Below are positions 1 through 64,000 of a stretch of DNA of 64,000 nt, one piece after another (the stretch's first letter is position 1; each line of letters opens with the position of its first letter). The notes under the pieces are model-generated. The model worked only from the letters and a program-made list of their open reading frames with translations. It was not told where the DNA came from and made no database searches. The stretch comes from Chloroflexus aggregans DSM 9485 (GTDB lineage: Bacteria > Chloroflexota > Chloroflexia > Chloroflexales > Chloroflexaceae). The translations under genes and the position numbers were made by a program. The stretch is from positions 3,113,353-3,177,352 of the forward strand of contig NC_011831.1 in the NCBI RefSeq assembly GCF_000021945.1. Reading direction: 5' to 3'.

Positions 1-1
1 G

Positions 2-973
2 ACCATCGTCTGTGTGGGGGCAGTGGGGGTGTGTCAGGAGATTGCGACCCGTCTCGAGCGTGGTACCCAACGGTACGGGCCGATCGGGCCTTCACCAATC
101 CAGCTCGCGAGTTTGGCGACGATCATATCCGATGAGCTACGCAGTGTCGATCTTATCATCATCGGACTTGAACGTACTACTCGTCTCTCAGCGCGTGAAT
201 TGACGACGATCGATCAATTAGCTGCTTTAGCATTACCGACCGTTGTCGTAGTGTGGGGGACGGCGCTACCGGCTGACGCCGGGCCATTGCATCCGCGCGT
301 TGCCCATGCCCGGTTGTTGGTGGTGCCCGATCCAATGGCACCTGATGTTGATGAACAATTGGCAAGCGCAATCCTCGACCGCTTACCGGCTGAGTTGCAC
401 CTTGCGGCAGCTCGGCGGTTACCCGGTCTGCGGGCAACCGTGGCGCGCCAATTGATCAATAACGTCTCGTTTACCAACGCTTCATATGTACTGGCAACTG
501 CCTTACCGGCGCAGATTCCAATCTTTAATGTGCCGTTTGCCGCAGCCGATATACTGGTCTTGACCAAAAATCAAGCGATACTCGTATATCGGCTCGCTCT
601 TGCCTACGGAGCACCGCCCGATATTCGAGAGCGATTGCGGGAAGTTTTGCCGGTGATCGGAGGTGCTTTCATCTGGCGCCAATTAGCACGCTCGCTCGTC
701 GGGCTGATCCCGATCTGGGGGGTAGCGCCAAAGGTAGCAATTGCCTACGCCGGCACATATACCACCGGAATGGCAGCGTGGCGCTGGTTTACCGAAGGCG
801 AAATTATCGATCAAGCGCGTTTAAAAGAACTAGGACGCGAAGCATTGGCATTGGGCCGCGCACGAGCTGCCGATCTGATTGCACAAGCTCGTCGTACCGG
901 TGCCGTCCAAGTCGATCGTTGGCAACGTTGGGGAGAGGCGTTGCGCAGCCGGTTTCGCCGGAAAGAAAAGTAA
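2..973 (+). CDS. DUF697-type membrane-associated protein (5' partial)
   Basis: The reading frame is open from the first bases of the window, so the true start lies upstream; the GTG at 14 has no ribosome binding site and is only the first possible start inside the window. The C-terminal half has the hallmarks of DUF697 (YcjF-like) proteins: two hydrophobic helical stretches (around codons 160-190 and 215-260) with small residues and an AYAGTYTTGMAAWRWF-like segment, followed by a basic helical tail ending RSRFRRKEK. In many bacteria DUF697 follows a GTPase domain; what is visible of the N-terminal part is a Rossmann-like alpha/beta pattern (TVVVVWG, ARLLVVPDP) with no P-loop in view. Function unknown; an envelope-associated role is inference. 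It is followed 90 nt later by murA on the same strand. Confidence 0.7.
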   Translation, partial: TIVCVGAVGVCQEIATRLERGTQRYGPIGPSPIQLASLATIISDELRSVDLIIIGLERTTRLSARELTTIDQLAALALPTVVVVWGTALPADAGPLHPRVAHARLLVVPDPMAPDVDEQLASAILDRLPAELHLAAARRLPGLRATVARQLINNVSFTNASYVLATALPAQIPIFNVPFAAADILVLTKNQAILVYRLALAYGAPPDIRERLREVLPVIGGAFIWRQLARSLVGLIPIWGVAPKVAIAYAGTYTTGMAAWRWFTEGEIIDQARLKELGREALALGRARAADLIAQARRTGAVQVDRWQRWGEALRSRFRRKEK

Positions 974-1063
974 CCGCTTGGCAAACATCGGCTCGCCCTG
1001 TGCCGTATGCCGCGGACGCCAACGGCTGATTGAGGATTCAACACCACAATAGGAATAAACCGT

Positions 1064-2356
1064 ATGGATCATTTTGTGATTGAAGGGGGGTACCGACTGT
1101 CCGGTTCGATCCGGCCGGCCGGCAACAAGAATGCCGCCCTCCCGTTACTTGCCGCCAGTTTATTGACCGATAAGCCGGTAACGTTGCGTAACATCCCGGA
1201 TATCGGTGATGTGCGCACCAAACTTGCGTTACTGAACAACCTTGGTGTTCAGATTGAGCAACCGGCACCGAATGTGGTGCAATTGCATGCCGCTCACCTG
1301 GCCAAACACGACCCTGATGTTGCGCTAGCCCGTCGTATCCGTACCTCACCCCTGTTAGCCGGTCCGCTCTTGTTTCGGCGTGGCTACGTCACATTACCGC
1401 GTCCCGGCGGAGATGCAATCGGTCGGCGGCGGCTCGATACCCACTTGCTGGCGTTACAGGCATTGGGTGTGCATGTTGAAGTGACGCCAACCAGCTACAT
1501 CTTGACAACCGAAGGGTTGCGCGGCGCTGACCTGTTTCTCGATGAGATGAGCGTGACCGGTACCGAGCAAGCGATCATCGCTGCTTCAGTTGCCGAAGGA
1601 CATACCACGATTGCCAACGCGGCTTCTGAGCCACACGTCCAAGATCTCTGTCATTTTCTCAACCAGATGGGGGCGCGGATCAGTGGTATCGGCACCAACC
1701 TGCTCGAAATCGAGGGGGTTAGCCGTTTACGCGGGGCGGATTACACGATCGGACCCGACTTTATGGAGGTAGGGTCGCTGATCGGGTTGGCAGCGGTCAC
1801 CCGTAGTGAATTGCGGATCGTTGATGCGCGGCCACGTGAGCATCGCATGACCAGGATTATGTTCGGGCGCCTGGGAGTGACGTGGCGTGAAGAGGGTAAC
1901 GACATTATCGTTCCCGCCGATCAAGAGTTAGTCGTGCGTCATGATCTTCACGGGGCGATCCCAAAGATCGATTCGGCGCCATGGCCCGGCTTTAACCCCG
2001 ACCTGATCAGTACGGCAATTGTGATCGCCACGCAAGCACAGGGGACCGTCTTAATTCACGAGAAGATGTTTGAGAGCCGTCTGTTTTTTGTTGACCGGCT
2101 GATCGGCATGGGGGCGCGGATCGTGCTCTGCGATCCGCACCGAGTGGTTGTTGTCGGGCCATCGCAGCTCTACGGCGAGCCAGATGGGTTACCCAGCCCG
2201 GATATTCGGGCCGGCATGGCCTTGGTAACGGCGGCGCTGTGTGCGAAGGGGCGAAGTGTCATCTACAACATTGGTCAAATCGACCGCGGCTACGAGCGGA
2301 TCGAAGAGCGGTTAGCTGCTCTTGGTGCGCGGATCAAGCGAGTGCGGTCGTCGTAG
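1064..2356 (+). CDS. murA: UDP-N-acetylglucosamine 1-carboxyvinyltransferase (MurA), Asp variant
   Basis: Transfers enolpyruvate from PEP to UDP-GlcNAc, the first committed step of peptidoglycan synthesis in the cytoplasm. The 430-aa length is normal for MurA. The N-terminus has the substrate-binding GNKNAALP motif (Lys22, Asn23). The active-site loop reads [15 protein letters not shown], so the residue matching the E. coli catalytic Cys115 is Asp117. In the family, Asp at this site is known from mycobacteria, chlamydiae and Borrelia; it keeps activity but removes the thiol that fosfomycin alkylates. The rest shows the repeated inside-out alpha/beta pattern of EPSP-synthase-like enzymes. ATG start; no strong Shine-Dalgarno seen. 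A MurA/MurZ-type second copy elsewhere cannot be excluded. Confidence 0.93.
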
Positions 2357-2359
2357 GGT

Positions 2360-3025
2360 TTAGAGCGCAGCCGGCTCGATCAACGCCGGCCCATCGTTAC
2401 GCACCTGGTTCACCGCCTTACCGACCGGATAGCGGTGGAGAGCTACCGGTGGTGGAGTAAGACAAAATGCGTGCAGGCGCGGAATATCGGTCGCCGGATC
2501 AAGCCAGAATGCGGTGAATTCAGATGGCACAATCACCGGCATCCGGTTGTGGATGGGAGTAACGATCTCATTCGCAGTGGTGGTCAAGATCGTGCAACTC
2601 TCGATCACTTCACCGTCAGGCGCTAGCCATTGCTCCCACAGCCCGGCAAATGCCATCAGATCATCGTCCGGCAGGGTGAAGTAAAACGGTCGCTTACCGG
2701 TTGCCGTTGTCTGCCACTCGTAGAAACCGGAGGCCGGAATGAGGCAGCGACGGCGACGGAAGGCGGTGCGAAACGATGGTTTTTCGAGCACCGTTTCGCT
2801 ACGGGCATTGATCAACTTCGCCCCGACTGAGGCATCTTTCGCCCACGAAGGGATCAAGCCCCAACGCATGTAGACCCCCTCCCGTCCGTCGTTGCCTTCT
2901 CGTACTACCACCACCGGCTGGGTCGGTGCAATATTGTAACGTGGTTGGAGATCGGAGATTGGAGGAAGAGCAAAACGCTCGGCTAATTTGGCCGGTGAGA
3001 CGGCTAAGGTATAACGACCACACAT
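2360..3025 (-). CDS. yedK: SOS response-associated peptidase (SRAP/YedK/HMCES family)
   Basis: SRAP proteins form a covalent thiazolidine crosslink through Cys2 to abasic sites in single-stranded DNA, shielding them from cleavage. The 221-aa protein begins MCGRYTL, so Cys2 becomes N-terminal after Met removal. Other family motifs are present: NIAPTQ, the INARSET segment with the conserved Asn and Glu, CLIPASGFYEW with the conserved Glu, and IHNRMPVI with the active-site His. Convergent with murA, with only 3 nt between stop codons. Upstream on the same strand, 20 nt away, lies a helical protein that may share its transcript. The family assignment is firm; regulation by SOS is not shown by any LexA-like site that I could see. 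Confidence 0.93.
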   Translation of the reverse strand: MCGRYTLAVSPAKLAERFALPPISDLQPRYNIAPTQPVVVVREGNDGREGVYMRWGLIPSWAKDASVGAKLINARSETVLEKPSFRTAFRRRRCLIPASGFYEWQTTATGKRPFYFTLPDDDLMAFAGLWEQWLAPDGEVIESCTILTTTANEIVTPIHNRMPVIVPSEFTAFWLDPATDIPRLHAFCLTPPPVALHRYPVGKAVNQVRNDGPALIEPAAL

Positions 3026-3045
3026 CGCGCAACCATCACGTAAGC

Positions 3046-3459
3046 TTAAAAAGAGTCGTTGTCTTTATCGAGCGGCGTCGTTGCACCGGTTGATGGCTCA
3101 CCGCCGGCAGGAGTCTGTATCCGTCTGATAAACTCGGCCAACTGCTTGTTGAGCTGATCGATCCCTTGAGCAAGCGCATGTTGCAACTCTTGGGCCGCTT
3201 GGCTCCGCTCAAGCTCGTGTAACTTTTGTTGGCCGCGTTCGGCCAGCTCTTGCAAGCGCGGGTCTTCGGCAATGGTTTTCAAAGCCGACTGGACCTGCTC
3301 GCCAAGGTTGCGAAAACCGCTCACCAACTCTTGCTGGACTTGGCGCGTGTGCTCGTTATCGATTGCAGCGCGAAACGCTGTTTCGAGCTGTTGGCCTAAC
3401 TCGCGCAGGGCTGTGCCGAGGTCGGGTGGTTGGTTGGGGGATTGATTCGATTGGGTCAT
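3046..3459 (-). CDS. Small hydrophilic alpha-helical protein, unknown
   Basis: 137 aa. It has a clear ribosome binding site (AAGGAG, 6 nt before the ATG). Almost the whole protein from residue 14 to 115 is predicted by eye as amphipathic, Gln/Glu/Leu-rich helix (LGQQLETAFRAAI, LQELAERGQQKLHELE), suggesting a coiled coil or helical bundle. A short disordered tail rich in Thr, Gly and Asp follows. No signal peptide, membrane segment or catalytic motif. The composition resembles phasin-like or apolipoprotein-like helical proteins, but no family can be named. It sits 20 nt upstream of the SRAP gene in the same direction and may be co-transcribed. Confidence 0.75.
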   Translation of the reverse strand: MTQSNQSPNQPPDLGTALRELGQQLETAFRAAIDNEHTRQVQQELVSGFRNLGEQVQSALKTIAEDPRLQELAERGQQKLHELERSQAAQELQHALAQGIDQLNKQLAEFIRRIQTPAGGEPSTGATTPLDKDNDSF

Positions 3460-3589
3460 GGTTGTCTCCTTATGGTAGCAACTTTCCGGTAACGATTGAC
3501 CTGCATGTCAGATATGGGCAAGATGAGCGGGACGTGCAGGTAGTTATATGACGAAGGGAGCGATGAAAACGTTGCGCTGAATGTACCGT

Positions 3590-4303
3590 TTAGCGTCGTC
3601 GGCGCAAGAGCAACCAAAGGCTAGCAACAACGATCAGCGTACCGAGAGCGGGTCGGGTGCTACGGGCAGGGCCTTGGGCAGCAAGCGATGCGACATCGCC
3701 GATGGTAGATGGCCGGGTCGGCGCACTGTGGGCCGGCAACGCAATTTGCGCTGTTGTGTAGTTACGACGGCGGGCTACGGCGTACACGTGCGCGAGCGGC
3801 GGAGCCAGCTCACCATCGCCGGGGAGTAGATCGATGAGTTCGGCGCGAAAGAGGGCAAGTGGTAACAGCGGATCGGCTTGATCGCTGACCAAAATCTGCT
3901 TGAGGAGCGCGGTGTGGGTGCGGTGCAGCAGGTTGGCAGGCGCCGGTGTTCGCATACCGGTGATGATGTCTTGCCCATCGTAGGCAGTCAGCAATCGTTC
4001 AAGGGCTGAGGCTGAAGGTGGGGTTGCTGCATCAAATGCCAAGACTAGCTCACCACCGATCAGGGTGCAAGCGTCGCGTAACAGATAGGCCGGGCGACGC
4101 GGCTGGCGATGGTATGTGGCGTAAACGAACGGACGGTTAGCAGCACGGGCCGCAGCATCGGTGGCTGCCGGACCGGCGGCAATAATGATCTCGTAGTTGG
4201 TACTATAACGAGCAGCAATAGCGGCGGCGCCGGTGACTGCTCGCTCGACGTGGGTGCCATCGGTGGCCCACATCACGACTGAGAGGTTATTGATCTCAGA
4301 CAC
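3590..4303 (-). CDS. Possible degenerate glycosyltransferase-A-fold protein with C-terminal TM
   Basis: The start is set at the GTG at 4303 because GGAGG lies 6 nt upstream; the open frame continues to an ATG at 4363 but that extension has no ribosome binding site. The 237-aa protein begins INNLSVVMWATDG and continues with an alpha/beta pattern (YEIIIAAGPAATDAAARAA, GGELVLAFDAATPPS) that resembles the nucleotide-sugar-binding half of family 2 glycosyltransferases, with AFDA where a DxD motif would be expected. The C-terminus is one hydrophobic helix (LGTLIVVASLWLLL) followed by RRRR, a membrane anchor with a cytoplasmic positive end. Catalytic competence is doubtful because the DxD is not intact. 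Family assignment is inference; the coding call is firm. Confidence 0.65.
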   Translation of the reverse strand: MSEINNLSVVMWATDGTHVERAVTGAAAIAARYSTNYEIIIAAGPAATDAAARAANRPFVYATYHRQPRRPAYLLRDACTLIGGELVLAFDAATPPSASALERLLTAYDGQDIITGMRTPAPANLLHRTHTALLKQILVSDQADPLLPLALFRAELIDLLPGDGELAPPLAHVYAVARRRNYTTAQIALPAHSAPTRPSTIGDVASLAAQGPARSTRPALGTLIVVASLWLLLRRRR

Positions 4304-4363
4304 GAGTATCCTCCACCTTGAATCGTATTGATAGCAGTATAGCACAAAGCACTTACTGAGCAC

Positions 4364-4736
4364 ATTCGAATTGGAGAGTGATGGCCGGTCGTTGAAAAAT
4401 ATTTAGTACTTCTAAATAAAAAGTTCTGCATAAACGGTTTTTCATCTGAACTTTAAAAATTTGTCAGCCATTTTTATAGTGTTTGCCTTGACAAATATAT
4501 ACAATTGGTTTAACCTTTTCTCTGCAACTTTCCCCTCTCAGCTCATCTTGCTAGCATCGTTGCTGCTGAGTAACCGGAACAACGGGATATACCTATTCCG
4601 GTGTTTCGTTGTGCGTTTGCGCAGGCTTGCATAGGTCGTTATCTGATGACCAAAAAAAGGAGGTGCAGAGTAAGCGATCCCAACAGCGTAAGTGCTAGAT
4701 CTCTTTTCTGTGTCGTGATAGGAGCTGAGGAGTGTT
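4364..4736 (+). promoter_or_regulatory. Long AT-rich intergenic leader with candidate promoter upstream of the subtilase
   Basis: This 373-nt stretch separates two divergent genes and is visibly more AT-rich than its surroundings. TTGACA at 4488-4493 is a perfect -35 hexamer; 17 nt later, TAACCT at 4511-4516 is a poor -10. A transcript from there would have a leader of about 215 nt before the ATG at 4737. The leader contains an inverted repeat ACCGGAA (4573-4579) / TTCCGGT (4596-4602). GGAGCTGAGGAG just before 4737 is the ribosome binding site of the protease. No riboswitch class could be matched. Confidence 0.4.
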
Positions 4737-7700
4737 ATGATTGCGACGCCAAAACGACAATTGATTGCACTGGCGGTAAGTCTGTTGTTAACCATGGCAT
4801 TGGTCACACCAAGTACTGCTCAACCGCCCCGACCGATTCCTAATCTTGATGCTTTACGTCTAGATGAACCGGTAACCATCGATCAAGCACCGATCAAGCT
4901 ATCACCGAGTCTTGTCAATGTGACCGGACGGCACGCAGTTGTCATTCGTCTCAGTGAGAATCCGACTGCGCGTATCCCACAGGGTGCCGCACAAGTGGCC
5001 CAACTCAACCGCATCAGCCAGCAGCAGGAGCGAGTTTTGGCGCGATTGCGCGCGATTGATCCGACACTGACCGAGCTGGCACGGCTGCGTGTTGCGCTGA
5101 ACGCTGTCATCGTCGAAGTAGACGGTGCAGCACTGCCGGCCTTGGCCCGTGATATTGAGGTTGTGCGGATCAATCCGGTGGTCGATTATGAGCGTGCCGA
5201 CCAACCTCCGATGGAGACGGTGCCGTACATCGGAGCCACACCCGAAGTACAAGCCGCCGGCTATCGTGGTAAAGATGTACGGGTAGCCGTGCTCGATAGT
5301 GGTATCGATTATACCCATGCCGCATTTGGCGGCCCCGGTACGCTCGAAGCGTATCAAGCGGCGTATGGCACCAACCCTTCCGATTCGCGCAATAAGACGC
5401 TGGATGGTCTCTTCCCAACCGATCGGGTCAAAGGGGGTTATGACTTTGTCGGCGAAGTGTGGCCAAATGGCCCGCTGATGCCCGACCCCGATCCGATCGA
5501 CTGTGGTGTATCTGGTCTGAGCAGCGGCACCTGCGCTGGCGGGCATGGCACTCATGTCGCCGACATTATCGGCGGCCAACAGGGTGTGGCGCCGGAAGTC
5601 GATCTGTTTGCGGTGAAAGTCTGTTCGGCGGTGTCGTCGTCGTGCAGCGGCGTCGCTATTCTCCAAGGTCTCGACTGGGTAGCCGACCCCAACGGCGACG
5701 GTATCACCGACGATCACATGCACATTGTGAATATGTCGCTGGGTGCGTCGTATGGGCAGAACTACGACGACGACTCGGCGATTGCGGTTGACAATTTGCA
5801 GCCGCTGGGCATTTTGGTGGTGGCTTCGGCTGGCAATAGCTCCGACCGCCCCTACATCACCGGCACCCCTGCCGGCGCGCGCACAGCCCTCTCGGTAGCA
5901 CAGACGGCGGTACCAAGTGATTCATCGTATCCGATTACCGTACTCAGCACAACGGTGTACGGTGTTGCCCAGCCGTGGGCGCCGATCCCGAGCACGGCAG
6001 TCAGTGGCATCTTGGTCTATGGTGCATCGTTGGGCAACGCACTCGGTTGTACCGCATACCCGCCCGGTTCACTGACCGGCCGAATCCTACTGGTTGACCG
6101 CGGTACCTGCGCTATCAGCATCAAGGGTTCCAATGGCGCAGCCGCCGGTGCTGTAGCCGTGATCGTGGCGAACAACGTGGCCGGTGCAGTCCCGCCGACG
6201 TTCAGCTTCGGTGGTGGCTCACCGACCGTACCGGTACTGTCGATCACACAGACCGCCGGCAATGCTTTGAAAGCGCGGGTAAATAACTCGGCGACCGTAG
6301 ACTTTGCGAATCCGGTCAGTAACGCCGGTAGTGTGGTTGGCACCTCGTCGCGCGGGCCGACCATGGGTCAGATGACCTATGGCAATCAGATAATGTATGG
6401 TCAGATCATCAAGCCGGAAATCGGTGCACCGGGTGCCTCGATCTCGGCGGTAGCCGGTAGTGGTACCGGTGTTGAACCATTCGGTGGGACCTCAGGGGCT
6501 GCTCCGATGGTGGCCGGTGCAGCGGCACTGCTCTACAACGCCTCAAACTGGAGCCTCTCGCCGTGGGAGTTGAAGGCGCGTCTGATCAACACGGCGGAAA
6601 CGAATATCTACAACGGTCCGCCGGTCTTCGTTGGTCCGACCTTGGCCCCAATTACCCGTATCGGTGGTGGTGAGGTGCGCATCAACCGCGCAATCGCGGC
6701 TCAGGCCGGTGCGTGGGAATTGAGCAACGGAGCGGCAACCATCTCATTCGGTTTGGTTGAGGTAACGCGCAACCCGACCACGTTACGTCGCACGATTGTG
6801 GTGCGCAACTACGGCGATACGTCGCTCACCTACACGATCACGCCGACCTTCCGCTTTGCTAACGATGCCGCGAGTGGGGCGATTACCCCAGGCACATCGG
6901 TGACCACGATCACAGTGCCACCGCGTAGCCGGCGCACGTTCACGCTGACGTTGCGTATTGATCCGACGAAACTGCCGGCGTGGGTGCTCAATTCAGGGCT
7001 AAATGGTGGTAACGGTGCAGCACTGACCGCCGTCGAGTACGATGGCTATCTGGTGTTGGATGCGCCTGGCACCACCAACGACTTGACGATGCCGTGGCAT
7101 GTGTTGCCGCGAGCTGCGGGTAACGTGAGCGCACCTGCTTCAGTACGGGCGACGACCAGCAGCCCGGCGATGGCGCGTCTGACTAACACCGGTGCCAATC
7201 CGGTGTCGGTCGATCCGTTTACGCTGATCGGCAGCAATAACACGGTGAACGCTTCGCTGGGGGCCGGGATGCAGATGCCGCCGATGGATCTGCGCTATGT
7301 CGGTGTCCGTGCTTTCGATGGGACCGGTGTTTGTCCGGCTAATAGCCCAATAATCCAGTTTGCAGTTACGACGCACCAGCGGATTACTCATTCCAACTAT
7401 CCGGTGGAGATCGATCTGCTGTTCGATACCAACCGTGATGGTACTCCCGATTATGTTGGCTACACGGCTGAGGTGGGCAGCTTTGCCAGCGATGGACGCA
7501 ATGCCTTCTTTGTCGGTCCGGTGGGTGGCCCGTACAGTGCCTTCTTCTTCACCAGCCATGCTACCAACAGCACCAACACCGTGGTCACGTTGTGCGGCAG
7601 CCAGATCGGGGTCACTGCACTGGGCCAGCAGATCAACGTCGATGCCTACACCTATGACAACTACTTCACCGGCTTCGAGTTGAGCAAGATCGAGGGGATG

Positions 7701-7886
7701 AGCACGGTGCTCGGCGCCCCACGCTTCGATATTGACATCGGTAGTGGAGTGGTGCCGGCAAACGGTTCGCTCACGACGACGGTGTACCGCTTCAACGCCC
7801 CAAGTGATGTGACCGACTCGGGCATTCTGTTGCAGTACTCCTTCGCGCCGGCAGGTCGTGAGGCGAGTGCGATCATTGTTCGTTAG
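4737..7886 (+). CDS. Secreted subtilisin-like serine protease (S8) with PA domain
   Basis: 1049 aa. Residues 1-28 form a signal peptide (KR, hydrophobic core, cleavage near TAQ). An inhibitor-I9-like propeptide follows (about 60-155, with the NAVIVEVDGAALPALA pattern). The catalytic triad of the subtilase family is visible: Asp187 in VAVLDSGIDYTHAAFGG, His270 in GGHGTHVADIIGG, Ser586 in GGTSGAAPMVAGAAALL, with the oxyanion Asn in VVASAGNSSD. Between His and Ser there is a protease-associated (PA) domain, about 400-520 (GRILLVDRGTCAISIKGSNGAAAGAVAVIVAN). The C-terminal 400 residues are beta-rich, Thr/Asn-rich and probably Ig/fibronectin-like. It should degrade extracellular protein or mature surface proteins; the substrate is unknown. 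Ribosome binding site GAGGAG precedes the ATG. Confidence 0.93.
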   Translation: MIATPKRQLIALAVSLLLTMALVTPSTAQPPRPIPNLDALRLDEPVTIDQAPIKLSPSLVNVTGRHAVVIRLSENPTARIPQGAAQVAQLNRISQQQERVLARLRAIDPTLTELARLRVALNAVIVEVDGAALPALARDIEVVRINPVVDYERADQPPMETVPYIGATPEVQAAGYRGKDVRVAVLDSGIDYTHAAFGGPGTLEAYQAAYGTNPSDSRNKTLDGLFPTDRVKGGYDFVGEVWPNGPLMPDPDPIDCGVSGLSSGTCAGGHGTHVADIIGGQQGVAPEVDLFAVKVCSAVSSSCSGVAILQGLDWVADPNGDGITDDHMHIVNMSLGASYGQNYDDDSAIAVDNLQPLGILVVASAGNSSDRPYITGTPAGARTALSVAQTAVPSDSSYPITVLSTTVYGVAQPWAPIPSTAVSGILVYGASLGNALGCTAYPPGSLTGRILLVDRGTCAISIKGSNGAAAGAVAVIVANNVAGAVPPTFSFGGGSPTVPVLSITQTAGNALKARVNNSATVDFANPVSNAGSVVGTSSRGPTMGQMTYGNQIMYGQIIKPEIGAPGASISAVAGSGTGVEPFGGTSGAAPMVAGAAALLYNASNWSLSPWELKARLINTAETNIYNGPPVFVGPTLAPITRIGGGEVRINRAIAAQAGAWELSNGAATISFGLVEVTRNPTTLRRTIVVRNYGDTSLTYTITPTFRFANDAASGAITPGTSVTTITVPPRSRRTFTLTLRIDPTKLPAWVLNSGLNGGNGAALTAVEYDGYLVLDAPGTTNDLTMPWHVLPRAAGNVSAPASVRATTSSPAMARLTNTGANPVSVDPFTLIGSNNTVNASLGAGMQMPPMDLRYVGVRAFDGTGVCPANSPIIQFAVTTHQRITHSNYPVEIDLLFDTNRDGTPDYVGYTAEVGSFASDGRNAFFVGPVGGPYSAFFFTSHATNSTNTVVTLCGSQIGVTALGQQINVDAYTYDNYFTGFELSKIEGMSTVLGAPRFDIDIGSGVVPANGSLTTTVYRFNAPSDVTDSGILLQYSFAPAGREASAIIVR

Positions 7887-7902
7887 GCGGTCGCGCTACA
7901 AC

Positions 7903-7945
7903 ACAATCAACCACGGCAGGCTAGGGGCTTGTCGTGGTTGATTGT
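7903..7945. terminator. Long near-perfect hairpin between convergent genes, likely bidirectional terminator
   Basis: A 13-bp perfect stem (ACAATCAACCACG at 7903-7915 with CGTGGTTGATTGT at 7933-7945) can be extended inward with G-U pairs to about 19 bp closing on a 5-nt loop. It sits between the stop codons of the subtilase (+) and the polytopic glycosyltransferase-like gene (-). There is no long U run on either side, so this is a structural inference. Confidence 0.6.
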
Positions 7946-7959
7946 TGAACCGCACGTTC

Positions 7960-10395
7960 CTACCTGCGTTCGATGGTCGTGTTACCCGGCCAGCGGTAGC
8001 GCACCCCCGGTGGCAAGCGTAGCGTCTCATCGCCGAGCCGGCCCAGGCCAAAGTCAGTGCCATCGGTACTGCGTTCGAGGCGGGCGTATTCCGTCCACTG
8101 CACGATCCAACCGTTGCGGAACAGTTCACCGCTTAGCGGTGGGCCAAGTTCGGCCATTTGTTCGCTGTAGTTGGTAAATCCCGGACAGATCGTTGTCGCC
8201 GGTGTTCCGGTGAAACACTGTGCGCTACGTATCGTTTCGGCGAGATACAGCTCTCTGCCCAATGACCGTATGGAGATGGTACTATCACGTGCTTCGAGAC
8301 ACACTCGCTCGAAGCATTGCAGCCATCCCCATCCAAACGGCACCGCCGGCGTGAGCGGCCAGCCGGCCCGTTCAACTGCCCCAAGCTCGGCCCACGCCCG
8401 CATAAAGGCTACCGGCACGAAGTAGCCGGTTTCGGTAAAGAAGCTGCCGCCTTGCGCCTCAACCGCAATCGTAGCAACCGGCTGCGGCGCGATGAGGTCA
8501 TGGCCATTGCTGTCGCGCAAGCCGACGGCTAGTTGATACGTGCCGGGCAGTAATTCGAGCGGCAACGCAATTGGCTGCATGTGCTCGATGGGAGCTGTCG
8601 TTGACCAGCGCGCTGGCGGTAGTGCGCCATAGAGCAAGGGTAGTTCGCTGTGGGCAGCGACGCGATTGCCGGCAAAGAGCACCCGCACCACGACGGTCAG
8701 GTTGTCTGCCGGATGCTGATCGATCCGCTGCCATTGCAAGCTGAGCGTGAGTAGTTGGCCCGGTTCGTAGGCGACACCGAGCGGTGGGGCCAGTTGCACC
8801 CCGGCCAGTTGCACTCCACCTGCCGCCACCGGCTGCAATGGCGGTTGGGCCGGCCCGGTCGCCACCGGCCGGTAGCGGTCGATCAGTCCCAACGAACCGT
8901 CTTGGGCATACCGGTGCTGAATAATCGTGATCATCTCTGGCGTCAACCAGTTACCGAGGTAATCGAGCAAGATCAACGGTAGTTTGCCGTTCGCTAATTC
9001 TTGCAACAGCGTGGTCTGATCGGCTAAACCTTGATCGAGTAATTGGCGAAACTCGAAGACGGGAATGCGGGCAGTGATACCGGCTCCACTGGCGAGACCG
9101 GGCAAATCGGTGAAGATGACCGGCCCGGCGGTGCGTGCTTCGCGCGCTAACTCCGTACCGGTGCGCGTCAATGCCGCCAGCACGTCGGCTTCACGCCGGG
9201 CGTCGGCCCACAATCCATACTGACCAAAGGCCAAGCGAGGTGGGCCAGGCTCGATCAACCCTGCCGGACGCAGCCGGTTGGCGTCCCACAACGGCGGATA
9301 GTAGAGCAGACTGAGGATCAGCAGGCTGCTCATTGCAAGTGCGCGGACAGACAGACGTTGGTTCATAGCGGCGAGCGTGCTCCATCCCAAGCCGCACAGC
9401 CAAATCAGACCGGCGTACCATTCGAAGAAGTAGTTGGCATACGCACCGACCTTGCCCACACCGATCGCGCCGAGGGTGCCGGCCAATGTGTAGGTGAGGG
9501 CCGGGAGGAGCATCTTCCGTCGTTCGGTGCGCCACACAATAGCTCCACCGATCAGGGCGGCGATGGCGAGAGGCCAACGCAGCGTCAGTTGCTGCCGCCA
9601 GAAGCCGAGGGCTAAGTCTGCTTCCCAGCGGTTTGCGTTGGCGGCTATCACGTGGATCAGGAACCAGCCGTGGGTGGCCCAGGCAAGAGCTGCTACGATG
9701 CCACCACCGGCCAGCGTTGCAGTCGCGAGAAACGTCAGTAAGGCATAACGAGCATGCGGTTCGGGTTGGGGACGGAGCCGGATCCATTCGGCGAGCAAGA
9801 TCGTACCGGCGGCCAGCGGCCCGGCGATCAGTGAGGGCTTGGTCAAGAGGCAGCCAACCGCCAAGAGACCGGCCAGCGCGCCGCGCCAGATCGGCGGCAG
9901 CTGCTCGTGGCCGGCCACCCACACGGCCCACAACCCCAGTGCCACACCGAGCAGATCCACCCGCATCAGCGGCATCCACTCGCGTACCACCGGTACAGTC
10001 AACCAGATCAAGGTCAGCCATGCCCCGCGCCGCCCGATAAGTGCGGCCAGCGCCGCAGTCGCTGCGATTGTAGCGACGAGCGCGATCAATCGTCCGGCAA
10101 CTAATGGCATACCGATCAGACCGGTTAGACCGGCACTCAGCAGTAAAAAGAGTGGCGGGTAATTGACAATCAAAAACGGCTCTTGCGCTGGATCAGCATA
10201 CAAACGCCAGATCGGTTCGCCGCCGGCCAAGCGGCTTACCTGCGCCAACAGCGGCCCCTCGCCGTAATCAAGCGGGAAAGGAAAAGCGAACAGCAATCGA
10301 ACGTGCTCGGCGGCGTACCAGAGGTAGAGAACCAGCAGACCGATCAGGAAGCCCAACAATATGCGATCAAGCCAACGTAATCCTATATGTCTCAT
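7960..10395 (-). CDS. Polytopic membrane protein, probable GT-C/GT39-like glycosyltransferase
   Basis: The start is set at the ATG at 10395 (MRHIGLRWLDRI); the frame also has a TTG at 10419 that lacks support. About 811 aa. The first 390 residues hold roughly ten hydrophobic helices. The first periplasmic loop has LDYGEGPLLAQVSRLAGG with acidic residues, the position where ArnT/PMT-type GT-C enzymes carry their catalytic Asp/Glu; these enzymes move sugars from polyprenyl-phosphate donors on the outer face of the membrane. The C-terminal 400 residues are soluble, with a beta-rich part (VQLAGVQLAPPLG...LLTLSLQW) seen in Chloroflexota homologues. Divergent from the aminotransferase gene at 10495. 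Acceptor and sugar are unknown. Confidence 0.75.
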   Translation of the reverse strand: MRHIGLRWLDRILLGFLIGLLVLYLWYAAEHVRLLFAFPFPLDYGEGPLLAQVSRLAGGEPIWRLYADPAQEPFLIVNYPPLFLLLSAGLTGLIGMPLVAGRLIALVATIAATAALAALIGRRGAWLTLIWLTVPVVREWMPLMRVDLLGVALGLWAVWVAGHEQLPPIWRGALAGLLAVGCLLTKPSLIAGPLAAGTILLAEWIRLRPQPEPHARYALLTFLATATLAGGGIVAALAWATHGWFLIHVIAANANRWEADLALGFWRQQLTLRWPLAIAALIGGAIVWRTERRKMLLPALTYTLAGTLGAIGVGKVGAYANYFFEWYAGLIWLCGLGWSTLAAMNQRLSVRALAMSSLLILSLLYYPPLWDANRLRPAGLIEPGPPRLAFGQYGLWADARREADVLAALTRTGTELAREARTAGPVIFTDLPGLASGAGITARIPVFEFRQLLDQGLADQTTLLQELANGKLPLILLDYLGNWLTPEMITIIQHRYAQDGSLGLIDRYRPVATGPAQPPLQPVAAGGVQLAGVQLAPPLGVAYEPGQLLTLSLQWQRIDQHPADNLTVVVRVLFAGNRVAAHSELPLLYGALPPARWSTTAPIEHMQPIALPLELLPGTYQLAVGLRDSNGHDLIAPQPVATIAVEAQGGSFFTETGYFVPVAFMRAWAELGAVERAGWPLTPAVPFGWGWLQCFERVCLEARDSTISIRSLGRELYLAETIRSAQCFTGTPATTICPGFTNYSEQMAELGPPLSGELFRNGWIVQWTEYARLERSTDGTDFGLGRLGDETLRLPPGVRYRWPGNTTIERR

Positions 10396-10494
10396 GGTAA
10401 GATAGAACTCGCCGAGCAACGGTGCTCGGCTAAGCCGCTACCACGCTGTCAATGCCGTCACCCACTTCCTGCGACAGCGTGAAGGAGAGTTCCT

Positions 10495-11655
10495 ATGACC
10501 AAACACCGCATTGCGCATCGCATTCGTGCCGTTCCCCCCTCAGGCATCCGTCGCTTTTTCGATATTGCTGCCACAATGCCCAACGTGATCTCGCTCGGTG
10601 TCGGCGAGCCTGATTTTATCACGCCGGCAAGCATTCGTGCAGCCGGGCAAGCATCGATTGATCGCACCACAGCCTACACCTCCAACTCCGGCTTACTTGA
10701 ACTGCGCGTTGCGCTGGCCGATCACCTCAACCGCCGGTATGGCGTCCGGTATGACCCTGAAACCGAATTGCTGATCACCGTCGGCGTCAGCGAAGCGATG
10801 CTTGGGGCTGCGCTGGCCTTACTCAATCCCGGTGACGAAGTGCTGGTGCCGGAACCGTGTTTTGTGGCATATCCGGCCTGTGTGACCTTCGCCGATGCAC
10901 GGGTGGTCTATGTTCCCACCAACGTTACCGACGGCTTTCAAGTGACCGGTGCGGCGCTGGAAGCGGCGGTGACGCCACGCACGAAAGCGATCTTGATCGG
11001 CTATCCCAACAACCCGACCGGTGCCGTACTGAGTCGCGAGCGTTTGTTGGAAGTAGCTGCGGTCGCCGAACGCCACGACCTGATCGTCATCTCTGACGAG
11101 ATTTATGATCGGTTGGTGTACGGTGTCGAGCATACCTGTTTTGCATCGTTGCCCGGCATGCGCGAACGCACGGTACTGCTCGGTGGCTTCTCGAAGGCAT
11201 ACGCTATGACCGGTTGGCGGTTGGGTTGGCTGGCGGCTCCGGCCGAGATCGCCGACGCGGTGCGCAAATTCCATCAGTATGCCATTATGTCGGCCCCGAC
11301 TATGAGTCAGTACGCCGGTTTGGAAGCCATCTTGCATGGTGAAGAAGCGGTGCAGGAGATGGTGCGTGAGTACAACCGCCGGCGCAACGTGATCGTGGCC
11401 GGATTAAACAGCATCGGTTTACCCACGTTTGAACCGCAGGGAGCGTTTTACGCTTTTCCGCAGGTGAGCCATCTTGGGCTTAGTAGCGAAGTGTTTTGTG
11501 AGCAATTGCTACAGCGTGAGCAAGTGGCCGTCGTGCCGGGTGATGCGTTTGGACCGAGCGGAGCCGGCTATGTACGGGCGTGTTATGCAACGGCGCTGAA
11601 TAAAATTGAAGAGGCGCTCGAACGGATCGAGCGCTTTGTTCGACGGATTGGCTAA
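10495..11655 (+). CDS. PLP-dependent class I aminotransferase (aspartate aminotransferase-like)
   Basis: 386 aa with a clear GAAGGAGAG ribosome binding site before the ATG. Motifs of fold-type I, subfamily I-gamma aminotransferases are present in order: SLGVGEPDFITP near the N-terminus (substrate region), YPNNPTGAVLSRE, VISDEIYDRLVY (Asp that pairs with the PLP pyridine nitrogen), GGFSKAYAMTGWRLGW with the Schiff-base Lys, and a C-terminal YVRACYATA with the carboxylate-binding Arg. It would exchange amino groups between an amino acid and 2-oxoglutarate or another keto acid. Sequence style matches the aspartate/aromatic group sometimes annotated as aspC or patA, but the exact substrate cannot be read. 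Neighbours give no pathway clue. Confidence 0.9.
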   Translation: MTKHRIAHRIRAVPPSGIRRFFDIAATMPNVISLGVGEPDFITPASIRAAGQASIDRTTAYTSNSGLLELRVALADHLNRRYGVRYDPETELLITVGVSEAMLGAALALLNPGDEVLVPEPCFVAYPACVTFADARVVYVPTNVTDGFQVTGAALEAAVTPRTKAILIGYPNNPTGAVLSRERLLEVAAVAERHDLIVISDEIYDRLVYGVEHTCFASLPGMRERTVLLGGFSKAYAMTGWRLGWLAAPAEIADAVRKFHQYAIMSAPTMSQYAGLEAILHGEEAVQEMVREYNRRRNVIVAGLNSIGLPTFEPQGAFYAFPQVSHLGLSSEVFCEQLLQREQVAVVPGDAFGPSGAGYVRACYATALNKIEEALERIERFVRRIG

Positions 11656-11690
11656 TTGACGAACAGGATCGACAGCAAGCGAGGTACACG

Positions 11691-12008
11691 ATGGCATCGC
11701 ACGATCATGAAACAACCACCGAACTCCGCTGCTCGTTGACCGGGCGACCGCTGACACCAGACGAGGCGTATTGGGCACCGCCGTTGATCACGGCGCGTGA
11801 CTTGATCACCACGTTTTTCAAAACACTGTTTACCAATCCGGCGGCGCTAGGGGCTATCTTTCTCAGCGAGTTACCGAACGTGCCTTATGCACCAGAAGCG
11901 CGGCCTTTACTGGCCCGGCGTCGTTCCATTGAACAAGCCAAATTGCTCGGCCTCCTGCTTCTGATTGCCGTGGTAGTCGTAGCGCTGGTCTTCTGGTTGG
12001 TGAGGTGA
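11691..12008 (+). CDS. Small C-terminally anchored membrane protein, unknown
   Basis: 105 aa. The N-terminus ELRCSLTGRPLTPDEAYWAPPLITARDLI looks like a short zinc-finger-like or substrate tag region but has only one Cys (position 14), so no metal site is complete. Residues about 83-104 form one strongly hydrophobic helix (LLGLLLLIAVVVVALVFWLV). The stop codon overlaps the GTG start of the next gene (GTGA), so the two are translationally coupled and probably work together. The function cannot be named. The start is the ATG after CGAGGTACACG. Confidence 0.7.
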   Translation: MASHDHETTTELRCSLTGRPLTPDEAYWAPPLITARDLITTFFKTLFTNPAALGAIFLSELPNVPYAPEARPLLARRRSIEQAKLLGLLLLIAVVVVALVFWLVR

Positions 12009-14065
12009 ACGGTCGCGAATTTCAACCGGTCTCGACGACGGTAGGCGGTGAGCAACTGACTACCAGCCGACTGAGTGCCGGTCGGCGTTGGTTGCTCAGT
12101 GGTTTGGTCATCGGCTTGCTCGTTGCTATGACGACAACCGGGCGGGCTGTGTTAGCGACGGCCTTCTGGCTCATTGCGCCCGGCTACCTGATCGAACGCT
12201 ATCTTCCCGGTGCGCGTCCGCATTGGTTGCTACGGATTGCGCTCTGGGTCGGGATTGGTTTGAGCATCCTACCGCTAGTTTACCTATGGACAACCGCCAT
12301 CGGTGGAGCGGTAACGCCCTCTCTGCTAATCGGCGGTGCATTCCTGTTGGCGATAAGCACCGGCGTGGCCGCCTGGCATGATCTCGCAGCCGTACACGAT
12401 CGACCATCGACCGCGACGTGGGTGTTGCTTACGGTACTCGTGATCACCGCCGGGTTGCGTGCTGTGCAGATCGCCGATCTCGCTTTTCCACCGTGGGTCG
12501 ACTCGGTGCATCACGCCTTGATGATCCGGGTTGCAGCCGAGACAGGGCGAGTTCCGTGGACGCTGACCCCCTACTTGCCGGTAGTTGACATGCCGTATCA
12601 CTGGGGGTATCACGTGTTGATAGCCGCAGCGTGGCAGCTTAGCGGTGGTGAATCACCCGATGTAATGCTTTGGAGTGGCCAATTCCTCAACTGGTTGCAG
12701 AGTGTGACGGCGGCAGCGTTGGCCTTGCTGTATTGGCGACGACCGGTGGCGGCGAGTGTCGCTGCCGTTATCGTTGGCTGCATTTCGTGGATGCCGGCTT
12801 ACTACGTATCGTGGGGTCGTTATACCCAACTAAGCGGGTTACTGTTGTTGGTCGGGTTGGCAATCAGTTGGCACTATTGGCTACATACCGGCGACAGACG
12901 CGAGCGGATCGGCTGGCTGGCCCTGATCATTCTCACGGCTACCGGTCTCAGTCTCGTGCATATGCGAGTCTTTGTGTTCGGCGGGGCGCTGATTGCCGCG
13001 GAGAGTCTCGTGTGGTGCATGCGTCAATCACGGCGCACCATCAGCATCTACGCGGGTCTCGCCGGGCTGGTCGGGGTTGGTGTTGCGCTCCTGGCAGCAC
13101 CGTGGTGGTGGTTAATCCTCCGGCGCATCTTATTACCGGCAGCAGTCGGCGAGCAGAGTTTAACCACCGGCGGTTCGTATGCCCGACTCAGCTACGACTT
13201 GATGTGGATTGGCCCGAACGAGTGGTTGGTCGCATTGGCGTTGCTCGGCGCACTGCTCGGCGTTGCTCGGCGGCAACGGGCGACTACCATCCTCACGTTG
13301 TGGGTAGGTGGTTTGGTGGTGCTGACCAATCCGTGGCTGATCAGCTTTGTGTTGCCATCGGTAGGTGTGATTGTATTGATTGGCAGTGTTGTGCAGCGCC
13401 GTTGGCGTTGGGCTGGGATTGGGCTGCTCTTGCTGGCGATTAACCCGGCGACAGTACATCTGCCCTTTCTCTGGCTACTCCCGGTTGACATTGCTGCGAT
13501 CAGTCTTTTTTTACCCCTCAGCAGCCTGATCGGCGGTGGGGCCACATTGATCTGGCCGTCCCGACGCTGGTTGCAGATCGGTGGTGCTTGTGCTTTGATC
13601 GGGGTTGCCCTGTGGGGTGCGCAGCAGCAACGCAACATCGTGAATCCGATCACCGTGTTGGCTACTGCTGACGACCGCGTTGCTATGCGGTGGATCGGTG
13701 AACATACTCCTACAGATGCACGCTTTCTCATCAACGCAGCACCGTGGCTACCGACCATCGAGCGCGGCAACGATGGTGGTTGGTGGATTACACCTCTCAC
13801 CGGGCGGTGGACAAGTACGCCGCCGGTTCTGATCACCTACGGCGACCCAACCGCCTTGCGCGTAGCGCGTCAGCTCAGCCAGCAAGTGATTGCGATTGGC
13901 AACGGGCAACCGATTGATCTGGTTCAACTGGTCACCGATGCTCAGATCGACTACATCTACACTTCGCCGGCCGGCCCACTAACTCCGGCACAGATTGCCG
14001 GCCTGGGTTATGAGCCGGTATACACACAGGGTGGTGTTGTGATTTATCAGGTGCGAGCACGGTAG
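12005..14065 (+). CDS. Large polytopic membrane protein, GT-C-like (paralogue of the gene at 21416-23473)
   Basis: 686 aa, beginning with GTG overlapping the stop of the preceding gene by 4 nt. About 12-14 transmembrane helices. A loop near residue 160 reads FPPWVDSVHHALMIRV and is followed by MPYHWGYHVLIAAAW; acidic/His residues in the first external loops are typical of GT-C sugar transferases. The stretch ISWMPAYYVSWGRYTQLSG recurs as VSVYPAYYVNWGRYTQLAG in the 21416-23473 protein, and the C-termini of both contain WI.(E/D)H.P.DA(R/V)F.(I/V)N and GGWW.T.LTGR, so these are paralogues. The soluble tail after the last helix would face outside. Activity is inferred from topology only. Confidence 0.75.
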   Translation: MNGREFQPVSTTVGGEQLTTSRLSAGRRWLLSGLVIGLLVAMTTTGRAVLATAFWLIAPGYLIERYLPGARPHWLLRIALWVGIGLSILPLVYLWTTAIGGAVTPSLLIGGAFLLAISTGVAAWHDLAAVHDRPSTATWVLLTVLVITAGLRAVQIADLAFPPWVDSVHHALMIRVAAETGRVPWTLTPYLPVVDMPYHWGYHVLIAAAWQLSGGESPDVMLWSGQFLNWLQSVTAAALALLYWRRPVAASVAAVIVGCISWMPAYYVSWGRYTQLSGLLLLVGLAISWHYWLHTGDRRERIGWLALIILTATGLSLVHMRVFVFGGALIAAESLVWCMRQSRRTISIYAGLAGLVGVGVALLAAPWWWLILRRILLPAAVGEQSLTTGGSYARLSYDLMWIGPNEWLVALALLGALLGVARRQRATTILTLWVGGLVVLTNPWLISFVLPSVGVIVLIGSVVQRRWRWAGIGLLLLAINPATVHLPFLWLLPVDIAAISLFLPLSSLIGGGATLIWPSRRWLQIGGACALIGVALWGAQQQRNIVNPITVLATADDRVAMRWIGEHTPTDARFLINAAPWLPTIERGNDGGWWITPLTGRWTSTPPVLITYGDPTALRVARQLSQQVIAIGNGQPIDLVQLVTDAQIDYIYTSPAGPLTPAQIAGLGYEPVYTQGGVVIYQVRAR

Positions 14066-14153
14066 ATCAGGTCAGGATCGACCACAACAGAGCCGGTGAG
14101 GTTAGACCATCACGAACGTAGCCCAAGTCGTTACCGTACTGAGCTGGACCCCA

Positions 14154-15071
14154 TTATTGTCCGATGATCCACCACCAATCACGCCATCCGACCAGTACCA
14201 TGACATAGAGTATCAACATCACGCTCAGCACCGTATCAAACCGTTGCCAGCGGCGTGGTCGCGGACGGACCAACCAGCTAGCTCCGGCAACAAAGATGAA
14301 AACGATCATACCACCGCCGGCCAGGTAGAGTCGGTAGAGAGGGATACTCGGATCAACCGGGCCGTGGGTCAAGCGCAGTACATGTTGCAAATCGGCAGCA
14401 ATCGGTCCGGCGGGTGGGAAGGCCGGTGCGAGCGGTGCAATAATCGTAGCGAAGGGATTGAACGCGACTAGTGAGATCAGGGTAGGGTTAGGCACGGGAT
14501 TGTTGGTGACGATCAGCGTCACTGCTCCGACCCATACGAGCAGTGAACCATAGATTGCCACCAAGGCCGGTGGCGTTTGCCGGACTAAGGCCATCCAACC
14601 GAGACTATAAGCACCACTAAGCAAGCCGCTTGTGAGGATCACGGCAAAGGCCCAGCCAATTTCAGGCCAGCTAAGGCTCCCAAACAGCGGTAAGATGCTA
14701 AAAAAGGGTAGTGTGATCAGCACAATCAGGAGCATACCTCCCCACACAGCCAGCAAACGGGCAAACAAACGGGCAGGCGGTAACGCCGGTTGCAGGCCGG
14801 TCGGTGGTGACGTACTCGCGGCTATCAGTGGGGTTGTGACTATCACCCAACCTTGTAACGCCAGACAGAGACTCGTCGCAAATAACCGACCAATTTGCGC
14901 ATGAGGAAGGGGAATAGCCTGCGGTGTTGCAACAATGACGTTGGTGAACCCCGACTGTTGGGCGATTAGCTGTGTGACTGCGATCATTGCCAGCATTGTG
15001 CCAACGATCAGCACTGCGATGCGTCGTCGCCGGATCAGGTAGTGCCATTCTTCGCGCAAGATGACGCTCAT
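14154..15071 (-). CDS. ABC-2-type permease-like membrane protein
   Basis: Start set at the ATG at 15071, which overlaps the stop of the upstream gene as ATGA; an upstream in-frame ATG at 15110 would extend the protein into that gene and is unlikely. About 305 aa with six hydrophobic helices and the N-terminal cytoplasmic segment SVILREEWHYLIRRRR typical of ABC-2 transporter permeases. A large external loop sits between helix 1 and 2 (QSGFTNVIVATPQAIPLPHAQ). No ATPase gene is adjacent, so the partner must be encoded elsewhere or the protein is not a transporter. Coupled to the secreted/membrane protein upstream, which may be its accessory subunit, as in gliding-type ABC systems (inference). 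Confidence 0.65.
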   Translation of the reverse strand: MSVILREEWHYLIRRRRIAVLIVGTMLAMIAVTQLIAQQSGFTNVIVATPQAIPLPHAQIGRLFATSLCLALQGWVIVTTPLIAASTSPPTGLQPALPPARLFARLLAVWGGMLLIVLITLPFFSILPLFGSLSWPEIGWAFAVILTSGLLSGAYSLGWMALVRQTPPALVAIYGSLLVWVGAVTLIVTNNPVPNPTLISLVAFNPFATIIAPLAPAFPPAGPIAADLQHVLRLTHGPVDPSIPLYRLYLAGGGMIVFIFVAGASWLVRPRPRRWQRFDTVLSVMLILYVMVLVGWRDWWWIIGQ

Positions 15072-17344
15072 GGTATTTCTCCCTGAACCCCACCGACGGC
15101 AACCACACACCCAAGCCGATCGAGATTGCCGTTGATCCGAAGTCGTACTTCACCGGCTCGCAAATATGGGTTGGCCGCCGGGATGGTGAAGTTGGCCGGA
15201 TTGGTCAACGGAATGCTATTCCATTCGTCGGTGACCCAATTGTAGACTTGAATAGTGATAGTATCCAAGGTGCCCGACGACTCAAGACGCACTTGAATGC
15301 TCGTAGCCTGTAGTGAGGAGAGTGCCGGTGGGAGGCGTAGGCGGAGATCGGCGGTGCCGCCGCTCAGTTGGATTCCTCGATCGTTGAGACAGCGTTTCGT
15401 CGTTGGATCGGTTACATCAAGACGCAACCAACCGGCGGGAAGATTAAGTTCGCCTTGACCGCTAATGGGTGGACGTAGCACCAACAGCGTTTCGCTGCGC
15501 TCAACCGTGAACTGTTCTCCGGCCAACGGATCACGATTGAGCCATGCTAACATAAACGGCCCCGGATCGAACCGGTTTGGGAGCATCGCGATGACCGCAT
15601 CGATAAAGGAGCCACGGATACGAGCAATCTGTTCGGCATTGGGGCCGGTAAGCAAACCGTTATTCTGCAAGTCTTGTATGATCAATTGCCCAAGCGAATC
15701 ACCGGTACTCGTTATCGGGAGACCGAGTGGCCAGCGCGCGACCGAACGCGCACCGGGGCGCAGGGTGCCGAAGAAGAGCAGATGATCACCGTAGACGAAA
15801 TAGGTGTCGCGTAGGGTATACGGGCTATCGTTTTGCACATCAACCCGTAGCCGACCCTGATCGACCGTAAATATCGCCCGTACCGCCGGCGCCGGCAACA
15901 GCGCAGTTGCCCATAACCCTTGGGCTTGCCATGGTTCGAGCGTGACCGCCATCTGTGTGGTCAATTGTGGCAGACTCCCTTCGAACCCGTTCGACCGTTC
16001 GAGACGACCCACCACTCCTGAGAGCGGGCGAATCAGTGTTGGGTAGGCAAACTCGACGTTCTCTATGCGGGGCATTGCCGACAGCATCACTATTGCCGTC
16101 TGGGCTTGAGCCTGTGCTGGATCGAGAACTTCGATCCACGTCAAACGGATGGCGGCCTGGGTGGGGGAGGCATTCGTAATTGCCCACCACACGCCCACTG
16201 TGCTGCTTATCACAGCAAACAATGCCAAGATGGTTGCCGATACCATCTTACGTCGCCACCAACCGATCATGAGAATGCCGGTAAGTGCTAAAGCGTACCA
16301 CGTCAGCGCGGTCAGCGCTTGCGCGAAGGCTGGCAGGTCAAGCGTCGGTAGCTCGCTCAGCACCGGCAGAAGACGTTGTTCCTGGACGGTAGTAATCTGC
16401 GCAGCCGTGCCAAGAGCGGTTGGTAGCAACAAAGCCGGTTGCGCTAACGTACTCCAAAATGGTTCACGACCGGGCCAATCGGCCAATTGTTCGGGAGCGA
16501 AGGCCAATTGAGTAACACGCCCACGCCCTACCGGATACTCGATCCATGGCGGTGCGTTGGGATCACCGATTGCTTGCGCACCGACTACCGGCGCCAACTT
16601 CAAGCCGATCAACCGTGTTGTTAGCTCCAACTTGCCGTACTCGGCGATTGGTTGGTTGTCAATGACCGTTACCCCTTCGATCTGAGCAGCTTGTAACGCA
16701 GGTGGCAATGCTGCCAGCAGATCCACGGCGTTCACCCCACCGCCTACGATAAGGTGACCGCCGTTGGCAACCCATGCCAGCAAAGCAGTTTGTTGACTTG
16801 CCGTCAGTGGCTTGCTCAATGCAAACAGCGCTAATACGCTCAGATTACTCAAGCCAAGTGGATGATCGGGCAGATCGTCGACGATCAAACTATCGGTAGC
16901 AAATAGATCGCTATTCACCGGTGAAGGCCCGATCACAGCCCGCATCCGTTCGGCCGGTCGCAAGAGGAGCAAGATGTCTTGTTGGGCGACAACTCCGGTA
17001 TTGGTGGAAAGAATAACGGTAACTGCGCGCAGCGGTCGGGCAATAAACACATACAGCCAGACGACCTGCTCGGTATCGGCGGCGATACGGAATGTGCGTA
17101 CATACTGTATCGGCTCATCGATGAGTGAAGCGGTTAACGTGACCGTCACCGTAGGGCCTTGATTACGCAGCGTCGCGCGGATAGGTAGCCATTCGCCAAC
17201 CACGTATTGACCGCCAAAAGGGGTGAATACTTCCAACTCAATTTGGGCTTGGGCTAAGGTTTGTGCGGGCGCACCGATCTGTACGACCAACAAGACGATT
17301 GAGCAGCACAGCAGGAGAGCGAAACGCAACCGGCGTACAATCAT
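15068..17344 (-). CDS. Secreted, membrane-tethered protein with glutamine-amidotransferase-like domain
   Basis: 758 aa. Residues 1-33 form a signal peptide (basic start, hydrophobic core, cleavage near LAQA). A beta-sandwich-like region follows (about 35-140, adhesin/NEW3-like, with ATLRNQGPTVTVTLTASL). Then comes an alpha/beta domain (about 140-310) with LLAWVANGGHLIVGGG, the pattern of the catalytically inactive glutamine-amidotransferase-like domains in DUF4350 and gliding-motility GldG proteins. Two transmembrane helices lie at about 345-395 (LTWYALALTGILMIGWW and ISSTVGVWWAI). The C-terminal 350 residues are again beta-rich and extracellular. Overlaps the ABC-2-like permease by 4 nt, so a joint envelope machine is likely. 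The exact role is unknown. Confidence 0.7.
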   Translation of the reverse strand: MIVRRLRFALLLCCSIVLLVVQIGAPAQTLAQAQIELEVFTPFGGQYVVGEWLPIRATLRNQGPTVTVTLTASLIDEPIQYVRTFRIAADTEQVVWLYVFIARPLRAVTVILSTNTGVVAQQDILLLLRPAERMRAVIGPSPVNSDLFATDSLIVDDLPDHPLGLSNLSVLALFALSKPLTASQQTALLAWVANGGHLIVGGGVNAVDLLAALPPALQAAQIEGVTVIDNQPIAEYGKLELTTRLIGLKLAPVVGAQAIGDPNAPPWIEYPVGRGRVTQLAFAPEQLADWPGREPFWSTLAQPALLLPTALGTAAQITTVQEQRLLPVLSELPTLDLPAFAQALTALTWYALALTGILMIGWWRRKMVSATILALFAVISSTVGVWWAITNASPTQAAIRLTWIEVLDPAQAQAQTAIVMLSAMPRIENVEFAYPTLIRPLSGVVGRLERSNGFEGSLPQLTTQMAVTLEPWQAQGLWATALLPAPAVRAIFTVDQGRLRVDVQNDSPYTLRDTYFVYGDHLLFFGTLRPGARSVARWPLGLPITSTGDSLGQLIIQDLQNNGLLTGPNAEQIARIRGSFIDAVIAMLPNRFDPGPFMLAWLNRDPLAGEQFTVERSETLLVLRPPISGQGELNLPAGWLRLDVTDPTTKRCLNDRGIQLSGGTADLRLRLPPALSSLQATSIQVRLESSGTLDTITIQVYNWVTDEWNSIPLTNPANFTIPAANPYLRAGEVRLRINGNLDRLGCVVAVGGVQGEIP

Positions 17345-17535
17345 AACAGAATGAACCTTGCACGTTAAGGGTGGCGATACCTAAATTATACGAGAAGTGT
17401 TGAATGCTATCGGCGTCATGATTTGCCCGCAGTTGTACAATATCCTGTTTTCCCCATCGGGCGTTTGGTCACACCGATGCATCAAGCATGTGCTATGATC
17501 AACGCAAAACGTCAACCGGAGTAGCGTGCAAGATT

Positions 17536-19062
17536 ATGACGAACGAAAGCCCTATCAGTGAACGAGAGCGTGAAATCTTGCGCCTCGTCGCTACCGGTGC
17601 TACCAATCAGCAGATCGCAGTTGCTTTAAATATTAGTGTCAATACGGTCAAGGTGCATCTGCGGAATATCTTTGCCAAGATCGGCGTTGAGTCGCGAACT
17701 GAGGCCACGGTGTATGCTATTCGGACCGGGATTGTCACCGTTGGCGAGACAGAAACCGTGATCAACGATGAGACGTTGGCTCCCGGAGAGAAGCCGGTCA
17801 CCACCGAGCCGGTATTTGCGCCAACCCCTGTAGAACCTGAACCGCTCATCACTGCGCCATCGGCGGACGAGGCGTCGTCTGTGCGTGCCGAAGGAGCAGA
17901 GCCGGTCGCCACCGAGCCGGTATTTGCGCCAACCCCTGTAGAACCTGAACCGCTCATCACTGCGCCATCGGCGACTGAGGCTTCACCTGTGCTTGCCGAA
18001 CCGGTTCCATCCCCGCTACCGGCACCTGAATTGACCCCATCTGCTCAACCACAATCTCAGGCTGTGCGCAAATGGCTTTGGCCGGTTGGATTGGTGGTTG
18101 TGCTCATCATAGCTGTCATCTTTTTCGTGAATACGCGCTTAGTGGCTAATCCACCATTACCCGTCGTCCCGACCACATCTGGTCTTATCGATTCCACCCA
18201 ACGTTGGTTTATTCGCCAGCCGCTCGGCGAGCCGCGCGATCATTTTGCGCTTGCCGGTTACGATCTTGAGCGACGACTCTATGTTATTGGTGGCATGCGC
18301 AACAACACCGTCGTTGCCACCGTCGATCGCTACGATCCCGATACCAATCGCTGGGTAACCCTCACCGATAAGCCAACCGCAGTGAGCTATGCCCGCGCCA
18401 TCACCCTCCGTGGTCAAATCTTTGTGCCCGGTGGTGAAGACGAGCGCGGGACGGTCAGTGACCGGCTTGAGATTTACGATCCGCGTGAACAGCGTTGGTA
18501 CAGCGGTGCTCCCTTACCCGCACCGCGGAGCCGCTACGCCCTGGTTGCGTGGGAAGGTCAATTGTACCTCATCGGCGGGTGGGATGGCACGACGATTCGG
18601 GCTGAAGTCTTTATCTACGATCCGGTGCTCGACCGTTGGGAGACGGGGCCGCCGTTACCACAGCCACGGCAACAGGCCGGTGTAACCATTGCCAATGGGC
18701 GACTATACCTGATCGGCGGTGAAGGTGACAACGGCCCGTTGCGCGAGAGCGCATGGCTCGAACCACCGAACAGTCCGAGTCGGCGTTGGATGATCATTGC
18801 CCCTTTGCCGCAGCCGATCGCGCGCCCGGCAGTGATTGGTCTTTCAAACACCTTGTTAGTCTTCGATAGCGAACGCCGCGAAAGTCTCTCGTATGACATC
18901 GCTGCCGATGCATGGAGTAAGGTGCCGTTGCCGGCAGACGCGCAAGTGTTTCCCGATGCCGTCTTGCTCGGTTCAAACGTCTATTTCGTCGGCGATAGCC
19001 GCGCACAAGGCACATTGAGCGAGTATCGCGCCTTATACGTCATCTTCATCCCCGGCCAGTAG
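17536..19062 (+). CDS. LuxR-type HTH protein with TM anchor and extracytoplasmic kelch propeller
   Basis: Start placed at the ATG at 17536 (MTNESPISERER); GGAG lies rather far upstream (14 nt). 508 aa. Residues 5-66 are a complete LuxR/GerE helix-turn-helix (SEREREILRLVATG, IAVALNISVNTVKVHLRNIF, ESRTEATVYAI). Residues about 70-178 form a Pro/Glu-rich linker containing a 36-residue direct repeat. One transmembrane helix follows (about 182-198, VGLVVVLIIAVIFFV). The rest, about 215-505, is a kelch propeller with repeats such as LYVIGGMRN, FVPGGEDERG, LYLIGGWDGT and LYLIGGEGDNG and conserved GG plus Trp. Topology predicts DNA binding inside and a ligand-binding propeller outside, a one-protein transmembrane regulator. 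Its 3' end overlaps the convergent GT4 gene by 17 nt. Confidence 0.88.
   Translation: MTNESPISEREREILRLVATGATNQQIAVALNISVNTVKVHLRNIFAKIGVESRTEATVYAIRTGIVTVGETETVINDETLAPGEKPVTTEPVFAPTPVEPEPLITAPSADEASSVRAEGAEPVATEPVFAPTPVEPEPLITAPSATEASPVLAEPVPSPLPAPELTPSAQPQSQAVRKWLWPVGLVVVLIIAVIFFVNTRLVANPPLPVVPTTSGLIDSTQRWFIRQPLGEPRDHFALAGYDLERRLYVIGGMRNNTVVATVDRYDPDTNRWVTLTDKPTAVSYARAITLRGQIFVPGGEDERGTVSDRLEIYDPREQRWYSGAPLPAPRSRYALVAWEGQLYLIGGWDGTTIRAEVFIYDPVLDRWETGPPLPQPRQQAGVTIANGRLYLIGGEGDNGPLRESAWLEPPNSPSRRWMIIAPLPQPIARPAVIGLSNTLLVFDSERRESLSYDIAADAWSKVPLPADAQVFPDAVLLGSNVYFVGDSRAQGTLSEYRALYVIFIPGQ
17793..17973 (+). repeat. Intragenic direct repeat, two copies offset by 108 bp
   Basis: Two nearly identical copies begin at about 17793 and 17901 and encode the same linker segment (TEPVFAPTPVEPEPLITAPSA). 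The offset of 108 bp keeps the reading frame (36 codons). Identity is almost perfect over about 70 bp, which points to a recent tandem duplication in the linker of the LuxR-kelch protein. Confidence 0.85.
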
Positions 19063-20254
19063 GACGGGAAGGGTAGACCCTGATCCACTGCTCGCCTAAC
19101 CGATCCCAGTCATACCGCCGGGCCTGTGCGACCGCTGCTGCCGCCATAGCCATGCGCCGTACTGGGTCGGCGAGCAATTCATTGATGGCTATGGCCAGCG
19201 CTTGTGCGTCACCGGGACGCACGACCATCCCCGCCGCACCGAAGTCAAGCATCTCAGCCCGATCACCGACATCACCGGTGATGACCGGGACGCCTAGTGC
19301 CAGACTCTCGATCAGTTTGAGTGGTGAACGTGCGCGGGCGACGGCGTCATCGTAGACCGGATCAACACTCAGATCGGCGAGGGCCAGTAACCCGCGCACC
19401 GTTGCGTGTGGCACGTGTCCGGTGAAGATGACGCGATCGCGCCACGGTTGGCGCGCAACATTCGCTTGCACGGCAGCCAAATCCTCACCACCACCAATAA
19501 TGAGTAGACGTGCCGTAGGATGGTGCAACACTACCTGCGCGAATGCCGCTATCAAGAGATCAACAGGATGGTTGTGCAGGGCAATCGTTCCAACGTAAGC
19601 GATGACCGGTCCTTTGTCGAGGCCCAGCGCGTGCGCAAGCGCTGTGCGGATTGTGTCCGGTGGCACGGTGAATTGCGCGATTGCTACCCCGTTGGGAACG
19701 ATCACGCATGGTTTGCCGGGTTGTCCCAGTTGTGCGGCAAGATAGTGCGTATTGACAGTAATACCGACAGCAAGGCGCGGCAGCAGCCATTGCCAGAAGG
19801 CAAACATCGCCCGCTGCCAACCGGCGGTCAGGCGATTGGCAGTCACTTCATCGTCGTCACAATCAACAAAAAAGGATTTTCGGCGCAACAGGCATACCGC
19901 AATAAGTGCCGCCATACCATTAATCGGCTGCGGTTTGCCCAGATGGTAGTAATCTGCCGGCGAACAGAGTACTCCCCAGATCAGGCCTAACGTCGAACGG
20001 ATCACCACCCACAGCAAGGCGAGTGGACTGAAACGCACTGTCGTGTTGCCGGTTTTGCGGGCATGCATCTGACCCACATACCAGACTTCGACCCCATCGG
20101 CGACGAAGCGACGTGGGTGACAGGTAGCGAAATCGGGATGCAAGGCCAACAGACGCACCTGCCACCCACGCCGAACCAGACCGCGCGCGATATTGAAATA
20201 CCGCCGGCCCGACGGTCGGTCGATACCCATTGGGAGGAGAAACACGATCCGCAC
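19046..20254 (-). CDS. Glycosyltransferase family 4
   Basis: 402 aa; GTG start 1 nt after the stop of the upstream GT4 gene, with AAAGGA about 10 nt before it. The N-terminus IVFLLPMGIDRPSGRRYFNIARGLVRRGW is the donor/acceptor-side Rossmann domain of GT-B enzymes. The C-terminal domain has IAYVGTIALHNHPVDLLIAAF, LLIIGGGEDLAAVQANV and PLKLIESLALGVPVITGD, the GT4 Glu-containing (EX7E-like) nucleotide-sugar site. It would transfer a hexose from an activated donor to a lipid- or glycan-bound acceptor on the cytoplasmic face. It follows another GT4 and a GT-C-like polytopic protein in one operon, suggesting one glycan pathway. Confidence 0.88.
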   Translation of the reverse strand: MRIVFLLPMGIDRPSGRRYFNIARGLVRRGWQVRLLALHPDFATCHPRRFVADGVEVWYVGQMHARKTGNTTVRFSPLALLWVVIRSTLGLIWGVLCSPADYYHLGKPQPINGMAALIAVCLLRRKSFFVDCDDDEVTANRLTAGWQRAMFAFWQWLLPRLAVGITVNTHYLAAQLGQPGKPCVIVPNGVAIAQFTVPPDTIRTALAHALGLDKGPVIAYVGTIALHNHPVDLLIAAFAQVVLHHPTARLLIIGGGEDLAAVQANVARQPWRDRVIFTGHVPHATVRGLLALADLSVDPVYDDAVARARSPLKLIESLALGVPVITGDVGDRAEMLDFGAAGMVVRPGDAQALAIAINELLADPVRRMAMAAAAVAQARRYDWDRLGEQWIRVYPSRPTGRG

Positions 20255-20255
20255 G

Positions 20256-21416
20256 TTAGGTTGTTCCTTTCAACTCACGCGCGAGATTGGCGATAATCTG
20301 AACCAACCGCGGCCACGACTCGGCTCGTTCGGCAGCCGCTGTTTGTAGATTCGCCGTAAAGCGTGGCCCCAAATCCTCGTGAAAATAGCGAATAATCGCC
20401 TTTGCCAGCGCATGAGCATCTTGCGGCGGCACAATCAAGCCGTTCACCCCATCTTGCACAACCTCAAGCAACCCACCGACATGCGTGGTGATGACCGGTT
20501 TGGTCGCACCGAACGCTAACTGTACTACACCGCTCTGAGTTGCGGAAATATAAGGTAAAACTACGACATCAGCCGCGGCAAAGATCGTCGGAAGCTCTTC
20601 ATTTGCCACGTAACGATTCTCGAAGGTAATATACGGAGCAACATCAAACTCTTCGGCATAGCGCTGATAGTAGGCCGGTGATCCCCATATTTCACCAACG
20701 ACCACCAGATGTACATCAAGATGTTTGCGTACTTCGGCCAGGGCTTGGATTAAATATTCAAGACCTTTATATGGTCGCACAAAGCCAAAAAAGAGCAACA
20801 CCCGTCGTTGCTCGGGGATGCCCCATTGTGTGCGCAAGTATGTAATGGTTGCCGTCGGTGTCTCGGTCAAGATAGGTTCGTATGTTGGAAGAAAGGCCTT
20901 GACGATCCGGACATCCGGTGCCAATGCTCGTGCCCGATAGTAATCGGGATCGCTATGGACAATAAGCGCATCGGCACGCCGCAAGACGGTGGATGTCAAG
21001 CGACGGTCGATTATACCACCGCCATCGTGGGGTAAGACGTTGTGGCAAATGATAGCAATGTTCGTGGGCGGTGGGCGTTTGAGCAGACTGGAAATCACCG
21101 TAAGACTCGGCGTCCAGTACGGAACCCACCATTGCAGCAACAGCAGATCGGGCCGGTCGGCCCGCACGCGCCGCACTAACTGCCACCACGTCAGCGGGTT
21201 CATCGGATCGAGCACATACTCACACGCCACCCGCAACGGGTTCGCGCTCGGATCACGGTCACTCCGACCGGGAAAGAGCCATGATGGATACTGACGAGTA
21301 AAGGAATAGAAGAAGGTGGTGTGACCGGCTGAACGCAAGTGGCGTACCAGCAACGTCGTATACTGTGCAATCCCACCACGAAAAGGGTACGTCGGACCAA
21401 CAACTGCAAGACGCAC
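20256..21416 (-). CDS. Glycosyltransferase family 4
   Basis: Start set at the GTG at 21416 (LAVVGPTYPFRGGIAQYT after Met-Arg), which overlaps the upstream stop codon by one base and has GGAGA 8-9 nt before it; a TTG at 21431 is less likely. 386 aa with GT-B fold: N-terminal GGIAQYTTLLVRHLRSAGH, central VLLFFGFVRPYKGLEYLIQAL, and C-terminal ADVVVLPYISATQSGVVQLAFG with PVITTHVGGLLEVVQDGVNGLIVPP, which are the donor-binding segments of GT4 enzymes. It contains the acidic GT4 region in modified form (SATQSGVVQLA instead of EGFGLVLLEA), as seen in some mannosyl/glucosyltransferases. Substrate unknown. Second gene of a three-gene glycan operon. Confidence 0.88.
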   Translation of the reverse strand: MRLAVVGPTYPFRGGIAQYTTLLVRHLRSAGHTTFFYSFTRQYPSWLFPGRSDRDPSANPLRVACEYVLDPMNPLTWWQLVRRVRADRPDLLLLQWWVPYWTPSLTVISSLLKRPPPTNIAIICHNVLPHDGGGIIDRRLTSTVLRRADALIVHSDPDYYRARALAPDVRIVKAFLPTYEPILTETPTATITYLRTQWGIPEQRRVLLFFGFVRPYKGLEYLIQALAEVRKHLDVHLVVVGEIWGSPAYYQRYAEEFDVAPYITFENRYVANEELPTIFAAADVVVLPYISATQSGVVQLAFGATKPVITTHVGGLLEVVQDGVNGLIVPPQDAHALAKAIIRYFHEDLGPRFTANLQTAAAERAESWPRLVQIIANLARELKGTT

Positions 21417-23473
21417 TAGCGGATTCTCCAAATACTCACGCCATCTTGGCGATAGATAAGCTCATACAACGGTGTGGCGTCAATTTGCGCCGGATCGAGA
21501 TATTCGCCGGGCGGATTAGCCGCCGGGCCATTGTACAGATACGCAAAACCAAGTGAGCGGAGCGCTGCTGCCGCTTCTGCACTCCCAATGGGAAACTGTT
21601 GTACGGCCTGATGCTGCTCGCGAATGATCTGCAACATGTTTGGTGGATCGATTGCCTCAAAACCGACGGCCATCGGCAGCAGATTAGTTCGTCGTCCGGT
21701 CAGCAAGGTCAACCACCAGCCCCCATCGCTACCGGCGTAAACATAGCCACCGTAGGCTGCAAACCCGTTAACGAAAACCGCTGCATCTGGTGGGAGATGA
21801 TCGCGAATCCATGCTGCGGCTTTCAGATCGGCAGGGGTGGCAAGTTGGTAGGCCGGATCGAGGATCGTCGCCTGAAAATACGATCCCCACCCGACAATGA
21901 GGAGACCACTCCCCAGGTGGACGGCAACGAGTGCAGTTGCAGCGTGACGAGGCAGGGTGATCATCAGGCGTGCGATCAGCCTGAACAGCGCCACGATACC
22001 CGCACCGGCAGCCGGTGCAATCGCCATATACGCACCGATCAGGACGGTAAATGAAGTAATCAAACCCTGTCCGTTCAAGCCGATCAATTGCGGGTTAGCG
22101 GCCACCCATGCGAAACCGGCCCAGAGCGCGAGCACAATCCCACCGAGCTGTCGTCGCCAGAGCAGACTACCCAAGCCCAACGCGGCCAAAGGGAAGAGAC
22201 CATGCTGAAATGCTGCCCCGACGGTTTCGGGTGAAAAAGGATTACTGGCTTCACTATTGTTGAGGACGAGGTTCGTAGCCAGTCGCGTGATCTGCCCCTC
22301 TCGTACTCGCCAGAGCCAAGGTAATGCTAGCAGCAGTGCGCCGATAGCACCGATGGCTCCTACCGTCAGGAAGCGGATCAATGATCGACGTTCGATTGGC
22401 CAAGCCGTCACGAGCACCGTTACCGTGTAGGCCACCAGCAAGCAGATCGCAAGGATCGCTACCCGGTAATGACTGACCGCCAGGCCGGCACCGGTGATTA
22501 TTGCCAGGACCAACTGGTGCGCTAACTGTCTCCATGACCGTTGTAGGTGCAATGCACCATCGATCACCGTCAGCCAAGCCATCGCCGCCGCCGGTAGTAC
22601 CGTCTGACCGGCTAACTGTGTGTAGCGTCCCCAATTGACGTAATAAGCCGGGTACACACTCACAAAGCCCACGATCACAGCCGCCCACAAACCGGTCAGA
22701 CGTGAATTGGTAAGACGAGTGGACAGCAAATACATCAGCGGGACTGCCAAACCATTCATCACCTGTCCCGTCCAGATCACCGCTTGGGTTGCCGGGATAC
22801 CGGCGAGCCAATGCCACCAGGCACCCATCGCGTGGAACGCATAGTGATAGGTGAAGGTGACGGCAGGAGCATAAGGTTCCCATGATCGGAACAGGCCGCC
22901 GTGGTCGATGAGGAGCTGGGTGATCACCGTATGATGATACGAATCGCCGTAAAACCCAAGCGGTACATCACGTACAAGAAACAAGCGTACCGCACAGGCT
23001 GCACCGGTTAGAAAGATCAACACCCATCCGATCAGATGGTGGCGTGGTTGAATTGGTAGAGCAGCTTGTCGCCAATTGCCTGAAGCGGGAGCGGTTCGGC
23101 GTATCGCCGATGTCTGCGGCCACAAGGCCAGTACCGCACAGCCACCGATAACCAACCAGGCAGACAGTCCATTCCAGCGCCAGCCGATAGGTTCACTAAA
23201 CAGGAGAATGAGAGGAAGGACCGCGCAACTCAGACTTGCCGAGTATGCCAGGCGTTCAAACCCATGCAACGGGCTAGGGTGGAGCCAACGTAAGAGGGCT
23301 AACCCCGGTAGGGTAAACAGCATCCCGCCGCTGATTACGACCAATGGCGTGCTGAAGAATGACCACGGTAGCCACCAAAGCAATCCCGGTACGGCTATGC
23401 TGATCATTGCCGCCAGCCAAATTGCTGCCAGCCAGATCGTTGTGCGCGAGGAAGTGAGTTTGCCGGCAATCAT
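21416..23473 (-). CDS. Large polytopic membrane protein, GT-C-like (paralogue of the gene at 12005-14065)
   Basis: Start set at the ATG at 23473 (MIAGKLTSSRTTIWL), giving 685 aa, the same length as the paralogue at 12005; the frame is open 29 codons further upstream without support. About 13 hydrophobic helices. The first long external loop reads LGFYGDSYHHTVITQLL, followed by FTYHYAFHAMGAWWHWL and VYPAYYVNWGRYTQLAG. The C-terminal tail has WIRDHLPPDAAVFVNGFAAY and DGGWWLTLLTGRRTN. These are shared with the 12005 protein. Topology fits a GT-C glycosyltransferase or a flippase-like protein acting on a lipid-linked sugar. It heads an operon with two GT4 genes. No Shine-Dalgarno seen at the chosen start. 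Confidence 0.72.
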   Translation of the reverse strand: MIAGKLTSSRTTIWLAAIWLAAMISIAVPGLLWWLPWSFFSTPLVVISGGMLFTLPGLALLRWLHPSPLHGFERLAYSASLSCAVLPLILLFSEPIGWRWNGLSAWLVIGGCAVLALWPQTSAIRRTAPASGNWRQAALPIQPRHHLIGWVLIFLTGAACAVRLFLVRDVPLGFYGDSYHHTVITQLLIDHGGLFRSWEPYAPAVTFTYHYAFHAMGAWWHWLAGIPATQAVIWTGQVMNGLAVPLMYLLSTRLTNSRLTGLWAAVIVGFVSVYPAYYVNWGRYTQLAGQTVLPAAAMAWLTVIDGALHLQRSWRQLAHQLVLAIITGAGLAVSHYRVAILAICLLVAYTVTVLVTAWPIERRSLIRFLTVGAIGAIGALLLALPWLWRVREGQITRLATNLVLNNSEASNPFSPETVGAAFQHGLFPLAALGLGSLLWRRQLGGIVLALWAGFAWVAANPQLIGLNGQGLITSFTVLIGAYMAIAPAAGAGIVALFRLIARLMITLPRHAATALVAVHLGSGLLIVGWGSYFQATILDPAYQLATPADLKAAAWIRDHLPPDAAVFVNGFAAYGGYVYAGSDGGWWLTLLTGRRTNLLPMAVGFEAIDPPNMLQIIREQHQAVQQFPIGSAEAAAALRSLGFAYLYNGPAANPPGEYLDPAQIDATPLYELIYRQDGVSIWRIR

Positions 23474-23568
23474 GACAACCGCGTTCGATGACCAACGTCC
23501 ACACACTGCAAGCCCGTTTATTGTAGCACGCCTACGTGTTCGTCGATCAACACGGTGCAACGCTCGAT

Positions 23569-24318
23569 TTACGCATTAAACTGTGACCAGAAGAGCCGCT
23601 CGTATTCGCGTGCAGCCTGATCAACTTTTTCTTTCGACATCAGGTTCATCCGCACGAGGAGTTGACCGATACTTAACCGTTTGCCTTGCATATCAAGCCT
23701 AATCTGCTCGGCCAAGACATCTTCCAATTGGGCTACGGTAATGTAACCTTTCTCCACGAGATACTCACCCAACACCTGCGGTGCAGTGCGTGCTCGACTG
23801 CGCTCTTGTTGTTGGATGATCAAGGCCTTGGCCAGCTTTGCCGGAGTGATTAATCCGCGCTTCAAAAGTAACTGGCCCAGCCGTCGATCGGATTTCAGCA
23901 AACTTGTCCGTCGTTGCTCAGACAACGCTTCGTGTAGTTCAGCTTCACTAATCGCACCAATCGAGACCAAAATATCGCCGATCAGTCGTGGTTTGGGCGG
24001 TTCGTGGAAATAAGACGTTTTTACATCGCTCAGCAAGCGTTTGGTGTGGATTTCGTTCAAGCGCTGTTGGGCAAATACGTCAGACGGATCAAGGGCGAGT
24101 CGCGATTCCAAATAGGCAATAGCGAGTTCTTCATTGTCTGGATCGAGGACCGCAGCGCGTTCGAGACAATCTTTGCGCTGCCGTGGATCCTGCACGAGTT
24201 TGCTCAGTGCCAGCCACGCATCGCGACATTGATAGCCTTCGATCAAATGCTGACGGATCATCACGAGATCGTTATTATGGACAGCGACAAATGGGCATGG
24301 AACCGGGCACTGTTTCAT
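23569..24318 (-). CDS. Protein with four MshEN-like (GspE N-terminal) repeats, possible c-di-GMP binder
   Basis: Start set at the ATG at 24318 (MKQCPVPC) because AAGGT lies 9 nt upstream; the frame is open to 24372. 249 aa. Residues about 35-90 look like a short TPR-type helical pair (AWLALSKLVQDPRQRKDCLERAAVLDP). Four copies of the helix-hairpin found at the N-terminus of type II secretion/pilus ATPases follow: LIGDILVSIGAISEAELHEAL (about 112), RLGQLLLKRGLITPAKLAKAL (146), VLGEYLVEKGYITVAQLEDVL (182) and SIGQLLVRMNLMSKEKVDQA (216). In MshE this motif binds c-di-GMP. No ATPase domain is attached, so it may be an adaptor or stand-alone receptor. Divergent from hom. Confidence 0.75.
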   Translation of the reverse strand: MKQCPVPCPFVAVHNNDLVMIRQHLIEGYQCRDAWLALSKLVQDPRQRKDCLERAAVLDPDNEELAIAYLESRLALDPSDVFAQQRLNEIHTKRLLSDVKTSYFHEPPKPRLIGDILVSIGAISEAELHEALSEQRRTSLLKSDRRLGQLLLKRGLITPAKLAKALIIQQQERSRARTAPQVLGEYLVEKGYITVAQLEDVLAEQIRLDMQGKRLSIGQLLVRMNLMSKEKVDQAAREYERLFWSQFNA

Positions 24319-24438
24319 GACAGGCGACCTTAGATGAGTAATGTAACTTCGTTGTGATGTGAAGTACCTCACCGCTAGAACAGATAGAATATAGCTTTAT
24401 ATTATACATGCCTACCGTACTGTTGCCTAGGAGTTGTT

Positions 24439-25491
24439 ATGGTTATCGTAAACACCATCGTTACCGGTTTAGGTAACATTGGGCGGACCCTGCTTGAGTT
24501 GCTAGCTCGTGATCCTGATCGGTTATTGCGCCGATACGGTTTTACCCTGCGCATCGTAGGAGTAGCCGACTCTACGGGGGTAGCCCTCGATCCGGCCGGG
24601 CTTGATCCATCGGCGGTTATTGCGGCGAAACGGCAGGGATTAGGGGCACGCTCATTATCAGCCTTTCGTCCCGATCTGGATGTGGTTGCGCTTGCTGCAA
24701 CGGCTGCGTATGATCTGTTACTAGAAGCCACACCTACGAACCTCCGCGACGGTCAGCCTGCGCTCGATATTGTGCGGGCTGCGTTACGTCGTGGGAAGCC
24801 GGCAGTGCTCGCCAGTAAGGGGCCGTTGGTACTCGCCTTTGCCGAATTGGCCGCTCTGAGCGATTGGGCCGATGATCTCTCACCGCGCAGTCCGCGCCCG
24901 GCGCTACGTTTCTCCGGCGCTGTGGGTGGCGCGCTACCAACCATCAACTTCGGTTGCCGTGATCTGGCCGGTGCGCAGATCGAACGGGCCGAGTTGGTTG
25001 TGAACAGCACCACGCAAGTCATCCTCGAACAGATGGCCGCCGGCGCCGATTTTGCCACCGCCCTGGCCGAAGCCCAACGACAGGGGATCGTCGAACCGGA
25101 CTCATCACTTGACGTTGATGGCTGGGATGCTGCCAACAAGCTGGTGATCTTTGCCAATGCAGTGCTCAGGCAGCCAACAACCCTATCCGATGTAACGGTG
25201 CGCGGGATTCGAGAGGTGACGACAGCGGATCTGGCAGCAGCTTGGGGCGCCGGTGGTCGGGTGTCGTTAGTAGCGCTGGCCGAGCGTCAACCTGATGGTC
25301 GTTACGCCCTGTCAGTTGCCCCAACCGTCCTTGGTCGCGAACATCCACTCGCCCGCTTAGCCCGGGGTGAGATGGGATTTGTGATATATACCGATACCGC
25401 CGGTCGTTCGACGATCAGCAGTCTCGAAGACGGGCCGTTGGGCACGTGTCAAGCGATGGTACGTGATGTAATCGAGATTATGCGGCGCTAG
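24439..25491 (+). CDS. hom: Homoserine dehydrogenase
   Basis: Reduces aspartate semialdehyde to homoserine with NAD(P)H, the branch point to threonine, methionine and isoleucine. 350 aa with TAGGAG before the ATG. The N-terminal Rossmann motif is VTGLGNIGRTLLELLAR. ASKGPLVLAFAELAAL corresponds to the family ANK.P/ASKGPL segment. The catalytic domain carries FSGAVGGALPTINFGC (substrate loop), NSTTQVILEQMAAGADFATALAEAQRQG and EPDSSLDVDGWDAANKLVIFAN, where the Asp/Lys pair of the family active site lies. No C-terminal ACT domain is present, so feedback inhibition by threonine is less likely than in the long form. Convergent with the MalT-like regulator; 4 nt separate the stops. Confidence 0.92.
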   Translation: MVIVNTIVTGLGNIGRTLLELLARDPDRLLRRYGFTLRIVGVADSTGVALDPAGLDPSAVIAAKRQGLGARSLSAFRPDLDVVALAATAAYDLLLEATPTNLRDGQPALDIVRAALRRGKPAVLASKGPLVLAFAELAALSDWADDLSPRSPRPALRFSGAVGGALPTINFGCRDLAGAQIERAELVVNSTTQVILEQMAAGADFATALAEAQRQGIVEPDSSLDVDGWDAANKLVIFANAVLRQPTTLSDVTVRGIREVTTADLAAAWGAGGRVSLVALAERQPDGRYALSVAPTVLGREHPLARLARGEMGFVIYTDTAGRSTISSLEDGPLGTCQAMVRDVIEIMRR

Positions 25492-25495
25492 GTCG

Positions 25496-28249
25496 TTACG
25501 GAATCAACCCCAACCGTCGCCCACGTGCCACCGCTTGCGTGCGTGAGGCGACGCCTAGTTTGTTAAAGATATTGTTGATATGCGATTTCACCGTGCTCAC
25601 CGCGATTACCAAACTTGTCGCAATCTCATGGTTGCTGCGCCCCTCGGCCATCAGGCGCAAGACCTCGATCTCACGCTGGCTCAGTGGTTCGGGTAAAGTT
25701 GGCGGTGCCGACGTTACCGGCATACTCATTGGCAAAGGCTCATCGTTGTCTATGAGGGAAAGGAGGTATTCACCGTAGGCCGGTAAGCGTTGGCGCACAC
25801 TAAGCCGGTTCAATACAATGCGGAGCGGTTCACCGGCTTGCACAAACGGTGTCACGATTCGTTCAACCGTCGCCAAATCAAGTGCCGTCACGATCAGGTC
25901 GGTCGCATCTTCACCGGCAGCAAGGAGGGCCAGCGCACGCAGCAGGGCGGCATCAAGGGGAGCCAGCATCTGCCAGGTCTCACCTTGTGTTGGCGCAGCC
26001 AAGGCGGCGGCCAGCGCATGGAGTTCAGCGCTATCGCCGGCAGCACGGGCCCGCGCCAATCGCCATTCGTACTGGGCGCGGATAATATGTTCGCGCGCGT
26101 AGAAAGCGGCGATCGGCATCATGCGAAACTCAACCGGCGGGTGCAGTTGTGCTTCGAGCAGATACTCGGCGGTTACGAGATCACCCTGTTCTAGCGCCAG
26201 TTGGGCCTCGAATCCGTTCAACACGGCTAGCACCCAATCAATCTTACGTTGACGGGCCAGAAAGCGGGCCTGCCGCACAACACGTAATGCACCGGCCACA
26301 TCGCCTCGTGCCCGATTGATCCGTGCCGTCACGATCAACAGACACAAATAGCTCGTTGTGTTCCCCGGCTTGATCGAACTCTCGGCTTCGGCCAATGCCG
26401 GTAATGCTCCGGCAAACTCATGACGCACACCGTGCAGGTCGGCCAGCGTCAGAAAAGGCAACCCGATACCGGGTGATGCGCGATCGCGGTTGCGTCGCAG
26501 CATGTGGTTAATCGTCTCGCGACACGTCTGAATAGCAGCGCCAATCGAACCCCGCAGCGCTTTCGTATACGCATCATCGCTCGTGGCCATCGCCGATATA
26601 TAAGGCAAGCCGGCATTGAATCCATTGACAATTGCCTCACTAAACGCTTGCTCGGCACGCATCAGATCGCCTTGGGCGAAGTATGCATATCCCAAATCTT
26701 TAGCAACTCGCATCCGTAGGGCTTGATTATCGGTTTGCAACCATGCCAACGCTTGTTGCCCCTCTTGCAGCACCCGGTCGTTATCACCGCGTAATACGGC
26801 CAGTCGGACGCGCACTGCGCTCAATTCGCCGCGCAGATTAGCAATTGGTCCAAACGACGTTGCAGTGCCACTCGCGACCCCGGCCAATGCCCGCTCGGCG
26901 ACGGCGATCCAATATGCTGCATCTTCCATCTGATAGTCGGTGGTTGCCAGCCACGCGCGTAATAGGGCTAAACGCGGATGTTGCTCGAAGGCCGTATCAG
27001 GGATTTGTGGCAACCAGCGGCGCAGCGTGGCTTCACCCACCTGTGACACCACCGCCAGGCCAATCGGTTCAATCATTGCGACTACGTCATCAAACGCCTG
27101 TGCGCGTAAGGCATGGTTGATGGCAAGCGGCAACATACCGTGGGCAGCAAACCATGCACCGGCCCGTCGGTGAAGTAGGGCGATGCGGTCTGGGCTACTC
27201 CCGGTTTCGAGCCGTTCACGCAGCACATCGGCGAAGAGATGATGATAACGGTACCAATTACGCTCGGTATCGAGCGGGAAGAGAAACAGGTTGTTGCGTT
27301 CAAGTTCGGTCAAGATCGACTGGCTGTACGAACTGTGGCTCTGTTCATTGATTTCCCTTTCATTGATGCCGATCACTGCATCACACAACGGTCCGCACAG
27401 CCGGTCGAGGATTGACGTTTGCAACAAAAATTGTTGGATGTGGAACGGTTGTTGGTTAAAGACATCTTCGATCAGGTAATCAACCACGTAACGATTACCG
27501 GAAATAATGGCATTGACCAGTTTATCTTGGTGCGGATGATGGCGTAAAGCCAGCGCCGCGAGATGAAGACCGGCCGGCCAGCCCTCTGTACTCTCCAATA
27601 GCGCAACAATTTGTTCCCGTTCGAGGGGTAACTCCATTTCTTCAAGCAAAAACGCTGCCGCTTCTTCGGGGGTAAAGGCCAGATCAAAACTGCGCAGTTC
27701 GGCTAACTGCCCTCGTGCTCGCCAGCGGGCAAGTGGTAACGGTGGATCACTACGGGTGGCGATGATCAATCGGCAGCGTGGGGGGAGATGTTCGACGAGA
27801 AAAGCTATTGCGTGATGGATCTGGTTATCGGTGATCGTGTGATAGTCATCGAACACCATGATCGTTGCATCACCTATTTCGACGAGATCGTTCAGCAACT
27901 CGGCACACCACTGTTCCGCATCCAGACCAGCTTCAGTTTCGAGCAACGCTTGAAGCTGTGCCCGTCGCGTCGGTGACAAGTGCGGTAATGCTTCCAACAA
28001 ATACGCGAACAACCGGCGTAGATCATTATCGGCGGCATCGAGGGTCAACCACGCAATTTGCGACCATTCCTTACCGGACTCACCGATCCATACGGCGAGC
28101 AACGAAGTCTTGCCGTAACCGGCCGGTGCGGTGATCAGAACAACCCGACTGTGTAAAGCGTGCCGCAACCATTCGTACAAACGAGGACGAGCTAACAACG
28201 ATGGGCGTGCTTCCGGCGGTTGCAGTTTGGTGCGTACCAACGGCATCAT
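25496..28249 (-). CDS. MalT-like (LAL/STAND) LuxR-family transcriptional regulator
   Basis: 917 aa, the usual size of MalT-type ATP-dependent activators. The first of two adjacent Met codons (28249) has GGAG 7 nt upstream. Order of parts: N-terminal [18 protein letters not shown] (typical MalT entry), Walker [18 protein letters not shown] (about 40-55), Walker B-like [10 protein letters not shown], a winged-helix/NOD region, a long TPR-like sensor region (about 400-820), and a C-terminal LuxR HTH ([37 protein letters not shown]). In MalT the TPR region binds an inducer sugar and ATP drives oligomerisation on DNA. It is divergent from the ChvE-type sugar importer with a 306-bp shared regulatory region, so that operon is its likely target. 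The inducer is unknown. Confidence 0.9.
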
Positions 28250-28555
28250 ACGCCAACTCCGTCTTGCTTTCCATGGTGATGTACCTAGTGTACCACGCCT
28301 AATAGGGTGTTAGCCGGTCGAACCAACCCAGATCGTTGATGTAGGGGAATCCCCCTAATGATGTGCTAGGAGTAACACCCCAGGCGCATTCAGGGTTGTC
28401 GATATGGGCAAACCGGTGTCACTGTGCTTCAATGGGCGTATCAGGATCAGACCACTTGCTACACACACATGGAGGTGTACCCGGCAACAAAAGTATTCGG
28501 CGTCCAGGTATATCCGCAACAGTGACGTTGGTTTATGTTCAAGGAGGAGTCTGTC
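28250..28555 (+). promoter_or_regulatory. Shared control region between MalT-like regulator and sugar importer
   Basis: This 306-bp intergenic stretch has nested inverted repeats. The outer pair is GGGTGTTA (28305-28312) and TAACACCC (28373-28380). Inside it lies TAGGGG (28342-28347) / CCCCTA (28352-28357) with a 4-nt centre, the size and symmetry of a dimeric HTH operator. Downstream, AAGGAGGAG ends 6 nt before the ATG at 28556. I could not fix a -35/-10 pair. Operator function is inferred from symmetry and position. Confidence 0.5.
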
Positions 28556-29710
28556 ATGTCGTCGAAGAAGATTCTGTGGTTCGTTCTGTCGTTGATGACG
28601 GTATTTGCGTTCATGGTGAGCGCATGTGGTGGTGGTACTACCGGTAGTACCGGTGGCAGCAGTAGTGGTGGCAGTAGTGGTGGCAGCAGCCAGCAGCTTG
28701 CGGTTGGAATCGTCCTTCCCACTAAAGATGAACCCCGCTGGATTCAAGACGAGACCCGCTTCCGCGAAGCGCTGCAACAGGCCGGCTATCAGGTTGAAAT
28801 CCTCTTCAGCCAAGGCTCATCGGCCAAAGAAAAAGAGAATGTTGAGGCCCTGATTGCCAAAGGCATCAAGGTACTGATCATCTGCCCGCACGATGGTACG
28901 GCTGCGGCGGCGGCTGCCGAAGCGGCCAAGGCTGCCGGTGTTAAGGTCATCTCCTACGACCGTCTCATTCGTGAGACCGATGCTGTTGACTATTACGTTA
29001 CCTTCGACAGCATTGCCGTGGGCGCCCAGCAAGCCCAGTATCTGGTCGATAACGCGAGTGGCAGCGGCAACCCGCTCTACCTGTACGCCGGTGCAGCCTC
29101 TGATAACAACGCCTTCCTCTTCTTCGAGGGAGCGTGGAAGGTGCTCCAGCCCAAGATCGCCGATGGTACCTTCGTGATCAAGAACTCGAGCGAGGCGGTT
29201 GCGCTCCAGAACAAGCTCGATCTCACCCGCGACGAGATGGCGAAGATCATCGGTCAAATTACGACCAACTGGGACTTCAACACCGCCAAGAACCTTGCCG
29301 AGGCCAATCTGACCGCTGCAACTGCCGCCGACAAAGGTACAGTCTACATTCTCGCACCTAACGACGGTACTGCGCGTGCGATTGCCGATGCCTTCGCCGC
29401 CGACAAGGACGTGACCAAGTACTTCGTCACCGGCCAAGATGCGGAGAAGGCTTCAGTGCAGTACATCATCGATGGTCGCCAGTCAATGACCGTCTTCAAA
29501 GACGTGCGCACGCTGGTCAAAGATGCGATCAGTGCTGCTGTGGCCCTGCTTGAAAACAAGCAGCCTGAGGCGCGTGGTTCCTACAACAACGGCAAGAAGG
29601 ACGTGCCGGCCATTCAATCGCCGGTGGTGACCGTCACCCGCGACAACGTGCGCGCCGCCCTCATCGACTCCGGTTATTATAGTGCCGGCGATTTCACTAA
29701 TCTCCCGTAA
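28556..29710 (+). CDS. chvE: ChvE/XylF-type sugar-binding lipoprotein of ABC importer
   Basis: Start at the ATG at 28556, after AAGGAGGAG; an ATG 7 codons upstream overlaps that site. 384 aa. Lipoprotein signal peptide with lipobox MVSAC (Cys at about 23), then a Gly/Ser-rich flexible linker. The mature part is a type I periplasmic binding protein: VGIVLPTKDEPRWIQDETRF, KENVEALIAKGIKVLIICPHDG, GVKVISYDRLIRETDAVDYYVTFDS and VGAQQAQYLVDNA closely follow the ChvE multiple-monosaccharide receptor (xylose, glucose, galactose, arabinose class). It captures sugar outside the membrane and delivers it to the permease. First gene of the SBP-ATPase-permease operon. The symbol is by family resemblance; ligand specificity is unproven. 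Confidence 0.9.
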   Translation: MSSKKILWFVLSLMTVFAFMVSACGGGTTGSTGGSSSGGSSGGSSQQLAVGIVLPTKDEPRWIQDETRFREALQQAGYQVEILFSQGSSAKEKENVEALIAKGIKVLIICPHDGTAAAAAAEAAKAAGVKVISYDRLIRETDAVDYYVTFDSIAVGAQQAQYLVDNASGSGNPLYLYAGAASDNNAFLFFEGAWKVLQPKIADGTFVIKNSSEAVALQNKLDLTRDEMAKIIGQITTNWDFNTAKNLAEANLTAATAADKGTVYILAPNDGTARAIADAFAADKDVTKYFVTGQDAEKASVQYIIDGRQSMTVFKDVRTLVKDAISAAVALLENKQPEARGSYNNGKKDVPAIQSPVVTVTRDNVRAALIDSGYYSAGDFTNLP

Positions 29711-29728
29711 GGCTGTCGTGATGTAATA

Positions 29729-29776
29729 GGGAAGGGGTCGTGCGGTCTCATCCGTCTCGGGCCGCCACCCTTTCCC
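29729..29776 (+). terminator. Intercistronic hairpin between binding protein and ATPase genes
   Basis: GGGAAGGGGT (29729-29738) pairs with ACCCTTTCCC (29767-29776) over 10 bp with one G-U, with a 28-nt loop. There is no U run. Such hairpins after binding-protein genes usually stabilise the upstream mRNA or attenuate read-through so that binding protein exceeds ATPase; that is inference here. Confidence 0.5.
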
Positions 29777-29812
29777 CAATATCAGCGGTTCATCCACTGA
29801 GGCGGTGCGTGT

Positions 29813-31336
29813 ATGGAAACCCCTATTCTCGAAATGCGCCACATCACCAAAGAGTTCCCCGGTGTACGCGCACTTGACAACGTGACGTTTAGTGTCAAGC
29901 GCGGCGAAATCCACTGTCTCGTCGGGGAGAATGGCGCCGGTAAATCCACTCTCATGAAGGTACTCAGCGGTGTTTATCCGTATGGTACCTACAGCGGCGA
30001 AATTCTGATCAACGGTCAACCCCAACGCTTTACCGGTATTGCCGATAGCGAACGGGTAGGGATCGGTATCATCTATCAAGAATTGGCTCTGGTACCGGAA
30101 TTAACCGTCTACGAAAATATCTTTCTCGGCCACGAAATTAGTCGCAACGGCATCATTGACTGGAACGAAACCATCCGCCGTGCCGATGAAATGTTGCGTA
30201 AAGTCCGCCTCAATGTGAATCCGGCAGCAAAAATCCGCGATCTCGGTGTAGGCAAGCAGCAACTGGTCGAAATTGCGAAAGCACTAAGCCGAGCAGTCAA
30301 GATTCTAATCCTCGATGAGCCAACCGCTGCGCTCAACGAAGATGATAGTGAAAATTTATTGAATCTGTTACGTGAATTGCGCGATAACGGCGTGACCTGT
30401 ATTCTCATTTCGCACAAATTGAAAGAGGTGTTATCGGTCGCGGATACGGTGACGGTGCTACGCGATGGGAAGACGGTCTGCACACTTGATGCCCACAAAG
30501 GTGAGGTGAACGAGCAGACCTTAATTCGCAATATGGTTGGTCGTGAAATTACCAACATCTACCCCCGGCGTACCCATCAAACTGGTCACGAGGTGGTGCT
30601 GGAACTGCGCAATTGGTCGGTCTTCTCACCTGACGTCGGTCGCTATCTACTCCGTGATGTCAATATACAGGTGCGTAAAGGTGAGATCGTTGGTTTAGCC
30701 GGGCTAATGGGTGCCGGTCGGACCGAACTCGCGCTCAGTATCTTTGGGAATGCGCCGGGCTACCGCTTAAGCGGCGAATTGTGGCTCAAGGGGCGCAAAC
30801 GGCTGTTCCACCACCCGCGTGAAGCAATTGCCGCCGGGATGGCATATGTTTCAGAGGATCGGAAGGCGAAAGGTCTCGTGTTGATCCAGGATGTGCGTCA
30901 GAATATCACGCTGGCCAACTTGCGGGCATTGGCAACCAATGGCGTGATCGACCGCAATGCCGAGATTCAGATCGCCGAAAACTATCGTAAATCGCTCAAT
31001 ATCAAAACACCAACCATTGAGCAGCAAGTAGCGAATTTGAGTGGTGGCAATCAACAGAAAGTATGTCTCGGTAAATGGCTGTTTGTCCGACCCGATCTTC
31101 TGATCCTCGATGAACCGACCCGTGGTATTGATGTTGGGGCGAAATACGAGATTTATCAGTTGATGAACCAACTGGTGAGCGAAGGGATGAGCATACTGAT
31201 GATCTCGTCGGAATTGCCCGAAGTGTTGGGAATGAGTGATCGCGTCTACGTCGTGTCCGGTGGGCGTATCAAAGGTGAGCTGCCGATTGCCGAGGCGACC
31301 CAAGAGAAGATTATGGCGTTGGCAGTAGATTACTAA
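29813..31336 (+). CDS. gguA: Sugar ABC importer ATPase with two ABC domains (GguA/XylG/MglA type)
   Basis: 507 aa, the normal size for duplicated carbohydrate-type ABC ATPases that energise monosaccharide uptake. First domain: Walker A GENGAGKSTLMKVLSG, signature region LGVGKQQLVEIAKAL, Walker B ILILDEPTAAL, H-loop LISHKL. Second domain: degenerate P-loop GLMGAGRTEL, perfect LSGGNQQKVCLGKWL, Walker B LLILDEPTRGIDVGAK, and the usual loss of H-loop His (MISSELPE). This asymmetry is normal for the family. The first domain ends IRNMVGREITNIYP, the same hinge that appears as VELMVGSV in the ABC-histidine kinase encoded at 34026. Co-directional with the binding protein and the permease. Confidence 0.93.
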   Translation: METPILEMRHITKEFPGVRALDNVTFSVKRGEIHCLVGENGAGKSTLMKVLSGVYPYGTYSGEILINGQPQRFTGIADSERVGIGIIYQELALVPELTVYENIFLGHEISRNGIIDWNETIRRADEMLRKVRLNVNPAAKIRDLGVGKQQLVEIAKALSRAVKILILDEPTAALNEDDSENLLNLLRELRDNGVTCILISHKLKEVLSVADTVTVLRDGKTVCTLDAHKGEVNEQTLIRNMVGREITNIYPRRTHQTGHEVVLELRNWSVFSPDVGRYLLRDVNIQVRKGEIVGLAGLMGAGRTELALSIFGNAPGYRLSGELWLKGRKRLFHHPREAIAAGMAYVSEDRKAKGLVLIQDVRQNITLANLRALATNGVIDRNAEIQIAENYRKSLNIKTPTIEQQVANLSGGNQQKVCLGKWLFVRPDLLILDEPTRGIDVGAKYEIYQLMNQLVSEGMSILMISSELPEVLGMSDRVYVVSGGRIKGELPIAEATQEKIMALAVDY

Positions 31337-31370
31337 TGTTACGAAGCGCACCGTGCGCCGCTCATAGTCG

Positions 31371-31606
31371 GCACAATGGTGTTTGGTAAATGATTACTGA
31401 GCGGAGGCTGTCATTTCGAAGGGTATTGAAGTTTGTCATTTCGAGCGGAGCGCGAAACCTTACCAATCCAGGCTTTCGCGGGCACTAGCGCGCCCACGAA
31501 ATGACAGCAGAGGGTCAGGGTGAGCGCATTTGTCATTTCGAGCGGAGCGAGAAATCTTGCCCACGCTCAGGCACACTGGTGTTTAGCAATGAACACAGTG
31601 CGGAGG
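31371..31606 (+). repeat. REP-like palindromic repeat cluster flanked by a diverged direct duplication
   Basis: The core begins TGTCATTTCGAGCGGAGCG. Full-length direct copies lie at 31434-31461 and 31531-31558 (28 bp, differing at four positions), a truncated copy at 31409-31419, and an inverted 11-bp arm ACGAAATGACA at 31496-31506. Outside these, a 36-37 bp segment starting GCACAATGGTGTTTGG (31371) recurs as GCACACTGGTGTTTAG (31571); the second copy runs into the permease ribosome binding site. It resembles short extragenic palindromes scattered in several phyla (from memory). It separates the ATPase and permease genes. Confidence 0.8.
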
Positions 31607-31611
31607 AGATA

Positions 31612-32811
31612 ATGACCACGCAGGGTACATTTGTTCAGAATCTACGGCGGGTGTTGGGGCAGAATATTCGCCAATACGGCATGTTCATCGCCCTATTTGT
31701 GATAATGATTATTTTTTCGATCACCACCAACGGTATTTTTATCTCGTCGCGTAACCTCAGCAATCTGATCAACCAGACCGGCTACATTGCGGTGTTAGCG
31801 GTGGGAATGACCCTGGTGATTATCATTCGCCACATCGATCTCTCGGTTGGGTTTTTGGCCGGCTTTCTCGGTGCGGTGGCCGCAATCGCACTGCGGTTCT
31901 GGGATTTACCGACCATTGTGGTGGTACCGATGGTGTTGGTATTGGGTGGACTGGCCGGTTTGCTGACGGCGTTGCCGGTCGCGGAATTGAAGATACCTTC
32001 ATTTGTCGCCTCACTGGCCGGTTGGTTGATCTATCGTGGTGCGTTGCAGTTGGTCACCGCCGGTACCGGTACCATTATTATCGAAGACGAGAGCTTCAAC
32101 GCGATTGGTAATGGTTTTATCCCCGATGTGCCGTTTACGCTGATCCCCGGCTACCATACACTCACCCTTCTGCTTGGGGTCATCGCGATTGTTGCCTTTA
32201 TTTTCAGCGAAATTCGTACCCGCAACCGGAAGCTGGCATACCATTTTGAAGTCTTACCCACCGACATGTTTGTGCTCAAGCTGGTCTTCATTTCAGCATT
32301 GATCGGCTTGTTGTCGTGGATTATGGCCGGCTACAATGGCCTCTCGTGGACGATGGTGATTGTGCTGATCGTGGTAGCGATCTACCACTTCATCACCACC
32401 CAAACCGTGTTGGGCCGCCACATTTACGCGGTCGGTGGCAACCCCGAGGCGGCGGAATTGAGTGGTATCAGCGTCAAGCGCATTACCTACATTGTGTTTG
32501 CGTCGATGGGTGTACTTTCAGCGCTATCGGGCATTTTGTTCGCCTCGCGGTTACGGTCGGCAACCACTACTGCCGGTACTCTGTTTGAACTTGATGCCAT
32601 TGCTGCGGCCTACATCGGTGGAGTGTCGGCGGCGGGTGGTGTTGGCAATGTGATCGGTTCCATCATCGGTGCGCTGGTGTATGTGTCGCTGACCAGCGGG
32701 ATGAACCTGATGGGTATTGATATTGCGTACCAATACATCGTGCGCGGTTTAGTCTTGGTCGCCGCCGTGATTTTCGATGTATCGACACGTCGGCGTGGCC
32801 GCGCCGGGTAA
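31612..32811 (+). CDS. gguB: Sugar ABC importer permease (GguB/XylH type)
   Basis: Start at the ATG at 31612, preceded by GGAGGAG; the open frame upstream runs through the repeat cluster and is not coding. 399 aa with about 10-11 hydrophobic helices and the branched-chain/ribose permease signature: FISSRNLSNLINQTGYIAVLAVGMTLVII, RHIDLSVG, and the conserved HIYAVGGNPEAAELSGISV loop that contacts the ATPase. The C-terminus has IAAAYIGGVSAAGGVGNVIGSIIGALV, typical of the family. It forms the membrane channel for the sugar delivered by the ChvE-like lipoprotein. The 275-nt gap from the ATPase gene is unusual for such operons and is filled with repeats. Specificity unknown. Confidence 0.92.
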   Translation: MTTQGTFVQNLRRVLGQNIRQYGMFIALFVIMIIFSITTNGIFISSRNLSNLINQTGYIAVLAVGMTLVIIIRHIDLSVGFLAGFLGAVAAIALRFWDLPTIVVVPMVLVLGGLAGLLTALPVAELKIPSFVASLAGWLIYRGALQLVTAGTGTIIIEDESFNAIGNGFIPDVPFTLIPGYHTLTLLLGVIAIVAFIFSEIRTRNRKLAYHFEVLPTDMFVLKLVFISALIGLLSWIMAGYNGLSWTMVIVLIVVAIYHFITTQTVLGRHIYAVGGNPEAAELSGISVKRITYIVFASMGVLSALSGILFASRLRSATTTAGTLFELDAIAAAYIGGVSAAGGVGNVIGSIIGALVYVSLTSGMNLMGIDIAYQYIVRGLVLVAAVIFDVSTRRRGRAG

Positions 32812-32820
32812 TGATCGGCG

Positions 32821-32847
32821 CCGGTCGGCCGGGGGCTGCCCGACCGG
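32821..32847 (+). terminator. GC-rich hairpin after the sugar importer operon
   Basis: CCGGTCGG (32821-32828) and CCGACCGG (32840-32847) form a perfect 8-bp stem with an 11-nt loop, starting 10 nt after the permease stop and followed by AATATTTG. It likely ends or attenuates transcription before the response regulator gene at 32939. Confidence 0.6.
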
Positions 32848-32938
32848 AATATTTGCCCCAAACGGTTTCTTCGGCGATAATACTTATCATCTCTTTGGTG
32901 TGAGACGCCGATAGTTCAACCGTGGTGGGGAATGGACG

Positions 32939-33997
32939 ATGGGCATCACCCGCGTCGTGTTGGCCGATGACCATGCCGTTGTGCGGGCCGGTTTGCGCAC
33001 TGCCTTAGCTGCCTTACCCGATTGCGAGGTGGTAAGCGAGGCGGCGACCGGCCCACAACTGCTCGCCGTACTGGCCCAGCATCACCCTGATTTGTTGGTG
33101 GTTGATGTCGCGATGCCGGACTTTGATCCGATTGCCACCATCCGCCAAATCCACGCCGATTATCCGGCTATGAAGATATTAGTTGTCAGTGCCTACGATG
33201 ATCAGTCTTACGTCGTCGGCCTGCTTGCCGCCGGCGTTAACGGCTACCACCTCAAAGACCAGCCGCTCAGCGATCTCCAACTGGCAGTCCAACGGATTAT
33301 GGCCGGTGGCAACTGGATCTCTAGCCCGTTGCTCAGCCGCCTGATCCAGGCTGCACCACAAATAGCGCATTCCTCACCGATCACACTCACCAAACGCCAG
33401 CGTGATCTCTTACGCCTGATCGCGCAAGGCTACGACAACCGGCGCATGGCCCAAGAGATGGATCTGAGCATTAAGACCATCGAAAATCACCTGACCGCCC
33501 TCTATCGCACCATTCGCGTCAGTAGCCGGCTCGAAGCCTACCAGTTTGCGCTGCGCCATCCCGAATTACTGGCCGAATCGGGACACGAAGCTGCTCTCAG
33601 CCGCGAACCTTCAACAAGCCCTGCCCCACTGATGGTCATGATCATTGACGATAACGAGCGCTACCGTGCCCAACTCAAGCGTATGATCGGCAAGGCTTGC
33701 GCCGAATCGCAGATCTACGAGGCGGAGGATTGCCACGAAGCGACCCGCTTACTCCGCCAGATCACGCCCGATCTGGTCTTCGTGGATGTGATCTTGCAAG
33801 ATGGTGACGGAATTCAATGTCTCCGCCGGCTGAAAAGCGTCTCACCCCACACGCGGGTGATCCTAATCAGTGCCTATCCCGATCGAGAGTTTCGTCGGTT
33901 GGGTCTGGAAGCCGGCGCGCTCGCCTTCCTCGATAAAAAAGACCTTGATGCGGCTACCGTGCGGCAAGTGGTCGAAGATACCCTACGGCGCAAGTGA
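32939..33997 (+). CDS. Response regulator with REC-LuxR HTH-REC architecture
   Basis: 352 aa. Residues 4-120 are a NarL-type receiver: acidic pair Asp10/Asp11, phospho-acceptor Asp56 in LLVVDVAMPD, Ser84, Lys106. Residues about 148-205 are a LuxR HTH (LTKRQRDLLRLIAQGYDNRRMAQEMDLSIKT, broken here only by text). Unusually, a second complete receiver follows at about 231-348: Asp237/Asp238, Asp283 in LVFVDVILQDGDG, Ser311, Lys333/Lys334. NarL regulators normally end after the HTH. Both receivers keep all catalytic residues, so two phosphorylation inputs are possible. It follows the sugar permease on the same strand after a hairpin. It is convergent with the ABC-histidine kinase gene, 28 nt between stops, its likely partner. 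DNA target unknown. Confidence 0.9.
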   Translation: MGITRVVLADDHAVVRAGLRTALAALPDCEVVSEAATGPQLLAVLAQHHPDLLVVDVAMPDFDPIATIRQIHADYPAMKILVVSAYDDQSYVVGLLAAGVNGYHLKDQPLSDLQLAVQRIMAGGNWISSPLLSRLIQAAPQIAHSSPITLTKRQRDLLRLIAQGYDNRRMAQEMDLSIKTIENHLTALYRTIRVSSRLEAYQFALRHPELLAESGHEAALSREPSTSPAPLMVMIIDDNERYRAQLKRMIGKACAESQIYEAEDCHEATRLLRQITPDLVFVDVILQDGDGIQCLRRLKSVSPHTRVILISAYPDREFRRLGLEAGALAFLDKKDLDAATVRQVVEDTLRRK

Positions 33998-34025
33998 GTG
34001 CAAGGGAACGGCGCCGAGGCGACGC

Positions 34026-35618
34026 TCATCCTGCCACACCAACCCCTTCTGCCGGGAATGGTGATGGATTAGGAAGCTCGATCTGCAATTCCAATCCACC
34101 CCACGCCGATCGCCCAATCTGCAACGTACCGCGTAACAGCGATACCCGCTCACTGATGCTGATCAAGCCAAAATGCTTCTGTTCGGCGAGATGCTGCAAG
34201 TCGGGCGGTGTCGCCATTCCGCGCCCATTATCGGCCAATCGTACCATAATTCCCGCCGCCGACGTGCGTCGTACTTCGAGGAGCACCCGGCTAGCGCGGG
34301 CGTGCTTGCGGACATTGTTGAGGCCCTCTTGCACAATCCGAAACACTGTCAGCTCAATCGTCTCTGACCAGCGTTCGAGCGGTTCGGCGAGGATCAACTC
34401 CACCTGAATCCCGGTCTGCTCACTCCATTGGCTCACCAACGAACGTAACGCCGCTGCCAGGCCGTGGCTGTCGAGCGTTGGTGGACGCAGATCGCTACAG
34501 ATTTGGCGCAACATGCCCACTACTTCGCGAATACCACGGCGAATGACTTGCAGTTCGTGTACCGTTTCTGCCGCTTCGATCTCCTCTTCGAGGTGTTCGA
34601 GTTGGTAATTAAAACTGAGCAAATCTTGAATCACCTGATCGTGCAATTCGCGAGCGAGGGCTTTGCGCTCAGCTTCCCGTTCGGCAATCAGCCGGTGATT
34701 CGCCTCTTGCAGCGCTTGATTTAATTGATTGAGGGCGACCATCTGATCGTGGAGCCGCCGCACCAATTCGCGGTTGAGCGAATCTTGCTCGGCAAGATTG
34801 TCACGCAGTTGCAGTTGTTGTTGGCGCAACGATTCGGCTTGCTGCTGAGCCTGATAATAATTCTCAAATGCCCAAATTAACGGTGTGACCCGTTCTTGGC
34901 GTACCGAACCCACCATCAACTCCACGATCTCACGCGGTGTTGTATCGGCGGTACGGCGGAGTGCCGCTTGTCGCCCCTGGTAAAGCACTAATACCCGATT
35001 GGTGATCGCAAAAAGCAGGTTGAGATCATCGCTACTGAGAATGATGCCGGTGCCGTTGGCTGCTAACGTGCGCAGATGATGGAGGATCGTCTGCTGGCGG
35101 GCAAAGCCGATCGAAGCGAGAGCCTCATCGAGGATCAGCAACCGCCCAGGTCGGACAAATGCGCGCATCAGGGCCACGAGCTGTCGTTCTTCTTCGGTCA
35201 GATCACCGGCACGCTGATGGGCAAAGGTGTGTGGCAAGCCAAACTGTTCGAGCCACCGATACGCAATCTGCGCCATCGTTGCCTGATCGAGCCGTTGCCG
35301 TCTCTGTTCGCGGCCAAGAAAGATGTTCGCCAATACCGGTAACAGATCGACCAGCGCCGGCGTTTGGGGTACGAACTCAATCCCGTGCTGTTGCGCTAAC
35401 GGTGTCCGCCAGCGCATTGGCAGCCCCTCGATCTGCATCTCACCGGAGGTGGGTGGGTAGATGCCGGCCAGCGTCTGCAAGAGCACCGACTTACCGGCGC
35501 TGCGCAGGCCAGCCACGCCGAGGATGTCGCCATGGTCAAGCTCGAAACTAATCCCGCTAAGGATCGGCTTTGCGGCGAGCACAATCTCAAGATCGCGAAC
35601 GGTAAGTAGTGGCGCCAT
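34026..35618 (-). CDS. ABC-ATPase domain fused to HisKA_3 histidine kinase
   Basis: 530 aa. Residues 1-240 are an ABC ATPase of the carbohydrate-importer type: Walker A GLRSAGKS (37-44), Q-loop FVPQ (Gln85), Walker B LLILDE (160-165), and a family hinge VELMVGSV (232-239). The signature is degenerate (DLTEEERQ at 139-146 instead of LSGGQQQ) and the H-loop His is lost (SSDD at 195-198). Residues 250-315 are a Gln/Leu-rich coiled coil. Then a NarX-type kinase: His326 in ARELHDQVIQDLL, N-box EGLNNVRKHA (Asn434, Asn435), G-box DNGRGM (463-468) and GLISISERV. No transmembrane segment. It most likely senses importer state or nucleotide and phosphorylates the neighbouring REC-HTH-REC regulator. The fusion itself is seen directly; the sensing role is inference. 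Confidence 0.92.
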   Translation of the reverse strand: MAPLLTVRDLEIVLAAKPILSGISFELDHGDILGVAGLRSAGKSVLLQTLAGIYPPTSGEMQIEGLPMRWRTPLAQQHGIEFVPQTPALVDLLPVLANIFLGREQRRQRLDQATMAQIAYRWLEQFGLPHTFAHQRAGDLTEEERQLVALMRAFVRPGRLLILDEALASIGFARQQTILHHLRTLAANGTGIILSSDDLNLLFAITNRVLVLYQGRQAALRRTADTTPREIVELMVGSVRQERVTPLIWAFENYYQAQQQAESLRQQQLQLRDNLAEQDSLNRELVRRLHDQMVALNQLNQALQEANHRLIAEREAERKALARELHDQVIQDLLSFNYQLEHLEEEIEAAETVHELQVIRRGIREVVGMLRQICSDLRPPTLDSHGLAAALRSLVSQWSEQTGIQVELILAEPLERWSETIELTVFRIVQEGLNNVRKHARASRVLLEVRRTSAAGIMVRLADNGRGMATPPDLQHLAEQKHFGLISISERVSLLRGTLQIGRSAWGGLELQIELPNPSPFPAEGVGVAG

Positions 35619-35675
35619 AGTGGCCTGATCATATCACGTGATAGGCGGTCTGGGATCATGCCCGATCACACCCTA

Positions 35676-36140
35676 TCACCCCACACGTGTGCCACAGTTT
35701 GGGCAAAAGATGGCATGACTTGGCATCACAAAACCACACTGCCCACAGATTTTTGATCCGGCGGCCGGCGTGGGAGATGGAGCTTCGCTGATCGGCACCG
35801 ATTGTGCGGTAGGTGACGTAGCCGGTGGCGGTGTCGTTGGAGTTGGCTCGACGAAAACCTCACTTTGGGCCTGCTTCAGCTCTTCTTCACGCGCCACGAG
35901 CGTTGCCCGCAATTGATCGATCGCCAGGCTCAATTCGGCCAGCGAAGGTGCATGAATGTGGCCGGCGCGCTGTAAATCATAGGCGCGTTGGCCCAATTCC
36001 ATGAGTTTGAGATCGACCTGGCGGCGAAGTTCATTAATCTCAAGCTGTAAGCGCGTCGTTTTTTGGAATTTCTCAGCCTCGAATTTTGCGCGGTCGGTGA
36101 CCTGTGAAAGTGTTTTGCCGATTTGATCGAGCAGTCCCAT
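35676..36140 (-). CDS. Coiled-coil protein with C-terminal zinc ribbon
   Basis: 154 aa; AGGAGAAGG ribosome binding site before the ATG. Residues 1-95 are helical (FEAEKFQKTTRLQLEINELRR, VDLKLMELGQRAYDL), a probable coiled coil. A Pro/Thr/Ser-rich linker follows (about 97-128). The C-terminus is a zinc ribbon with two CxxC knuckles, CGQCG and CPNCG (about 132-152). This arrangement occurs in many small bacterial proteins of unknown role; the ribbon is probably structural or a protein-binding module. It lies 57 nt upstream of the ABC-histidine kinase gene on the same strand and could be co-transcribed with it, but a functional link is not shown. Confidence 0.82.
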   Translation of the reverse strand: MGLLDQIGKTLSQVTDRAKFEAEKFQKTTRLQLEINELRRQVDLKLMELGQRAYDLQRAGHIHAPSLAELSLAIDQLRATLVAREEELKQAQSEVFVEPTPTTPPPATSPTAQSVPISEAPSPTPAAGSKICGQCGFVMPSHAIFCPNCGTRVG

Positions 36141-36359
36141 CTACCTTCTCCTTTCGCACCGGTCACGAGCATCATTATTGTACCATGCTGCCTTGCCATG
36201 CCACTGATTTGACGATGTAGCTCATCAGTTGGATGCAACCGACTCCGTCGGTACAGCGTAGTCCTAACCAAAAATCAACCTGTTGTACTATAGACGGAAG
36301 AGCGAAGCATCTACTACGATAGACTGTAGTGATCATCTCCCACCAGCGCGAGGTCTACC

Positions 36360-36938
36360 GTGACAGCCATAACCTTACCAACCTCTCCCATCGAACCCCT
36401 CAATCAGATCATCGCGGTCCTTCAGCAGCTTCGCCATCGGTTACCGTTTGCCGACGAAGAGCTGGCTCATCATGCGCACTTGCAGGCAATGCTGGTAGAG
36501 CAGCAAAAGCAGAGCGCTGCGGCATTGGCGGCATGGCGGTCGGCGCTGGCTGCACGTTGGGAGTGTGAAGTACGTGCGCAGCGTCTTTATACCCGTGTGC
36601 GCCGGCAAGTACTAGCGTTGCCCGATGCTGAGAAGGCCTATATGCCGCTGTTTGAGTCTGAGGTGGGTTCAGGTACACTTACGGCTCAGGATTTGCTGCA
36701 TAGTCTGCGCCGATTGACTGCCGTACTGAGCATCATCCAACCGCCACCACCGTTTGCCGAGCAGGCGTTAACCGATCTGAAAGCGATAGCATCTGAATTG
36801 CAAGCAGCCATTATCCACACTGACCGTTGTGACGAAGAGCGACGGCGTATGCAGGCCGAGCAGCGATTGTTGCTTGAACTGTGTCACCGGGCGTACCAGC
36901 GTACTCGGCATCGGATTGCCGAGCATTTGAGTGAATAG
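36360..36938 (+). CDS. Helical protein of unknown function
   Basis: 192 aa; GTG start with GAGG about 6 nt upstream. The protein is almost entirely predicted alpha-helix, rich in Ala, Leu, Gln and Arg (LVEQQKQSAAALAAWRSALAARWE, LLLELCHRAYQRTRHRIAEHL). A Pro-rich turn (IIQPPPPFAEQAL) separates two helical halves near residue 123. No signal peptide, membrane segment or catalytic motif is visible. Divergent from the zinc-ribbon protein with a 219-bp intergenic region that contains a small inverted repeat CCGAC/GTCGG near 36239-36251 but no promoter I could fix. Function unknown. Confidence 0.72.
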   Translation: MTAITLPTSPIEPLNQIIAVLQQLRHRLPFADEELAHHAHLQAMLVEQQKQSAAALAAWRSALAARWECEVRAQRLYTRVRRQVLALPDAEKAYMPLFESEVGSGTLTAQDLLHSLRRLTAVLSIIQPPPPFAEQALTDLKAIASELQAAIIHTDRCDEERRRMQAEQRLLLELCHRAYQRTRHRIAEHLSE

Positions 36939-36962
36939 GGCAACTCAAAGCTCCCTGAGGAT

Positions 36963-36986
36963 GCGGAAACCCGGCAGCGGTTTCGC
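36963..36986. terminator. Hairpin between convergent genes
   Basis: GCGGAAACC (36963-36971) pairs with GGTTTCGC (36979-36986) with one bulged G and a 7-nt loop. It lies in the 87-nt gap between the helical protein gene (+) and the PrsW-like gene (-), where a shared terminator is expected. No U run, so moderate confidence. Confidence 0.4.
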
Positions 36987-37025
36987 CACGCTCAGCCAGT
37001 CGTCGCTATACGTGCCGTCTTACGG

Positions 37026-38009
37026 CTACGCCGGCACTTCCGGCACCAATTGCGCAATTTCGCGACGTAGTTGTTGAATGCGTGCCATCACATTCTGTCG
37101 ATTCCCAACACCGTTGAGTAAGTGATGCTTTTTGTGTGCCAACTCGGCACAGGCCTCGTAGAAGCGGCGTGCAGCAGCACTACGCACCCGGTTACGAAGC
37201 TGGCCGCTGAACGATTTGGCAGCATGATAGTGAGCCGGCGAGATGAGACCGGCGCTCACCTCTTCGGCAAGGTACTCGGCAATGTGCAGTTGCTCGCGCC
37301 GAATTTCCCAGAGTACTAAGCCCAACACCACAACCCACGACACCCAATCAACAATCAGAGTCACGCCAAGACCGGTTAATCCAAATGTGCCGGCCAGCAC
37401 GACCGCCATCGTGTTATGCAAGGCGTGCAGACAGACGGCCAGCAGCCAACCGGCAAATGGTGAGATAATCCGCACCGTGCGGTTGGGGTGAAGGCGCGAC
37501 ATTGCGAGGCCTAAACCAATCCACGCCGTGTAGACGGCATGTCCCCAACCACCCAAGATGACCCGCAGCACAAACAGGGTGATCAAGCCACCGATCCCAC
37601 CTTCTGCGTACCCGGCAAAGTAGAGATACAGCACATTTTCGGTGGCGGCAAAGCCAAGAGCGGTGATCGCTGCGTAAAGCATCCCGTCGAGGCGCGAGTC
37701 GAACTCTTCAGGGAATGCCAGCATGATGATAACAACTGCTAATCCCTTCAAACTCTCTTCGACCAGCGGCGCGAGCAAGGTGGTACCTGCGACCTCTGCC
37801 GACGCTTCCCCGATAAACATCGCCAGTGAGGCTTGGGCGAGGCCTGTCCAGACAATAGCGCCAAGGGTTGCGACAAACGCTCCCCAAAAGAAAGCACCGA
37901 ACAGAAGCCGACGCGGTTCTTTTTCAAATCGGTCGAGCCAGTAGGCAATCGTTGCATAGATAAATGCCGGCCCGAAGCTAAGAATGGCAGCAGCTAAGAA
38001 CCCTATCAT
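37026..38009 (-). CDS. prsW: PrsW-family intramembrane glutamic protease
   Basis: 327 aa with about eight hydrophobic helices. Family motifs are present in order: [11 protein letters not shown] (EExxK, first catalytic Glu pair), [23 protein letters not shown] (DG...GF..EN), [17 protein letters not shown] (conserved His) and CLHALHNTM (HxxxN). In Bacillus subtilis PrsW cleaves an anti-sigma factor within the membrane; here the substrate is unknown. The soluble C-terminal 90 residues are helical (LIRREQL-like region to end). The ATG overlaps the hisB stop as ATGA, so translation is coupled to the histidine genes, an odd neighbourhood for a membrane protease. It is the last gene of the operon. 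Confidence 0.88.
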
Positions 38010-38623
38010 AAAACGCCCTTTGTGCTGGGAATCGTACCACCAAGCCTTGGATCGTAGCGTGTAGCCGCGTCAAGCGCCCGTCCACACGCTTTGAACAGAG
38101 CCTCGATCTTGTGATGGTCGTTACGCCCGTACAAAACTTGCGCATGGAGATTAAACCGGCCGTTGAAGGCAATGCTCTCGAACAGATGACCGATGAGGTC
38201 GGTGCCGAGCTGACCAACGCGCGGTGTGGCAAATTCGGCCTGCATAACGCAGTAGGGACGGCCTCCCAAATCAACCGCGACAAGGGCTAATGCTTCGTCC
38301 ATCGGTACAAAGCTGTGTGCGGTACGCACAATCCCGGCCCGTGTCCCTAGCGCCTGATCAAGAGCGCGTCCCAAACAAATACACACATCTTCGGCGGTGT
38401 GATGTTCATCCACATGCAAATCGCCGTGTGCGCGAACGGTAAGGTCGAAGAGACCATGCTTGGCCCACAGGGTGAGCATGTGATCGAGAAACCCTATTCC
38501 GGTCTGAATATCGGCCCGCCCACTACCGTCAATTGTCAATGTGAGCGTAACACTCGTTTCGCCGGTGGTTCGCTCGATGGTTGCCCGGCGAGCATCACTC
38601 ATTGCGCTGTTGGCTTCGTTCAC
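38006..38623 (-). CDS. hisB: Imidazoleglycerol-phosphate dehydratase
   Basis: Dehydrates imidazole glycerol phosphate to imidazole acetol phosphate, step six of histidine synthesis; uses two Mn ions. Motifs: [17 protein letters not shown], the metal-binding [18 protein letters not shown] and [18 protein letters not shown], then [17 protein letters not shown] and [17 protein letters not shown]. 205 aa from the GTG at 38623, which has GGAGG 9 nt upstream. The ATG at 38602 (MSDARR) is an alternative: it overlaps the MazG stop by 8 nt in the same ATGAGTGA arrangement seen at the hisN/hisC junction and gives 198 aa, nearer the family norm. Monofunctional form, without the phosphatase domain of enterobacterial HisB; hisN in the operon fills that role. 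Confidence 0.95.
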
Positions 38624-38921
38624 TACTAAATCCCTCCGGGTAACGGCGGCGCAGTTTCTCGATATTCGCTGCCATAACCGTGCTTAATGACGTATCAAGC
38701 GCATCACACGCCAGCGCTGCGTACCATAACACATCGCCTAGCTCTTTCATCAGGGCTTCGCGGTCGAGCGGGTGACCGTGGAAGAGATGCTTTTTGACGG
38801 TATCGGCTACTTCTCCCGCTTCACCGGTTAAGCCGAGCGCCGCATTGGTCAATCGCTCTTGCCTACTGAGTCCGGCAGCCAGCGTTCGCAACGCGAGCTG
38901 CTGATATTCATCGGCGTTCAT
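38595..38921 (-). CDS. MazG-like nucleotide pyrophosphohydrolase
   Basis: 108 aa all-alpha NTP pyrophosphatase of the MazG superfamily. The metal-binding set is visible: [15 protein letters not shown] (ExxE), then [17 protein letters not shown] (ExxD), and the C-terminal [13 protein letters not shown] tail typical of short MazG-like proteins. It hydrolyses nucleoside triphosphates to monophosphates and pyrophosphate, usually non-canonical or phosphorylated substrates. It lies inside the histidine operon, overlapping hisN by ATGA upstream and hisB downstream. HisE (phosphoribosyl-ATP pyrophosphatase) belongs to the same superfamily, so this could be a HisE stand-in, but the sequence is closer to generic MazG-like proteins (from memory). 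Confidence 0.85.
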
Positions 38922-39700
38922 GCCTCCTCCCCAGAAATAAGCGCCAACAATTCGGGTAAGACGTGACGGTTGCTTCCGATCCCTTCCTCATTGTAGATCG
39001 TCGGTACGCCCTGCCAGTCGGTGTACGTACCACCGGCCTCGCTCAGGATTGGGAAGAGAGCAGCGGCATCCCAGACGTTCATTGCCGGATCGAGCGCCAC
39101 TTCGGCCCGCCCGGTAGCAACCAGCACATACCCATAGCAATCACCCCACGTCCGAAAGAGACCGGCCCGTTCGATGATCCGTCGGAAGGCAGCGGCTTTG
39201 CCGTAGCGCTCGTAGTCGTGAGCTGTCGTACCGACGACCAAACTCTCACGCAGGGTCGTCACGTGCGAGACACGGCAGGGGCGACCGTTCCAATCACACC
39301 CCAATCCTTGCGCAGCCGCGACCGTCTCGGCCAGTGCGGGAATGTGGATCACACCCAACACCGGCTCACCGGCGCGGAGCAATCCGATCAACACACCGTA
39401 CAGTGGTACACCGCGGACAAAACTCTTAGTCCCGTCGATCGGGTCGAGCACCCAGCGGTAGGTTGCCTGCTCACTACCGGTCAAGCCGTCTTCTTCGCCG
39501 AGTACCGCGTGATCGGGATAGGCAGCGGTAATAGCGGTGCGCAGATACCGTTCGGCTTCCCGGTCGGCAATCGTTACCGGCGAAGCATCGGCTTTCCGCT
39601 CGATGGTCACTTCTTGCTGAAAGTAACGTAACGTGATCTGGCCGGCTTCATACGCTAGCCGACGGGCAAAAGCGAGCATCTGTTCGAGCGATTCACTCAT
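38918..39700 (-). CDS. hisN: Inositol monophosphatase-family histidinol phosphatase
   Basis: Start at the ATG at 39700 (MSESLEQML), with GAGG 6 nt upstream and an 8-nt overlap with the hisC stop; the frame upstream runs into hisC and is not coding. 260 aa. Metal and phosphate motifs of the IMPase family: Glu in VLGEEDGL (about 67-72), [15 protein letters not shown] (DPIDGT, about 84), and [15 protein letters not shown] (WDxAA, about 213). In the HisN branch the enzyme removes phosphate from histidinol phosphate. Its place between hisC and hisB supports that role over inositol phosphatase or 3'-phosphoadenosine phosphatase. Confidence 0.9.
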
Positions 39701-40802
39701 TGACCACCTCGGCAATCGTTGCGAGCAAGGTATCGGTTTGATCCGGCGTCCCGACGCTGATCCGAATATACCCATCGAGCAGTGGTGTGCGGTAGTGACG
39801 TACCAACACCCCCCGCCGTTCAAGCGCGAGCTTGAGTTCATGCGCATCACGGTCGTTCACCCGACAAAGGATAAAGTTGGCTACACTGGGAAAGGGCGTC
39901 AGGCAGGCCACCTCACTCAAACGGGCAAACAACCGTTCGCGTTCGGCGACGATCGCTTGTACGCGCCGGCGCAGCTCGGTCATGGCGTTGAGTGATGCGA
40001 CCGCCGCCGCTTGAGCGGCTACCGATACATTGTAGGGTTGCTTAATCTTCCAGAGCTGTTCACTCAGCCAGCGCGGAAAGAGACCGTAACCGACCCGCAA
40101 TCCGGCGAGACCGGCCCATTTGCTGAACGTCCGTAAGATGACCAGATTTGGGTAATCATCGAGGAGATCGCTGGCCCCAATCGGCGCATGGTCGGGTTCG
40201 GCAAACTCAACATACGCCTCATCGACCACCACCAAGATCGGTAGTTCGAGGATACGCAGGAGATCGGTGCGGGGGAGCGGATTGCCGGTGGGATTGTTGG
40301 GGGCCGTGAGAAAGATCGCTTTGGCTCCCTGCGCTGCCGCGCGTTCGATAGCCGGCAAATCAAGGCTAAAATCAGCTCGACGAGGTACGCTGATCACCCG
40401 CCCGCCACAGATACCGGCATCAAATCGGTACATGCCAAACGTCGGTGGACAATCGATAATCGCATCACCGGGATTGATGATTAGGCGCAAAACCAAATCG
40501 ATCAACTCATCGGCACCGGCCCCGCAGAGAATCTCTTCAATTGGGCGACCGGTATAGCTCGCGAGGGCGCTGCGCAACGCCGTTTGTTCAGGATCGGGAT
40601 AAATGTGGTACGTTGCCGTCCGGTGGATGGCCTCCAGCGCCGCCGGGGCAGGCCCATACGGATTTTCGTTAGCATCGAGCTTGACAATCTGTTCGACCGG
40701 TAGGCCGAGCCGAGCGGCCAATACTTCCAATGGCACGATTGGAGTATACGGTTCGAGATCGGCAATTTCGGGACGAATAAGTTGTGATAACACAGGTGTC
40801 AT
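39693..40802 (-). CDS. hisC: Histidinol-phosphate aminotransferase
   Basis: PLP enzyme converting imidazole acetol phosphate and glutamate to histidinol phosphate. Start at the ATG at 40802 ([19 protein letters not shown]) with GGAG 5 nt upstream; the open frame continues 17 codons without support. 369 aa. Motifs: [15 protein letters not shown] (substrate), [32 protein letters not shown] (PLP Asp and Tyr), [18 protein letters not shown] (Schiff-base Lys) and the C-terminal YIRISVGT with the substrate Arg. First gene of the hisC-hisN-mazG-hisB-prsW operon; all junctions overlap, implying tight coupling. Confidence 0.95.
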
Positions 40803-40951
40803 AATAACTCCGCGGGATAAACCCGGATCGCATAACGCACTTGCGCCATTCATTGTAAGCCATCACAGAGCAGTGTCAACGATGTGTCTTCTCGGGTAGT
40901 GGGGCATGGTATAATTCAAGCCTTGAAATGTTAAGATTGATGGAGGATCGC

Positions 40952-42367
40952 ATGACCCCGCAAGCACAGGATCGGCGCGCAATGTTGCGGTCTGAACTGC
41001 TCGGTCTGGTGCGTGAGCAAGTGACGGACGAAGCTATCGAGTCACAGATCGAGACGTTACTGGCCGAGATATTGGCCGATGATCCGGCGGTTGAGCCGCA
41101 ACCGGTTGTGATCGACCAACAGCCCCCCGATCAGCGTATCGTTGTAACCGGTATTGGTGTGGTATCGCCGTTCGGGGTGGGGCTTGAGCCATTTTGGTCG
41201 GGGTTAACGGCGGGGCGCAGTGCGATTGGACGGATTACCTTTTTTGATCCGAGCAGCTATCCCTGCCAAATTGCCGGGCAAGCTAACGATTTTCAGCCTC
41301 AAGCGTTTATGGACGCCAAAGAGGCCCGGCGGATGTCGCGGGCGAGTCAGATGGCGGTGGCTGCCGCGCGTATGGCCGTCGAACATGCCCGCTTGCCGTT
41401 AGAACGAATGGATCGCGATGAGGTAGGTGTGCTCATTGCAAGCGGTACTACCTCGATGCCCGACGTTGAACAGGCGGCAGCGACATTGCTTCAGCGCGGT
41501 GGTATGAAGATTAGTCCTTTTTTTATTCCGGCGGCCCTGCCCAATATGCCGGCCAGTCAGGTGGCGATCCAGCTTGGTTTGCGTGGCTACACGACGGCTA
41601 TTTGCACGGCTTGCGCAGCCGGAGCGCAGGCCATCGGCGAAGCGGCAGAGGTGATCCGACGTGGTGATGCAGAGGTGATGTTGGCCGGTGGTGCCGAAGC
41701 GCCGATTACTGCTCTGAGCTTGGGTGCGTTTTGCGTGTTGCGGGCGCTGAGCACGCGCAGCAACGATGAACCGGCACGGGCATCGCGCCCATTCGATGCA
41801 CTCCGCGATGGTTTTGTGCCCGGTGAAGGTGCTGCTGTGCTGGTGCTCGAACGGCTTAGCAGTGCCCAACAGCGTGGAGCACCAATCTTGGCCGAACTGA
41901 TCGGGTATGGAGTCTCGGCGGACGCCTACCACGTCACTGCCCCCGATCCCGATGGCGAGGGAGCAGCATTGGCGATGCGGCGGGCCTTGCATCACGCCCG
42001 TATCTCGCCGCAGCAGGTCGATTATATTAACGCCCACGCTACCAGCACACCTGCCGGTGATATTGCCGAAACGCGGGCGATTAAACAGGTCTTCGGTGAG
42101 TATGCCTACAGTGTGCCGATCAGCTCGATCAAATCAATGATCGGCCACCTGACCGCCGCAGCCGGCGCGGTTGAGGCTGTCGCTACCATCTTGGCGTTGC
42201 ATCACGGTGTGATTCCGCCAACTATTAATCTTGAACATCCCGATCCTGAGTGTGATCTCGATTATGTGCCAAATGTCGCACGCTCGTCAGCTTTGCAAGT
42301 AGCGATCTCGAATTCGTTTGGCTTTGGTGGGGTGAATGCAGTGTTGGTGTTTCGTAAAGTGATGTGA
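40952..42367 (+). CDS. fabF: Beta-ketoacyl-ACP synthase II with N-terminal extension
   Basis: Condenses malonyl-ACP with acyl-ACP in fatty acid elongation. Start at the ATG at 40952, 5 nt after GGAGG; two further in-frame ATGs upstream (40928, 40940) overlap the ribosome binding site. 471 aa, about 55 longer than usual FabF. The extra N-terminus (residues about 1-60) is acidic and helical (LRSELLGLVREQVTDEAIESQI, ending before RIVVTGIGVVSPFG). The thiolase-fold core has the catalytic Cys in ICTACAAGAQAIGEA, His in NAHATSTPAGDIAE and Lys/His in KSMIGHLTAAAGAVEA. The extension may be a docking or dimer region; it is not a full acyl carrier protein because no DSL-type Ser is present. A KS of a secondary pathway cannot be excluded. 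Confidence 0.9.
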   Translation: MTPQAQDRRAMLRSELLGLVREQVTDEAIESQIETLLAEILADDPAVEPQPVVIDQQPPDQRIVVTGIGVVSPFGVGLEPFWSGLTAGRSAIGRITFFDPSSYPCQIAGQANDFQPQAFMDAKEARRMSRASQMAVAAARMAVEHARLPLERMDRDEVGVLIASGTTSMPDVEQAAATLLQRGGMKISPFFIPAALPNMPASQVAIQLGLRGYTTAICTACAAGAQAIGEAAEVIRRGDAEVMLAGGAEAPITALSLGAFCVLRALSTRSNDEPARASRPFDALRDGFVPGEGAAVLVLERLSSAQQRGAPILAELIGYGVSADAYHVTAPDPDGEGAALAMRRALHHARISPQQVDYINAHATSTPAGDIAETRAIKQVFGEYAYSVPISSIKSMIGHLTAAAGAVEAVATILALHHGVIPPTINLEHPDPECDLDYVPNVARSSALQVAISNSFGFGGVNAVLVFRKVM

Positions 42368-42440
42368 TAGGTGTACTCGTGGGTTGCTGCCGGTTCGGTA
42401 CACTTCGCGATGCGCAATCTTTCATCACTCCCTCTTTCCG

Positions 42441-43475
42441 ATGCAGACGAGTATGTGGCATATCCACGGGCACGAATGGGCGATTGAACAACTACGCAGT
42501 AACATTCGCACGCAGCGTGTAGCGCATGCGTACCTATTCGCCGGGCCGTCGGGTATCGGTAAATCGTTGTTGGCGTTGCGCATGGCTCAGGCCCTGCTCT
42601 GCGAACGCCAGGATGGTGATCCGTGTTTGCAATGCCGTACTTGCCGGCGGATCGAGCACGGTACCCATCCCGATGTGCGGGTCGCCGGAATGGACACGCA
42701 GGCCGCCGCAGCGAAGGCTGATGAAGCGACCCGGCAGAAGGAATTAAAGATCGCGACCATCCGCGAGTGGCAACGAGATTTGGCCCTCCGTCCGTTTGAA
42801 GCACAACGGCGGGTGCTTATTCTCCACGATGCCGAACGCCTCAGCGAAGAGGCAGCGAATGCGATGTTGAAGACGCTCGAAGAGCCACCGGATTACGCCA
42901 CGCTCCTGCTGGTGGCGCACAGCAGTGAGTTGCTCCCAACGATTGTATCGCGCTGTCGGGTGTTGCGCTTACGCCCCTTACCACGTGCGCAGGTAGCCGC
43001 AGCCCTCCAGGCGCGTGGGGCCGAGTCTGCGCAGGCCGCCGAACTGGCTGCATGGAGCGATGGCCGTGTGGGCTGGGCCATCGGTATGCTGTCCGATCCC
43101 GATGCCCAAACGGCGCGCCGTGCCCAACTGACCGAATTGATCACCCTATCTCGCCAAGATGTGGGTGCCGGGTTGTATTGGGCCGAGCAGCGGGCCAAGG
43201 AATATCGGGCAGGTGACCAAGACACGGTGTTGGCGTGGCTGGAGGTGTGGCAGCGTTGGTGGCGCGATGTCATCTATGCCGCCGCCGGTTGCGATGAAGC
43301 GATTACCAACATCGACCGCCGCACCGAGCTGTACGCTATAGCCCGCCGAGTCACACCTGTCGCTGCCTTCACCTTCTTGCAACACCTCATCACCGCCACG
43401 CAGCAGTTGCGCGAAAACGTGAATCCACAATTGGTGCTCGAACATTTGATCTTGCACCTGCCACGCTCGCAGTAA
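42441..43475 (+). CDS. holB: DNA polymerase III delta' subunit
   Basis: Clamp-loader subunit. The ATG at 42441 (MQTSMWHIHGHEW) is chosen; an ATG at 42453 is equally near the conserved start, and no clear ribosome binding site decides. About 344 aa. AAA+ features: WAIEQLRSNIRTQRVAHAYLFAG, Walker A GPSGIGKSLLAL, zinc module CLQCRTCRRIEHGTHPD, Walker B-like VLILHDAERLSEEAANAMLKTLEEPPDYATLLL with sensor LLVAHSSELLPTIVSRCRVL (SRC motif). The C-terminal helical collar domain is normal. It follows fabF by 73 nt on the same strand, and ends 78 nt before the defence-like cluster. Confidence 0.93.
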   Translation: MQTSMWHIHGHEWAIEQLRSNIRTQRVAHAYLFAGPSGIGKSLLALRMAQALLCERQDGDPCLQCRTCRRIEHGTHPDVRVAGMDTQAAAAKADEATRQKELKIATIREWQRDLALRPFEAQRRVLILHDAERLSEEAANAMLKTLEEPPDYATLLLVAHSSELLPTIVSRCRVLRLRPLPRAQVAAALQARGAESAQAAELAAWSDGRVGWAIGMLSDPDAQTARRAQLTELITLSRQDVGAGLYWAEQRAKEYRAGDQDTVLAWLEVWQRWWRDVIYAAAGCDEAITNIDRRTELYAIARRVTPVAAFTFLQHLITATQQLRENVNPQLVLEHLILHLPRSQ

Positions 43476-43553
43476 ACCGAGCATCTCCATCAGCGGTATG
43501 GTATCATTTGCTCGCACGATGGTTCTTGCCAATCCACCGACAAGGAGCCTGCG

Positions 43554-46500
43554 ATGCCACCTGCCTCTATCTTCGATCTGCATACCGGTGTCATAGAGGA
43601 GTATCGGTCGTTTGTCGAGTCGTTTATCCACATCGCCGACGACCGAATCTGCAAGACCGTTACCCAAGCCCTCGACGATCGACACCTCTGGCCGGAACCG
43701 TTTGTGCAGCTCAGTCCGGCATATACTCCTGACGAAACGGTTGATGATCTGGCACGACGCGGGCTGCTGCACGCCGATACTGCGCACTTCTTCCGCACCG
43801 ACACCAACGCTCCCTTCCGTCTCTACCGTCATCAGCGCGAAGCGTTGGCGCATGCGGTTCGCGGCGAGAGTTTTGTCGTGACCAGCGGCACCGGTTCTGG
43901 GAAGAGCGTCTGTTACTTCCTGCCGATCATTGACTACCTGCTTCGCCACCCGGAGCCGGCGATGGGCGTACAAGCGCTCATCATCTACCCCATGAACGCG
44001 CTGGTCAATTCGCAAGAACAAGCCCTCACCCGCCTTGCCAACCAGTATCGGCAACGTACCGGGAAGCCGTTTCCCATCCGCTTTGCCCGCTTTACCGGCG
44101 AAACACCTAATACCCAACGCGAGGAACTTCGGCAGAATCCGCCCCATATCCTGCTCACCAACTATATGATGACCGAATTGATGCTGGTGCGGCCCGACGA
44201 CCAGCGCCTGATCGGTGAGACGGGGCGCTCGCTGAAGTTTCTGGTGTTCGATGAATTGCACACCTACCGCGGTCGGCAAGGGGCCGATGTGGCGATGTTG
44301 GTGCGTCGGTTGAAGCAACGGTGTGCTGCGTCGAATCTCGTGCATATCGGAACCTCGGCGACGATGGTGTCGACGCCGGATGCGACGGCAACGGAGCGTC
44401 GGCAGACGGTGGCCGATTTTGCCTCCCGATTCTTCGCCCATCCGATCACCGCGGCACAGGTGATCGAAGAAACGCTCGAACCGATCACCGTAGGTGGTGA
44501 GCCGTCGGCGCATGATGTGCAGGCCGCCATGACTGCCCCGCTCCCAACGACGTGGGAGGCGTTGCGCGCCCATCCCCTCACCCGTTGGATTGAGTTTGCT
44601 ATGGGTGTGACGTGCGATTCCGAAGGTCGCCTTGTGCGCCGCGTCCCGCGTACTCTCACCGAGGTGGCAGAAGAGTTAGCCGCTCTGACCGGTCAACCGG
44701 TTGATCAATGTCGCGAGCTGATCCGGCAGGTTCTGCACATCGGGAGCGCCGCGAAGCAGTCTGGTGGAACGGGGTTGGCCTTCAAGCTCCACCAATTTAT
44801 CGCCCAGAGCCGGCGCGTCTACGCTACCCTCGACGATCGGGCACAACGCACGATTACGCTCGATAGCCCGATCCGCGACCAAGATAACCGCATCTATCTC
44901 CCGCTTATCTTTTGTCGGCATTGTGGGCAAGAGTACTACGATGTTGCCGTGGTGAACAGTGATACTCGCCCCAACCTCGACGATGAGTACCCGTTTGTTG
45001 AGGAAGATGATCCCGATGCGCAGTTCGGGTATCTGATGCTCCCCAACGAGTCAGACGACCGGAGTGAGGAGAACCTTCCCGAAGAGTGGTTTGATCCCAA
45101 AGGCCGCTTGAAAAAAGAGTGGCGCCAGCGGGTTCCCCGACCAATCTGGGTCACGCCCGATGGTCGTGCCACCGCGGAACCGCGAGACGGTGCGCTTCGC
45201 ATGTGGTTTCAGCCTCGGCCTTTCGCCATCTGTCTCACGTGCGGCGAGTGGTACGACGGTCGGGTGAGCGAATACGCCAAGCTCAGTGCGCTGTCGAGTG
45301 AGACCGTCTCAAGTGCGACCTCGATCCTCGCCATCTCGCTGTTGCGCCACGCGGCACGCACGGGAGCAGCCAGCGATCGCCTCCTCTCATTTGTTGACAA
45401 TCGGCAAGATGCGGCCTTGCAGTCCGGTCACTTCAACGATCTCGTCCACATGGCAGTGATTCGCTCGGCACTCGTGGCGGCGTTACGTGAGACGGGTGAG
45501 TTGCGGCCCGAATCGGTTGCCGGAGCGGTGGTACGGCACACCGGCCTTACCCTGCGTGATATTGCCCATGATGGGGATTTGGACGAGACCAGCCGGGAGG
45601 CAAAAGATACGTGGAACGTCTTCACCGATCTGGTTGCGTATTGGCTGTACGACGATTTGCAGCGTGGGTGGCGCAGTATTGTCCAGCCCAACCTTGAACA
45701 ATTGGGCTTGCTTCAGATCGCATACTTCGGCTTGGACGAGTTTTGTACCAACAAGGAGGTCTGGACCGACTCGTTAGCAGTGGTACCTGACGACCAACGG
45801 GCGGCCGTCGTGCGGGTCGTGTTGGATACGCTTCGTCAGCGGCGCGCGATTCATGCAAACGTGTTGGACGAAACCTGGCAGCGTGAGCTGCGTCAGCGGC
45901 TTTGGCGACGGCTGAATCCGTTTTGGGGGATCGATGAAGATACCGCTAACGCCCTCATCCCGGCAACCTGGGCTGTTCTGCGTGGCGCATCGGATCGTGT
46001 GCCGAGCGGGATAGCGGTGAGTCGGCGGAGTACCATCGGCAAACAGATCACGCGGCTGGTTCCGCTCGATCCGGCTGCCTACGATACGTTCATGACCCAG
46101 TTGCTCGATCGGCTTACCCGTCATGGATTACTCGTTCGCCTGGACCCGCACGGTGATCACCAGCGCTTCCAACTCAACGGTGCCTGTTTACGCTGGCGGG
46201 CAGGAACACCACTATCGGCTCCCAATCAGCGCCGACCGACCAATCACTTTTTCCGCGAGTTCTACCAACAGCATGCCGGTGCGTTGGCACTGTTGGAAGC
46301 GCGGGAGCATACCGCGCAGGTCGTGGCGAAAGGCGAACGGGAACAGCGCGAGCGTCGGTTTCGTGGGACGGATGCTACCCTGCGTCGGCTGCCGTACCTC
46401 GTCTGTTCACCGACGATGGAGCTGGGGATTGATATTGCCGATCTCGAATTGGTCCATCTCCGCAATGTACCGCCGACGCCGGCCAATTATGCCCAACGGA

Positions 46501-48572
46501 GTGGGCGGGCCGGACGACAGGGCCAACCGGGCTTGATCATCACCTATTGCCGCAACCGTCGTCCGCACGACCAATATTTCTTCCGTCGCCGGCACGAGAT
46601 GGTGGCGGGGAGTGTGAAGGCACCGCGCATCGATCTCACCGGTGAGGCGCTGGTGAAAGCGCACATTCATGCTATATGGTTGGCCGAAGTGCGTCTCCCG
46701 CTCGGCTCGTCTATCGGCAATTGTATCGATCTCGATGATGATCGATTGCCACTGACCCAGCATGTGCAGGCCCAGATCCATCTCTCCCCGGCGCGGCTCC
46801 AACGCCTGCGCGATCAGGTGATCGCCGACGTGCTGACCCCCGACATCCGCAACGAAGCACCGATGTGGTTGACGGAACATTGGGTTGATACCGTCCTGGC
46901 CGAAGCGCCGAGGGCGTTTGATCGGGCCTTCGACCGCTGGCGTGAGCTGTACCGCAGTGTGGAACGCCAGCTCCAAGAGGCTTCCCGACTCCAACGGAGC
47001 CGCAAGCGCGACGAGCAAGAAGAGGGGAACCGCATGGTCGAGGAAGCGCAACGTCAACGGCGTCTCCTGTTGCAAGATGATGTAGCGAGCGAAGAGAGCG
47101 ACTTCTACCCATACCGCTATTTGGCCTCCGAAGGGTTTTTGCCCGGTTACAACTTCCCGGCGCTGCCGGTGCGGGCGTGGATTCCACGCGGCACCGATGG
47201 TGAGTTTCTTTCCCGGCCACGGGCCATCGGGCTGCAAGAGTTTGCTCCGGGGAACTACATCTACCACGAAGGGATGAAGTGGGAAGTGACAAAATTCCGC
47301 GCGCCACCTGAAGGGTTACGCGGTCGGTGCGCCAGGTGGAAGCTGTGTAAGCACTGCGGTGCGTTCTCCGAGCCGAGCGACGACTGTTGCTCGTTCTGTG
47401 CAACGCCCTTTGATGGTGCGAATAGCGAACTCCTGACCCTGCTCGATATGCCGAACGTAGTCACGCGCCGTCGGGCACGGATTACCGCCGAAGAAGAGGA
47501 ACGACGCCGAATCGGGTTTCACGTGCAGACTGCGTTCGCCATTCCCGTGACAACCCGGCGGGTGCAGGCTCGTTTCGTGCGCGACAACCAGACGTTACTC
47601 ACCATGACTTACGCTCCGGCGGCAACGGTCCTCACGATCAACCATGGTTGGCGCGCGGCGCGTCAGACCGGCTTCTCCGTCAATCTTGACACGGGGGAGT
47701 TCGTGAATGAAAACGACAAGACCGATACCCGACAGCCCAATGATCGTCCGCAGCGCGACCGGGCGATGGAGCGCGTGCGGCTCAGTACGCGAGAGACGCA
47801 GAATATCTTGCTGGTGCAGGTAGGGGTTGATGCATGGCGAACGTCGTCGTCCAAGTGGAAGAGTTTCAAATATGCCCTCCACGTTGGGATTACCGAGACG
47901 TTCCAACTCGAAGAGAGTGAGCTTGAGCTGTACGAGGTGGGGGAAGGCGCACACCAGGCGCTGCTGTTGGTAGAGCGAGGCGAGGGCGGGGTCGGCGTCT
48001 TGCGCCGCTTGGTTGAGGAAACAACAGCGTTTGCCGATGTGGTGAACACGGCATGGGAACGCTGCCACTTTGACCCTGATGGCTATGACACCAAACCGGA
48101 GTGTGCGCGGGCGTGTTATGAGTGTCTGCTCAGTTTCTCGAATCAGCGCGATATTTGGTTCATCAACCGCCACGAGGTCAAAGAGGTGCTTCAGGCATTA
48201 AAAGCAGCAACGATCGACCGCGACTATCATGGTCGGACCGAAGCGGAGCAGGCTGCATGGCTGGCGGCCGGGCTTGATCCGCGCTCAGAGCTGGAAAAGC
48301 GCTTTCTGGCAACGCTCCACGCCATGGGTGGTCGGTTGCCGGATATCCAGCAAGAGCGGATTGACGAGGCCAATTGTGTCGCCGACTTTTTCTACCATCC
48401 GAACGTCTGCGTCTTCTGCGACGGGAGCGTCCACGATGACCCCGCGCAGCGCGCTACCGATGAGCGAGTGCGTCGTGCGCTGCGGTCAGCGGGGTATCGG
48501 GTGATCGTGATCCGGTACGATCGCGATCTCCGCACCCAGATTCAAGCGTATGCCGATGTCTTTGGCGTATAA
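43554..48572 (+). CDS. DEAD/DEAH-like helicase with DUF1998 and C-terminal nuclease-like domain
   Basis: 1672 aa; AAGGAG 6 nt before the ATG. N-terminal superfamily 2 helicase: Walker A TSGTGSGKS (110-118), Walker B DELH (233-236), SAT motif III, LLSFVDNRQDAALQSGHFND in the middle, and motif VI QRSGRAGRQGQ (981-991). A zinc knuckle follows (Cys1265, 1268, 1279, 1282). Next is DUF1998, with GGVGVLRRLVEE and CARACYECLLSFSNQ (about 1480-1530). The last 110 residues (SELEKRFLATL...VADFFYHPNVCVFCDGSVHD...RRALRSAGYRVIVI) look like a Vsr/DUF559-type PD-(D/E)xK fold. DUF1998 helicases occur in DISARM (DrmB), Druantia (DruE) and YprA/MrfA repair enzymes. First gene of a three-gene cluster with a DrmD-like helicase and a methylase. 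Substrate is DNA by inference. Confidence 0.9.
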   Translation: MPPASIFDLHTGVIEEYRSFVESFIHIADDRICKTVTQALDDRHLWPEPFVQLSPAYTPDETVDDLARRGLLHADTAHFFRTDTNAPFRLYRHQREALAHAVRGESFVVTSGTGSGKSVCYFLPIIDYLLRHPEPAMGVQALIIYPMNALVNSQEQALTRLANQYRQRTGKPFPIRFARFTGETPNTQREELRQNPPHILLTNYMMTELMLVRPDDQRLIGETGRSLKFLVFDELHTYRGRQGADVAMLVRRLKQRCAASNLVHIGTSATMVSTPDATATERRQTVADFASRFFAHPITAAQVIEETLEPITVGGEPSAHDVQAAMTAPLPTTWEALRAHPLTRWIEFAMGVTCDSEGRLVRRVPRTLTEVAEELAALTGQPVDQCRELIRQVLHIGSAAKQSGGTGLAFKLHQFIAQSRRVYATLDDRAQRTITLDSPIRDQDNRIYLPLIFCRHCGQEYYDVAVVNSDTRPNLDDEYPFVEEDDPDAQFGYLMLPNESDDRSEENLPEEWFDPKGRLKKEWRQRVPRPIWVTPDGRATAEPRDGALRMWFQPRPFAICLTCGEWYDGRVSEYAKLSALSSETVSSATSILAISLLRHAARTGAASDRLLSFVDNRQDAALQSGHFNDLVHMAVIRSALVAALRETGELRPESVAGAVVRHTGLTLRDIAHDGDLDETSREAKDTWNVFTDLVAYWLYDDLQRGWRSIVQPNLEQLGLLQIAYFGLDEFCTNKEVWTDSLAVVPDDQRAAVVRVVLDTLRQRRAIHANVLDETWQRELRQRLWRRLNPFWGIDEDTANALIPATWAVLRGASDRVPSGIAVSRRSTIGKQITRLVPLDPAAYDTFMTQLLDRLTRHGLLVRLDPHGDHQRFQLNGACLRWRAGTPLSAPNQRRPTNHFFREFYQQHAGALALLEAREHTAQVVAKGEREQRERRFRGTDATLRRLPYLVCSPTMELGIDIADLELVHLRNVPPTPANYAQRSGRAGRQGQPGLIITYCRNRRPHDQYFFRRRHEMVAGSVKAPRIDLTGEALVKAHIHAIWLAEVRLPLGSSIGNCIDLDDDRLPLTQHVQAQIHLSPARLQRLRDQVIADVLTPDIRNEAPMWLTEHWVDTVLAEAPRAFDRAFDRWRELYRSVERQLQEASRLQRSRKRDEQEEGNRMVEEAQRQRRLLLQDDVASEESDFYPYRYLASEGFLPGYNFPALPVRAWIPRGTDGEFLSRPRAIGLQEFAPGNYIYHEGMKWEVTKFRAPPEGLRGRCARWKLCKHCGAFSEPSDDCCSFCATPFDGANSELLTLLDMPNVVTRRRARITAEEEERRRIGFHVQTAFAIPVTTRRVQARFVRDNQTLLTMTYAPAATVLTINHGWRAARQTGFSVNLDTGEFVNENDKTDTRQPNDRPQRDRAMERVRLSTRETQNILLVQVGVDAWRTSSSKWKSFKYALHVGITETFQLEESELELYEVGEGAHQALLLVERGEGGVGVLRRLVEETTAFADVVNTAWERCHFDPDGYDTKPECARACYECLLSFSNQRDIWFINRHEVKEVLQALKAATIDRDYHGRTEAEQAAWLAAGLDPRSELEKRFLATLHAMGGRLPDIQQERIDEANCVADFFYHPNVCVFCDGSVHDDPAQRATDERVRRALRSAGYRVIVIRYDRDLRTQIQAYADVFGV

Positions 48573-48608
48573 GTAGGATTGTTTGTAGGATGAAGAGGAG
48601 TGGTGCGC

Positions 48609-51482
48609 ATGCCAACCCCCGGTTCGATTGTGCGCTGTCGCGAACGCGAGTGGGTGCTCTTGCCCGGCGCCGAAGATGACCGCTTCTGGTTGCGACCGTT
48701 GATCGGACGCAGCGATGATGTGATTGCCATCTCTCGCACGCTGAGTGAGATTGCCGGGTATACATTACCGGAAGAGCGGGTGTGTGACGCCCATTTTCCG
48801 TTACCCACACCGAGTAACATTCAAGATGCGACGGCGGCAATGTTATTCTGGCGGGCCGCTCGCATGGCGTTGCGTGACGGAGCCACGCCATTGCGGTCGC
48901 TGGGGCGAATTTCCATCCGTCCGCGGTTGTACCAGTTTGTGCCCTTATTGATGGCCCTCCGCCTTCAGCCGGTTCGTTTGCTCATCGCCGATGATGTGGG
49001 GGTGGGCAAGACGATTGAGGCGTTGCTGATAGCCCGCGAATTGTGGGATCGCGGCGAGATCCGCAGTCTGGCCGTGCTTTGCCCACCGTATCTCTGCGAC
49101 CAGTGGCAGCAAGAGCTTCGCCAGAAGTTTCATCTCGATGCAGTCGTGGTTCGGCCGGGTACCATCAGCGACCTCGATCGGCAAGCACCGCAGGGGGTAG
49201 ATTTCTATCACCATTTTCCGGTCCAAGTGATCAGTATCGATTGGGTGAAGACCAGTCGGCATCGCGACCGTTTTCTCGTCCATTGCCCCGATTTCGTGAT
49301 TGTCGATGAAGCGCACGGTGTGGCGCCGGCTACCGACACTGCTCAGCAGTTGCGCCATGAGTTGGTTCGTGAGCTTGCCGTCAAGGCCGAGCGCCATCTC
49401 GTCTTGCTTACCGCGACGCCGCATAGCGGGAATCCCGATACCTTCCGTGCGTTGATCGGGTTGCTCGATCCAGAGTTTGCAACGTGGGATGTGAGTAATC
49501 TGAGCGACGGCCAACGTGCTCGCCTTGCTCGTCATTTTGTCCAGCGCACGCGCACCGATATTGAACAGAGTTGGCCGGACGGGGTGCGCTGTTTTCCGCA
49601 GCGCGACCTGCGTGATGCGCATTACTATCTCACCCCCGCCTACGAGAGCCTCTTTCGCGATGTCTATACCTTCTGCGCCGAGCTGGTCAAACGGGGCGAC
49701 GGGCTGCGTGAGCCGCAGCGTCGGGTTCGCTATTGGGCCGCTCTCTCGATCTTGCGCTGTGTGATGTCGAGTCCGGCGGCGGCACGGGTTGCCTTACGCA
49801 ACCGCGCGGCGCGTCTCACCATGGACGACGATGCGCTCGCCGATGATACGATCTGGCAGGGCGCGGTGTTTGAGTCGGGTGAAACCGAGACCGATGATGA
49901 GACGCCGACGACCGTTATCGAACAGGCAGAGCTGTCGTTCAACGAGAGCGAACAGCGTCGGCTCGATGTGTTCATCCGACGTGCCGAGCAGATTGCCCAA
50001 AGCAATGAAGATGCGAAACTGACCGGTGCCATCGACCTTGTCCGTCAGTTGATCGACGAGGGCTACGCTCCTATCGTCTGGTGTCGGTATGTGGCTACCG
50101 CCGACTATGTCGCCCGTGCCTTTCGCCACCATCTCTCCGGCGTGCATGTCACCTGCGTTACCGGACGGATGGGCGAGGAAGAACGGCGTGCCGTGATTGC
50201 TGCTGCGCCGGTCGATCAACCGCGGGTGCTGGTTGCCACCGATTGCATCTCCGAGGGGATCAACCTGCACGAACGCTACAATGCTGCCATTCACTACGAT
50301 CTGCCATGGAACCCGAACCGGCTTGAACAACGTGAGGGTCGGGTCGACCGCTACGGGCAGACGGCGCCGACCGTGGTGACGGTACGCTACTATGGTCTCA
50401 ACAATGAAGTTGATACGGTGGTAATCGATGTCTTACTGCGGAAAGCCCGCGAGATTCGCCGCGCGCTCGGTGCGCACGTGCCGGTACCTGCCGAGAGTGT
50501 CATGGATGCGCTCACCAAGACTCTGTTTTTACGGCGTGAGCAACCGGCCAACCAATTACGCCTCGATCTCGTCGCCTCCGAAACGGTCGCCTTTCATCAG
50601 CGCTGGGACGAGGCAGTAGCCCGCGAAAAAAAGACGCGCACCCGCTTTGCCCAGCACGCCCTCAAACTCGATGACGTGCGGCCGGTCATTGAGGCCACCG
50701 ACCGCGTATTAGGTGATCCCGACGAAGTACGGGACTTTGTCTTAGCGGCAGCGGGCCGGGTGGGTTTGGTTATTCAACCGCAACGCGGTCACCCTGATGT
50801 GTTTCACGTGACCACCCTCCCGGAAACGCCGCCTCCTATTGCCGACGCCGTCCCAGAGGGCAACGGTGCGTGGGCGATCACCTTCTCATCACCGGCGCCG
50901 GGTGGCGTGGAATATATCGGACGCAACCACCGGCTCGTCAGCCGTCTCGCCGGCTACCTGTTTTCGATGGCACTTGCCCGCAGTCATCCAGACCACAACG
51001 AGGTACCCGTCGCCCGCATCGGAGTCATCCGCACCGACAGCGTCAACCGGCTCACCGTCATCTGGTTAACGCGCGCACGGTACCTGCTCCAATTCCCGGG
51101 AAGCCGCCACCCCCTCCTCGCCGAAGAGGCACTGGTGTCGGGGTATGTTGACGAAGGCGGTACCCACCGCTGGCTCGACGAAGCGACGGTCACACGCCTG
51201 CTCCGCGAGGCTCGATCGGCCGGCAACATCTCGCCCGCCGAGAAGCGGGAACTGGCCGAGATAGTGCTCGCCGAACTCGGTGAGGCCAACCGTGACCATC
51301 CGATCTGGCAGGCACTGGCGACGCAAACCGAACAACGGGCCGCCGAATTAAAAGAGATGTATCGTCGCGTCCGTCAGGCCCTGCACTATCATGTGCGTGG
51401 CATCGCCGTCGAACCGGTATTCCCCCCCGACCTGTTGGGGATGATCGTATTGCAACCGATTCCCCGGCGTGGGACATCGTAG
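48609..51482 (+). CDS. SNF2-like helicase, DrmD-like
   Basis: Start at the ATG at 48609, 8 nt after AGGAG; the GTG at 48600 overlaps that site. 957 aa. Swi2/Snf2-type ATPase: RPRLYQFVPLLMALRL, Walker A DDVGVGKTIEALLIA (128-142), Walker B IVDEAHG (about 236), LLTATPHSGNPDTF (motif III), a middle insertion, then LVATDCISEGINLHERYNAAIHYDLPWNPNRLEQREGRVDRYGQ, read in two pieces, giving motifs V and VI. The C-terminal 300 residues form a family-specific domain. The same organisation is found in DrmD of class 1 DISARM and in HepA-like proteins. It should remodel or translocate on double-stranded DNA. It lies 36 nt after the DUF1998 helicase and shares its orientation; a hairpin follows the stop. 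Confidence 0.88.
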   Translation: MPTPGSIVRCREREWVLLPGAEDDRFWLRPLIGRSDDVIAISRTLSEIAGYTLPEERVCDAHFPLPTPSNIQDATAAMLFWRAARMALRDGATPLRSLGRISIRPRLYQFVPLLMALRLQPVRLLIADDVGVGKTIEALLIARELWDRGEIRSLAVLCPPYLCDQWQQELRQKFHLDAVVVRPGTISDLDRQAPQGVDFYHHFPVQVISIDWVKTSRHRDRFLVHCPDFVIVDEAHGVAPATDTAQQLRHELVRELAVKAERHLVLLTATPHSGNPDTFRALIGLLDPEFATWDVSNLSDGQRARLARHFVQRTRTDIEQSWPDGVRCFPQRDLRDAHYYLTPAYESLFRDVYTFCAELVKRGDGLREPQRRVRYWAALSILRCVMSSPAAARVALRNRAARLTMDDDALADDTIWQGAVFESGETETDDETPTTVIEQAELSFNESEQRRLDVFIRRAEQIAQSNEDAKLTGAIDLVRQLIDEGYAPIVWCRYVATADYVARAFRHHLSGVHVTCVTGRMGEEERRAVIAAAPVDQPRVLVATDCISEGINLHERYNAAIHYDLPWNPNRLEQREGRVDRYGQTAPTVVTVRYYGLNNEVDTVVIDVLLRKAREIRRALGAHVPVPAESVMDALTKTLFLRREQPANQLRLDLVASETVAFHQRWDEAVAREKKTRTRFAQHALKLDDVRPVIEATDRVLGDPDEVRDFVLAAAGRVGLVIQPQRGHPDVFHVTTLPETPPPIADAVPEGNGAWAITFSSPAPGGVEYIGRNHRLVSRLAGYLFSMALARSHPDHNEVPVARIGVIRTDSVNRLTVIWLTRARYLLQFPGSRHPLLAEEALVSGYVDEGGTHRWLDEATVTRLLREARSAGNISPAEKRELAEIVLAELGEANRDHPIWQALATQTEQRAAELKEMYRRVRQALHYHVRGIAVEPVFPPDLLGMIVLQPIPRRGTS

Positions 51483-51723
51483 AGAAGCACGGCCGTGCGT
51501 CTCTACGGTACGACGGAAACGGTACGCACGTCCATGCGACAACGGAAACGGTACGCCCATCCATCCCGTCCCCCGCCGGTCAATGGCGGTCCGGCGCACA
51601 ATCGGCGGTCGTCGCGGCGCGTGCCGGTCGATCACGTTCCGCCAATCAACCGGCATCCATTCCCCCCACCCTGTGCTACAATACCCCCACTGGGTCCGTC
51701 ATTGTCACGCCGTCGCTCAGCCT
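51481..51723 (+). promoter_or_regulatory. Intergenic region with palindrome, direct repeats and a TACAAT box before the methylase
   Basis: Immediately at the helicase stop, AGAGA-A-GCACGGCCGTGC-G-TCTCT (51481-51504) is an extended palindrome. Two direct repeats of ACGGAAACGGTACGC follow at 51513-51527 and 51542-51556, 29 bp apart. TACAAT near 51677-51682 could be a -10 box for a separate methylase promoter; no good -35 is seen. Spacing near three helical turns would suit a dimeric operator (inference). Confidence 0.45.
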
Positions 51724-54700
51724 ATGACTGCACCGATCCGCATCGAAGGTGGCCTCTTCGCGCCCGATTTCCTCGACCAACTCGCTCGGCTCGACCGGCC
51801 TGATCGCGCCGACCTCCCCGGCCTCCGCGCCGAGGATTTCGGCCTCGCCCCCGGTACCCTCGACGACGAAATCGCTGCTGCCTACCGCGATGCCCGTACC
51901 TACTGGTCGCAGGTGCGCGATGTCCTCGACCGCATCACCGACGCGCGCCGCGCCGTCCGTATCGTCCGCGACCGCTGGCTCCGCCCGTTCTTCAGCCTCC
52001 TTGGCTACGACCTCGTCGACGCACCGCCTACCCCCGCCGGCTCGGTCGTCTTACCGATCTCGCATCGCGCCGACCCCACCCCCGATGCGCCGCCCGTCCA
52101 TCTCGTCGCACCTACCCAATCTTTGGGGAGCCCTGACCCGACGACGACCCCGCGCTGGTCACCCCACGTCCTCCTGCAAGAATTCCTGAATCGCACCGAT
52201 GCGCTCTGGGGCATCGTCAGCAACGGCTCCGTCCTGCGCGTCCTCCGCCGCTCGACCGCCCTCGTTCGCCCAAGCTATCTCGAAGCCGACCTGGAAGCCA
52301 TCATCGGTGGAGATCGCTTCGATGAATTTGCCCGCCTCTACCGCATCATCCATCGTTCGCGCCTCCCTCGCACCGCCGCCGATGCCGACGCATGCCTCCT
52401 CGAACGCTGGTACCGGATCGGGATCGAACAGGGCGGACGGGTGCGCGACCGCCTGCGCGACGGCGTCGAACAGGCTATCCTCACCCTCGCCAACGCCCTG
52501 CTCGCCTACGGCTACCGGCCTACCGACGCCCTCAGCTTCTACCGCGACCTGCTGCGCTTCATCTACCGGCTGCTCTTCTTGTTCGTGGCCGATGCCCGTG
52601 GCCTCATGGGCGGGAGTGACCTCTACCGTAACTACTACAGCGTCAGCCGCCTCATTGCCCGCAGCATCAACCACGATGCCGCCGACGATGGCTTCGATCT
52701 CTGGCATAGTCTGCGCGCGCTCTGGTACGCCCTCCGCACCGAAGACATCGCCCCCGCACTGGGCCTGCCTCCCCTCAACGGCGCACTGTTTGCCGAATTG
52801 CCGTTTGACGGGCAGCGCCTGCCCAACACCACCGTCCTCGCCGTCATCAACGCCTTGACGTGGTATCGGCCTACCCCCGCCGACCGCCCACGGCGGGTGA
52901 ATTATGCGTCCCTCGATACCGAAGAGCTAGGTTCGGTGTACGAAAGTCTGCTCGACTACCACCCCCAACTCGATGACAATGGCCAGTGCCTGTCCTTTAC
53001 CTTCACTACCGGCTCCGAACGCAAAACCACCGGTTCCTACTATACCCCGCCGGAGTTGGTGCAAGAGCTGGTTGATCGTACCCTAGTGCCGCTGATCAAC
53101 GACCGCCTCCGCACCGCGTCAACCCCCGCCGCCCAACGCGCCGCCATTCTCGATCTGCGCATCCTCGACCCCGCCTGCGGCTCCGGGCATTTTCTCCTCG
53201 CCGCCGCCCGTATCCTGGGCCGTGCAGTGGCCCGCCTCGATGCCAAAGGTCATGAACCGTCGCCCGATGAGGTGCGCCGCGCCATCCGTGAAGTCATCGC
53301 CCACTGCATCTACGGCGTTGATGCAAACCCGCTGGCCGTCGAGTTGGCCCGCGTCGCCCTCTGGATCGAAGCCCACGACGGCGGCAAGCCGCTCACCTTC
53401 CTCGACCACCGCATCCGCTGCGGCGATTCGCTGGTCGGTGTGCGCGATCTGACCGTCCTCACCACCGGCATTCCCGCCGGCGCCTTCGACCCCGTGAGCA
53501 CCGATGTGCGCTCTGTAGCCCGCGATGTCGCCAAACGCAACACCACCGAACAGGCCGGGCAGTTGGGCTTATTCGATGCCCCACCCGCCCCCGACCTCTC
53601 CGCGCTGGCCGCGATCATCCGCCAACTCGATGCCATCGCCGATACGACCCCCGCCGACATCCGGCGCAAACAGGAGCTGTTGGCGCACATGCACCAACGC
53701 GCCACTACCCTCCAGACCGCCTGCGATCTCTGGACGGCAGCCTTCTTCCAGCCGCGCACGCCAGACACGTCGCTGACGGCATGGATCACGACCGCAGCGG
53801 TGCGCATGGCCTTGGCCGGTACGGCCCCCCCGGCTGCCGTGGCCGCAGCGCAGGCGTGGACGGCACCCACGCCATGGCTCCATTGGCCGCTCGCCTTCCC
53901 CGACGTGATCGGCGAACGCGGTGGCTTCGATGTCGTCCTCGGCAATCCGCCTTGGGAGCGGATCAAATTGCAAGAACAGGAGTTCTTTGCCGCCCGCGAC
54001 CGCATCATCGCCAATGCGCCCAACGCCGCCGCCCGCAAACGCCTGATTACCGCACTCCCCCAGACCAATCCGACCCTGTGGAAAGAGTATCAGGCTGCCC
54101 TCCACCGTGCCGAGAGCATCAGCCGCTTTCTGCGCCAGAGCGGCCAGTACCCGCTGGCCGGACGCGGCGATATCAATACCTACGCCGTGTTTGTCGAGCG
54201 CATCCGCGCTATCATGCGGCCCAACGGACGGGCCGGCGTCATCGTGCCGACCGGCATCGCCACCGACGATACCACCAAACACCTGTTTGCCGCTCTCGTC
54301 GAGCAGAACCAACTGACCGGGCTGTTCGATTTTGAGAATCGGGCTGGACTGTTCCCCGGCGTGCATCGCAGCTACAAGTTCTGTCTGCTGGTGCTTCAGG
54401 GCAGCGGCGCTGCGAACGCAACCTTCCCCGTCGTCTGCTTTGCCACCAACCCCAACCAGCTCAACGACCCGCAGCGGGTCGTTACCCTGAGCCGCGACCT
54501 GCTCGTTCGCATCAACCCCAACACCCGCAACCTCCCCCTCTTCCGCACCCGCGCCGACGCCGAGCTGACGGCGGCAATCTACGCGCGGGTGCCGGTGCTG
54601 GTTGATGAACCGCGCGGCGCGAATCCGTGGGGGGTGCGGTTTCTGTGCATGTTCCATATGGCCAACGACTCTGGCCTGTTCCGCACGACGGCTGAGCTGC

Positions 54701-55743
54701 GAAACAGCGGCTTCACCCCCGACGGGCCGCGCATGGTGCGCGGCGACGAGGTCTATCTACCGCTGTACGAAGCGAAGCAGATCTGGCACTACGACCACCG
54801 TTTCGGCGACTACGCCGGGAGCGCTGAGCGCAGTACGACCAACCTGCCCACGCCCGACGATGCGAAACACGCCGATCCGACCTTCGTCGTGCAACCGTGG
54901 TACTGGGTGCCGGCGGCAGAGGTTGCCGCGCGCCTCCGCGGCTGGGAGCGCACGTGGCTAATCGGGTTTCGGGAGATTGCAAGTGCAACCAATGAGCGCA
55001 CGGTCATTGCGAGCCTCGTACCGGCGGTAGGGGTGAATCATAAAATACCTCTGATCATGTCAGAGATCGATCATGTACGAATCGCTTGTCTGATGGCAAA
55101 TTTCAATACACTAGTGTTCGACTTCGTCGCTCGGCAAAAGGTGAGTGGAGCGAGTCTCAACCTCTTCATCTTCCGCCAGCTCCCCGTCCTCCCTCCCACC
55201 GGCTACACCGCCGCCGATCTCCGCTTCATTGTGCCGCGCGTGCTCGAACTCGTCTACACCGCGTGGGATGTCGCAGCGTTCGCCGCCGATGTCTGGGCCA
55301 CCGCCGATGCCGATCTCCGCACCGCCATCAGGACCCACTGGGAGGAAAACCGCACCGTCGCCGGCGGCGTCGCCCCACGCCCACCCACGTGGGCTGTTGC
55401 TGCACCGCTCCCGCCGTTTCGCTGGCACACCGACCGGCGCGCCATCCTCCGCGCCGAATTAGATGCCTACTACGCCCGGCTCTACGGCCTCACGCGCAAA
55501 CAACTCCGGTACATCCTCGATCCCGCCGACCTGACCACCACCGAGATCGCGAACCTCACCACCGCCGCCGACGAAGTACCCGACCCCCTCGATCCGGACG
55601 GCTACGCAGCGCGCGTGCAGGCCAGCACCTTCCCCACCGAAACCTTCCGGGTGTTGAAGGAGAAAGAGCTGCGGCACTACGGCGAATACCGAACACGCCG
55701 CCTCGTGCTTGAAGCATGGACACGCCTCACCACCCACCCATAG
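51724..55743 (+). CDS. Eco57I-like N6-adenine DNA methyltransferase (type IIG/DrmMI-like)
   Basis: Start at the ATG at 51724 (MTAPIRIEGGLFAPDFL); the frame is open 85 codons upstream across repeats, without protein-like composition. 1339 aa. The first 400 residues include FLNRTDALWGIVSNGSVLRVLRR and RFIYRLLFLFVADARGLM, typical of large type IIG/BREX-type methylases. The catalytic core has ERKTTGSYYTPPELV, motif I ILDPACGSGHFLLAAAR (DPACGSG 482-488), CIYGVDANPLAVELARVALW, and motif IV NPPW (741-744). The C-terminal part (about 900-1200) looks like a target recognition region, then NTLVFDFVARQKVSGASLN.FIF.QLP. I see no clear PD-(D/E)xK nuclease site. It would methylate adenine for self-marking, as in DISARM and BREX. 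Third bases look richer in C than in neighbouring genes, hinting at transfer. Confidence 0.9.
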   Translation: MTAPIRIEGGLFAPDFLDQLARLDRPDRADLPGLRAEDFGLAPGTLDDEIAAAYRDARTYWSQVRDVLDRITDARRAVRIVRDRWLRPFFSLLGYDLVDAPPTPAGSVVLPISHRADPTPDAPPVHLVAPTQSLGSPDPTTTPRWSPHVLLQEFLNRTDALWGIVSNGSVLRVLRRSTALVRPSYLEADLEAIIGGDRFDEFARLYRIIHRSRLPRTAADADACLLERWYRIGIEQGGRVRDRLRDGVEQAILTLANALLAYGYRPTDALSFYRDLLRFIYRLLFLFVADARGLMGGSDLYRNYYSVSRLIARSINHDAADDGFDLWHSLRALWYALRTEDIAPALGLPPLNGALFAELPFDGQRLPNTTVLAVINALTWYRPTPADRPRRVNYASLDTEELGSVYESLLDYHPQLDDNGQCLSFTFTTGSERKTTGSYYTPPELVQELVDRTLVPLINDRLRTASTPAAQRAAILDLRILDPACGSGHFLLAAARILGRAVARLDAKGHEPSPDEVRRAIREVIAHCIYGVDANPLAVELARVALWIEAHDGGKPLTFLDHRIRCGDSLVGVRDLTVLTTGIPAGAFDPVSTDVRSVARDVAKRNTTEQAGQLGLFDAPPAPDLSALAAIIRQLDAIADTTPADIRRKQELLAHMHQRATTLQTACDLWTAAFFQPRTPDTSLTAWITTAAVRMALAGTAPPAAVAAAQAWTAPTPWLHWPLAFPDVIGERGGFDVVLGNPPWERIKLQEQEFFAARDRIIANAPNAAARKRLITALPQTNPTLWKEYQAALHRAESISRFLRQSGQYPLAGRGDINTYAVFVERIRAIMRPNGRAGVIVPTGIATDDTTKHLFAALVEQNQLTGLFDFENRAGLFPGVHRSYKFCLLVLQGSGAANATFPVVCFATNPNQLNDPQRVVTLSRDLLVRINPNTRNLPLFRTRADAELTAAIYARVPVLVDEPRGANPWGVRFLCMFHMANDSGLFRTTAELRNSGFTPDGPRMVRGDEVYLPLYEAKQIWHYDHRFGDYAGSAERSTTNLPTPDDAKHADPTFVVQPWYWVPAAEVAARLRGWERTWLIGFREIASATNERTVIASLVPAVGVNHKIPLIMSEIDHVRIACLMANFNTLVFDFVARQKVSGASLNLFIFRQLPVLPPTGYTAADLRFIVPRVLELVYTAWDVAAFAADVWATADADLRTAIRTHWEENRTVAGGVAPRPPTWAVAAPLPPFRWHTDRRAILRAELDAYYARLYGLTRKQLRYILDPADLTTTEIANLTTAADEVPDPLDPDGYAARVQASTFPTETFRVLKEKELRHYGEYRTRRLVLEAWTRLTTHP

Positions 55744-55747
55744 GAGA

Positions 55748-56088
55748 GAGCCGCACGGCAGTGGGGCTCAGATCAGTGGAGCCGCACGGCAGTGGGGCTC
55801 AGATCAGTGGAGCCGCACGGCAGTGGGGCTCAGATCAGTGGAGCCGCACGGCAGTGGGGCTCAGATCAGTGGAGCCGCACGGCAGTGGGGCTCAGATCAG
55901 TGGAGCCGCACGGCAGCGGGGCTCAGATCAGTGGAGCCGCACGGCAGTGGGGCTCAGATCAGTGGAGCCGCACGGCAGCGGGGCTCAGATCAGTGGAGCC
56001 GCACGGCAGTGCGGCTCAGATCAGTGGAGCCGCACGGCAGCGGGGCTCAGATCAGTGGAGCCGCACGGCAGTGCGGCTCTCAGCAGTG
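55748..56088 (+). repeat. Tandem array of eleven 31-bp hairpin-forming repeats
   Basis: Units begin at 55748, 55779, 55810, 55841, 55872, 55903, 55934, 55965, 55996, 56027 and 56058; the last is diverged at its 3' end. Each unit starts GAGCCGCACGGCA and continues GTGGGGCTC, then AGATCAGTG, with no spacers. GAGCCGCAC pairs with GTGCGGCTC as a perfect 9-bp stem around GGCA in units 9 and 11; the other units carry one or two stem mismatches (GTGGGGCTC or GCGGGGCTC). The array starts 5 nt after the methylase stop codon and ends 9 nt before the tRNA-Gln gene. All three forward frames are open through it because 31 is not a multiple of 3. Confidence 0.95.
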
Positions 56089-56096
56089 CAGCTCAT

Positions 56097-56170
<74 letters not shown>

Positions 56171-56173
56171 TCG

Positions 56174-56260
<87 letters not shown>

Positions 56261-56333
56261 ATGACATGGTATTCAACGCAGCAGTAATAATACTACGCAA
56301 GGCTCACTTTGTCAAATAGTATCAGACCAACGC

Positions 56334-58457
56334 TCAGCGATCTATCGTCTGGAGGTGCAGGAGCAAATCGGGATAGTTCAGGTAAAAGCGTTGCAAAGCC
56401 GCAGCATTAATCTCCCAGACCACACTATCCGTCACCGCAGTGACGGTCAATCGGTACGGTTCACCGCGCAATACCGACCGCATCCCAAAACAGTCACCGG
56501 CCCGCGCACTCTCGCCGGTCGTACCGTTATGAAACGCCAGCCGACCACTTACCAGCATGTAGCCGGTCGTCCCTCGCTTACCCTTGCGGCACAACGTCGT
56601 ACCTGCCGCCACGCTCTGCGGCGTAAAATCTAGTGCCAGATCGAGCAACGTCGCCCACGGCAAAGCGGCCAATGCCGGTTGTTGCCAAAGCCACTCGGCG
56701 CGGGCAAAGGCCTCGTGGAGGCCAAGCCGATCCGCAACGGCGGCGAACACGTCGGGCGGAATCTGCAATAACTCGACTTCGCTATGGGCCAACATCGTGC
56801 TGGTGCGTGGCTCACCGATCAAGGCGCCCCGCTCGCCCATGCTATTTCCCCGTCCCAAGAAGCGCACCGATTCGTTCGCGACGATAATTTCAACGACGCC
56901 ACGGTGAATCACATACGCATAACCATCCGATTCGTCACCCTCATGGGCGATCATCGTCTTTGCCGGATACGTCACCACCAGACAGCGGGCTGCCACATCG
57001 GCCCGTTCGTGGACCGGCAAACGGGCAAAGATCGGGCAAATCGTCAGCGTTTCAAACCGTTGGCGCTGTTCATCATCAACCACAACCTCACCGATACCGA
57101 CAATATGCCCACTTCCGGCAATTTCTACCCGCTCCGCCAACTCCCTACTCATCTCCAGATCGCGCCGGCTGGTGTGGGCCAACACGAGCCGCCGACTCTT
57201 GGTACTGAGATCACGCAGCAATTGAGCCGTCGGCGTCGTGTGAACAGCGCCGCCACCCATGTCGTGGACCAACACCTCTGCCCCTTCCGCAAAGCGGCGT
57301 AGCTCGGCCAATCGTGTGGCACTCAGTTGCCCCTGTCGGTACAGATGCTCTAGCCATGCCTCATCGTAGCGCATATCGCCCGAATAGCCGATGCCCCCAA
57401 CCCGCACCGCAATTGTCGGGATCGAATGCACCGCATACGTCGCCTCAAACCGATAGCCGTTCACTTCCAGCGCATGGCCGGGATCGAGCGGAAAAAAGTC
57501 AAACAGCTCGGCGACGGCTGCCGGCGCCAGATCGAGCATCGCCCCCAAGACCCGCAGTAAGGAACGATAGATCGGTTGCGCAGTGACCAACCGCACGCGC
57601 TTTCCACCGGTCAAAATGAGTTCGGGTAAACCGGCAATGTGATCCTCGTGCAAATGCGAGATAACGACGAGATCGATCTGACGAGGGGAAAGGCCCAGAT
57701 AGGCTAAACGCACGTTCAGATAGGCAGCCGCATCGAAGAGCAGCGGCTGGCCGGTGCCAAGATAGGCCAGAAAACATGTCGTGATTCCTGTCGGATCGAA
57801 CCCGTCACTTCCCCCGATAAACTGCAATGTAATCGTCTGGCGCAGCAGTGGTTGTGGCGGAGCGACGGTTAATGGTAATGCGACGCTGGTGATCGCCGTC
57901 GGAATGCGGGCAACCTCCTGACCATTCTCCAAAAACAGAAAGGTATCATCGTCGTACACGATCTGGGTCGGGCCAAGATCACCACCACCCGCTTCAAGAG
58001 ACACAATCTTTATCATATCATCAATGGTGGGTACTCGCCCCAACGGTGGGTAAAACGCCACTGCCTCGCATTCCCGCTTCAACCAATCGTTCGGCCATTC
58101 GCTTGGTTCAGGCGGCCCACTGAACGTTTCACGCAGTAGAATAGATAACCGCTCGGCTTGGGCCTGCGTCACTGTGATCAGCGTGATCCGTCGGCGCTGA
58201 CCAAAGAAGCCGGCGTAGATCAAAAATTCAACACTGGCATAATTGATACCACGTCGCACAAAACCACGCGAACCGAGTTCACTGCCCGCCGGTGCATCGG
58301 GTGGCAAGAGCACATACGTCGGTGGGGTGAGGCCATGGGCAAGCAGAAACTTCAAGCTTTCCGGCGGACTATTCACCAATACATCGCCAACTGCTGTCTT
58401 CACGAAGTAGATGTCATTTGGCAGATTCCGCACTCGATCCGTTGCCACTGGTTTCAT
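56334..58457 (-). CDS. Metallo-beta-lactamase-fold protein with two cNMP-binding domains
   Basis: 707 aa. The N-terminal 200 residues are unrecognised (LRETFSGPPEPSEW, LFLENGQEVARIP). Residues about 205-430 are a metallo-beta-lactamase/metallohydrolase fold with VVISHLHEDHIAGLPEL (HLHEDH, 268-273), SIPTIAVRVGGIGYSGD and LVHDMGGGAVHTTPT, RNase Z/phosphodiesterase style. Then two cyclic-nucleotide-binding domains follow: about 465-590 (KTMIAHEGDESDGYAYVIHRGVVEI, GNSMGERGALIGEPRTSTMLA) and about 605-705 (GTTLCRKGKRGTTGYMLVSGRLAF, GDCFGMRSVLRGEPYRLTVTA). The first cNMP domain has the phosphate-binding cassette-like GERG...RTST segment. The combination suggests a hydrolase switched by cAMP or cGMP, or one that degrades it. 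The ATG has only a G-rich stretch upstream. Confidence 0.88.
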   Translation of the reverse strand: MKPVATDRVRNLPNDIYFVKTAVGDVLVNSPPESLKFLLAHGLTPPTYVLLPPDAPAGSELGSRGFVRRGINYASVEFLIYAGFFGQRRRITLITVTQAQAERLSILLRETFSGPPEPSEWPNDWLKRECEAVAFYPPLGRVPTIDDMIKIVSLEAGGGDLGPTQIVYDDDTFLFLENGQEVARIPTAITSVALPLTVAPPQPLLRQTITLQFIGGSDGFDPTGITTCFLAYLGTGQPLLFDAAAYLNVRLAYLGLSPRQIDLVVISHLHEDHIAGLPELILTGGKRVRLVTAQPIYRSLLRVLGAMLDLAPAAVAELFDFFPLDPGHALEVNGYRFEATYAVHSIPTIAVRVGGIGYSGDMRYDEAWLEHLYRQGQLSATRLAELRRFAEGAEVLVHDMGGGAVHTTPTAQLLRDLSTKSRRLVLAHTSRRDLEMSRELAERVEIAGSGHIVGIGEVVVDDEQRQRFETLTICPIFARLPVHERADVAARCLVVTYPAKTMIAHEGDESDGYAYVIHRGVVEIIVANESVRFLGRGNSMGERGALIGEPRTSTMLAHSEVELLQIPPDVFAAVADRLGLHEAFARAEWLWQQPALAALPWATLLDLALDFTPQSVAAGTTLCRKGKRGTTGYMLVSGRLAFHNGTTGESARAGDCFGMRSVLRGEPYRLTVTAVTDSVVWEINAAALQRFYLNYPDLLLHLQTIDR

Positions 58458-58623
58458 AATCGTTCCCCCACCGCGTCTATGGTGCTTATAGAATGAAGAC
58501 GGTTCGTGTGCTCGGTGAACTCTCTCGTTGATTACTAAACGTACCGCACGAATCTATCTTGCTATCAGACCATGCTATAATTGACCACAGTATAACCTTC
58601 TCTGATTAAGGAGGCTAGCTGTT

Positions 58624-59382
58624 ATGTCCGGCCATTCGAAATGGCACACCATTCGGCGTGCGAAAAGTGCCAATGACCAACGGCGTGGTCAGCTCTTTAC
58701 CAAATTAGCACGCGACATTACAATTGCGACCCGTGAAGGCGGTAGTGGTGATCCCGAACTCAACTTCCGCTTACGGCTCGCCATCGAAAAAGCTCGCGCC
58801 AACAACATGCCGAACGAGAATATCCAACGTGCGATTGAGCGCGGGTTGGGTAAATCGAATGAAGCTGCTATCGAAGAAATCTTCTACGAAGGGTACGGTC
58901 CCGGTGGTGTGGCAATCCTGATCGAAGCCGCGACCGATAATCGCAACCGTACCAGCTCGGATGTGCGCGCGACCTTTAATAAGAACGGTGGTAGCCCCGG
59001 CGAACCCGGCTCGGTGTCGTGGATGTTCGAGCAAAAGGGCCTGATCACGGTTGACCTGAGCGCTACCAAGCGTGATCCCGATGAGCTGCAACTCCTTGCT
59101 ATCGATGCCGGGGCCGACGACGTTATCGTCGATGACGAGACGCTTGAGATTTACTGCGAATGGACGCAACTGAATGCTGTTCGCCAAGCCTTGCTCGATC
59201 AAGGGGTGCCGATCAGCAACGCCGAAAAGATTATGCGCGCCAAAACCCTGATTCAACCTGATGAAAAGGATGCGCTGGCGGCGCTGCGCTTGATTGAAAA
59301 GCTCGAAGACCTCGATGACGTACAGAAGGTCTATTCGAACCTCGATATTACCACCGAACTGGTCGAACGCTTCGATTCGTGA
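58624..59382 (+). CDS. yebC: YebC/PmpR-family protein
   Basis: 252 aa with AGGAGG before the ATG. The N-terminus [19 protein letters not shown] and [11 protein letters not shown] are the near-invariant family start. Other conserved segments are [57 protein letters not shown] and [12 protein letters not shown] at the C-terminus. YebC proteins act as transcription regulators in some bacteria and as translation factors that relieve ribosome stalling at polyproline motifs in others. It precedes ruvC by 24 nt on the same strand, a gene order common across bacteria, where yebC often heads the ruv operon. Confidence 0.95.
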
Positions 59383-59406
59383 CCGGCGGTCCATTGTAGG
59401 AGTGTT

Positions 59407-59901
59407 GTGCGCGCACTGGGTATCGATCCGGGAACGGCAACGATGGGTTGGGGTGTGGTTGAGCGTGATGGTGGTGTACTCCGCTTGGTCGATGTCGGCG
59501 CTCTTACCACGCCCGCCGGTATGCCTCAACCCGAACGGTTGTTGCAGCTTTACAATGGGTTGCGTGCCATTATTGAACGTCTCCAACCCGATACGGCTGC
59601 GGTTGAAGAACTCTTCTTCGGCAAGAATGTTAATACGGCGCTGACCGTCGGTCAAGCCCGTGGTGTTGCGTTGTTGGCACTGGCGCAAGCCGGGATTCCG
59701 GTGTATGAGTATAAGCCAACTGCCGTCAAACAGGCGGTTGCCGGCTATGGTGGCGCCGATAAGCGCCAAATGCAAGAGATGGTGCGGCTGACCCTTGGCC
59801 TGGCGACGGTGCCGCGCCCTGATGACGCTGCCGATGCTCTGGCAATTGCAATCTGTCATGCCTATACGGCCCCGACGTTGCAACGGTTTGGTGTGTCATG
59901 A
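59407..59901 (+). CDS. ruvC: Holliday junction resolvase RuvC
   Basis: 164 aa; GTG start with GTAGGAG 5 nt upstream. Resolves four-way DNA junctions together with RuvAB. The catalytic acidic residues are visible: Asp6 in ALGIDPGTATMGWGVVE, Glu in AAVEELFFGKN (about 66), and Asp residues in RPDDAADALAIAICHA near the C-terminus (about 138-142), matching the family DxxD. GYGGADKRQMQEMVRLTLGL is the conserved junction-binding stretch. No ruvA or ruvB follows in the window; the next gene is unknown. Confidence 0.95.
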   Translation: MRALGIDPGTATMGWGVVERDGGVLRLVDVGALTTPAGMPQPERLLQLYNGLRAIIERLQPDTAAVEELFFGKNVNTALTVGQARGVALLALAQAGIPVYEYKPTAVKQAVAGYGGADKRQMQEMVRLTLGLATVPRPDDAADALAIAICHAYTAPTLQRFGVS

Positions 59902-59991
59902 TGGGTGCGGTGAGCGCAGCCGGTGTTGTCGGTCATCACCGTTTATCTTCGTTGGGCTGCTCGCTCACCACGTTCGTTTCGCTGTACGTGT

Positions 59992-60678
59992 ATGACTTCT
60001 CGTCGTCGCCCCGGCGCTCCCGCCGATTTTGAGGAGATTCGTCCCAATCTCTTCCTCATCCATAATCCGGCGCTTGGCCCCGTCTTGCGCGGCGAAGGTG
60101 AACGCGATGGCTTCCACTTTCGCTTAACCTCTTGGCGACGGGAAGGGTTGCTCGGCCGGCTGGCCAATCGAGGGTTCGTTACTCTGACGATTGCCGACCG
60201 CATCGCTGCGCTGCCGACGCCGCCGATAACAACACTTGGCTCCCTTCATCGCTTGTCTATCGGGCCGAAGCAGCAACTCGCCCTGCTCGATCTCGCTGTG
60301 CCCGGCGGTTGGCGTCTGGTATCGCCGGTGAACGGTGTCGTTGAACTCCCTGTCGGTAGAATCGTGCGCTACCGTCGCGGACGCGGCCCTGTCGAATACC
60401 TGCGCATCACTGCCGGCGGCTGGCAATATCTTCCCGCCGATGATGCCCTGCTCCACGCTTACGGCCAACTGCCTCGCCCATCGCTCCTCCGATTGGTGTC
60501 CGCCGATGCCGGCGTCGTCGTCCCGACGCTGCCATTACCGACTGCCTACCGCCAGGTGTTGGGCCAGATCGCCCATCCCCATCCCACCGGCTGGTTGCTG
60601 ACGAATGATACGGAGCGTGCATTGGCGTCAACGCTGCTGGCGAAACTGGGTGTCACGGTGGTCGCGCCCGCGGGCTAG
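59992..60678 (+). CDS. Protein of unknown function
   Basis: Start placed at the ATG at 59992 (MTSRRRPGAPADFEEIRPNLFLIHNP); the frame is open further upstream to 59923 and no ribosome binding site decides. 228 aa. The sequence is beta-rich with several hydrophobic strands (GGWRLVSPVNGVVELPVGRIVRYRR, GPVEYLRITAGGWQYLP), no signal peptide and no transmembrane segment. It ends HPTGWLLTNDTERALASTLLAKLGVTVVAPAG. It follows ruvC by 90 nt in the same direction and precedes the molybdopterin oxidoreductase by 128 nt. No family recognised. Confidence 0.6.
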   Translation: MTSRRRPGAPADFEEIRPNLFLIHNPALGPVLRGEGERDGFHFRLTSWRREGLLGRLANRGFVTLTIADRIAALPTPPITTLGSLHRLSIGPKQQLALLDLAVPGGWRLVSPVNGVVELPVGRIVRYRRGRGPVEYLRITAGGWQYLPADDALLHAYGQLPRPSLLRLVSADAGVVVPTLPLPTAYRQVLGQIAHPHPTGWLLTNDTERALASTLLAKLGVTVVAPAG

Positions 60679-60806
60679 AGGGCTAACCAACGGCTTCTCC
60701 AGAGGTACGCTGCTCTGATGCAGGGCGATGCGTAATGTACCCTGCGAACTGTATGCACCCTTGGTCGGTGCTACAATAAGACCGATAATGTACCGAGGAG
60801 AAAGTT

Positions 60807-62873
60807 ATGACCACCACGCTGATTCGCGGTTGCTGCCCGCACGATTGTCCTGATACCTGCGCCACGATTACCGAAGTTCACCACGGCCGTGCAGTTGCAT
60901 TTTACGCCGATCCCGACCATCCGATTACCCAAGGCTGGCTCTGTGCTAAAGTGCGCCCCTACCTCGAACGGGTCTACAGTCCGGATCGACTGTTCTATCC
61001 ATTACGGCGTATTGGTCCCAAAGGGAGCGGACGGTGGGAACGGGTGAGCTGGGATGAGGCTATCGCAACGATTGCCGACCGCTGGCAAGCGATCATTGCC
61101 GAGTACGGTGCAGCGGCGATCCTGCCCTATTCCTACAGCGGCACGCTCGGTCTGCTTCAGACGGCCATCGTTGATGCACGGCTGTGGAACCGAATGGGGG
61201 CAAGCGGTCTTGATCGCACGATCTGTTGTGCTGCTGCCCACGCTGCGGTCTATGCTACCCTTGGTGCTCGTCGTAGCCCCGATTACGACGATTTACTTCA
61301 CAGTCGTCTCATCATTATCTGGGGACACAATCCGGCCAGCGCCGGCCCCCATGCCATGCCTTTCATCCGGCAGGCCCAACGGGCCGGTGCGTATGTCGTC
61401 GTGATCGATCCGCGCCGCACGGCCACGGCCCGCTCGGCCGATCTCCATATTTCGATCCAACCGGCCACCGATGCCGCACTGGCCTTAGGCATGATGCACG
61501 TGATCTTTGCCGAACGTCTCCACGATGAAGCGTGGTTGGAACGGTACACGGTTGGTTGGCGAGAGTTGCGCGTGCGCGCTGTCGAATATGATCCTGAGCG
61601 CGTAGCCGCAATCACCGGCGTACCTGCAGCAACGATCATCGAATTGGCCCGTCGCTACGCGACTACCAAACCCGCCATCATCAAGACTGCCGATGGCATC
61701 CAGCGCCATCAAAACGGCGGCCAAACGTTCCGCGCTTTGCTCTGCTTACCGGCGGTCGTTGGCCAATATGGGGTGCGTGGTGGTGGCTTGGCCTACTCGA
61801 CCGGTGGCTACGCGACGTGGGACGGCGAAGCAGTCGGACATGCTTCTGAATGCCCGCCAACGCCACGAGTGGTGAATATGAACCGCCTGGGCGCAGCGCT
61901 CACCGGCGAAGTAACCGATCCGCCGATTATGTCGCTCTTTGTCTATTGCGCCAATCCGTTAACCTCTTCACCCAACGCCGGCTTGATCGAGCAAGGCCTA
62001 CGGCGCGACGATCTCTTCACCGTCGTGCATGACTTGTTCATGACCGACACCGCTCGCTATGCCGATATTGTCTTACCGGCGACCAGCCAGCTTGAACATC
62101 TCGATCTGCACCGTGCCTACGGCCACCGCTACCTCACGCTTAACCAACCGGCGATCGCACCTTTGGGCGAAGCAAAAAGTAACTGGGACGTGACTCGCTT
62201 GCTGGCAAAGGCTATGGGCTATACCGAACCGTGGTTACACGAGAGTGCTGAAGAGGCGATTCGGGGCGTGCTCGATGCATCACGACGACGTAACCCGTTT
62301 TTAACCGGGATCACCTACGAGCGACTCGTGCAAGAGGGTACAGTGCGGCTAACCCTCACCCCCGAAACCGAAGTGCCGTTCGCCGATGGTCATTTTCCCA
62401 CGCCATCAGGCAAGGTCGAGCTGTGGAGTGCAACTATGGCGGCACAAGGGCTTGATCCACTACCCCAGTACGAGCCGCCCGCCGAGTATGTAGCCCATCC
62501 GATAGCAGAGGGCTGGCTCACCCTGATCTCGGCTGCACCACATCACTTCGTCTCGTCGAGTATGGCCAATCAGCCGAGTCTCCGCGCGAAAGAAGGCCCT
62601 CCCAGTCTCGAGATCAATCCCGCCAACGCCGTAGCCCGCGGTATTCGCGATGGCGATGAGGTTGTGGTCGGCAATGCACGCGGCCACTGTCGTCTACGTG
62701 CCGTCGTCAGCGACAACGTCCCACCGGGTGTCGTCTTCGCCGCCAAGGGACACTGGGCCGGTTACTCACCCGATGGTCGTAACGTCAATTGGACAACTCC
62801 CGACGCACTCGCTGATCTTGGCGGCCAGAGTACATTCCATAGCAATCGAGTACGCGTCGTGAAATCGGAATAG
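60807..62873 (+). CDS. Molybdopterin-dependent oxidoreductase with N-terminal [4Fe-4S] motif
   Basis: 688 aa; GAGGAGAAAG before the ATG. Member of the DMSO reductase superfamily. N-terminal iron-sulfur site: GCCPHDCPDTCAT plus GWLCAKVR. SWDEAIATIADRW and SYSGTLGLLQ are the usual pterin-binding start; LDRTICCAAAHAAVYATLG lies where the molybdenum ligand is found. Further segments are IIIWGHNPASAGPHAMPF, VVVIDPRRTATARSADLHISIQPATDAALALG and VLPATSQLEHLD. The C-terminal molybdopterin-dinucleotide domain has NPANAVARGIRDGDEVVVGNARG. No Tat signal, so cytoplasmic. No electron-transfer or membrane-anchor subunit is adjacent. The substrate cannot be read. Confidence 0.9.
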   Translation: MTTTLIRGCCPHDCPDTCATITEVHHGRAVAFYADPDHPITQGWLCAKVRPYLERVYSPDRLFYPLRRIGPKGSGRWERVSWDEAIATIADRWQAIIAEYGAAAILPYSYSGTLGLLQTAIVDARLWNRMGASGLDRTICCAAAHAAVYATLGARRSPDYDDLLHSRLIIIWGHNPASAGPHAMPFIRQAQRAGAYVVVIDPRRTATARSADLHISIQPATDAALALGMMHVIFAERLHDEAWLERYTVGWRELRVRAVEYDPERVAAITGVPAATIIELARRYATTKPAIIKTADGIQRHQNGGQTFRALLCLPAVVGQYGVRGGGLAYSTGGYATWDGEAVGHASECPPTPRVVNMNRLGAALTGEVTDPPIMSLFVYCANPLTSSPNAGLIEQGLRRDDLFTVVHDLFMTDTARYADIVLPATSQLEHLDLHRAYGHRYLTLNQPAIAPLGEAKSNWDVTRLLAKAMGYTEPWLHESAEEAIRGVLDASRRRNPFLTGITYERLVQEGTVRLTLTPETEVPFADGHFPTPSGKVELWSATMAAQGLDPLPQYEPPAEYVAHPIAEGWLTLISAAPHHFVSSSMANQPSLRAKEGPPSLEINPANAVARGIRDGDEVVVGNARGHCRLRAVVSDNVPPGVVFAAKGHWAGYSPDGRNVNWTTPDALADLGGQSTFHSNRVRVVKSE

Positions 62874-63044
62874 ACCGTACCTTTGCTGCACAGTGAATAG
62901 ATCGCCAATGCGACCTACCACCGGTGCCGCACCGCGAAGGTATCACAAAGACCGGCTATCATCTATCCATTATCTCGACTGCTGAGACCACGCTTCTGCC
63001 ATCCCTGATCGGCCGTTCATCCATCCCGCACAGGAGGTATCACA

Positions 63045-63722
63045 ATGTCAGGTGTCAAATGGAGCGGCGCCGGTCAATCACTGACCGAACTCGGCATTCT
63101 CATCGGTTTAATAGCAGCCGTCGTTATCGTCGGATTAACCATGACCGGTGAAGGAACGCGCGATGCACTCTGTCAAGCGGCGAGTGCCTTCGGGGTCACG
63201 TGCGGCGATCTCTTGCGCGACACCTTTGTCACCCTTGATAGCTGGGCGATCCACCACGGACGTTGGCAACTCCGTGATGGTCGACTCTGCATCGACGGCC
63301 CCGGTCGCATTTATCGTCCCCTCGACCGACACGACTACATCATCGAGGTGGATATGGCTCGCATCACCAGAGGTAACGGGTACGGCGTCTTTTTTCGAGA
63401 TTCGGGTGGTGAAAAATTTAACGGCTATTCGTTTCAATACGATCCGGGGTACGGTCGCGGCGCATTCATCATTCGCAAATGGGTCAATGGCAACGAGCTA
63501 TCAATGCCTATTGCCCGCACCAATGCCCCCCTCAACTACGACTGGTATGGTACTGATCGGCGAGTACGGATCGAAGTTCGTGGTGATACCTTTATCGCCT
63601 ACGTTGACGGCCAACCGGTTGTGCAAGCACGAGATAGCAGTTTTAGCGGCGGCGGCATCGGTTTTCGGAGTTGGGATAATTCAAGTGCCTGCTTCGACGA
63701 TCTGACGGTACGCCGTCCATAA
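63045..63722 (+). CDS. Prepilin-like protein with LamG-like domain
   Basis: 225 aa; CAGGAGG 8 nt before the ATG. Residues 1-35 look like a type III (prepilin) signal: short basic start, Gly then QSLTELGILIGLIAAVVIVGL, with Glu at +5 after the presumed cleavage. The body (about 60-225) is a concanavalin-like (LamG/DUF1080-type) beta sandwich: WAIHHGRWQLRDGRLCIDGPG, DYIIEVDMARITRGNGYGVFFRD, FNGYSFQYDPGYGRGAFIIRKW, VRIEVRGDTFIAYVDGQPVVQ and GGIGFRSWDNSSACFDDLTV. A prepilin helix joined to a carbohydrate-binding-like domain could be a minor pilin or pseudopilin tip. No pilus genes are near. Followed 30 nt later by another gene in the same direction. Confidence 0.8.
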   Translation: MSGVKWSGAGQSLTELGILIGLIAAVVIVGLTMTGEGTRDALCQAASAFGVTCGDLLRDTFVTLDSWAIHHGRWQLRDGRLCIDGPGRIYRPLDRHDYIIEVDMARITRGNGYGVFFRDSGGEKFNGYSFQYDPGYGRGAFIIRKWVNGNELSMPIARTNAPLNYDWYGTDRRVRIEVRGDTFIAYVDGQPVVQARDSSFSGGGIGFRSWDNSSACFDDLTVRRP

Positions 63723-63752
63723 GCGCGTTGTTATTCTCACAGGAGACTTCTG

Positions 63753-64000
63753 ATGAGTCCATCGAACATATGCTTGCCACTACTCGATATACCTGTCATA
63801 CTCAACCACAACAGCTTCTTTGGAAACAAAACTTCTGTATCCGCTGTCGTACCAAAACCTTTCACGCCGCTCTGGAACCGTGCTTCTCTCGGTGATCAAC
63901 CCTCACCGCCACCGGGCAATCCGGTCGATCCCGACTACTATGTGAACTGGAAACCACCGCTCATCCCCCCCGGTCAAGGGCGGCGGCTGGTGCGGATCGC
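63753..64000 (+). CDS. Protein of unknown function (3' partial)
   Basis: ATG at 63753 with AGGAG 7 nt upstream (63741-63745). The frame stays open to the window end, 82 codons. The visible part begins MSPSNICLPLLDIPVILN, then VSAVVPKPFTPLWNR, and becomes Pro/Gly-rich (SPPPGNPVDPDYY). It has no clear signal peptide. Spacing and orientation suggest co-transcription with the prepilin-like gene. Nothing more can be said without the rest. Confidence 0.6.
   Translation, partial: MSPSNICLPLLDIPVILNHNSFFGNKTSVSAVVPKPFTPLWNRASLGDQPSPPPGNPVDPDYYVNWKPPLIPPGQGRRLVRI

Follow-up and report, generated by a model that had tools for sequence, protein, structure and literature searches.

Bacteria are known to read the activity of their transporters through sensor kinases, and the passage of the signal between the two proteins has been hard to study. 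In the BceAB-BceS and PstSCAB-PhoU-PhoR systems the kinase and the ATPase are separate proteins, the kinase being membrane-bound, and UhpB reads a transporter-like receptor. Transporter-linked kinases are already known (PMC6978683, PMC9100948, PMC10384115), and three kinds bear on the locus described here: (i) the BceAB-BceS and PstSCAB-PhoU-PhoR systems, in which the state of an ABC transporter is relayed by the kinase, which governs the transporter genes (review: PMC6978683); (ii) the SLC5/STAC kinases CbrA, CrbS and RpuS, in which the histidine kinase carries a fused transporter component, the CrbS and RpuS systems of S. fredii having LuxR-family regulators as partners (PMC9100948); and (iii) XylFII-LytS and CuaD-CuaS-CuaR, in which a sugar-binding protein and a kinase control the operon of a sugar ABC importer (PMC10384115). 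A search of the open-access literature found no described fusion of an ABC ATPase with a histidine kinase.

Here we characterize such a fusion in a window of 64,000 nucleotides from Chloroflexus aggregans DSM 9485 (contig NC_011831.1, positions 3,113,353 to 3,177,352), and document its conservation, distribution and genomic associations. To a first-pass annotation of the same DNA we add a response regulator that forms a dedicated pair with the fusion, a palindromic box upstream of an importer operon, and a permease-binding protein unit found beside the fusion in part of the phylum. The wiring that joins fusion, regulator and importer is well supported. We further propose, as a reading that we lean towards, that the fusion serves as sensor kinase in a two-component system devoted to a CUT2 importer, with a pseudo-ATPase input domain that docks on a permease, and that it would sense sugar or the state of the transporter.

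Architecture of the fusion protein

The fusion gene (34026..35618, minus strand) encodes 530 residues in one frame from an ATG start, and is present as a single full-length copy in its own genome (one contig of 4,684,931 bases). Pfam models identify ABC_tran at residues 20-167 (8.7e-21), HisKA_3 at 317-382 (9.9e-13) and HATPase_c at 422-517 (8e-6), each exceeding its own gathering score. Residues 1-240 (34899..35618, minus strand) form an ABC domain of the CUT2 sugar-importer type, predicted to bind ATP without hydrolysing it; residues 241-315 (34674..34898, minus strand) form a conserved linker and coiled coil with a TPxIWAxExYY motif, P246 and W249 being invariant; and residues 316-519 (34062..34673, minus strand) form a HisKA_3 and HATPase kinase in which the phospho-acceptor His326, N435, D463, G465 and G467 are invariant. 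Against NCBIfam the ABC half is matched best by the LsrA, YtfR, XylG and RbsA models, and the kinase half scores with those of MctS, UhpB, NarX, LiaS and NarQ, all of these scores falling far short of the equivalog cut-offs. The sequence has no evident transmembrane segment, the largest 19-residue hydropathy mean being 1.39. An AF2 model has pLDDT values mostly of about 85-95 over the ABC half, with a fair kinase and low confidence at the junction, and a Foldseek search with it returns importer and other ABC nucleotide-binding domains (NBDs).

The first-pass annotation had described a carbohydrate-importer-type ABC domain, bearing Walker A and Walker B motifs, joined through a coiled coil to a full kinase. 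These elements are borne out: the three Pfam domains share one frame, the CUT2 models match best, the Walker motifs lie at residues 37-44 (GLRSAGKS; 35487..35510, minus strand) and 160-165 (LLILDE), and the kinase is complete in its motifs, which are kept in all of the 30 fusion sequences aligned with the exception of H482 (29/30). A HisKA_3 domain with its phospho-acceptor His, an HATPase_c domain and a cognate regulator of the LuxR/NarL type, as expected of a HisKA_3 sensor kinase, are all present.

Conservation and loss in the ABC half

In the same alignment (n=30), K43 and S44 of Walker A and D164 of Walker B are invariant, so that the ABC_tran fold of a CUT2 ATPase retains both nucleotide-binding motifs. 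The features of a competent site are missing, as had been noted for the single sequence. In place of the LSGGQxQ signature stands LTEEERQ (residues 140-146; 35181..35201, minus strand), in which the second Gly is replaced by Glu (E143) in 30/30 sequences and followed two positions on by an invariant Arg (R145), standing where the canonical signature has R/K/Q after the second Gly; the H-loop position (residue 197; 35028..35030, minus strand) is Asp, and His occurs there in 0/30. The catalytic Glu is Glu in 22 sequences and Asp in eight. Where the second Gly of LSGGQ has been mutated in other ABC proteins, hydrolysis is affected rather than binding (PMC4459825). Each loss singly is not unusual, since the ordinary GguA-like ATPase of the same operon already shows both kinds in different NBDs: its NBD1 has a degenerate signature (LGVGKQQ), and its NBD2 lacks the H-loop His (ISSEL). 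What is unusual in the fusion is that both losses fall in one NBD and that a Glu invariably replaces the second Gly of the signature.

The ABC half has an estimated dN/dS of 0.11-0.12 and the kinase half one of 0.05-0.07, where not saturated. Together with the invariant residues, these values indicate that the ABC half has been kept by selection. It is best described as a conserved, non-decaying domain that is predicted, from residue conservation, to bind ATP without turning it over; the proposal that this half binds ATP but hydrolyses it poorly, made from one protein, thereby extends as a prediction to the whole family. Also invariant (30/30) are L101 of a NIFLGxE motif (35316..35318, minus strand) and E104, in the region of the coupling socket. 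L101 aligns with Tyr490 of ABCB1 in the coupling-helix socket, a position that we take to be equivalent to F508 of CFTR. The NIFLGxE motif after the Q-loop is also common in ordinary sugar NBDs, and its retention in the fusion is therefore partly inheritance.

A soluble protein with these properties might alternatively be a cytosolic energy sensor, whose ABC half, by binding either ATP or ADP, signals the energy state to the kinase with no permease docking, the regulator then fitting sugar uptake to cell energy. The lack of a transmembrane segment, and invariant Walker motifs combined with lost hydrolysis residues, would suit nucleotide sensing, and the fusion gene of one genus lies away from the importer genes (see below). 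We nevertheless regard this as an unlikely account, if one of real weight: a CUT2-type NBD with coupling-socket residues kept in all sequences would be needless for such a sensor, as would the dedicated permease and binding protein that lie in the gene cluster of the fusion in four families.

Distribution and origin

The first-pass annotation had called for a search for the two-domain architecture across genomes and had named an assembly error at the junction as grounds for abandoning its reading. Full-length homologues of the fusion occur in 26 of 400 Chloroflexota genomes, representing 13 genera, and in separate contig records named Chloroflexus, Anaerolineae and Thermoflexus. Recurrence of the same junction in these genomes and records shows that the fusion is neither a chance product nor a local assembly error. 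An artefact of either kind, mis-assembly or two separate proteins misread as one, is scarcely credible: one open frame, an identical junction and a conserved linker are found in 30 sequences from many independent assemblies, and the homologues by themselves already refute mis-assembly. Split genes were rejected on the same grounds. One homologue, in genome G238, carries an additional C-terminal 640 aa; here the reading continues through neighbouring high-GC DNA, and the extension was not counted as a domain.

The ABC halves of the fusions form one clade, placed beside NBD1, NBD2 and the single NBDs of CUT2 ATPases, and one fusion event is accordingly the simplest reading of their origin. Outside Chloroflexota, the fusion was found in none of 296 genomes of the phylum of Nonomuraea, in a search that held no internal positive and whose query matched Chloroflexota at far lower E-values. 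The Nonomuraea genome itself yielded ABC and kinase matches only as separate ones, and plasmids searched for the fusion gave separate ABC matches only.

A dedicated response regulator

A gene on the plus strand (32939..33997) encodes the cognate response regulator, of the form REC-LuxR HTH-REC, with a second receiver following the LuxR-type HTH. Both receivers have an intact acidic pair, phospho-acceptor Asp and Lys (D10, D11, D56 and K106; D237, D238, D283 and K333), and these sites are kept in 25 orthologues. A regulator of this organization was retrieved from 26/26 of the fusion-bearing genomes and from 1/374 of the others, no score falling between the two groups as far as the 1e-55 cut-off; the association gives Fisher values of 5.5e-40 per genome and 2.5e-21 per genus, with shared ancestry uncorrected in both. 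The pairing extends to a genus (f2/g9, probably Herpetosiphon) in which the fusion gene is unlinked, lying about 0.46 Mb away in G110, while regulator and importer are still together. An orphan regulator without the fusion occurs in genome G024 (locus L110, 3001-4032), beside apparent PadR-like and ABC-2-type genes.

Association with CUT2 importer genes

The importer operon in the window comprises, on the plus strand, genes for a ChvE/XylF-like sugar-binding lipoprotein (SBP1; 28535..29710, the true start being probably at 28556), a GguA-like tandem-NBD importer ATPase (29813..31336) with motifs ordinary for its type, and a GguB-like permease (PERM1; 31501..32811, the true start being probably at 31612) with an ordinary coupling loop, GGNPEAAELSGI. 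The longest ORF of PERM1 opens with a likely spurious extension (31501-31611; ..CHFERSEKSCPRSG..). The GguA of the operon has the motif pattern typical of such ATPases, and the importer itself is therefore expected to function. The neighbourhood of importer, regulator and fusion recurs in nearly all fusion genomes other than those of f2/g9, the importer set consisting of a ChvE/XylF-like binding protein, a permease, and an ATPase with one NBD or two in tandem. In loci L049, L060 and L109 the regulator-associated importer has a single-NBD ATPase and not the tandem GguA type; the occurrence of single-NBD importers in some lineages indicates pairing of the sensor with more than one kind of importer.

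Two further genes were noted nearby. A 917-aa MalT-like LuxR regulator (25496-28249) is encoded divergently from the importer operon in most of the Chloroflexus loci inspected, and may be a second regulator of the importer promoter region. A gene for a 154-aa coiled-coil/zinc-ribbon protein (35676-36140) precedes the fusion gene by 57 bp and has the same orientation; it was rejected as a partner of the fusion, having no match in the other loci scanned.

With an importer ATPase encoded next door in nearly all loci, and one of the single-NBD kind immediately before permease and fusion in L049 and L060, the ABC half could be supposed to pair with an NBD of that ATPase, GguA or single-NBD, and to report or throttle the transport cycle. 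NBDs dimerise head to tail, as such pairing would have it. With E143 and no H-loop His, however, the mixed dimer would be without a fully competent ATP site; at least three different ATPase types co-occur with the fusion, so that no single partner interface is conserved; and the permease-binding protein unit described below would be left unexplained. We consider this role rather improbable.

A candidate operator upstream of the importer operon

Comparison of promoter regions, in which simple repeats alone were uninformative, identified a palindromic box, TAGGGG-N4-CCCCTA with an A/T-rich middle, represented in the window by TAGGGGAATCCCCCTA (28342..28357, plus strand). This is the only exact TAGGGGN4CCCCTA in its genome. 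With two mismatches or fewer allowed, 18 of the 20 intervals upstream of importers (8.3 kb) contain the box and the remaining 390,845 bases of the same loci have none, a ratio that is somewhat optimistic since the box was discovered in the same data set and some of the intervals were drawn after the first matches were known. Its recurrence across the phylum stands. The box often lies between divergent regulator and binding-protein genes, a position that suggests an operator, and on this basis it is probably that of the REC-LuxR-REC regulator. The first-pass annotation had tied the fusion functionally to the importer, and that tie now draws support from operon linkage, the dedicated regulator and the shared upstream box.

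A second, imperfect copy of the box is found about 25 bp from the first in Chloroflexus (28360-28385; L063 and L064). The G302 genome (L048, L120) holds 155 matches to TAGGGG-N4-CCCCTA with one mismatch or none; those listed have a GC-rich middle, as in TAGGGGCTGGCCCCTA, and are probably a dispersed repeat unrelated to the box with the A/T middle.

A permease and binding protein encoded with the fusion

Six genomes, belonging to four families, have the fusion gene directly preceded by a second permease gene (PERM2) and a second binding-protein gene (SBP2), in the order PERM2-SBP2-fusion, and the unit encodes no further ATPase. PERM2 is a BPD_transp_2 protein and SBP2 a Peripla_BP_4 protein nearest to RhaS/RbsB, and their genes overlap in at least two of the six genomes. 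The PERM2 sequences form one clade (100/97). Their cytoplasmic coupling loop differs from the usual one, on the strength of six sequences: the Asn of its GxN motif is present in one of the six, versus 40 of 41 other CUT2 permeases in the data. Judged by sequence, this departure would be expected of a permease served by a different NBD, and the fusion supplies the sole NBD in the unit, which supports docking. The unit is missing in most lineages, including that of the window; docking there would consequently have to use PERM1, which already has its own ATPase. The proposal that the ATPase-like domain docks on the permease therefore stands in part: it gains from the six genomes with their own permease and binding protein and no other ATPase, and from the invariant L101, but in the lineage of the window there is no dedicated permease and docking on PERM1 is conjectural.

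Many CUT2 importers use two permeases, and PERM2 could simply be a second one served by GguA, an alternative that we count against our preferred explanation. In its full form this alternative makes PERM2 and SBP2 extra parts of a GguA-served importer and the ABC half a relic, the kinase sensing otherwise through the coiled coil. Absence of the unit from most lineages would agree with it, as would the somewhat faster evolution of the ABC half than of the kinase; its dN/dS, however, together with ATP-binding residues held invariant over large distances and the new invariant residues E143 and R145, is at odds with a relic, and PERM2 and SBP2 sit with the fusion and not with GguA even where importer genes lie downstream (L058). 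We find this version quite implausible.

Proposed mechanism

Beyond the wiring described above, we infer the docking, the dimer geometry, the ligand and signal, the direction of regulation and the role of the box as the regulator's operator. In the explanation that we favour, the importer under control would be a CUT2-type monosaccharide importer of the ChvE/XylF-GguA-GguB-like kind, and the ABC domain of the fusion a pseudo-ATPase that retains ATP binding and a permease-coupling surface but has lost hydrolysis. Two such domains, brought together by dimerisation of the kinase, would face the coupling loops on the cytoplasmic side of a dimeric CUT2 permease, which offers two NBD positions; the partner would be PERM2, with SBP2, in part of the phylum, and probably PERM1 in Chloroflexus. 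Arrival of a sugar-loaded binding protein would change the conformation of the permease, the ABC pair would follow, and the coiled coil would transmit the change so that the kinase phosphorylates the REC-LuxR-REC regulator, which would then act at the TAGGGG-N4-CCCCTA box before the importer operon.

A bolder form of this explanation, which we advance tentatively and hold at somewhat less than an even chance, is that an entire ABC importer has become a receptor spanning the membrane. SBP2, PERM2 and the ABC-domain kinase, the last replacing the ATPase, would form a signalling complex that senses sugar without transporting it, with the kinase dimer at both NBD sites; where a lineage lacks PERM2, this kinase would dock on the working importer.

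Evolution has apparently fused the point of contact between transporter and kinase to the kinase itself, yielding one soluble protein with an input that can be mutated and assayed. If docking on the permease is true, ABC importers can be converted into receptors, and the PERM2-SBP2-kinase gene set of several Chloroflexota families would be the place to prove such a conversion. The regulatory output, for its part, can be tested directly through the operator-like box, which is nearly unique.

Comparison with described systems

A BceS-type system combines a kinase of two transmembrane segments with a BceAB-type exporter, whereas the fusion has no such segment and its neighbour is a CUT2 importer; unlike the kinases of BceAB-BceS and PstSCAB-PhoU-PhoR, moreover, it has the ATPase domain, predicted to be non-hydrolysing, as its own input domain. 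The fused part of the SLC5/STAC kinases is a 13-TM secondary symporter domain, accompanied by STAC and PAS domains. The part fused in the present protein is an ABC ATPase domain and soluble; ABC_tran, HisKA_3 and HATPase_c are the sole Pfam domains of the fusion, and the membrane part, if used, would be a separate permease. In XylFII-LytS and CuaD-CuaS-CuaR the binding protein contacts an extracellular domain of the kinase, and the sensor includes neither permease nor ABC domain. The fusion, being without transmembrane segments, has no extracellular domain to bind such a protein, and a binding protein is nevertheless encoded with it.

The two halves separately recall familiar proteins. The kinase half resembles the HisKA_3 kinases of the UhpB/UhpC and NarX/LiaS types, with whose models it scores, but its input is an ABC domain, and not a transmembrane or extracellular one. 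The ABC half resembles the CUT2 ATPases GguA, XylG and RbsA in its model matches and in its position as sister to CUT2 NBDs. It differs from them as a single NBD in which the second Gly of LSGGQ has become Glu, the H-loop His has been lost, and a histidine kinase is attached.
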